Shown here: positions 1 to 33,222 of the stretch, in pieces
Layout: each line of letters begins with the position of its first letter
Numbering within the stretch: position 1 is the first letter of the stretch
DNA from: a virus
Virus record (IMG/VR): IMGVR_UViG_3300035190_000244
Location: 1 to 33,222 of that record
Strand: one strand, 5' to 3'
Length of the DNA stretch: 33,222 nucleotides
Translations under genes and position numbers: made by a program
Notes under the pieces: generated by a model
What the model was told of the DNA's origin: nothing
Seen by the model: only the letters and a program-made list of their open reading frames with translations
Database searches by the model: none

Positions 1-8
1 CAGAAATA

Positions 9-197
9 ATGTTAGCACTAGGTTATTTTGAGAGCGTATGGCTGGTGTGGGTCGCCACCTTTATCGGGGTGTTCATCATTGACGCAACGGTAGTAACAAA
101 GCGTAAGCGTGAACGGTACGAGGGTCGCCTACGCCACCCTGTAAATCACCAACCAAAACCAAAACCGTACGATTACTGTATGGACAACAACAAATAG
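9..197 (+). CDS. Small single-pass membrane protein, unknown function
   Basis: A 62-residue product with one hydrophobic segment at about residues 8-26, followed by a strongly basic stretch (KRKRERYEGR) that would sit in the cytoplasm, and a polar tail. The ATG overlaps a TAA as TAATG at positions 7-11, which suggests that another plus-strand gene ends at the left edge and that this is part of an operon. The next gene follows after 15 bases with a GAAAGAGGAAAC ribosome site. I do not recognise the family. The topology is seen in the sequence; the function is unknown. Confidence 0.6.
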   Translation: MLALGYFESVWLVWVATFIGVFIIDATVVTKRKRERYEGRLRHPVNHQPKPKPYDYCMDNNK

Positions 198-212
198 AAA
201 GAGGAAACAACA

Positions 213-428
213 ATGGCACTACACCATTATGTCATCACATTTGATAGCAACACTAACGAATGGGTATTAGATGACGACACACTTACAGCAAGATTTCCTG
301 ACGGAAATGTGTATGACCACGATACGGAACAATGGAACTATGAATACTTGGGTGACGGCAAGTTTTACCCAATGGCAGAGCAGGCAGGCGAGACTATCTC
401 TAATGCCGTGAAACAACTAAACAAATAA
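213..428 (+). CDS. Hypothetical protein, small acidic
   Basis: A 71-residue acidic protein with alternating short beta-like segments (HHYVITFDS, EWVLDDDT, WNYEYLGDGKFYP) and a helical C-terminus. No Cys, signal peptide or membrane segment. The start is fixed by the purine-rich GAAAGAGGAAAC site ending 5 bases before the ATG, a type used repeatedly in this phage. It lies between two other small genes in the plus-strand operon. I do not recognise the family and assign no function. Confidence 0.65.
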   Translation: MALHHYVITFDSNTNEWVLDDDTLTARFPDGNVYDHDTEQWNYEYLGDGKFYPMAEQAGETISNAVKQLNK

Positions 429-447
429 ATAGAAAGAGAAAAGGGAA

Positions 448-732
448 ATGGAAACAACAACATTTGATAACTATACCGAGGAACAGGCGTTGAAACTTAT
501 GTGGTCGCTTGTCCGTAGGTTTGGGTGGCGAGGAACTATGTTCACACAGACAGACATTCGTGAGGCGATAGAGGAACGGGTCGGTCTGAATGAGGCGACA
601 GATAAACAGATACAGGCAGTTATGAAAACCCGTATGTGGGTCAAGACATTAGATGATGCTCTTGGGCGTGAGGGTATGGAATGTTTGTATGACGCTGTGA
701 ATGAGGTATTAGAGAACGAGGGGACAAACTAA
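448..732 (+). CDS. Hypothetical protein, mostly helical
   Basis: A 94-residue protein predicted by eye to be mostly alpha-helical (EEQALKLMWSLVRRFGW, TDIREAIEERVG, ATDKQIQAVMKTRMW, LDDALGREGMECLYDAVNEVLEN). It begins after an AGAAAGAGAAAAGGG ribosome site. Its TAA overlaps the ATG of the next gene as TAATG, so the two are probably translationally coupled. A compact DNA- or protein-binding helical bundle would be compatible with the pattern, but there is no recognisable motif. Confidence 0.65.
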   Translation: METTTFDNYTEEQALKLMWSLVRRFGWRGTMFTQTDIREAIEERVGLNEATDKQIQAVMKTRMWVKTLDDALGREGMECLYDAVNEVLENEGTN

Positions 733-908
733 TGGAAATCATTTTAGATTTAGGTGGCAAAAAGACCACGCTATACGCCAACAGGAAACAAGCAGAACTT
801 GTCTGTGACTACTGTGAAACACCAGTAGAAACAGCAGAGGAACTGACCGAAACTAAATGGACAGGGAAACTGTGCCCTGATTGTATGGAACAGCAGGTAT
901 GGAAATGA
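732..908 (+). CDS. 58-residue zinc-ribbon-like protein
   Basis: A short gene of 58 codons with two CxxC pairs: CDYC at residues 25-28 and CPDC near residue 51. This is the spacing of a small zinc ribbon. The start ATG overlaps the stop of the preceding gene (TAATG) and its own stop overlaps the ATG of the next gene (ATGA at 905-908). That double coupling is the main support for a real gene despite its length. Zinc binding is inferred from the Cys pattern. The target, whether nucleic acid or protein, is unknown. Confidence 0.6.
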   Translation: MEIILDLGGKKTTLYANRKQAELVCDYCETPVETAEELTETKWTGKLCPDCMEQQVWK

Positions 909-1081
909 CCACGATTACCGTACCATTCACATTCATACAACAAAAAGACGGGTGGTGGTTCATAGAACAACACCCCAACAAGAGCCACGCCGAACAACGC
1001 AGACGCAGATACCTAAATACTTTATGGTCATTAGAACAAGCGTATGAGGATTGGTGTCTGCTGATTGAGGGCACACAATGA
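905..1081 (+). CDS. Hypothetical protein, Trp-rich small protein
   Basis: A 58-residue product. The same frame is open further up to an ATG at 881, but the ATG at 905 overlaps the preceding stop as ATGA and is the more economical start. The sequence has a beta-like first part (ITVPFTFIQQKDGWWFIE), a basic RRRR stretch and a helical tail (LNTLWSLEQAYEDWCLLIEG). Its TGA overlaps the ATG of the next gene (ATGA at 1078-1081). I do not recognise the family. Confidence 0.55.
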   Translation: MTTITVPFTFIQQKDGWWFIEQHPNKSHAEQRRRRYLNTLWSLEQAYEDWCLLIEGTQ

Positions 1082-1341
1082 ACGGTACATACGAGATTGA
1101 GTATCACCTGTCAAGTTTTGAGCCTTGCCATAGAGAGGTTGTCACGGTTGATGGTCGTAACAAGAGAGAGAACAGAACTCCTGTGTCCCTGTTGGAATAC
1201 GCCCGTAAAACTAGCAAGGTGATTGGGGCGTACCAGTTCCGTATTCACGCCATAAAACTACGACACATCACGCCAAGCAATGCCTCGCCAATGTATGCCC
1301 ACCTCATCTTTGAGGAAACAACAACCCCTGATGAGGACTAG
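1078..1341 (+). CDS. Hypothetical protein
   Basis: An 87-residue protein that starts at an ATGA overlap with the gene upstream and overlaps the next gene by 11 bases. The sequence suggests a small mixed alpha/beta fold (GTYEIEYHLSSF, REVVTVDGRN, a basic middle NKRENRTPVSLLEYARKTSK, YAHLIFEE). No metal, catalytic or membrane motif can be seen. The tight overlap on both sides supports it as a genuine operon member. The function is unknown. Confidence 0.6.
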   Translation: MNGTYEIEYHLSSFEPCHREVVTVDGRNKRENRTPVSLLEYARKTSKVIGAYQFRIHAIKLRHITPSNASPMYAHLIFEETTTPDED

Positions 1342-1618
1342 ACCCCGTAACTATCGGGCGTTGCTACATTTCATACAGAAAGAAAGATGTCCGTACACCC
1401 GTACATTCAGACGGCAACCAAGACCACAGTATGTAATCACATTAGAGGTCGCTGGCACTGTCGTAAAGTATCTCCAATGGGATAGTGAACAGGTTTGGCG
1501 TTGGACTAAATCCCCCAAAAAATCTGCCACCTTCACAAGCCGAGAGAAAGCACAATGGCAAGCCGAGAACTGTTCTATGTCTTGGCAACACTCTTACAAC
1601 ATACGGCTTTTAGAATAG
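1331..1618 (+). CDS. Hypothetical basic protein, last gene of the plus-strand operon
   Basis: A 95-residue basic protein (MRTRPRNYRALLHF at the start, then YVITLEVAGTVVKYLQW and a Lys/Arg-rich middle). The open frame extends upstream to 1280, but that start would lie deep inside the previous gene; the ATG at 1331 gives an 11-base overlap typical of this operon. It is the last plus-strand gene before the convergent minus-strand WhiB gene, which ends 57 bases further on. I do not recognise the family. Confidence 0.5.
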   Translation: MRTRPRNYRALLHFIQKERCPYTRTFRRQPRPQYVITLEVAGTVVKYLQWDSEQVWRWTKSPKKSATFTSREKAQWQAENCSMSWQHSYNIRLLE

Positions 1619-1634
1619 CCTGCTACAATCTTGC

Positions 1635-1677
1635 TGACCCTCACGCTTTGTCTCCCCTTCCGAAGTCGTGGGGGTCA
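1635..1677. terminator. Candidate hairpin between convergent operons
   Basis: TGACCCTCAC at 1635-1644 can pair with GTGGGGGTCA at 1668-1677, a 10-bp stem with one G-T pair and a 23-base loop. It lies exactly where the plus-strand operon (ending 1618) meets the minus-strand operon (ending 1675). No clear T-run follows on either strand, so an intrinsic terminator is uncertain. The right arm overlaps the last codon of the WhiB gene. Confidence 0.35.
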
Positions 1678-1947
1678 CTTGCGTATCGTGATAGGGGTCG
1701 GGGTGTGAGCCAATGCGTAGCGTTCCCGTGGGGTTTTGCCACCAAACATTCCGAACCTACATTTCTGTCCTTGTTCATACGACATTGCGTACTCTAAACA
1801 TTGTGTGGCGACCTCGCATTGCTGGCAGAACTGTAACGCTTGACGGTACACACTGTCTTGCCCACCTGGGTTGTCAGGAAAGAACACATCTGATGGCACC
1901 CCTCTACAAGATGCTTTCTCTTGCCAGTCGGGTCTGTCCATTATCAT
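1675..1947 (-). CDS. whiB: WhiB-family transcriptional regulator
   Basis: A 90-residue WhiB-like protein. WhiB proteins are small actinobacterial and actinophage regulators that bind a [4Fe-4S] cluster through four cysteines and contact the primary sigma factor. The four Cys are present in the usual order: C14 (KASCRG), C41 and C44 (CQQC), and C50. An FFPD motif follows the first Cys. The usual G(V/I)WGG turn reads GMFGG, with Phe in place of Trp, followed by KTPRERYAL and a short basic end. An open frame continues upstream to 2019, but the ATG at 1947 overlaps the stop of the preceding gene as ATGA and has a GAAAGAGGAAG site. A second ATG lies two codons further. Family assignment is firm; the regulated promoters are unknown. 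Confidence 0.93.
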   Translation of the reverse strand: MIMDRPDWQEKASCRGVPSDVFFPDNPGGQDSVYRQALQFCQQCEVATQCLEYAMSYEQGQKCRFGMFGGKTPRERYALAHTPTPITIRK

Positions 1948-2132
1948 TTCTTCCTCTTTCGTTTTGTTTTTTGTAGGTCGTACAACGCTGTGGTTGTTTT
2001 GTTTTGGTGACACACACACGGGCAGGTGTCGTGTATCTGCTGGCTGTATTTGACTAGGGCACGAGCGACTGTGCCACAGTGCGTACAGTCAGGGTGTGCT
2101 CTGGTGTACTCATACACGCCAGATAGGTACAT
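1944..2132 (-). CDS. Small Cys-rich protein upstream of whiB
   Basis: A 62-residue protein with CTHCG at residues 16-20 and a CPCVCH cluster near residues 37-42, then a basic tail (KTKRKRKK). The Cys/His pattern suggests a zinc-binding module and the tail suggests nucleic-acid contact; both are inference. Its TGA overlaps the WhiB ATG (ATGA), so the two are likely co-translated. It overlaps the upstream gene by 23 bases. I do not recognise a named family. Confidence 0.6.
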   Translation of the reverse strand: MYLSGVYEYTRAHPDCTHCGTVARALVKYSQQIHDTCPCVCHQNKTTTALYDLQKTKRKRKK

Positions 2133-2319
2133 TCTTTTCTACTTCGTCACGCTTCTCTTTGGTTTCGTAGAGGCGCAGTATGTGGATACACGGGTCGTCA
2201 CCATTCTCAAACTCGTTCATCTCGTCATCTGACATTGGGATACCATCGTGGGTTGAGCAGATAGCAGGGCTAATAAACCCTTGTTCTCTACCTATTGAGA
2301 ACCATTCTTCATAATCCAT
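2110..2319 (-). CDS. Hypothetical protein with CSTHDG motif
   Basis: A 69-residue acidic protein containing ICSTHDGIPMSDDE and a second Cys in DDPCIHILRLYE. Short proteins with a Cys-x-x-His-Asp-Gly motif followed by a Cys-Ile/Val-His motif recur in actinophages without known function, as far as I recall. The conserved Cys and His could bind a metal. Its ATG overlaps the ssb stop as TAATG, which fixes the start and suggests coupled translation with SSB. Confidence 0.65.
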   Translation of the reverse strand: MDYEEWFSIGREQGFISPAICSTHDGIPMSDDEMNEFENGDDPCIHILRLYETKEKRDEVEKNVPIWRV

Positions 2320-2720
2320 TAGAACGGTTCTTCATCAGACAGGGTTGGCATTTGCTTGCCAATCATCCCGACCTGTGCCATTACCTGACTGGTCTGGTCT
2401 TTCACCCAAGCGTTCCAACGGCAAGACACACCAACTTCATCAGCCACAAGTTTCATTGACTTGCCTTTTGTGCCGTCTTTCTTGGTGAACTCGTCTTGTT
2501 CTAGGCGACCTGAGATAAGTACGGTGTCACCTTTGGCGATACTGTTTGCCACATTTTCTGCGACCTTGCCGAACACAACAACATTGTGCCAGGTGGTTTT
2601 CTTTTTGTCATCTTTACCGTAGTTATCTGCTACTGAGAATGTCAGGATTGCCATTGCGCTGGCACTGAATTTCAGTTCGGGGTCTTGCCCGACTGTTCCG
2701 TGGATTGTGATGTTGTTCAT
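2319..2720 (-). CDS. ssb: Single-stranded DNA-binding protein
   Basis: A 133-residue SSB of the bacterial OB-fold family. It opens with the typical MNNITIHGTVGQDPELKF beta strand and contains the core KKTTWHNVVVFGKVAENV and GDTVLISGRLEQDEF segments. It ends in the acidic tip DEEPF used by SSBs to recruit replication and repair partners. The length is a little shorter than bacterial SSBs because the disordered linker is brief. It coats ssDNA during phage replication and recombination and fits with the exonuclease and annealing protein at 7212-8890. A TAACAAAATG junction precedes it, with a GGAGGGGT-type ribosome site. Confidence 0.95.
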   Translation of the reverse strand: MNNITIHGTVGQDPELKFSASAMAILTFSVADNYGKDDKKKTTWHNVVVFGKVAENVANSIAKGDTVLISGRLEQDEFTKKDGTKGKSMKLVADEVGVSCRWNAWVKDQTSQVMAQVGMIGKQMPTLSDEEPF

Positions 2721-2724
2721 TTTG

Positions 2725-3378
2725 TTACCCCTCCTGGAGTGTTATAAAAGGCAAAGGTATATCTACCCCTGCATTGTTTGTTCTTCTAACCATTGATACC
2801 AACTTAGGGGTGTTTACATCAGGACCGAACGCAAGATACGTACCGTCTGTTGAGTCAATACCCCACTGTTTTGCTAATACCATACGTTTGAAAGAATTTA
2901 CTCTGCCCATATGTACCCATATAGAACGGGCTTTTGCTTCTGCACAAAAGATACGGGCAGTATTAGAAAGTTTGAAATCTGTTGTCCCACCAATAAATAA
3001 ACAACCCATTGTTTCCCACGGGGTTGTTTCCATTTTAGCACCATCTTGTAATACAAACGCTGGTTTGTATCCCAATGATGAAACCATTGTGTGATATTCA
3101 GACCATCGTTCAACCGTTTTGTCGTGGTCTGCAACTACATCTGGAACAGTTGCGAACAATGCTTTGTCTGGTGATGAATGACCTTTGAGCCATTTGAGCC
3201 AAACCTGTTCATCCCATTTTTCAGCAAAGCAACCGTTGTCTGCTGCCCATACCCACTGGTGTGGAGAACTTTTACTGTTGCGTTGGCTGAATGGTGTCAG
3301 CATCAAACCAATCCCATTGTCGTGCAATTCTTTTTGCATATCAGGATTTGAAGGCAGGCAGCCGCTTAGATAAATCAT
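2725..3378 (-). CDS. dpdA: DpdA-like 7-deazaguanine transglycosylase (DNA base exchange), short form
   Basis: A 217-residue protein related to the DpdA / tRNA-guanine transglycosylase TIM-barrel superfamily, which swaps guanine for a 7-deazaguanine base in nucleic acid. Visible signatures: WAADNGCF with a candidate nucleophile Asp47; VPDVVAD at 78-84; FVLQDG at 108-113; FIGGTTDF at 128-135; HMGRVNS at 156-162; and GIDSTDGT at 173-180 with candidate Asp175 or Asp178. It is much shorter than tRNA-guanine transglycosylases and has no visible zinc site. The open frame reaches 3504, but the MIYLSG start at 3378 matches the first beta strand and leaves a 38-base overlap with the transporter gene. 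A GGAGGA lies 19 bases upstream, which is rather far. The neighbouring YhhQ-type transporter supports the assignment. The substrate (DNA or tRNA) is inferred. Confidence 0.75.
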   Translation of the reverse strand: MIYLSGCLPSNPDMQKELHDNGIGLMLTPFSQRNSKSSPHQWVWAADNGCFAEKWDEQVWLKWLKGHSSPDKALFATVPDVVADHDKTVERWSEYHTMVSSLGYKPAFVLQDGAKMETTPWETMGCLFIGGTTDFKLSNTARIFCAEAKARSIWVHMGRVNSFKRMVLAKQWGIDSTDGTYLAFGPDVNTPKLVSMVRRTNNAGVDIPLPFITLQEG

Positions 3379-3880
3379 TTGATATCCAAATAAGTAGTCC
3401 TCCGAGCAAAGCCATTTCTGTTTTGCCAATGACTTGTCCTTGCCAATACATTGTTGAACCAAATGCAATCTGCAAAAAGATAAATGAGTCAATGAATCCA
3501 CCAATTACACCTGATGAAATGACTGCGCCGACCAATGTTTTGTCACGCAGTTTTGTGTAAACAAGGAAATCTGCTAGTTCTCCACAAGCAAATGCAATAG
3601 CACTGGCAGTGGCAACTGCTGGATTCACTGCGTAGGACAACAACACGCCAACGGCAATAGCAACAAGTGTTGCTTTGCGCCCGTAAACATTTTGTACTAT
3701 GTCACGCAAAAACATAGCGATTCCAATCATCAACACACCAGAGGGAGCGTTGTAACCAAACCCAACGGGGATGGTGTGTGGACCACCAGGAAAATACTGT
3801 GTTCCTACGTTAGAAATCATCCAGTTAGCAACGGGGATGGTTGCTAAGTACAAAATGATAAGTGGTATTTTTTTGTTCAT
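3341..3880 (-). CDS. yhhQ: Queuosine-precursor transporter, YhhQ/VUT family
   Basis: A 179-residue polytopic membrane protein with about six hydrophobic segments. Family hallmarks are FLRDIVQNVYGRKATL near residues 57-72, ASAIAFACGELADFLVYTKLR, and SSGVIGGFIDSFIFLQIAFG. YhhQ-type proteins take up preQ0, preQ1 or related 7-deazaguanine precursors. The ATG at 3880 has an AAGGAAGAAAGAGA site and overlaps the stop of the upstream small gene as ATGA; the open frame before it (to 3937) is highly charged and is unlikely to be translated. Being joined to a DpdA-like gene, it probably feeds precursor from outside the cell to base exchange. Confidence 0.9.
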   Translation of the reverse strand: MNKKIPLIILYLATIPVANWMISNVGTQYFPGGPHTIPVGFGYNAPSGVLMIGIAMFLRDIVQNVYGRKATLVAIAVGVLLSYAVNPAVATASAIAFACGELADFLVYTKLRDKTLVGAVISSGVIGGFIDSFIFLQIAFGSTMYWQGQVIGKTEMALLGGLLIWISNDLSKRLPAFKS

Positions 3881-4074
3881 TCTCTTTCTTCCTTCTTTTG
3901 TTGGAGACTTATTATTCTTCTTGCCCGTTTTTGGCAAGGGTGTTGTGGTGGTTCAGGTAACGACACAAATGTTGTTACTGTCACGCCACAGTTGGGGCAG
4001 TGCCACTCTTGTCGTAATGAAATGCCCTTCATTGGATTTAGAGTATACCCTGGGTGTGTCTTAGTCAAGCGCAT
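3877..4074 (-). CDS. Small CxxC protein between PP-loop gene and transporter
   Basis: A 65-residue protein with HCPNCG near residues 25-30 and a later HPCQ, then a basic, charged tail (KRARRIISLQQKKEERE). The CxxC plus His/Cys pattern suggests a zinc knuckle. The ATG at 4074 overlaps the end of the PP-loop gene by 14 bases; a TTG two codons earlier is a less likely start. Its stop overlaps the YhhQ start as ATGA. Its position inside the transporter cassette makes a role there possible, but no function can be assigned. Confidence 0.6.
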   Translation of the reverse strand: MRLTKTHPGYTLNPMKGISLRQEWHCPNCGVTVTTFVSLPEPPQHPCQKRARRIISLQQKKEERE

Positions 4075-4834
4075 TTTCAATAATGTCTTCTGCTACCGAA
4101 CAAAGCAAAGAACATTCAAAACTGGCTTCGGTGGCGTGGTTTCCTCTGTCTGGGTCCAGTTCGTCAAGGAACAATCTTTCTTTTTTGTTTCCGTTTCCTT
4201 TTGTAGACCTCAAAATGGACACGTCTAAGTCTCTTTCTAATTTAGCCATACGGTCAAACACTTCAGGAAAATCTTTACGGATTTTATTCCAGTACCCCAT
4301 ACCTCCCTTGGGGCAACCAATGCAGTTGTTGTTTTGATAGCCAAGTTTGTACATAGCAGGAAGTTCTATGCCTGCCCTGTCAACCATAGATAAACAGTCC
4401 TGCTTTGAAAGACCACGCTCTATCAAGGGAGTGCGAAGATTCACTTCAGGGTTTTGTTCTCTGAATCTGTCTGCACGATGCTGTTCTTCGGCTGTATAAC
4501 CAAACACTTGGATGTCTTCGTGTCGTTGAAATTTTCTGCGCAATTTCTTTTTTAGTTCTGTTGTACACATTGCCCCGTAAGGGGATACAAGGAACCGTGA
4601 TTTTTCCCACACATCCCAAGTGTCAACATATTTTTCTGATTTCAAATATGTGATTGGATGTCCAAACCATTGTTCACATTCAGCCATAAACCGTTTGTTG
4701 TCTTCGTGTTCTGAGCCTGGGTCGGTATAAGCCAGTATCAAATTGTCTGGCTTTTCAGCAATGATTAATTTTGCTGCAACTGCTGAAGCAGCACCAGCAG
4801 AGAACCATACGATTGTGCGATTTGTTGTTTCCAT
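4061..4834 (-). CDS. PP-loop (PAPS-reductase-like) ATP pyrophosphatase enzyme
   Basis: A 257-residue adenine-nucleotide alpha-hydrolase-like protein of the phosphoadenosine phosphosulfate reductase superfamily, which is common in phages. The PP-loop reads FSAGAASAVAA at residues 11-21, a variant of SGGxDS. An acidic segment DPGSEHEDN follows at 38-46. Cys90 (AMCTTELKKK), Cys171 and Cys174 (NNCIGCPKGG) resemble the Cys sets that hold an Fe-S cluster or form reactive thiols in related enzymes. The ATG at 4834 overlaps the preceding stop (TAATG) and has a GGAAAAG site; an ATG at 4852 lacks one. True sulfate assimilation is only one option. Next to DpdA and YhhQ, a nucleobase or nucleotide modification role is possible. 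Confidence 0.8.
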   Translation of the reverse strand: METTNRTIVWFSAGAASAVAAKLIIAEKPDNLILAYTDPGSEHEDNKRFMAECEQWFGHPITYLKSEKYVDTWDVWEKSRFLVSPYGAMCTTELKKKLRRKFQRHEDIQVFGYTAEEQHRADRFREQNPEVNLRTPLIERGLSKQDCLSMVDRAGIELPAMYKLGYQNNNCIGCPKGGMGYWNKIRKDFPEVFDRMAKLERDLDVSILRSTKGNGNKKERLFLDELDPDRGNHATEASFECSLLCSVAEDIIENALD

Positions 4835-5286
4835 TAGCAATTTCTTTTCCATTTTTGTACAAGTTTATGTTGTGATTGACAGATAAATCTTTGAATGGAT
4901 TTACGAGCCTTCAAGCAACCCCATCCCCACGGACCAACTCTCCATACCTTAGTACCATCTGGTTCAATGTGCGACTTGAACGCTATTGCGTCTGCCACCC
5001 TGACCTGTTCTTGTGGGGTCATACCTTTGGCTGAGGAATGATTACTCCACCTACGAAAAGTAGAACGGTGAATCCCTAATCCACCTGTGTAACTACGGGT
5101 TGAGTGGTTCCAGTTCGGTTCGTTCGTGCCAGGTAGCCCTGTCTCACAGGTTCCAAGCGAGTCGTAATAGGCATCCACTAATACACCGTGGTATTTCTTG
5201 TGGCTGTTGTCGTTTTTAGCGTGGGCTGTGGTTGGGGTGGTAGCGATTGTGGCTACCAAGATTGTGGTCAATATGATTTTGCGCAT
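4834..5286 (-). CDS. Secreted Rpf/lysozyme-like (transglycosylase) protein
   Basis: A 150-residue exported protein. It has a signal peptide (MRKIILTTILVATIATTP, likely cleavage after AHA at about residue 23). The body resembles the resuscitation-promoting-factor / small transglycosylase fold: CETG near residue 47 carrying the candidate catalytic Glu, NWNHSTRSYTGGLGIHRSTF in place of the usual YxGGLQFxxxTW, EQVRVADAI, and GPWGWGCLK at the end of the domain. Rpf-like enzymes cleave peptidoglycan glycan strands. The start has an ideal AAGGAGG site. It lies more than 4 kb from the endolysin, so a role in entry, superinfection or host wall remodelling rather than final lysis is possible. Confidence 0.75.
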   Translation of the reverse strand: MRKIILTTILVATIATTPTTAHAKNDNSHKKYHGVLVDAYYDSLGTCETGLPGTNEPNWNHSTRSYTGGLGIHRSTFRRWSNHSSAKGMTPQEQVRVADAIAFKSHIEPDGTKVWRVGPWGWGCLKARKSIQRFICQSQHKLVQKWKRNC

Positions 5287-5349
5287 AGTGCCTCCTTGTT
5301 GGGGGGTTGGCTTGCGTTCCCATTTCTCTAAGCGAAAAGAGTCTAGCAG

Positions 5350-5763
5350 TTAGTCGTATAGTTCGTTTGTTTGTAGGTCTTGAACGTGATGGGGGAACAA
5401 GAGGAATCCTTTGGCTGGATTGTCTGAGTCTGGGGCGAAGTTTCTTTTTTCTAGTCTGTCGTAGTTGTATCTAAGAAAGTTCTTCAAGCGTTGTACGGAT
5501 ATAAGGACAAAAGATTGAGGTGCGAACCTGTAAGCCCACCATTCTGCCTCTGTCACGTTGATGCCAGAGTCCTTCCAGACCCCACCAGACGGCTTCTGCT
5601 GCGTTTCAACAGCCATCCTGCCATTCCTGTACCTATCAGCCTTGACTTCCACCGTAGCCCTGTTCAGAGCGTTGAAGAATTCAATCAGTTGGGCTTCCCC
5701 CTCGTGCCCATAAGCAAGGTCGGTTTGGAAATCAAACTTCGGGTTGTATCCACCTATCTCCAT
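5350..5763 (-). CDS. PD-(D/E)XK-like nuclease protein
   Basis: A 137-residue protein whose middle carries EVKADRYR, the E-x-K core of PD-(D/E)XK nucleases, preceded by YGHEGE and a DLAYG segment that can supply the other acidic ligands. GRMAVETQQKPSG resembles the strand after the core in Holliday-junction-resolvase-like phage proteins. The ATG at 5763 has AAGGAG at a good 5-base distance; an ATG one codon earlier would overlap the upstream stop as ATGA. It belongs to the recombination operon. The fold is inferred from the motif, and the substrate is unknown. Confidence 0.6.
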   Translation of the reverse strand: MEIGGYNPKFDFQTDLAYGHEGEAQLIEFFNALNRATVEVKADRYRNGRMAVETQQKPSGGVWKDSGINVTEAEWWAYRFAPQSFVLISVQRLKNFLRYNYDRLEKRNFAPDSDNPAKGFLLFPHHVQDLQTNELYD

Positions 5764-5939
5764 CATCTCTCCTTGTAGTAGGGATTGTCTTTGTTGTGTA
5801 CCAGTGTGGCGTACCCTGCCATCAGGTAGGGCTGCCAGTTGGTTCTGATATGGGTGAACCAGGCTTGCCTGTCTTGTTCGGTCATATCTTTCCACATAGC
5901 AAATGTGGTGCCGACCTCTGGCTGGCTACCTATCGTCAT
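5763..5939 (-). CDS. Small hypothetical protein, Trp-rich
   Basis: A 58-residue protein (starting MTIGSQPEVG) with a central helical segment rich in aromatics, including the WFTHIRTNWQPYLMAGY stretch. The frame is open to 5999, but the ATG at 5939 overlaps the upstream stop as ATGA and is preferred. It is translationally linked to genes on both sides. I do not recognise a family. Confidence 0.5.
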   Translation of the reverse strand: MTIGSQPEVGTTFAMWKDMTEQDRQAWFTHIRTNWQPYLMAGYATLVHNKDNPYYKER

Positions 5940-6133
5940 TCTTCGCTTATCATCAAGTATTGCGTGTAGCCACAGGAACACATCATTGCTTTCAAGCAAG
6001 GCTCAATATGTCCATCAGCCTTAGTGAATGCCTGTGATGCAACCCTTTGAAAGACACGCAATTTAGAACGCAACTCTTGGTTTTCACGCATCAAATCTTC
6101 TAGGTGGTCTTTTAGCGTTCCGTTGTCACTCAT
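5936..6133 (-). CDS. Small coiled-coil protein with C-terminal Cys motif
   Basis: A 65-residue protein. Residues 6-35 look like a coiled coil (LKDHLEDLMRENQELRSKLRV). The end carries PCLKAMMCSCGY, a three-Cys group that may bind metal together with His42. The open frame goes up to 6268, but the upstream stretch repeats the frame of the neighbouring gene; the ATG at 6133 gives an 8-base overlap. The function is unknown. Confidence 0.55.
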   Translation of the reverse strand: MSDNGTLKDHLEDLMRENQELRSKLRVFQRVASQAFTKADGHIEPCLKAMMCSCGYTQYLMISEE

Positions 6134-6290
6134 CAGGTGTCTCGTCTTCTTCGTCTTCGGGGTCTTCGCAATCACTGTGATAGTCAGTCCAATCACACCA
6201 CCCACAAGGTTGTTCCGAAGCACTATGACATCCACACGAACTATATGGATTTTTATGTCCAGCCTCACACCTGTTCAGCCAATGACTCAT
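6126..6290 (-). CDS. Small Cys/His-rich, acidic-tailed protein
   Basis: A 54-residue protein with seven Cys or His candidates for zinc binding (NRCEAGHK, SSCGCH, PCGWCDW, SDCED) and a very acidic tail (EDPEDEEDE). The ATG at 6290 follows a GGGGAGAAG site and overlaps the stop of the tiny gene upstream as ATGA. A GTG at 6320 is the alternative. The Cys pairs suggest one or two zinc knuckles; the partner is unknown. Confidence 0.55.
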   Translation of the reverse strand: MSHWLNRCEAGHKNPYSSCGCHSASEQPCGWCDWTDYHSDCEDPEDEEDETPDE

Positions 6291-6367
6291 CTGAACTTCT
6301 CCCCTATCAAAACGCCACACAAAAACACGGCACTCAACATAATAATTTGAACAATGAAATCACCCAC
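6287..6367 (-). CDS. 26-residue single-pass membrane peptide
   Basis: A GTG-initiated frame of 26 codons encoding one hydrophobic helix (FIVQIIMLSAVFLCGVLIG) followed by EKFR. It overlaps the upstream gene by 8 bases and its TGA overlaps the ATG of the next gene as ATGA, filling what would otherwise be a 70-base gap in a fully packed operon. A GGGGA site lies about 9 bases before the GTG. The overlaps and clean membrane pattern support a real gene; translation is unproven. Confidence 0.4.
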   Translation of the reverse strand: MGDFIVQIIMLSAVFLCGVLIGEKFR

Positions 6368-6557
6368 GGCGTTGCATCCCCACAAACTTAGTCAAACAAC
6401 GACACACATCACACGTTCTAAAATAATCGTGGTCGTGCTTCTGAGCGTGAACAGACAACTCCTGAGCCATCTCTTTCCACCTGTCCCGTTCATCCAACAA
6501 ATCCAAGTATCGCTTGAACCAAGCAACACTGTCCCTCTTTTCTCTGTCCTTATCCAT
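6360..6557 (-). CDS. Small charged protein with CxxC motif
   Basis: A 65-residue protein. The first 40 residues form a charged, probably helical or coiled segment (MDKDREKRDSVAWFKRYL, ERDRWKEMAQEL) and the end carries CDVCRC near residue 50. It begins after an excellent AAAGAGGAAAC site that lies within the end of the preceding gene (8-base overlap). The function is unknown. Confidence 0.6.
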   Translation of the reverse strand: MDKDREKRDSVAWFKRYLDLLDERDRWKEMAQELSVHAQKHDHDYFRTCDVCRCLTKFVGMQRRG

Positions 6558-6714
6558 TTGTTTCCTCTTTCATTTCTAAATACTGGTCAATAATTTTTCT
6601 TTCACGGTCAGACGGTGCCTGTAACCGTTCAAAATCTGATGCGTTATAAACACGATTCATAAGACACTCAAACAGTTCTCTACTGATTGTTTCCAACTGA
6701 ATATGAGAAGCCAT
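6550..6714 (-). CDS. 54-residue hypothetical helical protein
   Basis: A 54-codon frame, MASHIQLETISRELFE at the start, charged and probably helical throughout, ending in EMKEETNG. Its ATG overlaps the upstream nuclease stop as TGATG at 6712-6716, and its last codons contain the ribosome site of the next gene, with an 8-base overlap. Without it there would be a 157-base gap in an otherwise packed operon. I do not recognise a family. Confidence 0.6.
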   Translation of the reverse strand: MASHIQLETISRELFECLMNRVYNASDFERLQAPSDRERKIIDQYLEMKEETNG

Positions 6715-7049
6715 CAGTAACCTGCCTGCTTCAACAGTTTCGCCATATCTTCAAACCTCATAATGGCGTACTGTTCTTCACCAGTGCCGTGACCCTGGCG
6801 TTTCACAACAAGCACACCATAATCAGCATTAGCGTTGATGCGTTCCGTTTCTGTTTCTTTCAACCAAGCAGACAACTCGTGCCTCTTGGCTGCTTTACAT
6901 TCAAACACCAACGGACCACAACCAGTAACGTCACCCTTATCAAGATGACCGTGTAAGGCTCGCCTCTCAGCATATGGGAAACCAAGATTGCGTAAAGAAC
7001 GAACAATCAAAGTCTCAAAGGATGTTCCTTTAGAACGGTTCAGGGACAT
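6714..7049 (-). CDS. Holliday-junction-resolvase-like PD-(D/E)XK endonuclease
   Basis: A 111-residue protein matching the layout of small archaeal-type/phage resolvases: RSKGTSFE at residues 5-12 with Glu12, DKGDVTG with Asp40, and FECK with Glu50 and Lys52, followed by a helix and a last strand (YGVLVVKRQG). This is the full set of E, D, ExK residues. It would resolve or trim branched DNA during phage recombination and packaging. It overlaps the RHH gene by 20 bases. The motif evidence is good, but specificity is inferred. Confidence 0.75.
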   Translation of the reverse strand: MSLNRSKGTSFETLIVRSLRNLGFPYAERRALHGHLDKGDVTGCGPLVFECKAAKRHELSAWLKETETERINANADYGVLVVKRQGHGTGEEQYAIMRFEDMAKLLKQAGY

Positions 7050-7215
7050 TTTCGTAAGCCTCCTGAACTAACTGGCGCAACAAAGCAGATTTTGATACTC
7101 GCCTCATTGAACACAACAACTCAATGGTTGTCCACTGTTCCACTGTTACACGCAACCCTAAGAAACGAGTTGATGCCAACTTGCCTTCTGGGTCCACAGT
7201 TCTTTTCGCACTCAT
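7030..7215 (-). CDS. Ribbon-helix-helix-like DNA-binding protein
   Basis: A 61-residue protein with the layout of CopG/Arc repressors: one strand (TRFLGLRVTVEQW), helix one (TTIELLCSMRR) and helix two (SKSALLRQLVQEAYENV). Such dimers bind operators through the paired strand. It sits inside the recombination operon and overlaps both neighbours (4 bases upstream, 20 downstream), so autoregulation is plausible but not shown. Confidence 0.6.
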   Translation of the reverse strand: MSAKRTVDPEGKLASTRFLGLRVTVEQWTTIELLCSMRRVSKSALLRQLVQEAYENVPEPF

Positions 7216-7946
7216 TCTGCTTCCTTCGCTTTCTTTGCTTCGCTAAATGCTTTGCGTAACGCTGCAAGGTCTGACTGTTTAGCGAAACCAAACCGTACAT
7301 TTGCTGCTTTATAGATAGTCATAGGATTCAAGTCTTCTTTGGTGCAAGCCTTAGTGAACCCGTCAATCTGTTGGGGTGTCAAAAGAGTGTCTTCTGTTGG
7401 GGTGTCATCCTTTGGTGCTGGCTTTGACATCTGACCTGTTTGTTTCTGTGGTGCTGGCTTACCACCCAGGTCTTCCCATTCCTGCTTAGTCCACAAAGAC
7501 AAAGCAATACCGAAACGCATTGAGGCGTTACGAAGGAAGTCACCAACAAGTTCTTTGTCTAGTTCCATCTTGTCTGCTTTGACTGAACCAACACCTAGCA
7601 TTTCTTTGCCGTGAATGGTGAGCCATCCCCACATTGTTGCGATTCCGTTCTCAACGTGGATAGCAGGGCGACCATTGTTCCAGCCACAAGGTTCCCAAGA
7701 CCAGTACGGGTCCACTTCAATGAGGATGCGAGTGATGTCTGCGTGTCCTACGAAGTCAAGTTGGATTCCACCTTTGGGTAGTTTGCCAACAATCTTTGGG
7801 TCTGGTACGGCAAAGTCTGTCATTACTTTGCGTAGTTCTTTTTCTTTGTTTTGTGTTTCCACTGGTATTACCTTTCTCGGTGTGTTGTATTTGAGGTTTT
7901 GGATGCTTGTTATTTTGTTGATGTCTGATGTGTATTCCATTGTCAT
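7212..7946 (-). CDS. Putative single-strand annealing (recombination) protein
   Basis: A 244-residue protein. Residues about 45-155 form the conserved part: VGKLPKGGIQLDFVGHADIT, VDPYWSWEP, MWGWLTIHGKEMLGVGSV and LVGDFLRNASMRFGIALSLW. This is compatible with a Rad52/Sak- or Erf-like single-strand annealing protein, though I cannot place it firmly in one family. Residues 165-185 are a Pro/Lys/Gln-rich linker and the C-terminal 55 residues are a separate helical domain. It starts at an ATGA overlap with the exonuclease gene, the classic pairing of a phage two-gene recombination system, and that context carries much of the weight. Confidence 0.6.
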   Translation of the reverse strand: MTMEYTSDINKITSIQNLKYNTPRKVIPVETQNKEKELRKVMTDFAVPDPKIVGKLPKGGIQLDFVGHADITRILIEVDPYWSWEPCGWNNGRPAIHVENGIATMWGWLTIHGKEMLGVGSVKADKMELDKELVGDFLRNASMRFGIALSLWTKQEWEDLGGKPAPQKQTGQMSKPAPKDDTPTEDTLLTPQQIDGFTKACTKEDLNPMTIYKAANVRFGFAKQSDLAALRKAFSEAKKAKEAE

Positions 7947-8890
7947 TCTCCCTTTAGACGCAATGTTCTGCTTAGTGATGACTTAACATACTGTGCGTAT
8001 GTGTCAGGGTTTTCTGCTTGGAACCGTTTGGAATCAAACCAGTCACGCTTGTATCCCTTCCAAGTAGCAACCACTGCCCCATTGATAGTGGCAGATTCAT
8101 TCGGTCCAATCAAGTCACACAGTTCTGCTTTCAGCCTGTCTTCCATATCTTTGTAGGAAGCCAATTCAGATTTGACGTGTTTGAGTTGGGCGATTAGGTC
8201 GGTAACTGACGGGTCTAACTCAATAGGGTCGGCAGTTGTTTGTTGGTAACGAGTGCTAATAGTTTCGTAGGTGTATGTAATCCCTGGTGGGGTCATACCT
8301 AGTTCAATAGCGTTGAGCCACATTGCTGATGCTTCTATGTGGTCGTCTATTTCTTCTTGTGTGATGTTTTGTTCCACGATGGTAAGGCGCAGGGTGTTGT
8401 CAAAGATTGCCCACGTCACTCGTTTAGCATCTGAACAGATGGCTTGTTGGATTCCTTGAATACGCCAATAGTCAGGCAACATTCCAGAGTATTCACGGCT
8501 TGTCGTTTTTACTTCAAGGATGTGTTTGGTTTCTTCGTTCCATCCGTCAAGTGTTGAGATGAGTCGTGCGCCATTGTCGTGTGCGAAGCAGAACAGTTCG
8601 TCTGGTGTGGAGAAGTCCACGCCTAGTCTGTCGCCTGCCCAATGGATGATGGTGTCTTCAAGACGGTTCCCTGTTTCCATTGCAGCGTTCGGTGTGATGG
8701 GTGTAGGTGCTACGCCTGATAGCAGTTCGGCTGCGTATTGGTCTTGCTTGACAAATGGGTGTAGTCCGTAGATGGCTGCTGCTGCTGAGGCAGAGATTTG
8801 TCGGAACCCTTCTTTGTCTTTGTATCTTTGGTTGAGCCATTCTTGTGAACCGTGTGGTTCTTTGGGTATGCGATACCTGTCGTAAGTCAT
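7943..8890 (-). CDS. YqaJ-type / lambda-exonuclease-like recombinase nuclease
   Basis: A 315-residue protein with the YqaJ viral recombinase pattern: GSQEWLNQRY near residue 14, ISASAAAAIYGLHPF at 32-46, METGNRLED with Glu78 at 71-79, STLDG with Asp115, and LEVKTT with Glu126 and Lys128. A helical region follows (about 230-275). The enzyme should degrade one strand from dsDNA ends to give ssDNA for the annealing protein encoded next. The long open frame goes back to 9085, but the ATG at 8890 follows AAGGAGGGGG and starts the conserved part. Confidence 0.88.
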   Translation of the reverse strand: MTYDRYRIPKEPHGSQEWLNQRYKDKEGFRQISASAAAAIYGLHPFVKQDQYAAELLSGVAPTPITPNAAMETGNRLEDTIIHWAGDRLGVDFSTPDELFCFAHDNGARLISTLDGWNEETKHILEVKTTSREYSGMLPDYWRIQGIQQAICSDAKRVTWAIFDNTLRLTIVEQNITQEEIDDHIEASAMWLNAIELGMTPPGITYTYETISTRYQQTTADPIELDPSVTDLIAQLKHVKSELASYKDMEDRLKAELCDLIGPNESATINGAVVATWKGYKRDWFDSKRFQAENPDTYAQYVKSSLSRTLRLKGE

Positions 8891-8924
8891 TGGGTTTCCC
8901 CCTCCTTCTGTGTTGTACATATGT

Positions 8925-8961
8925 GCTATGTATAAAACACCATACAGTAGGGCTGTGTCAA
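8925..8961 (-). promoter_or_regulatory. Candidate sigma-70-type promoter of the recombination operon
   Basis: On the minus strand TTGACA (8961-8956) is followed 19 bases later by TTTATA (8936-8931), and TATACA (8934-8929) overlaps that. A second reading, TTGCAT then 17 bases then TATGGT, starts a few bases upstream. The site lies in the only sizeable gap of this block, immediately before the exonuclease start. Spacing is longer than the usual 17, so this is a candidate only. Confidence 0.35.
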
Positions 8962-9221
8962 ATGCAAGTAGAAAGTAAAATTGTTTTCCGAACCATTCCT
9001 GCTGGTATATAAAACAGGTTGATTCCGTCACCCTCGTGGAAGGTTTGAAGCAGTGTGATGTGGTCTTTCTTTCCACCTGGGTCATCTGGTGGCACTAGGA
9101 AACCTACTGATTGGACCAGTGTTTCGCCGTCATCTTCTATTTCTTCTAGCGTGAGCCAGCCTGGGTCGCCCCCACAAGCGTCTGCCCATTCAATTAGAAC
9201 GATTGGGTATTCAGTCTTCAT
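8958..9221 (-). CDS. Hypothetical protein
   Basis: An 87-residue acidic protein, with beta-type segments (YPIVLIEWADACGG, LVQSVGFLVPP, DHITLLQTF, INLFYIPAGMVRKTILLS) that suggest a small barrel. Similar short proteins with a W-x-D ... GDPGW pattern occur in phage operons, as far as I recall, without known function. The ATG at 9221 overlaps the upstream zinc-ribbon gene by 11 bases; an in-frame GTG at 9293 is less likely. Confidence 0.6.
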   Translation of the reverse strand: MKTEYPIVLIEWADACGGDPGWLTLEEIEDDGETLVQSVGFLVPPDDPGGKKDHITLLQTFHEGDGINLFYIPAGMVRKTILLSTCI

Positions 9222-9330
9222 CATCTGCTCGTTGACCTTCTGCTCTACATTCAGGGCAGTATCTTCCTTCGGACTTGTGCCAGCCTTCACCACAGATGGG
9301 GCAGATGTAGAACTGTGATAGTGGGGTCAC
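9211..9330 (-). CDS. 39-residue zinc-ribbon peptide
   Basis: A GTG-initiated frame of 39 codons with CPICGEG and YCPEC, spaced 12 residues apart: a textbook two-CxxC zinc ribbon. An in-frame TAA lies four codons before the GTG, so no longer form exists. It overlaps the next gene by 11 bases. The ribosome site is weak. The Cys spacing is too regular to be likely by chance, but translation is unproven. Confidence 0.5.
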   Translation of the reverse strand: MTPLSQFYICPICGEGWHKSEGRYCPECRAEGQRADDED

Positions 9331-9342
9331 AGGTTTATCTTA

Positions 9343-9474
9343 CTATGCTGCTTGGTGGTGGTGTATCAAACTATCCAAAGCGTTTATCACTTGGATAAGT
9401 TCATCTTCCTCCACCCCCCTAGCCACTACCCTTACCAAAAATTTCCTGATTAAAAACAACTGAGTCAACGTCAT
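9343..9474 (-). CDS. 43-residue hypothetical protein
   Basis: A short frame, MTLTQLFLIRKFLVRV at the start, then a helical acidic part (EEDELIQVINALDSLIHHHQ). The frame is open to an ATG at 9576, but that would overlap the membrane protein gene by 86 bases; the ATG at 9474 follows that gene by 16 bases. It is the last gene of the lysis region. The function is unknown, and it may be a helical regulator or inhibitor. Confidence 0.4.
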   Translation of the reverse strand: MTLTQLFLIRKFLVRVVARGVEEDELIQVINALDSLIHHHQAA

Positions 9475-9490
9475 AGGACCCACGACATTA

Positions 9491-9721
9491 TCAGTCAGGC
9501 TTAGTGATATACGCTTCCACAAATGTAATACGTTCTTCAATTCTGTTGATGGCATCACGCATAGACGACCCACCATTCTTGAACATATTGGACTCCACCA
9601 AACTCACAGCCTGCTCAATCCTCGTAGCCCACTTGATGACAGGTTTGATGACAGTATGGAAAATAATACCGAGCGCACCCACCACAGCACCAGCCGTGAT
9701 AATCCACTGCGCAACAGTCAT
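9491..9721 (-). CDS. Small membrane protein with coiled tail (holin candidate)
   Basis: A 76-residue protein with an N-terminal transmembrane segment (residues 3-27) followed by a cytoplasmic-type helix (ATRIEQAVSLVESNMF, RDAINRIEERITFVEAYI). Actinophages often encode such proteins beside the endolysin. It begins at an ATGA overlap with the tiny membrane gene upstream, two genes after the endolysin. A holin or holin-associated role is inferred from context. Confidence 0.55.
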   Translation of the reverse strand: MTVAQWIITAGAVVGALGIIFHTVIKPVIKWATRIEQAVSLVESNMFKNGGSSMRDAINRIEERITFVEAYITKPD

Positions 9722-9837
9722 CGTCTTTTCCCGTTACTAATCTTGACGGCTTCAATCCACACAGACAACAAAATTGCTATGCAACTGGCACCAATACAAC
9801 CAAACAAGATAAGAGCAAACATCACTGCACGTTTCAT
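9718..9837 (-). CDS. 39-residue membrane peptide after endolysin (holin or pinholin candidate)
   Basis: A 39-codon frame, MKRAVMFALILFGCIG at the start, with a single transmembrane helix covering about residues 5-28 and a basic end (KISNGKRR). The ATG overlaps the endolysin stop as ATGA (9834-9837) and its TGA overlaps the next ATG as ATGA (9718-9721). The double coupling in an endolysin-holin context is strong support for a real gene. It is well below usual gene-finder limits. Confidence 0.6.
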   Translation of the reverse strand: MKRAVMFALILFGCIGASCIAILLSVWIEAVKISNGKRR

Positions 9838-10361
9838 TCAGGCTTAGGCAAGGCTCGCCAGGCTGCTTCAAACTTTTCTGCGTCTTTAGCCATCTCAGGA
9901 GAAAGTTCAAGGTGCAACCATTTCCCTCCGAACGACCCTGCATTATCATCTTTAGTAAAAATTTTTACCCCTGCCAAATTTTCGCCACGACTACACCTGA
10001 ACCCACGACCATAACCAGGCTTGCCATCCTTGACATCCTTATCAAAGGCGTAGTCGTGAATCTCCTCAATGCCCAGTTCCTTCGTGTACTTGATAAACCA
10101 ATCCCACATAGCCACGCCAACCTTACGGTCCGTATAGCCAATGTCCACGGCAGCACCAGTAGCGTGAACAGACATCCACTTTTCCATACCAGGGTCGCCA
10201 ATCTTCTTACCCTCAGTATGAGAGTTGCGCATCAACCTCGGCTGATAAATCCCCAAGTTCTGCGTCTTCCATCTACGTTTACACAAATCAGCCAACTTCT
10301 CAGTACCAGGCTGCGCCTTCTTGCCATCAAAACTAGGGTAGTAACTGTATTTTCTTGGCAT
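9834..10361 (-). CDS. Endolysin, M15-type peptidoglycan peptidase
   Basis: A 175-residue protein with the M15/VanY-like metallopeptidase layout: SVHATGAAVDIG with candidate zinc ligands His66 and Asp73, and KWLHLEL with His150. The spacing fits LD- or L-Ala-D-Glu-type peptidases that cut peptide stems or bridges in peptidoglycan. There is no separate cell-wall-binding domain. The ATG has a GGAAG site 8 bases upstream. It starts the lysis block that continues with two small membrane proteins. A second M15-like domain occurs in the virion protein at 25835-27712. Confidence 0.85.
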   Translation of the reverse strand: MPRKYSYYPSFDGKKAQPGTEKLADLCKRRWKTQNLGIYQPRLMRNSHTEGKKIGDPGMEKWMSVHATGAAVDIGYTDRKVGVAMWDWFIKYTKELGIEEIHDYAFDKDVKDGKPGYGRGFRCSRGENLAGVKIFTKDDNAGSFGGKWLHLELSPEMAKDAEKFEAAWRALPKPE

Positions 10362-10470
10362 AAAAATCTTCCTGCTCAGGTTGCATTTACAAATATAGCA
10401 GTGCTACAATTTCTATTGCCCTTAGCAAGGTCGTTTCCCCCTTTCTCCCTTGCTAGGGGCACTGTCGTAT
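10362..10470 (-). other. Intergenic gap upstream of the endolysin with a 13-bp hairpin
   Basis: A 109-base gap. GCCCTTAGCAAGG at 10418-10430 pairs with CCTTGCTAGGGGC at 10448-10460 (13 bp, one G-T pair, 17-base loop containing GGGGG on the minus strand). A second perfect inverted repeat, TAGCA-G-TGCTA, lies at 10396-10406. No T-run follows, so a transcript-processing or regulatory element is as likely as a terminator. Confidence 0.45.
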
Positions 10471-10641
10471 CTACTCGTCTATTCCCACACCCAGGGCAAT
10501 AGCAATAATGTTGACAAGCAAAGCAGCAACGCTGATATACATAGCCTTGCTCAATGTATCGCCAGACAAGGTGACAAGTACAAGACCTGTACCAGCAGCC
10601 CATAACAACAACGAAGTAATAGCACCAAAATATTTACTCAT
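10471..10641 (-). CDS. Small two-helix membrane protein (holin candidate)
   Basis: A 56-residue protein starting MSKYFGAITSLLLWAAG with two hydrophobic helices (about 4-24 and 32-52) joined by a short polar loop (SGDTLSKAMY). This is the layout of class II holins, which accumulate in the membrane and release the endolysin. A GTG frame extension to 10695 would overlap the Thr-rich protein gene by 41 bases; the ATG at 10641 is preferred. The role is inferred from position just before the endolysin. Confidence 0.6.
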   Translation of the reverse strand: MSKYFGAITSLLLWAAGTGLVLVTLSGDTLSKAMYISVAALLVNIIAIALGVGIDE

Positions 10642-10654
10642 AACGGTCAGGTTA

Positions 10655-11734
10655 TCATTTCCGTCTGGTCGCCACGGCTGCTGCTGCTGCCACACCTGCT
10701 ATAGCAATCAAGGCTCGCCTCTGAGACACAGGGATATTGGACCCGACAGGCACATAGGTATCTACAGCCCCACCAAAAATGTCCACTGATTCCTCAAAGG
10801 CTTCTCTAACTTCTTGGGGTGCATCCTGTACTGCTGCCACAAGTTGTTCAATCTGGGCATCAGATAAATCTTCTACGTTCAATGCCTCAAACACTTGGGT
10901 GGCTTCTTCTGCTGTGATAGTAGCCAACACTTCAGGACTGGTAGCCAATTCAACAGCCTGCTCCTCACTAATAACGGGTGGTATCTCTACAGGAATAGTT
11001 GTAGTTGTTGTAGGGTTTTCTGTTGTTGTAGTAACAGGAACCGTGGTGGAGGTAGATGATGTGGTGGTGGAAGTTGAAGTTGACGTGGTGGGTTGAACGA
11101 CAGTTGTGGTGGGGGCAAGCGAAGTCGTGGTGGTCGGCGCAACAGTTGTTGAAGTTGATGTTGTGGTTGTCGGGGCTATCGTTGTTGTGGTTGTTGTCGT
11201 TGTGGTGGATGTTGTTGTAGATGTGGATGTGGTGGTTGTTGTTGACGTTGTTGACGTGGATGTTGTGGTTGTCTGTTCTTCTGTGGTAGTTGTCTGCATA
11301 GAGCCGACACCGTTGAACCCCAGTTCATACTGTAAATTCCAGCCTCCATTTGTGCGCCAAGCGTTAGGGTCGCCACAACAAATACCAGCCCTCAATCTGT
11401 AACGACCAGCAGGTACGGCTATAGAGATGTACGACTGTAAACCATACGAGTCATCATTCGCTGCGAGTTGTACGCCTTGTTCGTCATAAAGCCACAGCAT
11501 CGGGTCGGATGGATAGCCTTCAACCATATAGGTTTGCGCTACAAATTGTGTTGGTTCGCTGTATTCAAACCAAATGTCTGTTGGTTCTGTGATGATTGGG
11601 TTCTGCGCTTGAACAGAACTTGACCATAGAAACAATGTTATAAACGCCGTGATGACGGCGTATCTGCTAGCCCTTCTTACCGAAGGCTGCTGCAACTTCT
11701 TCTTTCGTAAGAGTGCCGTCTTCTGACCAGGCAC
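10655..11734 (-). CDS. Exported Thr-rich surface-type protein with C-terminal membrane anchor
   Basis: About 359 residues if started at GTG 11734; TTG at 11695 would be an alternative. Layout: basic start, signal peptide (AVITAFITLFLWSSS, cleavage near QA/QN at about residue 43), a 100-residue beta-rich domain (TDIWFEYSEP, PMLWLYDEQG, CCGDPNAW) of prepeptidase-like type, a Thr/Ser-rich linker at about residues 148-247, a helical domain (DLSDAQIEQLVAAVQDA), and a C-terminal hydrophobic helix ending RRK. This looks like a cell-surface protein of the host class. It could help in wall or membrane disruption, or in excluding other phages. The function is unknown. Confidence 0.65.
   Translation of the reverse strand: MPGQKTALLRKKKLQQPSVRRASRYAVITAFITLFLWSSSVQAQNPIITEPTDIWFEYSEPTQFVAQTYMVEGYPSDPMLWLYDEQGVQLAANDDSYGLQSYISIAVPAGRYRLRAGICCGDPNAWRTNGGWNLQYELGFNGVGSMQTTTTEEQTTTTSTSTTSTTTTTSTSTTTSTTTTTTTTTIAPTTTTSTSTTVAPTTTTSLAPTTTVVQPTTSTSTSTTTSSTSTTVPVTTTTENPTTTTTIPVEIPPVISEEQAVELATSPEVLATITAEEATQVFEALNVEDLSDAQIEQLVAAVQDAPQEVREAFEESVDIFGGAVDTYVPVGSNIPVSQRRALIAIAGVAAAAAVATRRK
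10994..11293 (-). repeat. Thr-codon low-complexity tract
   Basis: About 300 bases coding almost only Thr and Ser with occasional Val-Ala-Pro, seen on the plus strand as GTTGTTGTGGTGG-type runs. It forms the flexible linker of the protein at 10655-11734. Such runs are prone to length change by replication slippage or recombination. Confidence 0.8.
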
Positions 11735-11894
11735 GAAGTAACGCTTCGGTTACTTTTCCTGCTGCCATAAAGCCTGCGATGGCTGCTGATTTCCAGAGTT
11801 CTACGCCGAAGATTGCGCCACCTGCTACGGCTGCTAATGCTGATGAGCCGAAGACTGCGATGATTCTTCCGATGAGGGTTTGAATTTTTATCAT
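11667..11894 (-). CDS. Small membrane protein, Ala/Gly-rich
   Basis: A 75-residue protein with two hydrophobic segments (LIGRIIAVFGSSALAAVAGG and VELWKSAAIAGFMAAGKV) and a charged tail (EDGTLTKEEVAAAFGKKG). It follows the collar fibre gene by 9 bases. It overlaps the Thr-rich gene start by 67 bases if that begins at GTG 11734, or by 29 if TTG 11695. This layout matches phage holins and small virion membrane proteins. The role is unassigned. Confidence 0.6.
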   Translation of the reverse strand: MIKIQTLIGRIIAVFGSSALAAVAGGAIFGVELWKSAAIAGFMAAGKVTEALLRAWSEDGTLTKEEVAAAFGKKG

Positions 11895-11903
11895 AAGTTT
11901 TCC

Positions 11904-13190
11904 TTAGTCGTGTTTGATGATGTAGTTTACTACAAGGTGTGGCTGGTAGTAGTCGGTTCCTGAGCCAACTGTGCCTGTGGTACCTGAAACGCTGTGGGTG
12001 TGGGATACATCGTGGTTGTTGACAGTAATTCCTGCATTACCTGAATTTATTACGTGACTGTGGTTTTCACCAGATACCATTCCATCTGTTGTGTCCGTAC
12101 CAGTTGTTTGACCAGTACCAACATTGATGCTTCCAGCATTACCAGAATCATTATGTGTGTGCGTGTCGTCAGTAGTTCCTTCAGCAGCATTGTAATGTGT
12201 ATGCGCAATATTTTGGGTTTCTGTAACCCCACCGTGGTTGTGTCCTGCATCATTTACGCCGTGACCCAATGTGGCGTTTTGATTCATTGCCCCAGAAGTA
12301 GCACTAAACGTATGGCTATGAGAAGGAAGGTTTCCTTCAGCGATAGTGAGCGAACCACCAGTGCCAAGCAAAGTCAACGTGGCATTATCACCAATAGGGA
12401 AACGACCACGCATATCAGGAGTAGTAGCACCAACCAAAGCAGCCAAAGATGTATAACCAGAAGTGCTAGTACCGTTACAAAGCAACCAACCAGTCGGGGC
12501 AGTAACACCAGCATAAGCAGCAATAGTTCCTACAGGGACTAAGGCGTTAGCCACAGCCGAAGCCAACTTAGCAAGGGTTACACCACTGTCTTTGAGGCGT
12601 AAAGTGTCACTGTTGATTTCAATAGTTGAATCATCAACATTCACAGACAACGCTGTACCTGCACCACCAGCCAAACCAGAGCCAGCCACAGCAGAAGCAA
12701 TCTTGGCTGCCGTCACAGCAGCATCAGCAATACCAGCAGTAGCAACCTGACCCCATTTGAAACCATTAGTAGAAGAAGAATCAGCCTGCAAAACGTGAGT
12801 GTTCGTACCAACAGCCAAACGGTTTACAGATGAACCATCAGTAGCAATCAAGTCGCCCTTAGTGGTCATAGCCGAAGCAATCAAGTTAGCCTCATCAGCC
12901 TCATCAGCCGTGAACACAGGATAAATAGCAGCACCAGCAGAATGAGAAGCAACAGACGTATCATCCTGCGCTCTCACCACAGTCAAAGTCAACGTAGAAA
13001 TAGCCGTCACCTTAACCTTCTCCTCACGAGAAGTACCAGGGTCAACCACAGCAAAATAAGGGAAAGTGGTGGACCAACCAGTAACCGTGTCAACAGTAAA
13101 GGTCGTGTCACCTGATGAGGCAGTAGGGCTATTAGTCAACACAGCATTGGCTGCTGCGCCTTTATATCCTTTTCGTACTGGTAAAGCCAT
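11904..13190 (-). CDS. Tail fibre protein with tail-collar domain and His-x-His tip
   Basis: 428 residues. Residues 1-95 form a beta-rich N-terminal domain; 100-215 a spacer with repeated Ala/Ser helices (AAVTAAKIASAVAG, LAKLASAVANAL). Residues 218-268 match the phage tail-collar domain (VGTIAAYAGVTAPTGWLLCNG, PDMRGRFPIG). The rest is a distal region with six HxH pairs (291/293, 317/319, 330/332, 344/346, 377/379, 397/399) ending in a conserved-type YQPHLVVNYIIKHD. In T4 gp37 such pairs hold iron ions along a needle-shaped tip. This protein is a likely receptor-contact fibre. Confidence 0.88.
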   Translation of the reverse strand: MALPVRKGYKGAAANAVLTNSPTASSGDTTFTVDTVTGWSTTFPYFAVVDPGTSREEKVKVTAISTLTLTVVRAQDDTSVASHSAGAAIYPVFTADEADEANLIASAMTTKGDLIATDGSSVNRLAVGTNTHVLQADSSSTNGFKWGQVATAGIADAAVTAAKIASAVAGSGLAGGAGTALSVNVDDSTIEINSDTLRLKDSGVTLAKLASAVANALVPVGTIAAYAGVTAPTGWLLCNGTSTSGYTSLAALVGATTPDMRGRFPIGDNATLTLLGTGGSLTIAEGNLPSHSHTFSATSGAMNQNATLGHGVNDAGHNHGGVTETQNIAHTHYNAAEGTTDDTHTHNDSGNAGSINVGTGQTTGTDTTDGMVSGENHSHVINSGNAGITVNNHDVSHTHSVSGTTGTVGSGTDYYQPHLVVNYIIKHD

Positions 13191-13199
13191 TAGATACTC

Positions 13200-15077
13200 C
13201 TAGTTTTCCGTAGAACGCATTGTAACAGTAGCCGTACCATCCCAAGACCAAGTGTTCCCTGTACTGTCAACAGGGGTCCACTCTACATCCTCAACAATGA
13301 CCGAATAAGAACGGGTACCTAACTGCAAGGTAACAATTTTGGGGCTATGAATCAGACTATTCAGGGTGTCAAGTTCCTGTTCAGGGTCCATATAGATGTC
13401 TCTGTCACGAGGGCGAATCTTTTGGTGCAACAAACAAGGTATGGAAAACACCTCTGAACGGAATGGTGCAGCGTAGGCTCTAGCCATCCACCGTGTCACA
13501 ATAGGGCTTACATTGTCGGTAGGGGTTAGAACCAGTTTGAACCCTGCCTCAATAGTTTTGACATCTGAACCATTGTATGTGTATTCAATATCGTTGGCTG
13601 AATTGAACGTGCCGAGGGAGGCATAGTCGGATTGGTCGTTCTGAAGTAACGCTTCAACTGTGCCATCCAAAGGTTCAGTACGGACATCCATTTTTGCTAC
13701 GAACTTACGGTCAGGAATACCCCAACGGTAGATACCGAACTCAATGTTTCCTGTGCTGACAAGAGCATCAACATCTTCAGCAACAACACCAACACCAGAA
13801 ATAGCAAACAATCGTTTGCTGTCAAATGTTGTTACTGATTTGACTGCTGCCGTACTTGTATACATCAGGTCAGTAGCGAAAGCAGGGGTGTTAGGGGCGA
13901 TATATACAGATAGGTCAAGGCGACCTAAACCACTTGATGTTCCGTCATAGTTTGTCCAAGTGAACCAAACATATTTGTCTTCAGCAATGAAATCATTTAC
14001 AGAGCCAGATGTGGGAATCAACGCTCCAGCAAGCAAGTTGTTGTTGGCATCGGCTGTGCAATAACGAACACCTTTGTTAGTGCCGACAAGGATGCCACCA
14101 AGATAGCCATACACACTGCTAACTACTTCACCTACTGGTAGTTCTAAGGCGACAACTGGCAAGTCAAAACCTGTTGCGTCTGTTTTTAAAACAAGTTTAT
14201 AAATGGAAGAACGCACTCCACTGTATGCCCCAAGATAAACTGCGCCTTGTCCTGCTGCTGCTCCAACCCACGTAAGGGTTGCATCGTGAGCCGTACCTGT
14301 ATCTGGATAAAACACTTTATGAGATTGCCCTGTTACCGTACCGATTACATACAGGTCGTGACCTACAGATGCGAAACCCCATCCTTTTGCATAGCCGAAA
14401 CCTGTGTATGTTTTACCTGAAGAACCAGACGAAGGATAAAACAAAGCAACAGATGCCGACCCTGGAGTGGTGTAATAAATATCGTTACTTGTGTACCCAA
14501 TAAAAACATTTGTTCCGTTAGTTTCCAACGCTGTAATAGCCGTACCTGGCGAACCTGTAGTTACAGAAGTCCAAGTAGGGGAAGAAGCAAACGGGTTCGT
14601 GCTGTACTTCAACGTAGCGTTATCTGCCACATACACATACTCTGTGCCGTTAGATGCTTTGACAGTACACATAAACAAGTTAGTTGACGCTGAAGACAAA
14701 GAAAGTTTAGTTGCGTGATGCAAACTGAACTGTCCTTTAACCCACGGGTTTATACCTTTAGATTTATAGAACCTGTAATCTTGTGCTTCAGCCGTGTCAG
14801 AATATTGTTGTCCAGCACCATAATGCCAAGAGTCTTGCCCTCTACGCCAAAGCCCACCTGGGTTGATTGCTGCTTCACCAGGGGAAGTTGAATCGTCAGT
14901 GGAGTCACGCACTCGTGGTTCGTGCGACCTGACATACTTACCTGATTTAGTGTCAATAAGGTACGGGCGACCATTGATAGCGACAGGGTAGACGGAAGGG
15001 ACAATTTCGGTTTGGGCTGTGCCATTATAGAACGAGGGTGTACCAACGAAGGAAAGTGTGAACGTGGGAGAAGCCAC
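13200..15077 (-). CDS. Large beta-rich tail structural protein
   Basis: A 625-residue protein starting at GTG, eight bases after an AAGG site. It consists of many short beta strands separated by Gly/Ser/Thr turns, with recurring units of the type YVADNATLKYSTNPF, VFIGYTSNDIYYTTPG and HDLYVIGTVTG, which suggests a beta-propeller or stacked beta sandwich. The C-terminal 200 residues contain IRPRDRDIYMD and a SYSVIVEDVEWTPVDS stretch seen in tail or baseplate proteins. No enzyme motif was seen. Structural tail role is inferred from its position next to the adaptor and fibres. Confidence 0.65.
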   Translation of the reverse strand: MASPTFTLSFVGTPSFYNGTAQTEIVPSVYPVAINGRPYLIDTKSGKYVRSHEPRVRDSTDDSTSPGEAAINPGGLWRRGQDSWHYGAGQQYSDTAEAQDYRFYKSKGINPWVKGQFSLHHATKLSLSSASTNLFMCTVKASNGTEYVYVADNATLKYSTNPFASSPTWTSVTTGSPGTAITALETNGTNVFIGYTSNDIYYTTPGSASVALFYPSSGSSGKTYTGFGYAKGWGFASVGHDLYVIGTVTGQSHKVFYPDTGTAHDATLTWVGAAAGQGAVYLGAYSGVRSSIYKLVLKTDATGFDLPVVALELPVGEVVSSVYGYLGGILVGTNKGVRYCTADANNNLLAGALIPTSGSVNDFIAEDKYVWFTWTNYDGTSSGLGRLDLSVYIAPNTPAFATDLMYTSTAAVKSVTTFDSKRLFAISGVGVVAEDVDALVSTGNIEFGIYRWGIPDRKFVAKMDVRTEPLDGTVEALLQNDQSDYASLGTFNSANDIEYTYNGSDVKTIEAGFKLVLTPTDNVSPIVTRWMARAYAAPFRSEVFSIPCLLHQKIRPRDRDIYMDPEQELDTLNSLIHSPKIVTLQLGTRSYSVIVEDVEWTPVDSTGNTWSWDGTATVTMRSTEN

Positions 15078-15080
15078 GGT

Positions 15081-15968
15081 TTATACCTTCTGTAGAAAAA
15101 TTGGGTATTGCCGAGTAAGTTTGGCTGCTTCAGCAGTGATACGGTCACGACGCATACGCAACATACTTACGATGCTGTTAGATACTGCACCAGCAGATAC
15201 TTCGTCTGCTCTGCGTGTGTCGCCCTGTGATTCTGTGAAGTTGCGTTTGATTTCTCGTGGTGCGATAAGACGAATTTGTGCCCCTACAACAAGGATGTCT
15301 TCTGCTGATTCTGGGTATCCACCGTTCATCTGCACATTTTCTGATTCTGTTGTGAACTTGGTGAAAGGCGCACGATACGAAACACGCAGGTCGCCTTGTC
15401 TTACACCCTGGTCAAACTGCAATGCCATACCTGAACCGAAATCTTTTGTTGGCATATTGCGTAACAGTTTTACACGGTTCACTTGTTGGTAGTCACTAGA
15501 TATGTAACGGTTTCGTACTTCAATCAAGTCAATAACATCACTGATGCTTGGCAGGTTAATTTGCCTGTCTGAACCGTTGTAACTTAGGTCTAGGATTTTG
15601 ACTTGGAACAGTCCGTTCATTGGGGAACTAAGGTCTGCCAGTTCATCATTGATTGCTTCAAGGACTTGCGCTCTAGGAAATCGTGGGTTGACCGTAACAA
15701 TTGAACCGTTAGTATGTGCAGCAGCAACAGTACCGTTGAACGCTCGTTCCACCGTGGCAACCTTTGTTGATTCAACAACTGACCAGACATACATTTGTTC
15801 TGCATCTATTTCAATGATGGCACCTTGACGTATACCTGCGATTTCGTAGGTCAGGGTGATAGTGGTGGCTGTCGTGTTGACGGCAGAGGCTATTTTGTTG
15901 CGTTCTTCAACCACGCCAGACAGTAGTTGGCGTTGAGTTCGGTTGATGATTTGAGCAACAGTTGCCAT
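15081..15968 (-). CDS. Head-tail adaptor-like protein
   Basis: A 295-residue protein starting MATVAQIINRTQRQLL, with a beta-rich first half (ATTITLTYEIAGIRQGAIIEIDAEQ, RAFNGTVAAAHTNGS) and a second half with helices and an acidic/basic C-terminus (LRMRRDRITAEAAKLTRQYP). The pattern resembles adaptor or connector proteins of short-tailed phages that sit under the portal. It is separated from the large tail protein by only 3 bases. The function is inferred from pattern and position; no firm family match. Confidence 0.55.
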   Translation of the reverse strand: MATVAQIINRTQRQLLSGVVEERNKIASAVNTTATTITLTYEIAGIRQGAIIEIDAEQMYVWSVVESTKVATVERAFNGTVAAAHTNGSIVTVNPRFPRAQVLEAINDELADLSSPMNGLFQVKILDLSYNGSDRQINLPSISDVIDLIEVRNRYISSDYQQVNRVKLLRNMPTKDFGSGMALQFDQGVRQGDLRVSYRAPFTKFTTESENVQMNGGYPESAEDILVVGAQIRLIAPREIKRNFTESQGDTRRADEVSAGAVSNSIVSMLRMRRDRITAEAAKLTRQYPIFLQKV

Positions 15969-15995
15969 TTAGTTCTTTTTGCCTTTAGCAGACAT
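15969..15995 (-). CDS. Eight-codon minigene with strong ribosome site
   Basis: ATG TCT GCT AAA GGC AAA AAG AAC TAA (peptide MSAKGKKN). A perfect GAGGAG lies four bases upstream (16000-16005) and the TAA is immediately followed by the ATG of the adaptor gene. A short hairpin (GTGTC-4-GACAC at 16006-16019) precedes the ribosome site. It may be a leader for coupled translation of the adaptor gene. Not provable from sequence alone. Confidence 0.35.
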   Translation of the reverse strand: MSAKGKKN

Positions 15996-16024
15996 ATGAC
16001 TCCTCGTGTCGTGAGACACACCTA

Positions 16025-17062
16025 TCATAGCCTATAGAATGTCAAGTTGGACTGAAGCCTTACATCTGTAGGGTTTAGTTCCAACGCTACAGACCCGTGG
16101 AACCAGGCTGTATCTGAATCGCCTAGATGATGGCAGGCTATAGCCATCAAGTCGTGTGGTAGCCAACCCCAGGCTTCTGCCTCGCACAGATAGTCCAACG
16201 GTTTCTCTGTGATACGCAAAGCCATCTCGCAGTTGTATCGGCAACTAAGCCAATCTGCTTTTTCATAGTGGTGTTGTGCTAGGGCTACCCACGATTCTCG
16301 TCTGCGTGGGTCTTCCCCAATGGCACGATACAGGTGGTAGTGGGCATCATCTGGTCGCATCTTGGCTATGAACCGATGTGAGGCTGCCCGTTCTGGTAGC
16401 CACGTTGATAGTTCTAGGTGACGTGTAAAATGGTATTGCGCTTCTGGGTATCTACGGTTGAAAAAGTATTCACGGGCTAAATAGAATTGGTTTCTGTCAT
16501 CCCGTGGGTCTTCTTTGACTGCCAGTTCAAGTAGGGGTAAGTATTGGGAGCGTGATTTGGTGGGGTCAGGATGATGATGTATTTCTAATCCCTGTGCCCA
16601 TTGTTGGATTTCTGTGGTTTGAGATTTGAGGACTTCGTGTACGGGGTGCTTCCATTGGTATTTGTGACGGCGATGAATTTTGTCGCCACCATAGGTAAGC
16701 CCTTCGGAACCGTCTGGGTTCCACGACCAGATGTATTTGTAACGTGGTCGGGTAGTGCCTGGCTCAAGATTTTCTAGGGCTTGTCTCCAGCCTGGTTGTA
16801 GCACTTCATCCATATCTAGGGAAATACATAAATCTATGTCTTCGGGCAGTAATGACAGGGCGTGGTTACGGGCGTGGTCAAATCGCCAGGGTGTAAAAGT
16901 CTTTTGGTGGACATCTATGCCTGCACCATAGGCTAAAGCGTAGGTGTCGTCTGTTGAACCTGTATCCAGGATTAGTAGATGGTCGGCTTCTTTGGCTGAT
17001 TCGTACCAGCGTTGAACAAATTGTTCTTCGTTGAGTGCGATGGTGTATACGGCTATTTTCAT
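16025..17062 (-). CDS. Family-2-like glycosyltransferase with helical C-terminal domain
   Basis: A 345-residue protein. Residues 1-105 carry the GT-A core: KIAVYTIALNEEQFVQRW, LILDTGSTDDT and ISLDMDE, the last holding the DxD-type metal site. Residues 150-345 are helical with repeated units (YLPLLELAVKEDPRDDRNQFYLAREYFFNRRY, YHLYRAIGEDPRRRESWVALAQHHY) that resemble TPR repeats. It starts after GAGGGGAT. Likely to glycosylate a virion protein or the host surface; its position among fibre genes favours the former. Sugar and acceptor are unknown. Confidence 0.85.
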   Translation of the reverse strand: MKIAVYTIALNEEQFVQRWYESAKEADHLLILDTGSTDDTYALAYGAGIDVHQKTFTPWRFDHARNHALSLLPEDIDLCISLDMDEVLQPGWRQALENLEPGTTRPRYKYIWSWNPDGSEGLTYGGDKIHRRHKYQWKHPVHEVLKSQTTEIQQWAQGLEIHHHPDPTKSRSQYLPLLELAVKEDPRDDRNQFYLAREYFFNRRYPEAQYHFTRHLELSTWLPERAASHRFIAKMRPDDAHYHLYRAIGEDPRRRESWVALAQHHYEKADWLSCRYNCEMALRITEKPLDYLCEAEAWGWLPHDLMAIACHHLGDSDTAWFHGSVALELNPTDVRLQSNLTFYRL

Positions 17063-17077
17063 ATCCCCTCCTAAAAG

Positions 17078-18121
17078 TTACAAACTTTGTAGTATTTCTT
17101 GTTTTATTGTGAATAGTTCTGTGCGTGACTTTAAGTAGAACGCCATATTTTTATTGCTTGGGTCATTCAATAAGGATGCGCTTAGATTCAAACTCTCTAC
17201 ATCCCGTAATAGTTTTTGTTGCTCTGCTTGCTTTACCTCTGTTATAGGCGCAGCATCAGGGTATAAGGAAACAATGGAAGACAAACAAGAATGGGCAACA
17301 TTCTTTTTGATAAACACTTCTGTGGTTGGTGACAACGGTTGGACATTTTCTGGTCGCACACGTGCTGTTGGATTACCCTTTAGATATTCAAAGATTTGCA
17401 TATCAGGCTGGTTAGATACAAGTGTTTCTTCTATTCCCAGTTGTTGTGCAAACTCAAACGCCTTCACTGCTACAGATTCCGTGTTACTAAATGGTGCTTG
17501 CGATACTTGCGCCCATTCCAAAATCAACTTCAAAGCCTCACCTAAACTGTATGTAGCAAAGGGCGTGGATGAATTGTTCATCAACTCTGTTTTGTTGTTT
17601 TTGTTTTCTCGTTCAATATAAACAAGGTGGGCTACGCCGTTGATGGATAGCACTGGTTCGTAAACAAGCAAAGCATCGGCTGCGTCTGGTACGACAATTG
17701 TTGAATCTCCTAGTGGGTCTGTAAACAGTTCAACACCGTATAGTCCAGCGTCACATCGCCATTGGTTGTCAAACGATGGTACAGGTGCAGAGTTCATAAA
17801 GGTAAACCCACCAGCGTCAATGCTGTCTACACCGTGTTTGTAGTATTTGTAGATGCGTTCAAAGATTTGAAGGCTAACTATTTCTGATACGACCCCATCT
17901 GTGGCAACAAGGTTATGTTTGCTGATGTGGGTAAAATACTCTGGGAACGCTACAAGGACTTTACCGTTAGACATTTCAAATAATGAACAATCTTCAAACG
18001 GTACATCGTTGTTTACTTCTTGGTAATACAGGTTGATTGTTGATGTTGCGTTTAGTTTTTGCAACATAAAAAACATATTGTATTTGTTTACAACGTCTAG
18101 GTTGAATGGTTCAATGTTCAT
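17078..18121 (-). CDS. Unknown protein paired with glycine-rich fibre
   Basis: A 347-residue soluble protein with mixed alpha/beta composition (VNKYNMFFMLQKLNATSTI, LVAFPEYFTHISKHNLVA, DALLVYEPVLSINGVAHLVY). No membrane segment, and no enzyme motif I can name. The ATG at 18121 follows the fibre stop by two bases; an upstream in-frame start at 18151 would lie inside that gene. Its place between the fibre and a glycosyltransferase suggests a fibre assembly or modification role, which is inference only. Confidence 0.55.
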   Translation of the reverse strand: MNIEPFNLDVVNKYNMFFMLQKLNATSTINLYYQEVNNDVPFEDCSLFEMSNGKVLVAFPEYFTHISKHNLVATDGVVSEIVSLQIFERIYKYYKHGVDSIDAGGFTFMNSAPVPSFDNQWRCDAGLYGVELFTDPLGDSTIVVPDAADALLVYEPVLSINGVAHLVYIERENKNNKTELMNNSSTPFATYSLGEALKLILEWAQVSQAPFSNTESVAVKAFEFAQQLGIEETLVSNQPDMQIFEYLKGNPTARVRPENVQPLSPTTEVFIKKNVAHSCLSSIVSLYPDAAPITEVKQAEQQKLLRDVESLNLSASLLNDPSNKNMAFYLKSRTELFTIKQEILQSL

Positions 18122-18123
18122 AA

Positions 18124-19184
18124 TCACGGTCCATAGTATTGGAAATAACACATTCCTGCTGTGCCAGCAGATGCAGTATTACCACCACAACCGTACACGC
18201 CTGTATTGCCACCAAAAAGAATTCTGTTTCCTTGACCAGTTGCTGTAGAGCCGTAGCCTCCACCACCAGAGCCACCAGCGTAACCAAAAGCCTGTCCACC
18301 ATATCCACCTGAACCACCGTATCCATTGCCAGCAGTATGTCCGTTTTCGCCAGCAGTGAAGTTTCCTCCACCACCACCAGCAGCCGTGTAGTAAACAATG
18401 TCTTTGCCACTACCTGTAGAAGTTACAGAGCCAGTACCACCACCATATGATGAACTTGTACCTGAACCTGAAGAACCACCTGTACCTACAGTTGATTGCG
18501 CTCCCCCTCCTCCACCACCAGCAGTCAATGTAGAAAAAGAACTTCCCGAAATAGTTGTAGCACCACCAGCACCACCATCGGTATCAGCAAGGTTTCCAGC
18601 AGAACCACCACCACCGACAGTTACATTCAAATAAGAACTAACTGCTGATGTTGCAGATGTGTTGCTTGTGTTGTTGATGTAGTAGGCACCACCACCTCCA
18701 CCACCTCCAGCACCTCCACCTCCACCTCCAAAGAAGAACACATTGAAGATAAATGGGGTGATAGCCGAGCCACCAGTAGGTGTAATTGTCTGTAAATACA
18801 CAGCGTTGTTATAGGTACCTGCGCTTGTTTGTGCGTAGGTCTTCAGCGACCAAGTAGTAAACGAAGTAGAAGCAGTAGTTACTGTCCCAATACCATTACT
18901 AATAACAGCACGAACATAATAAGTAGTGCCAACAGACAAACCAGTTACGTTGTAATAAACAGCAACAGATTGACCAGTAACAGGTGAACCAGTAGCAGTT
19001 ACTTCCGTAAAAGAAGAAAAGTTGTTTGTAGTGTTGTACTGAAACTTAACTGTTGTGCTTTGATAGTTAGCACTAACCGTTGCGTTGAATGTGGCTCGGT
19101 CTTGGTTGAAATTAGTAACGGCATTGATAGTTACCGTTGGTAGTTCAGTAATGCTCGCAGCAACTATCCCACGATGGATAGGCA

Positions 19185-19185
<1 letters not shown>
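18124..19185 (-). CDS. Tail fibre with fibronectin-III-like and glycine-rich distal domains
   Basis: A 353-residue protein. Residues 14-112 look like a fibronectin-III domain (VTINAVTNF, TVKFQYNTTNNFSS, GTTYYVRAVISNGIG). Residues 153-345 are extremely glycine-rich, with runs of up to seven Gly separated by short polar loops, as in the glycine-rich (polyglycine II sandwich) tips of phage adhesins such as that of phage S16. The segment ends with GMCYFQYYGP. The DNA on the plus strand reads as CCACCACC-type runs at about 18260-18720. A receptor-binding role is strongly suggested. The ATG overlaps the collagen-like gene stop (TAATG). Confidence 0.8.
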
Positions 19186-20657
<1,472 letters not shown>

Positions 20658-20675
20658 ACTTGTGTGATTATAGCA

Positions 20676-21761
20676 CTATTGGATAGCCCCTGAGTTCAGA
20701 AGAACTTGATGCACATTTTCTGGGACAACATAGGTTTCTCCTGGTTTCAAACTATAAAACTGCGACCCGATGTGGGCGTTGACTTTACGAACCACTTGGA
20801 TGCTGGTCATAATTTCAGGTTCATACCACACTGGGTCTTCCAGAAGGTTTCCTTCTGGGATGAGGTTAAGTAGTTGTTTGGTGGCGTTAGACCAAGAAAA
20901 CGCTTTTGATTCGGGGACACGAGCCACAGCCCTATCCCTAATGGTTTGACGGTTTGAATATGCTTCCATCATCAGTTCCTCCAACACCTTCTGGTTCGGT
21001 TCATCCCACTGCCCCAAAGTCTCTGCCGTAGATTTACGACACGGAACCACCCCAAAGGCTAAATGAGCGAACTGGGACTGTCCTGTGCTGTCTGACACGA
21101 TTGTAGGAACGCCACTGGCAATAGCCTGTAAAGGCATCAAACCAAAACCTTCACCACGAGACACAGCCACAAAACAATCAGCCTGGTTGAACCACTCACG
21201 ATGCTGCTCACGAGTCATCCAATCTCTATTCAAAAACACCTTGTCACCCAAACGATTCAAAGGCACATCCTTAGCGTGAGGCGCAGCCTTGATATGCAGT
21301 TCAGTATTAGGCAACTTCAAAGCATTAAAAGCATTCACCAAAACATCCAGCCCTTTACGCCTCCATAAAGAACCACCCCCGTGGAACCGAAACACATCAG
21401 TCCGTTCAGCATCCATAGGTTTCCAAAAACTATGGTCCACCCCTAAAGGACAATAAGAAACATCATTATGAAACTGACTAAACAGTTCCACATTATGTTG
21501 GCAAGGAACAACAACCTGGTCAAAATGTTCTATCCACCTACGGAAATTGCCAGGCAAAGAATCCGTTTCCCACATAGAAAACAAAACCTTATGTTGCCCC
21601 CTGAACCAACCCTTACAAGCATTAGGGATTTGCATATGAACGTGAACAGAAGCGTGTTTGTCCAGTTTTACATTCTTAGGTAAAGACTTCTTGAACCCGT
21701 CAAGCATCGCCCCATAACCAAAGTTAGGGTCATCAAACCCTTGCCAATGTTGATAGTTCAC
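20676..21761 (-). CDS. Family-4-like glycosyltransferase with extra C-terminal domain
   Basis: A 361-residue protein. Residues 120-240 carry the GT-B C-terminal half: FRFHGGGSLWRRKGLDVLVNAF, ELHIKAAPH, and SRGEGFGLMPLQAIASGVPTI with the EGFG nucleotide-sugar motif. The first 110 residues hold a shortened N-terminal half (VLFSMWETDSLP, VVVPCQHNVELF). A further 50-residue piece at the end (SIQVVRKVNAHIGSQFYSL, YVVPENVHQVL) is beyond the standard fold. Starts at GTG in a GTGA overlap with the preceding gene. Probably modifies fibres encoded beside it. Confidence 0.85.
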   Translation of the reverse strand: MNYQHWQGFDDPNFGYGAMLDGFKKSLPKNVKLDKHASVHVHMQIPNACKGWFRGQHKVLFSMWETDSLPGNFRRWIEHFDQVVVPCQHNVELFSQFHNDVSYCPLGVDHSFWKPMDAERTDVFRFHGGGSLWRRKGLDVLVNAFNALKLPNTELHIKAAPHAKDVPLNRLGDKVFLNRDWMTREQHREWFNQADCFVAVSRGEGFGLMPLQAIASGVPTIVSDSTGQSQFAHLAFGVVPCRKSTAETLGQWDEPNQKVLEELMMEAYSNRQTIRDRAVARVPESKAFSWSNATKQLLNLIPEGNLLEDPVWYEPEIMTSIQVVRKVNAHIGSQFYSLKPGETYVVPENVHQVLLNSGAIQ

Positions 21762-22045
21762 GTTTCAGAAGCAGGCAGACCTTCAATTTGCCAGCGTTCA
21801 GTTGCCCGTGATTCCAACACAGAAGCACCATCAATCTGTCTAGGTTGCAAACCCTGCTCACGAAGACGCTTATAGGCAGGCATATCTTTATTCCAACCCT
21901 TTTCACGCTCATTGATTTTCGCTACCTGCGAACCACGAGTAGTAGTTGAATTAGAACCCACCTGTATCCCTGTAATTTTACAAGCAAAACATCCCTCAAC
22001 ATCCAGGTTCGGATGGTCTTCCCTATGCTTCAATGTAATCTCCAT
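21758..22045 (-). CDS. Hypothetical phage protein with CFAC motif
   Basis: A 95-residue basic protein starting MEITLKHREDHPNLDVEGCFACKI. The CxxC is followed by a stretch of Ser/Thr and by two helical segments (QVAKINEREKGWNKDMPAYKRLREQG). Similar short HREDHPxLDVxGCFxCK proteins occur in other actinophages without known function, as far as I recall. The ATG at 22045 replaces an in-frame TTG start at 22057. It overlaps the upstream gene by 23 bases. Confidence 0.6.
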   Translation of the reverse strand: MEITLKHREDHPNLDVEGCFACKITGIQVGSNSTTTRGSQVAKINEREKGWNKDMPAYKRLREQGLQPRQIDGASVLESRATERWQIEGLPASET

Positions 22046-22280
22046 AGCCAGCAGCAATCAAATCTGCTTCCTCAGCAGCAGTCAACGGATGAACGTGACC
22101 ACCGTGGTAAGTAATAGAAATAATTGACGGGTCGCCAGGTTGTGATTCTGTGAAAGAACCATCAGTCAATTTGAACACGTTGCGCCCTCTTTTGCCTGGA
22201 TTCATATACGCAAAGATTCCTCTTTCGCCTGGTTCAGCCCAATAAACAAACGGGTCAACTGGTGGAATAAATGTTGCCAT
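22023..22280 (-). CDS. Hypothetical structural-region protein
   Basis: An 85-residue protein starting MATFIPPVDPFVYWAEPGERG, beta-rich (FKLTDGSFTESQPGD, ISITYHGGHVHPL) with a helical end (AAEEADLIAAGYGDYI). The His pair in HGGHVHP may bind metal. The ATG at 22280 lies 14 bases downstream of the terminator after the capsid gene and has no clear ribosome site; a longer in-frame start at 22310 would lie inside the terminator. The function is unknown. Confidence 0.6.
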   Translation of the reverse strand: MATFIPPVDPFVYWAEPGERGIFAYMNPGKRGRNVFKLTDGSFTESQPGDPSIISITYHGGHVHPLTAAEEADLIAAGYGDYIEA

Positions 22281-22293
22281 ACACACAGGATAG

Positions 22294-22323
22294 CAAAAAC
22301 CCCCACCCAAACGGGCAGGGGCT
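22294..22323 (-). terminator. Intrinsic terminator after the capsid gene
   Basis: On the minus strand a GC-rich hairpin (GCCCCTGCCCGTTTGGGTGGGGG, broken by one unpaired base) is followed by TTTTTG. It lies 43 bases after the capsid stop. It would limit read-through into the tail genes and favour high capsid expression. Confidence 0.75.
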
Positions 22324-22366
22324 TCGCTGAACCTTTATGGGGTTCTAATCAATTCCTTGTCGGAAA

Positions 22367-23347
22367 TTAGGCGTTTGTACCAATGCTTGATGCTGACTCA
22401 ATACGACGCAATGCTTCCTGACGGAACACACCGTAACCAACGAAGTGCTTCCAACCGACTGGTCGGAAACGCTTGAGAAGGTCGGTCACTGTTCCGTACA
22501 CAATCGTTGGCTGTGAGCCATACTCGCCACCGAGGGAGATACCCTTAGCGAGAGCCTGGCGACCCATAATGAGTGTGCCGTATACGTCAATTGTTCCACT
22601 GGAACCACTGTTGTTTGATGCGTCAGTGAACTTCGGCGCACGTGGCGACTCCATAAAACGGACTCCTTCAAACATACCGATTTCACCGTTGTAGATGCCT
22701 TCAGGGTTGACGTAGTTAGCAGGTGTACGCCACGCTGCTGCGTCTGTTGCTGAACGGAAGTCATAAGACACGTCTGGGTGGATGAAGCCAACATACGAAC
22801 CATTGATGGTAGGTACGTTTGCGCCACGAAGTTGTGCTACAACTCTACGAACGTCATTTGCTGCGAGGGTGTCGTCAGCGTTAACGGTTGTACGGCTGGA
22901 TGGGTCAACTGCTCCACCTGTTGCGTAAACCACGTTGTCGCCTGCTTCAAGCACGTTACGAGCGATGGTGTCAATTGACAAACCAGCGTTGTAACCAACT
23001 GCTTGTGCTGCTACTGGGTCTACAGGGAGGAACGAGGTTGCACGAAGTTTTGCTGTCGTTACAGTTGCGTTACCGTATTCGTTGAGAGTGACAGTAACTT
23101 GGCTATCGCTCATTGCGACAGGGGTTACGTCTTCTGCTTCGCCAAGAGCAGTGGTTGCTGCTGCAAGGTCTGCGAATACTGTGAACTTAACTGATGCACC
23201 TGGGTTGGTTGCGTTTGTGGCTTGGACATCTGCAAACTGGTCAAAGTACATTTCTGGGCGAAGGGCAAAATATGCCAACTTCTCAAATGCCACCTGGTCT
23301 GTTTGTAGGTTTGCTGTGCCTGTTTCTGCTGCGTAGTAATCAGCCAT
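22367..23347 (-). CDS. Major capsid protein, N4-gp56-like
   Basis: A 326-residue protein matching the N4-gp56 major capsid pattern of the HK97 fold: MYFDQFADVQ near residue 33, PGASVKFTVFADLAAATTALGEAEDVTP, VTLNEYGNATVTTAKL, and GYNAGLSIDTIARNVLEAGDNVVYA. The later part includes GFIHPDVSYDFR, a peripheral-domain strand (FEGVRFMESP) and a C-terminal helix. Preceded by the scaffold-like gene and followed by the terminator. The start has AAGGAAAAAC. Assembles the procapsid shell. Confidence 0.9.
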   Translation of the reverse strand: MADYYAAETGTANLQTDQVAFEKLAYFALRPEMYFDQFADVQATNATNPGASVKFTVFADLAAATTALGEAEDVTPVAMSDSQVTVTLNEYGNATVTTAKLRATSFLPVDPVAAQAVGYNAGLSIDTIARNVLEAGDNVVYATGGAVDPSSRTTVNADDTLAANDVRRVVAQLRGANVPTINGSYVGFIHPDVSYDFRSATDAAAWRTPANYVNPEGIYNGEIGMFEGVRFMESPRAPKFTDASNNSGSSGTIDVYGTLIMGRQALAKGISLGGEYGSQPTIVYGTVTDLLKRFRPVGWKHFVGYGVFRQEALRRIESASSIGTNA

Positions 23348-23376
23348 TTTAGTTTTTCCTTATTGGATAGAAGTGG

Positions 23377-23835
23377 TTAAAAAAGGTCTATGCCTTGTGC
23401 TTGTGCTTCTTCAAAAATCTTGTAGACCTCTGCTTCAGAGTTGGCTTCACTAATACGCTTGTTCCAAGATGGAGGTGGTGGTGCCGATTCGCTTCCAGCA
23501 GCAATTTTATTGGTTTGCTGCCAGCCTCGTTTGTCGGAGTCATCTGTCTGGGGTGTAATTAGTTGTGCTTCTTCGGCAGCCTCACGGATTGCTTCAGGGG
23601 TCAAATCACCGTCATAGCCTTTAACAAAGTATTTGAATCGTGGATTACTGGTGTCTATTCCAGCCTTCACGAAAGCAAGTTCTTGCTTGGCTGTGGCGAA
23701 CTCTGCAACTTGTTTGCGTAGTTCGTTGGCTTCTTTTTCCAACTGTTTCATCCTCGCCCGTACAGGATTCTGTCTGGGTTCGGTATCCATTTGGTCGTCT
23801 ATCTCTGAATCATAATCTTCATTGAAATCTGACAT
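23377..23835 (-). CDS. Scaffold-like protein
   Basis: A 152-residue acidic protein with a coiled-coil segment (ARMKQLEKEANELRKQVAEF), an acidic start (EDYDSEIDDQMDTEP) and a flexible Pro/Ser-rich part (SESAPPPPSWNKRISE). Its position directly before the capsid gene and its low-complexity, helical nature fit phage scaffolding proteins, which line the procapsid during assembly. The start has an AAGGAG site. The family is inferred from features and position, not from a firm motif. Confidence 0.75.
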   Translation of the reverse strand: MSDFNEDYDSEIDDQMDTEPRQNPVRARMKQLEKEANELRKQVAEFATAKQELAFVKAGIDTSNPRFKYFVKGYDGDLTPEAIREAAEEAQLITPQTDDSDKRGWQQTNKIAAGSESAPPPPSWNKRISEANSEAEVYKIFEEAQAQGIDLF

Positions 23836-23981
23836 TGCACTCTCCTTAAGCCCTCACCACATCGGAGGAACGTGGTGGCTGCTAGTTGTTACACCCCATT
23901 ATTTCGTTACTGATTAGGGGGGCTATCAGTAAGTCTTGCCATCGGCATCGGTATTACTATAACACATATTTTTCTTGTGTG
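23836..23981 (-). other. Gap upstream of scaffold and capsid genes with three hairpins
   Basis: A 146-base gap, the largest in the minus-strand block. On the minus strand it contains ACACA-9-TGTGT (23962-23980), TTACTGAT-10-ATCAGTAA (23907-23932, perfect, C-rich loop), and CACCAC-11-GTGGTG (23855-23877). A TATAGT at 23961-23956 could be a -10 element, but I see no convincing -35. Likely a promoter or regulatory leader for the capsid genes. Confidence 0.5.
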
Positions 23982-24854
23982 CTACTGACCGATTGTGGTA
24001 AGTCCTGTTTGTTGTGATTGGTTTGAGGCAAAGCCTCCACCTGCTTCAAATCCTGCTTGACGGGAACGCTTCCTTCGGGCAATTGCCTGTCGTGCTTCTG
24101 CGTTTGTTCCGAAGGTTCCAGCAATTTGTTCTTCTTGACTGATTGCAGTTTCGCCTTGCATACCTGCCTGGAACAAACCTTGTTGTTCTCCTATGGCTGC
24201 AAAGCGTTGTTGTGCTGCTTCGGAAGATACGCCCTGTGCTGCTAGTTCTTCTGCTGTAGTAATCCCTAGTTGTATTCCTGCTTGGGCTTGTCCTTGTGCA
24301 GATATTTGGGCTGCTTGGATTTGTCTGTTGAATAGTTCTGCGTTCTTGTTGCGCCCGATAATATCTGTGGCTCTGGTTGGGTCCAGAAAGTAGGCAGCCA
24401 GGTCTGTGTCGTTGATGCCGTACAAGTTTTGTAACTGTTGTTTTACGCTTGACGGGGCGTTCAGGGCAGCCCTATATCCAGCCTGAATACGATTATCAAA
24501 TTCAATTGCTGAAACCCTGCCAGCAATCAGTTTGGCTAAATCTTCAGGCTGGTCATAAAAACCAACAGGCAAACCATTAGCAGCCAAACGTGCAACGTAT
24601 TCTTGTTCAGCCTGAATATACTCGTTAGGTTTGAACGGCTGAAGACCAGCCTTGATGCGACCCTCATTACCAATAAACCTTTGCTTTATGGCGTTCTGAA
24701 TACCAGTATCAGGACTGGAATCAATGTACTTACCCACAGCATCAACGTCATTCACATCAACAGAAGGGTCAGTTACCAAAGAGTTCAGCAACGGGAAAAG
24801 AAAGCCAAGCCCCAAAGAATTCAGCGTAGTTTGTAGTTCAGCAGTGGTGGACAT
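23982..24854 (-). CDS. Probable internal virion protein, Ala/Gln-rich
   Basis: A 290-residue helical protein: acidic start (TELQTTLNSLG-like and SVDVNDVDAVGKYI), a middle part (NRIQAGYRAALNAPSS, GINDTDLAAYFLDP), and an Ala/Gln-rich end (RQIQAAQISAQGQAQAG, AIARRKRSRQAGFEAG). No membrane or catalytic motif. It is directly before the scaffold gene and after a similar Ala-rich gene, an arrangement seen for internal head or ejection proteins of short-tailed phages. The role is inferred. Confidence 0.55.
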   Translation of the reverse strand: MSTTAELQTTLNSLGLGFLFPLLNSLVTDPSVDVNDVDAVGKYIDSSPDTGIQNAIKQRFIGNEGRIKAGLQPFKPNEYIQAEQEYVARLAANGLPVGFYDQPEDLAKLIAGRVSAIEFDNRIQAGYRAALNAPSSVKQQLQNLYGINDTDLAAYFLDPTRATDIIGRNKNAELFNRQIQAAQISAQGQAQAGIQLGITTAEELAAQGVSSEAAQQRFAAIGEQQGLFQAGMQGETAISQEEQIAGTFGTNAEARQAIARRKRSRQAGFEAGGGFASNQSQQTGLTTIGQ

Positions 24855-25832
24855 TTATCCAACCTTCCCAAAAAGTTTAGTAACAGTATTGATAATCCCA
24901 GAATACTGTTCTTTAGCCTGAGATGTTTTAGCCCAATCAGGCAAACCACGCAAATACTGAGTCCATTCCGTAGCGTTCATCAAACGAGACTCCCCAGATT
25001 TAGGGTCTTGATACGTCAACAACTTGCCAAACTTAGTGGCATCCGAAAAGTTGATGGCTGTCTGGTCAATCCCCAAAGTTTGTGCAGCAATAGAACGGTA
25101 CGACTCAGTAGCATCATCCACCGTACCCGTGTCTAACTGTGCAGCCAAAGCAGGATACAAACTTTTAGCCTGATTACGAAACTGGTCCTTGATTTGTTGA
25201 GCCGTGATAGTCCCAGAAATAATAGATTGTGTGTACCCCTCAATAGAAGAATCAGACAGATTCAAACCATACGACCTAGACAAAGCCTTCAAAGAAGCAG
25301 CGTCAGTTCCTTGTTGCAATCCAGTAGGGGTGGTCGCAGCAGGAGCAGCCCCACCAACAGCCCCACCAGCCTTAGCCTTAGCCACAACTTTTTCACCAAT
25401 CTTGTTAGCCAAAGTCGCAGCATCCCAACCAGCCTTCATAAAACCAGCAGACAAAATATTCAAATCAGAATCATCCAAAGAATAACCAGACTTAGCAGCC
25501 TGGTCACGAACCATAGTCTTGTTCATTTCCAACTTGTCCAAATAAGAACGGTCATTAGTAGACGTACCTTTTAGATAGTCATACTCCCCAACCTGCAAAC
25601 CAAGATTCCATTTTGATTTAACAATATTGTTTTTGATGTCTTCAATAGGTTCATCATTTACATAACCATTTTTGATGATGTTTGCAACTTCAGGGTTGGT
25701 GTTATAAATGTTCACCAACCAACCGTATTTACCATTGATGTAGTCAATCCACTTTTGACCTTCGGTAAAGGCAACTCTTTTCTGTTTTGCTTTTCTGTTT
25801 TGAGCAGCAATTTGTGCTTTAGTTAGTGCCAT
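24855..25832 (-). CDS. Probable internal virion protein
   Basis: A 325-residue mostly helical protein: basic start (ALTKAQIAAQNRKAKQKR), a middle with KIGEKVVAKAKAGGAVGGAAPAA as a linker, and a C-terminal part that shares QDPKSGESRLM and LRGLPDWAKTSQAKEQYSG style segments. It starts two bases before the stop-to-ATG junction with the giant-protein operon. Together with the preceding and following genes it probably forms an ejected protein set. No firm family match. Confidence 0.55.
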   Translation of the reverse strand: MALTKAQIAAQNRKAKQKRVAFTEGQKWIDYINGKYGWLVNIYNTNPEVANIIKNGYVNDEPIEDIKNNIVKSKWNLGLQVGEYDYLKGTSTNDRSYLDKLEMNKTMVRDQAAKSGYSLDDSDLNILSAGFMKAGWDAATLANKIGEKVVAKAKAGGAVGGAAPAATTPTGLQQGTDAASLKALSRSYGLNLSDSSIEGYTQSIISGTITAQQIKDQFRNQAKSLYPALAAQLDTGTVDDATESYRSIAAQTLGIDQTAINFSDATKFGKLLTYQDPKSGESRLMNATEWTQYLRGLPDWAKTSQAKEQYSGIINTVTKLFGKVG

Positions 25833-25834
25833 TG

Positions 25835-27712
25835 TTATTGTCCTCCACTTAGAGCCTGGTCAATAGCCCCAAAGATATTGTCCATCTTTTGAGTATTCAC
25901 TTCAGTACCAAAATCTTTTTCAATAGATTGGGTAGCAAAAGTCTGGGCAGAAGGTGGTGTAGTCACAGTTCCACCAGAAGCAACCTTGCGTTGATAAGCC
26001 AATTGTTGTGCCTGATAAGACTCAACAAGGTTATTCAAATCTCCCTCACCAAGATTGCGACCTAAAGAATCTTGCGCTGCTTTTTTGAATACGGCTTTCA
26101 ATTCAGCAGGGTTATTCAATTGGTATGTCGGCAGTGAAGAAGATGACGTAGCCGAAGGAGCAGGGTTTTTGGTTAGCAAAGTAATTTGCTCGTCAATTTT
26201 TTTCCCACGCAAAGGCGAAGATGTGTCTTGATTCAAAAGGTTGATACGGCTAAGAGCCTGCTTATAAGCCTTGATTGTTTTAGGGTCTGTTTTGTCACCA
26301 AGAACACCAGGAATAAAACCAGGGAAGGCTTTCATCAACTGTTGTTGAATAGAAATAATTTTGTCTGGCGAAAATGAAAGAATTGATTGCCAGTCACCCG
26401 TAGAATAAGTATAGGGATTTGTTGGGTCTGCTGCCTTGTATGTAGGGTTTTTGTCTAACCCTTGATAGTTAGGGTCAATACCCCCTGCATAACCTGTGCC
26501 TGCACTTGGGGTGAAAACGTCAGATGCACTTGCCCCAGAACCAGGGACAGTACTTTCAGTAGTTGGGGGCTGAGTCGTAGTTGTAGTAGGTGTATTTCTT
26601 GGAGCCATAGTTGTGCTTGTCGGATTAGGTGATGTGGTAGTCACGGGAATTGTAGTTGATGTTGTTGGAGAAACACGAGGACCAAATTCTGATTTAGATG
26701 GTACGCCTGACCTTTGACCACCAACAGGTTCGGGAACAGTTGTAGTGGTCGGAGCCAACGTAGTCGTTGGTGCCATAGACGTTGTTGGTGCCATAGTTGT
26801 TGTACTACTAGAAGTAGTAGTTGTCTCATCAATACCAGGAATACGACCAACCCCACCAATAGTAGAACGAGTTGTAGGAACAGAAGTAGTTGTTGTAGTC
26901 AAAGCCTTAGCCACAGTTGTAGGAGTGACAGTGGTTACTTTGCCCCAATCAATAGATGTTCCAGAATCAACCCGACCAGCAATAGTCAAAACCCTGTTAC
27001 GAGCAATACCTTCGTCTGATGTACCAGTAGAAAGTTTGAACTTTGCAATAGCAGCATCTAAAACTTTCTTGATACGAACAGGATGACGAGGAACATTAGA
27101 AGCAATTTCCTTATTTATAAACATCAAAATATCTGGAGACAATGGAGTTTTGATTGCATCAATACCATACGTATTTTTCAATTCAAGAAACATACGCTTA
27201 GAAATAGGAACACCTAACGGCTGAAAATGGTGTGTTTCACCCGTACCAGTTATTTGTTCCAATTGATATTTCTTAGCAACTTTACCTGCCAAAGAAACAT
27301 TGCCAGTAAAGTCAACAGCGTAACCACCCGTATGCCAACTAGCCCCAGGCACAGCAACGGTCTTGTTAGTTACTCGTTTGTACCATTCATTATCTTCAGG
27401 GTTCCATTTGATTTTACCTGATTTAATGTCTTCATACTTTGCAGGGTCGTTTTCATAATCTGGGGCATTAGGAATTTTTTTGTAGTTTGCATAAAATAGG
27501 TTACGGACCTGTTCTTCGTCACGACCACCCCCACCTTTGAGAATACCTACGGATGGGTTATCACGAATCAAAGACAAAATGCGTTGAGCAAATAAAGGTT
27601 CAAGAGAGGTGAACTCTTGAGTCTTAATCATTTCTGCAATGCTTATTTTTTCACCTTTGAAACCATAAGGAACTTTTGTGGTGTAATCAGAATCTTGAAT
27701 TATTACAGTCAT
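25835..27712 (-). CDS. Virion-associated M15-type peptidase with Thr-rich linker
   Basis: A 625-residue protein. Residues 110-170 carry ASWHTGGYAVDFTG with His127 and Asp134, and GETHHFQP with His161/162, the zinc-binding layout of M15 peptidoglycan peptidases. A helical region follows to about 250. Residues 260-390 form a Thr/Pro/Ser linker with MAPTT repeats. The C-terminal 230 residues are helical (FSPDKIISIQQQLMKAFPG, KKAAQDSLGRNL) and resemble the next gene downstream, suggesting a shared assembly role. Probably digests peptidoglycan during DNA entry. Distinct from the free endolysin at 9834. Confidence 0.75.
   Translation of the reverse strand: MTVIIQDSDYTTKVPYGFKGEKISIAEMIKTQEFTSLEPLFAQRILSLIRDNPSVGILKGGGGRDEEQVRNLFYANYKKIPNAPDYENDPAKYEDIKSGKIKWNPEDNEWYKRVTNKTVAVPGASWHTGGYAVDFTGNVSLAGKVAKKYQLEQITGTGETHHFQPLGVPISKRMFLELKNTYGIDAIKTPLSPDILMFINKEIASNVPRHPVRIKKVLDAAIAKFKLSTGTSDEGIARNRVLTIAGRVDSGTSIDWGKVTTVTPTTVAKALTTTTTSVPTTRSTIGGVGRIPGIDETTTTSSSTTTMAPTTSMAPTTTLAPTTTTVPEPVGGQRSGVPSKSEFGPRVSPTTSTTIPVTTTSPNPTSTTMAPRNTPTTTTTQPPTTESTVPGSGASASDVFTPSAGTGYAGGIDPNYQGLDKNPTYKAADPTNPYTYSTGDWQSILSFSPDKIISIQQQLMKAFPGFIPGVLGDKTDPKTIKAYKQALSRINLLNQDTSSPLRGKKIDEQITLLTKNPAPSATSSSSLPTYQLNNPAELKAVFKKAAQDSLGRNLGEGDLNNLVESYQAQQLAYQRKVASGGTVTTPPSAQTFATQSIEKDFGTEVNTQKMDNIFGAIDQALSGGQ
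26549..26935 (-). repeat. Thr/Pro/Ser low-complexity linker tract
   Basis: About 390 bases encoding the linker of the virion peptidase, with repeated MAPTT/TLAPTT units. It resembles the linker of the protein at 10655-11734 in composition but not as a clear copy. Prone to length change. Confidence 0.7.
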
Positions 27713-30700
27713 TTATTGCTCCAACTCTGGTGGTAAAAATTCACTAGACAAAATACGTTCCCATAAACCCTTAAACTCAGGATACTGCGCTACAAGACCT
27801 TCACCTTTGTTAGTCAACTTTTGACGCATACCAGCAGAAGCAACAGCATTACGCCAGGCATCATTAGCCATAGCAGGATTCAACACTTTAGCCTGAGCAA
27901 CAAAATCAGTACGGAAATCCCAATACTCTTTCAACGCTTGACCAGCAGGTAAAGACACAACTTTCGGGTCTTTAACCATACGTTCAATCTGACGCTTCTG
28001 ATTGACCCATTCAACCTCGTTCAAACCAGCAGTAGCAGAAGGGTTCCACATAGGATAGAACCCTTTAAGTTCATCTGCTTTTTGTTTCATAACACTTTGA
28101 AACCCAGGATTGTTTTTTGCTTGCTCAGGAGTCAAACCTAAAGCAACGCCCTGGGCGACAAGATTATCTTTATATGTGTTGTAAACACTCCAAGCAAGAT
28201 TGTTCAAAGCAATATCTTGTTTTACAGCAGCAGGGCGTGGGCTGCGTTGCCCAAGATTGCGTTGTTGTGTGTAAACACCAGGGGAAAAAACGCCATCTTG
28301 AGGACCTAAAAATGCGCCAACCAAAGGATATTTATTTACAAGTCCACCATTAGATTTAGCCCATTCACCAAACTCTTTGGTTGGTTGAAGACCAGGGTAA
28401 CTTTCAGATGAACCAGCAAGATACACCCAAGCACTAGGTCCGTACTTATTCAAAAACTCTGCAACACCAGCACCGTATGATTTATCTGGGGTGTTCGTCA
28501 TATTGCGAAGGTCGTTCAACACTTGACCTTGCGTAACATACTCAGGTCCAAGTTTTTCGTAATACTTAGTAATAGAAGCACCAGGACTAAAAATCTTAAA
28601 CACTGATTTCCAAATCAAAAGCAAGTTAGTTTTTGTTTGTGCTTCTTCAAGAAGACTGGTACGTTCTTCATCAGTAATAGGAACATTTCCTTTTTGTGAA
28701 GCCAAGTTTGTCAACACAGCATTTAATGCTGTAGAGCGAATGACATCGTTTTGTTCACTACTAAACAATTGTTGGATATTGTCAATGCCTGGAAGTTTAT
28801 TTACTCCTGGAATTCCTTTTGCAAGTTGCGTACTTGCAACACCAAATCCTTGTGCCCAAGCAGGAAGAAAATAATCAGCCAAATCTGATTTCATTTTAGG
28901 GTCGCCAAACGGAAACAAAGCATTTCTTACAGCAGAAAAAGATTCAGTTGTTGGCAGAATTGAATCCCAAATAATTCCACCAATTCCAAACGCACCAGGA
29001 ACAGCCTGACCAAGCAAAGTTAGGTTCTTTGTAGGTATAGATTCGTTACCTTCTAGTCCTATCAATTTCATAAATTGACGACTGAACGGAACTGTCACAG
29101 CCTGTTTCCCTGTGTCTGGGTCGGTAAACAAAATGTTTTGTCCAGGCATACCACCAGCAAACTCAGGCACAGGAGTATTCTCAAGTGCTTGCTGTGCCAA
29201 ACCAGCCTTATATAAAACAGTAGGTTGTTGAGCAAGTTGACGGGTCCACACAGCCCACTGTTCTTTCCAAGCGTCAAAGAAACCAAACTGCAAAGAATGA
29301 CGATAACCAAAATAAGATTTTTTTCTAGAGTCATACAACAATTCAGTCATTTTTTGTTGACCAGCCATTTCACCAAGAAGTTCAACTTGGTTTCTGGTTG
29401 CTGTACCAGCAGCATCAGGCAAAGCGTCAACTAATCTTTCTTTCAACCATTTAGGTGCATCAGATTTATCTATTGCATCAACCATTTTTTTGGCTTCAGC
29501 AGGGTCCATAATTGGCATCATTTCAATAATGGTTTGCCACTTGTGATACTGCGTGTAAGGGTTACGAGCAAACTTTGCAGAAGCATCACGGTAAATATCA
29601 AACCCCTTAGTCATCAATTTACTTCTTTCTTCAGCAACTTTTGTTGCTTCTGTTGCGTGGAAAGGAGCAAACTCTGGTCTATCAGGATTGGTATGCAAAT
29701 TGTCTGCAACGTGCTGTCTTAGTTCAGGACTTGGTTTATAAACATCCCAAGTATTATCCAAAGAAATAGGAACACCATTTATAGTGCCAGTAGAAACGGC
29801 TTCTATAGCATCAAAGTCTTTGACTGTTCGTGTTTCAATATCTAGTATTCTGCTTTGAACCCATTTTTCAACATTGTCAATGTCTGTCCAATCCCAAGAC
29901 GCATTGCGTTTGCCAGTTGATTTGATAAATTTTTCAAGCAATGGCTGCAAATCGCCATTCAAAAAACGGTCTGCCAATTTTGCTATCTCCGTAGGACCAC
30001 CCAACATTGCTTCAGCAATAGGTGGATACTCTGGGCTTGCGTTCATTTTTACAATGTCTTGACCTGTCGCATCAATCCATTTGGCTGGTTCATCAGTGGC
30101 AGATGCGTGTTGGGTAAGGTTTGAACGCTCATAATGCAAAACACGAGGGTCTGTGCGTTCGTCAGCCATAAGCCCTTCAACATTTTCTGCGACGGTACGA
30201 TTAGACCCAGGAAGTACAGTATTGATGCGCTGGTTGAACACGTCAATTTGAGATTGTATTTCGGCTTTTGTACCGTACTCGTCTACAATCTTGTCAATGT
30301 AGCCCTGGTATTTACCTGCTGTTTTAATGTCTCCTGCTGCCAAAGCAGCAGATACTTTTGCTTGCAAAAAATCAAGTTCGTCAATCAACGGAACCATTTT
30401 GGTTATTTCTTTTGCAGTACGTATAGCAACACCGTGAGTTGTGTAATTGACGTGACCAAATGTTCCAAGCATATGCAAAGATTCTGGAGACAAATTGCCT
30501 GTAACAGCAACACGCAAAAGTTCATCTGGAACAATTCTTGTAGCCATACGAATAGGTAAAGGTGCACCCAAAGCAAGTGGTTTCAAAACCCTGCCTTGAA
30601 TTTTATCAAGTTGTTTAATCAACTTAGGACTTAACAATGTTTCAACAACAGCATTACCACGAATGGGCTTAAACGCTTCCCACAAATTAGTTGTCTCACG

Positions 30701-33222
30701 AATAACTTGCTTCAACATATCAGGATGAAGCATAAGGAACCCTTGATTCAAGCCGTCAATAGTTCTAAAGATTTCTGTTGAACCATCCTCTAACCACGGT
30801 GCAGGATAAGACCTTCCAATTGCATCCATAGACCATTTATGAATACCATCAGACCAGCCCGACCATTTGGTAACAGCATCTATCCATTCTTCTGGGGCAC
30901 CTACTTTACGCAAGGAAGGACCAACCATAGTTCTCATCCATTGGTTTGCCAAATCAAAACGTGCGCCAGCACCTTCTTTAGTTACTGCACGAATAGCCTC
31001 AGCAAGCATCAAATGACGGTCAGCAGTAGGTACCTTCATAACAATCATCAGATTGTTCATATCTTTGATAGAAGCCATAGGGTCATCAAAAGCAAAGAAT
31101 GTAGAACCAGGCATAGTTGCAAACTGTCGTGTCTTGCCTGAAACCTTATTGGCTATCATTGCGCCTGTTTGATTAATCCATTGGCTTTGCATACCAGGAA
31201 CATTAAAAGTGAAATACATTGGGTCGGCACTCAAAACACCGTCAACCATAACTTTATGGACAGCGTTCAAATCTGGTGTAGCACCAGTTAGACGTGCAGC
31301 ATCAACAATGTCTTGTATGGCTTGGGCAGCACCAATAGGAATGTTGCCAAGAAACGCATCGTAAAGTTGACCGACATTATCAAATGAAGCAAGTTTAGAA
31401 AGAGCAGCCCGACCTGCTCTTGTGTGAGGCATAGCCTGAATAGCCATAGCGTTTATTCGTATACCCCCACTAGGGGTGATTACTATTCCCAGTGCTTCCA
31501 CAATAGCATCAATCACAGTATTCTTCATACTGGCTAGAATTGGAGGGTAAGAGTCCATTGCTTCCAGCACGTTTCTATTGATAATAGAATCTGCTTCTTG
31601 TTGAGCGTATGCTTGAACTTCTGGAGGAAGCACAGTTCCTTTAGGTAAATAACCACCAAAATCAGACAAGTTTTCTACAGGTACGTTTTCTGCACCCCTT
31701 ATCCAAGAACTTGTAGAAACATCATAAATTGGTTCGTCAACATATGGAATTATTGTTGACAGTCCAACAGATTCACGTTTGGTTTTCCAAGCATCCCGTA
31801 CAATATCTGCTACTGCATTAGTAAAGATGAGTTTAGTGGTCTGAATGTCAGTACCAAATTCTCTTGACAATGTTCTATACATTTCATCAATTGGCTCTGT
31901 AATGGCAGTAACTTTTTCTGATTGAGCAACACCACCATAACCTTCAATTGCCAAACGCTCGGCAGCAAGTTTGGCACCTACAGTTTCAGCAGCAGCACCT
32001 TCCAAAAGTTGTGTTGTTCCAGTACGCCCAAGATTCAACCCTTTCATAATTCCCCGAACAGGGTCAAAATACATTGACGGGTCAGTACCTAAATCAAAAG
32101 TTAAGTCAACTAAGCCAGACAAAAATTGTGCAGCATACCCATTACGGTCAATCAATCCAGCCTGAATAAAAGGTTCTTGAACTGAACGACCAGCAGACCA
32201 AGTTTTTCCTGCAATTTTTGGTAAACCAGCATCGTGTTGCCTACGTGCTTCTTCCATTGTTGGACCTTCAGGGAAAAATCCTGCGCCTAAATCAAGATTT
32301 TTATTTGGGTCTAAACCACGTTTGATGATTTGGGTAATGATGTTTCCTTGAATAACTGTTTTGTAATAGTTATCTAAATCTCCACCTTCGGGGTCACGTG
32401 CGCCCCATAAATAGTTAGCCCATTGAAGTGGACCTACACCAGGGGTTTGTTGTGTTGACAAAGCAAATTCAATGTTTGAACCAGTAAATTGCGCTGCACC
32501 AGTAAGTGCTGTCGTAGCAGTTTTACTTGCAGCCCTAAGACCTGTACCTATTTGTGTTAGGTCTAGTCGCAATGGAATGTTTACTCCACCAGCCTCTACT
32601 CCACCAGCAGGACCAACGTGGTCTGGTGTCATCATCCCAATAGTTTTAAACGGCAAAGAAGCAACCCATCCTAAAGGGGAAAGTTCGTCTTTGAACGCCA
32701 TAAGGTCACGCATAAAACCAGTTGGTTCTGAAGCGTTTATCATTGCAGCGTTTTGTGTTTCCATTGCATTTGTAAGTTTTGCAAACGTAGGGAATTTTTT
32801 ATCAATCAAACTTTTATGACCAGCAGGGAATTTAGGGTCAGCAATGACTGGTCCTTCTTCATTGTCTACGTTTCCACCTCTGACTAATTCACCTTTTTTA
32901 TTTACTAAAACCATTGTTGGTCTGAACTTTTCAGTCAATGCAGCATACTGTTCAGGTTTTTGCATATAAAACTTAATAAGTTGAGGCTCAGTAAGATTCA
33001 ATAAATCATCAGGTGTTTTGATTTCTGGAATAGACAGATTTCTCCAGTTGACACCTTGCTCGTTTGTAGGGTCTACAACTTCCCACCATTTAGGTTTATG
33101 CCCAGGCATAACCATAAAATCTTCTGGTTTCATTTTGAGAATATCAAGCAATGTTTTGCCTTCGGTGCCGTCACGATGAACTCGGTAACTACCGTGGCTT
33201 CCACCAGCAGGAGAAGGAACAA
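27713..33222 (-). CDS. Giant virion protein, partial at the window edge
   Basis: At least 1835 residues; the frame is open to the right edge with no stop, so the true start is beyond 33222. The TTG at 33151 and ATG at 33133 are internal possibilities, but the residues before them (SPAGGSHGSYRVHRDGTEG) look like coding sequence. The protein is helical with Ala- and Gly-rich stretches, for example LDLTQIGTGLRAASKTATT, AADSIINRNVLEAMDSYP-type helices, and LGLTPEQAKNNPGFQSVM at the end. No catalytic motif is visible in this part. Size and position before the M15-type peptidase fit an ejected internal virion protein of a short-tailed phage. Enzyme domains may lie in the missing N-terminus. Confidence 0.75.
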   Translation of the reverse strand, partial: VPSPAGGSHGSYRVHRDGTEGKTLLDILKMKPEDFMVMPGHKPKWWEVVDPTNEQGVNWRNLSIPEIKTPDDLLNLTEPQLIKFYMQKPEQYAALTEKFRPTMVLVNKKGELVRGGNVDNEEGPVIADPKFPAGHKSLIDKKFPTFAKLTNAMETQNAAMINASEPTGFMRDLMAFKDELSPLGWVASLPFKTIGMMTPDHVGPAGGVEAGGVNIPLRLDLTQIGTGLRAASKTATTALTGAAQFTGSNIEFALSTQQTPGVGPLQWANYLWGARDPEGGDLDNYYKTVIQGNIITQIIKRGLDPNKNLDLGAGFFPEGPTMEEARRQHDAGLPKIAGKTWSAGRSVQEPFIQAGLIDRNGYAAQFLSGLVDLTFDLGTDPSMYFDPVRGIMKGLNLGRTGTTQLLEGAAAETVGAKLAAERLAIEGYGGVAQSEKVTAITEPIDEMYRTLSREFGTDIQTTKLIFTNAVADIVRDAWKTKRESVGLSTIIPYVDEPIYDVSTSSWIRGAENVPVENLSDFGGYLPKGTVLPPEVQAYAQQEADSIINRNVLEAMDSYPPILASMKNTVIDAIVEALGIVITPSGGIRINAMAIQAMPHTRAGRAALSKLASFDNVGQLYDAFLGNIPIGAAQAIQDIVDAARLTGATPDLNAVHKVMVDGVLSADPMYFTFNVPGMQSQWINQTGAMIANKVSGKTRQFATMPGSTFFAFDDPMASIKDMNNLMIVMKVPTADRHLMLAEAIRAVTKEGAGARFDLANQWMRTMVGPSLRKVGAPEEWIDAVTKWSGWSDGIHKWSMDAIGRSYPAPWLEDGSTEIFRTIDGLNQGFLMLHPDMLKQVIRETTNLWEAFKPIRGNAVVETLLSPKLIKQLDKIQGRVLKPLALGAPLPIRMATRIVPDELLRVAVTGNLSPESLHMLGTFGHVNYTTHGVAIRTAKEITKMVPLIDELDFLQAKVSAALAAGDIKTAGKYQGYIDKIVDEYGTKAEIQSQIDVFNQRINTVLPGSNRTVAENVEGLMADERTDPRVLHYERSNLTQHASATDEPAKWIDATGQDIVKMNASPEYPPIAEAMLGGPTEIAKLADRFLNGDLQPLLEKFIKSTGKRNASWDWTDIDNVEKWVQSRILDIETRTVKDFDAIEAVSTGTINGVPISLDNTWDVYKPSPELRQHVADNLHTNPDRPEFAPFHATEATKVAEERSKLMTKGFDIYRDASAKFARNPYTQYHKWQTIIEMMPIMDPAEAKKMVDAIDKSDAPKWLKERLVDALPDAAGTATRNQVELLGEMAGQQKMTELLYDSRKKSYFGYRHSLQFGFFDAWKEQWAVWTRQLAQQPTVLYKAGLAQQALENTPVPEFAGGMPGQNILFTDPDTGKQAVTVPFSRQFMKLIGLEGNESIPTKNLTLLGQAVPGAFGIGGIIWDSILPTTESFSAVRNALFPFGDPKMKSDLADYFLPAWAQGFGVASTQLAKGIPGVNKLPGIDNIQQLFSSEQNDVIRSTALNAVLTNLASQKGNVPITDEERTSLLEEAQTKTNLLLIWKSVFKIFSPGASITKYYEKLGPEYVTQGQVLNDLRNMTNTPDKSYGAGVAEFLNKYGPSAWVYLAGSSESYPGLQPTKEFGEWAKSNGGLVNKYPLVGAFLGPQDGVFSPGVYTQQRNLGQRSPRPAAVKQDIALNNLAWSVYNTYKDNLVAQGVALGLTPEQAKNNPGFQSVMKQKADELKGFYPMWNPSATAGLNEVEWVNQKRQIERMVKDPKVVSLPAGQALKEYWDFRTDFVAQAKVLNPAMANDAWRNAVASAGMRQKLTNKGEGLVAQYPEFKGLWERILSSEFLPPELEQ

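Follow-up and report, generated by a model that had tools for sequence, protein, structure and literature searches.

A short DpdA-like enzyme paired with a YhhQ-type transporter in phages: a probable 7-deazaguanine salvage cassette

Introduction

Where would a phage that carries a DpdA-like gene obtain its 7-deazaguanine base, if the genes for making that base are not in sight? Most known phage 7-deazaguanine systems synthesise their own precursor. Phages with DpdA and no synthesis genes have been a puzzle, and at least one of them, Orion, gave no sign of modification in the laboratory. The same question is raised by IMG/VR virus record IMGVR_UViG_3300035190_000244 (33,222 bases), the whole of which is called the window below. 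An earlier note on this DNA had proposed that a short DpdA-like enzyme and an overlapping YhhQ-family transporter gene serve precursor import and base exchange instead of synthesis. Here, the proposal was followed up by computational analysis of the window, of related phage loci, and of bacterial genomes.

Sequence record and gene arrangement

The window is a fragment, and its right end interrupts an open reading frame. In addition to the genes in Table 1, a major head protein, tail fibres, RecE/RecT-like proteins, and RusA were recognised among its products. The WhiB-type regulator suggests that the phage has an actinobacterial host. No near-DNA relatives of the window were found in the phage collection.

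The genes studied form a tightly packed row on the minus strand (4852-2319), in the order PP-loop enzyme, zinc-ribbon-like ORF, YhhQ, sDpdA, and SSB, where sDpdA is our working name for the DpdA-like protein. The 3' end of the YhhQ gene runs over the start of the sDpdA gene by exactly 38 bp (3341-3378), the overlap described earlier. The PP-loop gene was indeed located one gene further upstream, with the zinc-ribbon-like ORF between it and YhhQ and overlapping both. Its start is more likely the inner of the two candidates, at a TAATG stop-start junction; through this junction it directly follows an ORF of 150 aa whose product has an apparent signal peptide. After sDpdA the run continues, with a gap of 4 bp, into the SSB gene, and the context is that of DNA metabolism. 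The Rfam scan gave no preQ1 riboswitch upstream of the cassette.

Table 1. Genes in and around the cassette, with positions in the window
Feature	Position	Strand	Remarks
WhiB-like regulator	1675-1959		Downstream of cassette
Single-strand DNA-binding protein (SSB)	2319-2720	-	PF00436, E 6e-25
sDpdA, short DpdA-like base-exchange enzyme (predicted)	2725-3378	-	ATG start, 217 aa; phrog_15826, E 6e-53
YhhQ/Vut_1 (COG1738/QPTR) transporter	3341-3880	-	179 aa; Pfam Vut_1, E 2.5e-13
Small zinc-ribbon-like ORF	3877-4080	-	67 aa; FmdB-like, weak (E 6e-4, below cut-off)
PP-loop (PAPS-reductase superfamily) enzyme, SspD/PptA-like	4061-4852 or 4061-4834	-	Optional cassette companion
ORF of 150 aa	4834-5286		Apparent signal peptide; no family match

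Sequence, kinship, and predicted fold of sDpdA

The motifs by which the protein had been recognised (D47, H156-M-G-R-V-N-S, and G173-I-D-S-T-D-G-T) were all located in sDpdA. A longer form with a TTG start (259 aa) is unlikely; the ATG start, MIYLSG, is common to the relatives. No match was obtained in Pfam or NCBIfam, and the PHROGs match, phrog_15826, is listed as of unknown function. Isolate relatives occur in Arthrobacter, Mycobacterium, and Rhodococcus phages, and part of them are annotated as 'DpdA-like tRNA-guanine transglycosylase'. The small size noted earlier is typical of the group, with a median length of 208 aa vs 308 aa for DpdA1. The gene of Escherichia phage SHIN8 (L096 8001-8446) is annotated as two overlapping frames and may be frameshifted.

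In profile-profile comparison, sDpdA matched DpdA1 with an E-value of 8.3e-7 (probability 92), six unrelated control families gave 0.06-0.8, and bacterial TGT was not significant (0.33). The link to DpdA1 was seen only at this level: sDpdA was not placed in DpdA1 by sequence profile, and an sDpdA profile search of the 9g, CAjan, and nt-1 genomes gave no match. The two families are bridged by RHph_N3_2 gp054, a short phage protein matching both DpdA1 (8e-20) and phrog_15826 (6.7e-5). Nor was sDpdA assigned to DpdA2, as hhalign against nt-1 ORF390, which we take to be DpdA2 on our own identification, gave E 0.3, with lengths of 217 vs 464 aa. The PDB sequence search returned no credible relatives. 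Judged by these profiles, sDpdA and DpdA1 are remotely related, and, because sDpdA falls within neither DpdA1 nor DpdA2, it is treated as a separate short subfamily, presumably DpdA-like in action. The DpdA-like identity given in the earlier note stands as remote homology and not as a Pfam or family-profile assignment.

The active-site elements of DpdA1 are present in order and are invariant or nearly so: D47, PDVV(G)D80-84, GG130-131, H156, and D178. H156 pairs with the DpdA1 histidine that is H196 in DpdA of phage 9g (numbered on the translated sequence). Across 49 diverse sDpdA proteins, the invariant residues were D47, C50, P79, D80, Q111, G130, G131, K136, H156, G158-N161, R165, S176, D178, and G179. 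The nucleophile would be D178 in the register of TGT or D175 in that of DpdA1; of the two, D178 alone is invariant (84/84).

The AlphaFold model of sDpdA, a confident one (pLDDT 93), is a TIM barrel, and among its best matches was TGT 4hvx, with Z 15.1 and an rmsd of 3.1 over 201 residues. Other barrels tie with TGT (pyruvate-kinase barrels, Z 16.1 vs 15.1), and in the plain Foldseek ranking tryptophan synthase and ribulose-phosphate epimerase barrels were ahead. Since other barrels head that list, the fold alone was not taken as proof of identity. With bacterial TGT, sDpdA shares the predicted TIM-barrel fold and neither the zinc motif nor a Pfam TGT match.

The YhhQ transporter

The window YhhQ scored 51.1 bits against Pfam PF02592 (Vut_1), above the gathering score of 27.2, and 40.5 bits against TIGR00697, the NCBI queuosine precursor transporter equivalog, under its cut-off of 50.95. 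Its model (pLDDT 91) has six predicted membrane helices. The best 14 PDB matches of the model were all ECF transporter components, nearly all of them S components (among them RibU and the S components for biotin and thiamine; best Z 9.4), and the PDB sequence search found no relatives. As modelled, the window YhhQ has the ECF S-component fold.

Pairing of transporter and transglycosylase across phages

Among 50 non-redundant sDpdA loci (<85% identical), 41 had a co-oriented YhhQ no more than 414 bp away, mostly overlapping, with YhhQ upstream in 35 and downstream in 6. The remaining nine comprised two with a preQ0-synthesis cluster and DpdA1 instead and seven with neither. In the reciprocal test, single-sequence scans were seeded with YhhQ of phage phiLM21, a phage without sDpdA, and a DpdA-type gene was found within 600 bp in 79 of 80 phage YhhQ loci, the lone exception ending at a contig edge. 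The partner was of the phrog_887 type in 63 loci, sDpdA in 12, and of the phrog_1279 type in 4 (31, 9, and 4, respectively, in the 44 non-redundant loci). A quick YhhQ tree, in which few branches were strongly supported, implied at least nine partner changes. In the phage collection, YhhQ was also present in 17/24 sDpdA records vs 78/50,697 records overall, the records being redundant. Both search sets were collected by homology, which favours closer relatives. The pairing of YhhQ with DpdA-type enzymes is well above chance and recurs in dozens of diverse phages.

Precursor synthesis genes and the salvage reading

FolE, QueD, QueC, and QueE were not found in the 33-kb window, as the earlier note had said, and in a fragment this absence alone proves little. 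No preQ0-synthesis genes lay within 2.5 kb in any of the 80 phage YhhQ loci, and QueD and QueC were absent from all 32 whole records tested, among them the complete isolate genomes ReqiPine5, StevieRay, Aoka, Pam5, and RHph_N3_2; in complete relatives the absence carries more weight than in the fragment. In control DpdA1 loci, preQ0-synthesis genes were present in 69/80 and YhhQ in 13/80; in bacterial dpd islands, YhhQ occurs in about 9% (PMC11888242). The sDpdA gene also accompanies the synthesis pathway in three metagenome contigs and in Sonali, R29Z, and SHIN8, in most cases together with another DpdA of larger size; salvage is therefore not its sole setting. Under their locus handles, sDpdA is combined with preQ0-synthesis genes, and mostly with a larger DpdA1, in L004 (Arthrobacter phage Sonali), L057, L058, L067, L096, and L097.

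The overlapping pair (2725-3880) is read as a salvage cassette, with a probability of roughly 0.7. Through a YhhQ-type S-component transporter, the infected cell would take up a 7-deazaguanine base (preQ0, preQ1, queuine, or a related one), and sDpdA, as a putative minimal enzyme of the tRNA-guanine-transglycosylase fold, would put this base in place of guanine in DNA, presumably that of the phage itself. The modified DNA might then be protected from host restriction. Import and exchange are proposed because sDpdA and YhhQ are coupled, YhhQ is reciprocally paired with DpdA-type genes, and QueD and QueC are absent; on these comparative counts (41/50, 79/80, and 0/32 with QueD/QueC), the proposal of the earlier note is strongly supported. 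We infer the cargo, the exchange reaction, the DNA target, and the benefit of protection from what is known of the families.

DNA or tRNA as target, and the host genomes

The imported base could instead be destined for tRNA, with sDpdA inserting queuine or preQ1 and boosting translation in hosts without Tgt. This would suit the modelled fold, which is that of the TGT superfamily, and the bacterial YhhQ, which serves tRNA queuosine (PMC5372724). It would also suit the bacterial genomes analysed: host Tgt was present in 2/13 genomes with sDpdA and YhhQ vs 16/21 with sDpdA alone (p 0.001, phylogenetically confounded), so that Tgt is missing in most hosts of the paired loci and could be replaced by a phage-borne enzyme. 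Against it, the zinc motif CxCx2C of tRNA TGT was found in 14/14 bacterial TGT and in none of 84 sDpdA or 89 DpdA1 proteins, and the sDpdA profile resembles DpdA1, not TGT. The surroundings likewise point to DNA: a DNA methyltransferase is encoded near sDpdA in four loci that have no YhhQ, three of them on viral contigs and one on a bacterial contig, and SSB directly follows sDpdA in the window. We regard tRNA as an improbable target.

Under the salvage reading, the Tgt pattern fits a module supplying precursor where the host has none, with taxonomy as a confounder. Absence of host QueC was considered as a reason for carrying the transporter, and no association was found (QueC in 5/13 genomes with YhhQ vs 8/21 without). 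Five Nocardia genomes having sDpdA with no YhhQ neighbour carry their own YhhQ beside a chromosomal Tgt. In Cellulomonas sp. KH9 (L314, G003:C2:300000-316000) and in Micromonospora (L315, G031:C60:190000-205000), a weak TGT-like match was seen a few kb or less from a chromosomal QueC, joined in Cellulomonas by a Vut_1 gene; both are possibly separate 7-deazaguanine clusters.

The PP-loop enzyme

The PP-loop protein of the window shares about 50% identity (read off the alignment) with PDB 21fy chain C, 'PptA', across 248 residues; a literature search found no paper explaining this 'PptA'. It matched the PADLOC SspD profile at E 1.1e-18 (a model without curated cut-off) and so counts as SspD-like by profile. 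This was the sole match among the five cassette-region proteins scanned, and no Ssp/Dnd partners were recognised among these five beside the gene in this fragment record. The earlier count of three cysteines was wrong: the protein has seven, six of which (C96, C153, C177, C180, C247, and C251) are invariant in its relatives.

The family of the window protein is common in phages without the cassette, and few of 86 sampled loci had sDpdA. Phages carry PptA/SspD-like PP-loop genes very often (423 matches in IMG/VR; window 4061-4852, L140-L219), with a C5-methyltransferase-like gene no further than 2.5 kb away in 28/87 loci. One contig, L156, independently repeats the window order PP-loop-YhhQ-sDpdA. 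PP-loop genes of several subtypes were found at most 1.3 kb from sDpdA on the same strand in about ten loci vs 0/80 DpdA1 loci (p 0.001-0.003), the flanks being shorter in the DpdA1 control. The sDpdA loci with such a neighbour are the window, ReqiPine5, Aoka, L010, L012, L025, L053, L055, L106, L124, and L156, and five of the six neighbours tested matched SspD at E 1e-13 to 1e-17. L012, a contig related to the window, also has a Type II hammerhead ribozyme at 14515-14576.

The enzyme might be integral, the cassette making a sulfur-containing deazaguanine or coupling base exchange to backbone phosphorothioation. We think this unlikely: the enrichment near sDpdA and the SspD matches would agree with it, the former weakened by the shorter control flanks, whereas most cassette loci have no PP-loop gene, the window's family is common outside the cassette, and the subtypes differ. 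A core role is accordingly not supported by the loci, and neither, given the enriched neighbours, is a gene wholly unrelated to the cassette. The place in the cassette given to it earlier is thus retained as that of a neighbour and not of a core part; we read it as an optional, variable companion, at a guess for a separate thio-modification.

In a further reading, sDpdA would take 7-deazaguanine out of the DNA of the host or a competitor, by hydrolysis or reversal, as a counter-defence against Dpd islands, and YhhQ would handle the freed base. This is very improbable: it might account for the second DpdA1 beside sDpdA in some phages, which simple insertion does not explain, but the His and the conserved Asp/Gln/Gly pocket are as in an exchange enzyme, and the swapping of partners with two further families of DpdA type suggests that all have the exchange role in common.

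The salvage reading could be extended, as a doubtful wider picture, to a transporter-led module in phages of several bacterial phyla, in which three or more transglycosylase families can stand in for one another and by which phage DNA chemistry is tied to environmental 7-deazaguanine; in the window and some other phages, the SspD/PptA-like enzyme would add sulfur and the DNA would be doubly modified.

Comparison with known systems

Phage DpdA1 systems (9g, CAjan, and Rosebush) place preQ0 or archaeosine in phage DNA. Like them, sDpdA is of the predicted TGT-superfamily base-exchange type, lies in a phage DNA-metabolism region, and keeps the DSGA-like, LDxIGD-like, GG, His, and Asp elements in order; CAjan, like the window phage, also has YhhQ. 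Unlike them, sDpdA is shorter and normally has a transporter as partner instead of FolE/QueD/QueE/QueC.

E. coli YhhQ (COG1738/QPTR) is a preQ0/preQ1 transporter. The phage form resembles it in the Vut_1 score above gathering, the six predicted helices, and the modelled ECF S-component fold, and differs in being short (179 aa) and under the TIGR00697 cut-off. SspD belongs to a single-strand phosphorothioation system; the window PP-loop protein is similar to SspD and to 21fy 'PptA' in sequence, with Ssp/Dnd partners not recognised beside it.

A DpdA-like gene without synthesis genes, as here, is known from the 'DpdA-only' phages (Orion, Salmonella 7-11, MED16, and cluster B1 mycobacteriophages), for which precursor from the host or by import has already been proposed (PMC6884629, PMC8306585, PMC9584339); a dedicated transporter next to the gene, as in the sDpdA cassette, is not described in those papers. 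The closest measured case, Mycobacterium phage Orion, has DpdA, no synthesis genes, and no detectable 7-deazaguanine (PMC6884629), which counts against the salvage reading. The sDpdA search, made in a set without the Orion record, did not recover this phage. A dedicated importer, where carried, would explain an Orion-type absence simply, since the precursor must then be in the medium, and the question becomes directly testable in the isolates StevieRay and GreaseLightnin (Mycobacterium smegmatis) and Aoka (Arthrobacter globiformis). For phrog_15826 and phrog_4899, which are listed with no assigned function, the pairing of YhhQ with DpdA-type genes is a dependable guide to annotation. A base-exchange enzyme as small as about 200 residues would serve studies of mechanism and DNA labelling.

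Part of this, including a name for the enzyme called sDpdA here, may already be in a 2023 NAR paper or a 2024 7-deazaguanine review. What is new here extends a known kind of system: a short, transporter-coupled subfamily and a general rule by which YhhQ in phages goes with DpdA-type enzymes. The YhhQ of phages was noted by Hutinet et al. (PMC6884629) as uncorrelated with any phage group, whereas in the loci collected here it is a near-obligate partner of sDpdA, phrog_887, and phrog_1279 enzymes.

Follow-up and report, generated by a model that had tools for sequence, protein, structure and literature searches.

A gene for a PP-loop enzyme lies beside the genes of a 7-deazaguanine module, the transporter YhhQ and the transglycosylase DpdA, in a 33,222-base viral record from IMG/VR (hereafter the window, meaning the whole stretch of DNA that was analysed), and we asked what this enzyme does there. 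The window is probably from an actinophage because it carries a WhiB gene. A first-pass annotation had proposed that the enzyme and a small CxxC protein, both inserted in the transporter operon, may complete a hypermodification pathway on the imported base.

Gene order and insertions in the window

The gene block lies on the minus strand and consists, in that order, of ORF4834 (4834..5286), a resident gene with an N-terminal signal-like stretch; the PP-loop gene (4061..4834); the gene of a 65-aa zinc-ribbon-like C-x2-C...H-x-C protein (CxxC; 3877..4074); the YhhQ-like queuosine-precursor (preQ0) transporter (3341..3880); the DpdA-like transglycosylase (phrog_15826; 2725..3375); and the resident single-stranded DNA-binding protein, ssb (2319..2720). 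The PP-loop reading frame at 4061-4852 (263 aa) has two possible ATGs, at 4852 and at 4834, the second of which shares bases with the upstream stop (TAATG) and yields a product of 257 aa. The last 14 nt of the PP-loop gene are also the first 14 nt of the CxxC gene, and the CxxC TGA overlaps the YhhQ ATG (ATGA, 3877-3880); the genes, their starts and both couplings lie where the first-pass annotation had placed them. Elsewhere, the window encodes two glycosyltransferases (16025-17062 and 20676-21761; a GT2 with a TPR-like part and a GT4-conflict type), a collagen-like Gly-x-Thr repeat protein that is perhaps part of a tail fibre (19185-20315) and one 1812-aa frame spanning 5.4 kb (27713-33151).

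Relatives were collected for each of the four genes, PP-loop, CxxC, DpdA and YhhQ (80, 10, 79 and 28 loci). Three of the relatives match the window over the three blocks flanking the inserts with DNA identities of 95-97% (L083, L084) and 91-98% (L085), and their alignment runs from 5600 to 4843, jumps to 4035-3873 and jumps again to 2726-2313; they therefore represent ORF4834-CxxC-ssb without either insert. Insertion A (4036..4842) is missing in all three, L083 having 16 bp in its place, and insertion B, which contains YhhQ-DpdA (2727..3872), is missing in these and in L089 and L090. When compared with L089 and L090, which retain the long CxxC N-terminus, insertion A shrinks to about 4079-4836, that is, to the PP-loop gene alone. 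Furthermore, each insert occurs without the other: L003 reads ORF4834-PP-CxxC-ssb and lacks YhhQ-DpdA, and L096/L175 reads ORF4834-CxxC-YhhQ-DpdA-ssb with no PP-loop gene at that position. The PP-loop gene and YhhQ-DpdA are two separate insertions flanking the CxxC gene, which reverses the earlier picture of genes inserted in a transporter operon, as CxxC is the resident. The GC contents of the inserts (0.42 and 0.43) are below those of ssb (0.48) and ORF4834 (0.47).

The site between ORF4834 and CxxC (slot A) contains different single genes in different relatives. The window and L003 have a PP-loop gene of the window's type (PP-I), L202 has a second PP-loop type (PP-II), and L086, L087 and L231-L234 have a DNA methyltransferase, which about 300 bp separate from CxxC in L231-L234; the slot is empty in L083-L085, L089, L090 and L096. 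The L087 methyltransferase matches phrog_67 and PADLOC MTase_II and, like the window PP-I gene, carries an additional in-frame ATG a few codons downstream of the first, behind a common MEK.LL start. YhhQ-DpdA occupies slot B, and a third slot, following ssb, holds PP-II in L083, L084, L096 and L203. The methyltransferase swap is evidence of a common cargo slot, not of a common function. In L086 (4909-6014) the methyltransferase is divided over two overlapping frames, so this copy may be broken or misassembled.

The CxxC gene follows ssb, which is present in nine of the ten loci retrieved by CxxC; the tenth, L086, ends just past CxxC. DpdA was found solely in the two of these loci that come from the window's own phage, and YhhQ-DpdA in none of the eight others. 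Relatives of CxxC in loci retrieved by DpdA or YhhQ (L096, L098/L134, L181-L183) likewise adjoin ssb, except in L096, where YhhQ-DpdA intervenes as in the window. The invariant residues W24, C26, C29, P43, H45, C47 and L57 (11/11 aligned) look like a small zinc site. According to the first-pass annotation the link to DpdA/YhhQ would be accidental for genes that occur mostly without them in related phages; this is the pattern of CxxC and, for the most part, that of the PP-loop gene. We rejected CxxC as a member of a hypermodification pathway because the gene tracks ssb.

Association of PP-loop genes with DpdA

The YhhQ protein scored 50.7 bits against Vut_1 (PF02592; cut-off 27.2) and 40.4 bits against TIGR00697, under the cut-off of 50.95. 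The homologues of DpdA are annotated DpdA-like, and its fold matches the tRNA-guanine transglycosylase structure (TGT) 3bl3 at Z 14.3 (rmsd 3.2, 199 aligned), a score that pyruvate kinases reach or surpass (Z up to 15.6); the fold match alone cannot tell DpdA from other TIM barrels. In 68 of the 79 DpdA loci (L091-L169), YhhQ is the neighbour of DpdA, on its strand and no more than 700 bases away; 48 of these loci have one gene order and 20 the other. Such adjacency for this type of DpdA is unlike the situation in Hutinet 2019, passages of which describe YhhQ as uncorrelated with any phage group.

Strong matches to phrog_424, the family of the PP-loop protein, occur in 8 of the 77 DpdA contigs from outside the window's phage; of eight isolate phages, three have them. 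The controls gave 0/71 contigs with a methyltransferase (71 of 80 fetched) and 1/29 random contigs; Fisher's test gave p 0.006 for 8/77 against the combined 1/100 and p 0.23, no significant enrichment, against the random contigs alone; both values are optimistic because near-copies were kept among the DpdA contigs. Weak or short matches (G045, G056, G076, W01, W05) were excluded from these counts. In the reverse direction, DpdA is present in 3 of 50 PP-I contigs (50 of 78 outside the window's phage), compared with 0/50 methyltransferase and 0/29 random contigs. Among 14 contigs with both genes (11 found via DpdA and 3 via the PP-loop gene, the window phage's own contigs excluded), nine have them at most 2.5 kb apart on one strand against 1.8 expected at random, a null that is naive because phage accessory genes, whatever their kind, tend to lie in clusters. 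The terminase of L017 was tried as a control, and was unusable with just three loci. The two genes are thus commoner together than in the controls, yet mostly found apart, since 69/77 DpdA contigs lack a strong phrog_424 match and 47/50 PP-I contigs lack DpdA.

These numbers bear on the proposal that the PP-loop enzyme acts on the 7-deazaguanine base, for example by sulfur or amide chemistry on the nitrile of preQ0, before or after its insertion by DpdA. The enrichment and the short distances favour it, as do L017, which reads PP-YhhQ-DpdA with an ATGA overlap, and fold matches that include QueC, the PP-loop enzyme making preQ0. However, the genes were inserted separately in the window, and Vibrio phage vB_VhaP_VH-5, the source of the PptA protein described below, has no DpdA of the window's type. 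Furthermore, the PP-loop proteins linked to DpdA belong to several unrelated subfamilies, including PP-I, PP-II, NinC-like (by loop sequence) and DndC/BrxP-like proteins, that of ReqiPine5 lacking Cys90, and on the tree the linkage to DpdA must have changed 7 to 12 times. An accumulation of modification genes fits such repeated linkage better than one fixed pathway. It is possible that the PP-loop enzyme and DpdA have a common substrate; as a required step of the base pathway the enzyme is not supported, and we regard action on the base as unlikely, although the enrichment beside DpdA makes 'accidental' too strong a word for the link.

Differing PAPS-reductase-like genes lie near DpdA in three isolated phages, which are cultivable test cases: Rhodococcus phage ReqiPine5 (L312:1950-4111) and Arthrobacter phage Aoka (L313:155-3103), both also with a YhhQ-like membrane protein, and Erythrobacter phage R6L (L317:2453-4958).

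Family, residues and fold of the PP-loop protein

The window protein matches phrog_424 at 4e-58, and a profile of 42 PP-I sequences found one real relative in the PDB, PptA, which is chain C of entry 21fy (E 6e-99). Used as a single query, the window protein matches this chain over residues 5-251 (phmmer 3.3e-74, 252.7 bits), Cys53, 90, 147, 171, 174, 241 and 245 being common to both; on this sequence evidence it is a member of the PptA family. Over 237 residues, PptA has exactly the sequence of a VH-5 gene product (QGH73774.1), and VH-5 PptA groups within the PP-I clade of the window (SH-aLRT 97). The E. coli IscS sequence, used as a query, has an exact counterpart in two entries, and 21fy is one of them; the phage homologue has therefore been solved in an entry with a host cysteine desulfurase. 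We found no publication on PptA in the open-access literature searched, and our guess is that 'Ppt' means phage phosphorothioation. Adjoining pptA in VH-5 there is no recognisable partner gene. Neighbours were clustered for 77 of the 80 PP-I loci, the other three having no gene call; a 115-aa protein, in 25 loci, and an HNH protein, in 23, came out as the most frequent families. A dedicated partner gene was rejected, as representatives of both families match no chain of 21fy.

Alignment of the window protein with 41 of the 80 PP-I loci, after removal of near-identical copies, incomplete loci and reference sequences interrupted by stops, revealed that S12, G14, A15, S17, Cys90, Cys147, Cys171, Cys174, Cys241 and Cys245 are invariant in 42/42 sequences. 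The 257-aa translation bears out the SAGAAS loop (residues 12-17) and the Cys90, Cys171 and Cys174 of the first-pass annotation; their invariance indicates that these three cysteines are not there by chance, and Cys147, Cys241 and Cys245 are three more. The C-terminal acidic-Cys-x3-Cys motif is found in 42/42 PP-I and 15/15 PP-II sequences. The loop itself is degenerate (SxGAxS; SGGxDS in 0/42), so ATP hydrolysis is not assured. The gene is under purifying selection (dN 0.105, dS 2.40, window against L003).

Based on the presence of PptA and IscS in one entry, the phage protein might block the host desulfurase and starve an IscS-Dnd phosphorothioation defence or other sulfur pathways. A single-gene cargo without a partner, in a slot shared with a gene of anti-restriction type, would suit such a counter-defence; however, a blocker need not retain a PP-loop, Cys90, Cys147, Cys171, Cys174 and a C-terminal cysteine pair, all invariant and suggestive of catalysis, and we consider this reading rather unlikely.

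The best defence-library match is to SspD (PADLOC PDLC02782; E 1e-18, 66.1 bits, residues 6-203 of the 263-aa ORF, a model without a curated cut-off). The DndC profile gave no match at E 0.1, and DndC membership was rejected; SspA/B/C and Dnd partners are absent among the eight window proteins scanned with PADLOC. The structure model has a pLDDT of 83.8, and its tail (237-257), with pLDDT below 50, would suit a swinging sulfur arm. In the fold search, the best match was PAPS reductase 7rge (Z 13.1, rmsd 3.7, 170 aligned), followed by other PP-loop families at Z 10-11 that include the [4Fe-4S] enzymes LarE, TtuA (10.4) and NcsA (10.3); 21fy is missing from the Foldseek list simply because the library behind it ends in April 2026. 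Fold alone cannot choose the function, because PAPS reductases, LarE, TtuA, NcsA and GMP synthetases all share it; residue conservation discriminates more.

IscS supplies sulfur for tRNA thiolation, and this background, together with the fold matches to TtuA and NcsA, raises the question of whether the enzyme thiolates tRNA in the manner of TtuA, NcsA or TtcA and keeps translation going in infection. The Pfam scan showed no RNA-binding domain, the window has no tRNA genes, a DNA methyltransferase occupies the slot in relatives and the nearest defence family is SspD, all of which make this role distinctly unlikely. ECGxH is the C-terminal catalytic motif of APS/PAPS reductase (CysH). An auxiliary CysH reducing PAPS for cysteine synthesis is very improbable and was rejected: despite the 7rge match, the PHROG name and the habitual 'cysH' label of viral genes in parts of the literature (PMC8319345), this motif is absent from 42/42 PP-I and 15/15 PP-II sequences, PAPS_reduct scores 21.4 bits against a cut-off of 22.5, no cysH model matches at E 0.1, and the relative PptA shares an entry with IscS.

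Proposed function and comparison with known systems

We propose that the window gene encodes a one-gene sulfur transferase of the PptA family, fed by host IscS and carried as cargo in an ssb-centred DNA-modification island beside an independent 7-deazaguanine module, a reading to which we give about an even chance. The enzyme would dock on the host cysteine desulfurase, and its flexible Cys241-x3-Cys245 arm would accept the persulfide sulfur. Conservation and fold suggest that Cys90, Cys171 and Cys174 bind a [4Fe-4S] cluster by the PP-loop. ATP would activate the substrate, and the sulfur would pass onto phage nucleic acid, most likely DNA, possibly as phosphorothioate. Two genes downstream, YhhQ-DpdA, to judge from the families, would import preQ0 and exchange it for guanine as a separate module. 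The two would be parallel layers of protection, presumably under pressure from restriction, rather than steps in one pathway.

The sulfur-transferase reading best explains the homology to PptA in an entry with IscS, the SspD match, the six invariant cysteines, the flexible tail, the [4Fe-4S] fold matches, the slot exchange, the purifying selection and the lack of a recognisable partner in VH-5. Against it, IscS also feeds tRNA thiolation, the PP-loop is degenerate, and Ssp/Dnd partners are absent among the eight window proteins scanned. The earlier suggestion of a thiolation-type Fe-S enzyme is supported in so far as the protein looks like a sulfur-transferring PP-loop enzyme with three cysteines, the cluster itself being predicted. 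The arrangement suggests that such phages stack swappable chemical disguises on their DNA.

More tentatively, and with doubt outweighing confidence, we extend this to a phage one-gene DNA thiolation module that needs host IscS alone, is interchangeable in its slot with a DNA methyltransferase and is stacked with an independent 7-deazaguanine module; many viral 'cysH' genes, perhaps NinC among them, would then belong to a sulfur-transfer superfamily and not to sulfate assimilation. According to PMC8319345, viral PAPS-reductase-like genes are frequently listed among sulfur auxiliary metabolic genes and taken as sulfate assimilation, a reading that would be wrong for many of them if the family marks nucleic acid with IscS sulfur. 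Phages would also possess a minimal way of marking DNA with sulfur. The methyltransferase slot exchange provides a natural comparison set.

Among known systems, the phage DpdA/YhhQ 7-deazaguanine module is represented by an adjacent pair, as in the related loci, and it may not need the PP-loop gene. SspD is the ATP pyrophosphatase of SspABCD DNA phosphorothioation, and PMC7188994 describes it in a complex with the cysteine desulfurase SspA, as a possible acceptor of the sulfur that SspA provides; the window protein resembles it by profile, whereas its gene is a one-gene cargo without SspA/B/C matches among the scanned genes. The [4Fe-4S] thiotransferases TtuA, NcsA and LarE are among its fold matches, and its three invariant cysteines are candidate ligands for a cluster of that kind. 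PptA of VH-5 is alike over its full length, in its conserved cysteines, in its clade and in lacking a recognisable partner; it differs in that its gene follows one for a phage RNA polymerase instead of adjoining ssb, and in that its phage has no DpdA of this type.

NinC of phage lambda (Orf290; L360:1082-1954, equal to NC_001416 41081-41953), an orphan of the nin region, matches phrog_424 at 1e-89 and has an SspD-like score of 1.8e-14. Passages of PMC10695390 give ninC as non-essential. A lambda interaction map and an interaction paper on Giles contributed nothing further. It differs from the window protein in an SGGRTS loop and a distant sequence. Lambda DNA is not known to carry thiolation, which cautions against extending a DNA target to the whole phrog_424 family. 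NinC and other phrog_424 proteins keep the CT..K motif, the CxxC and the C-terminal Cx3C (CSESC in NinC). NinC has equivalents of window Cys90, Cys171 and Cys174, and this old orphan would become testable if the proposal is true.
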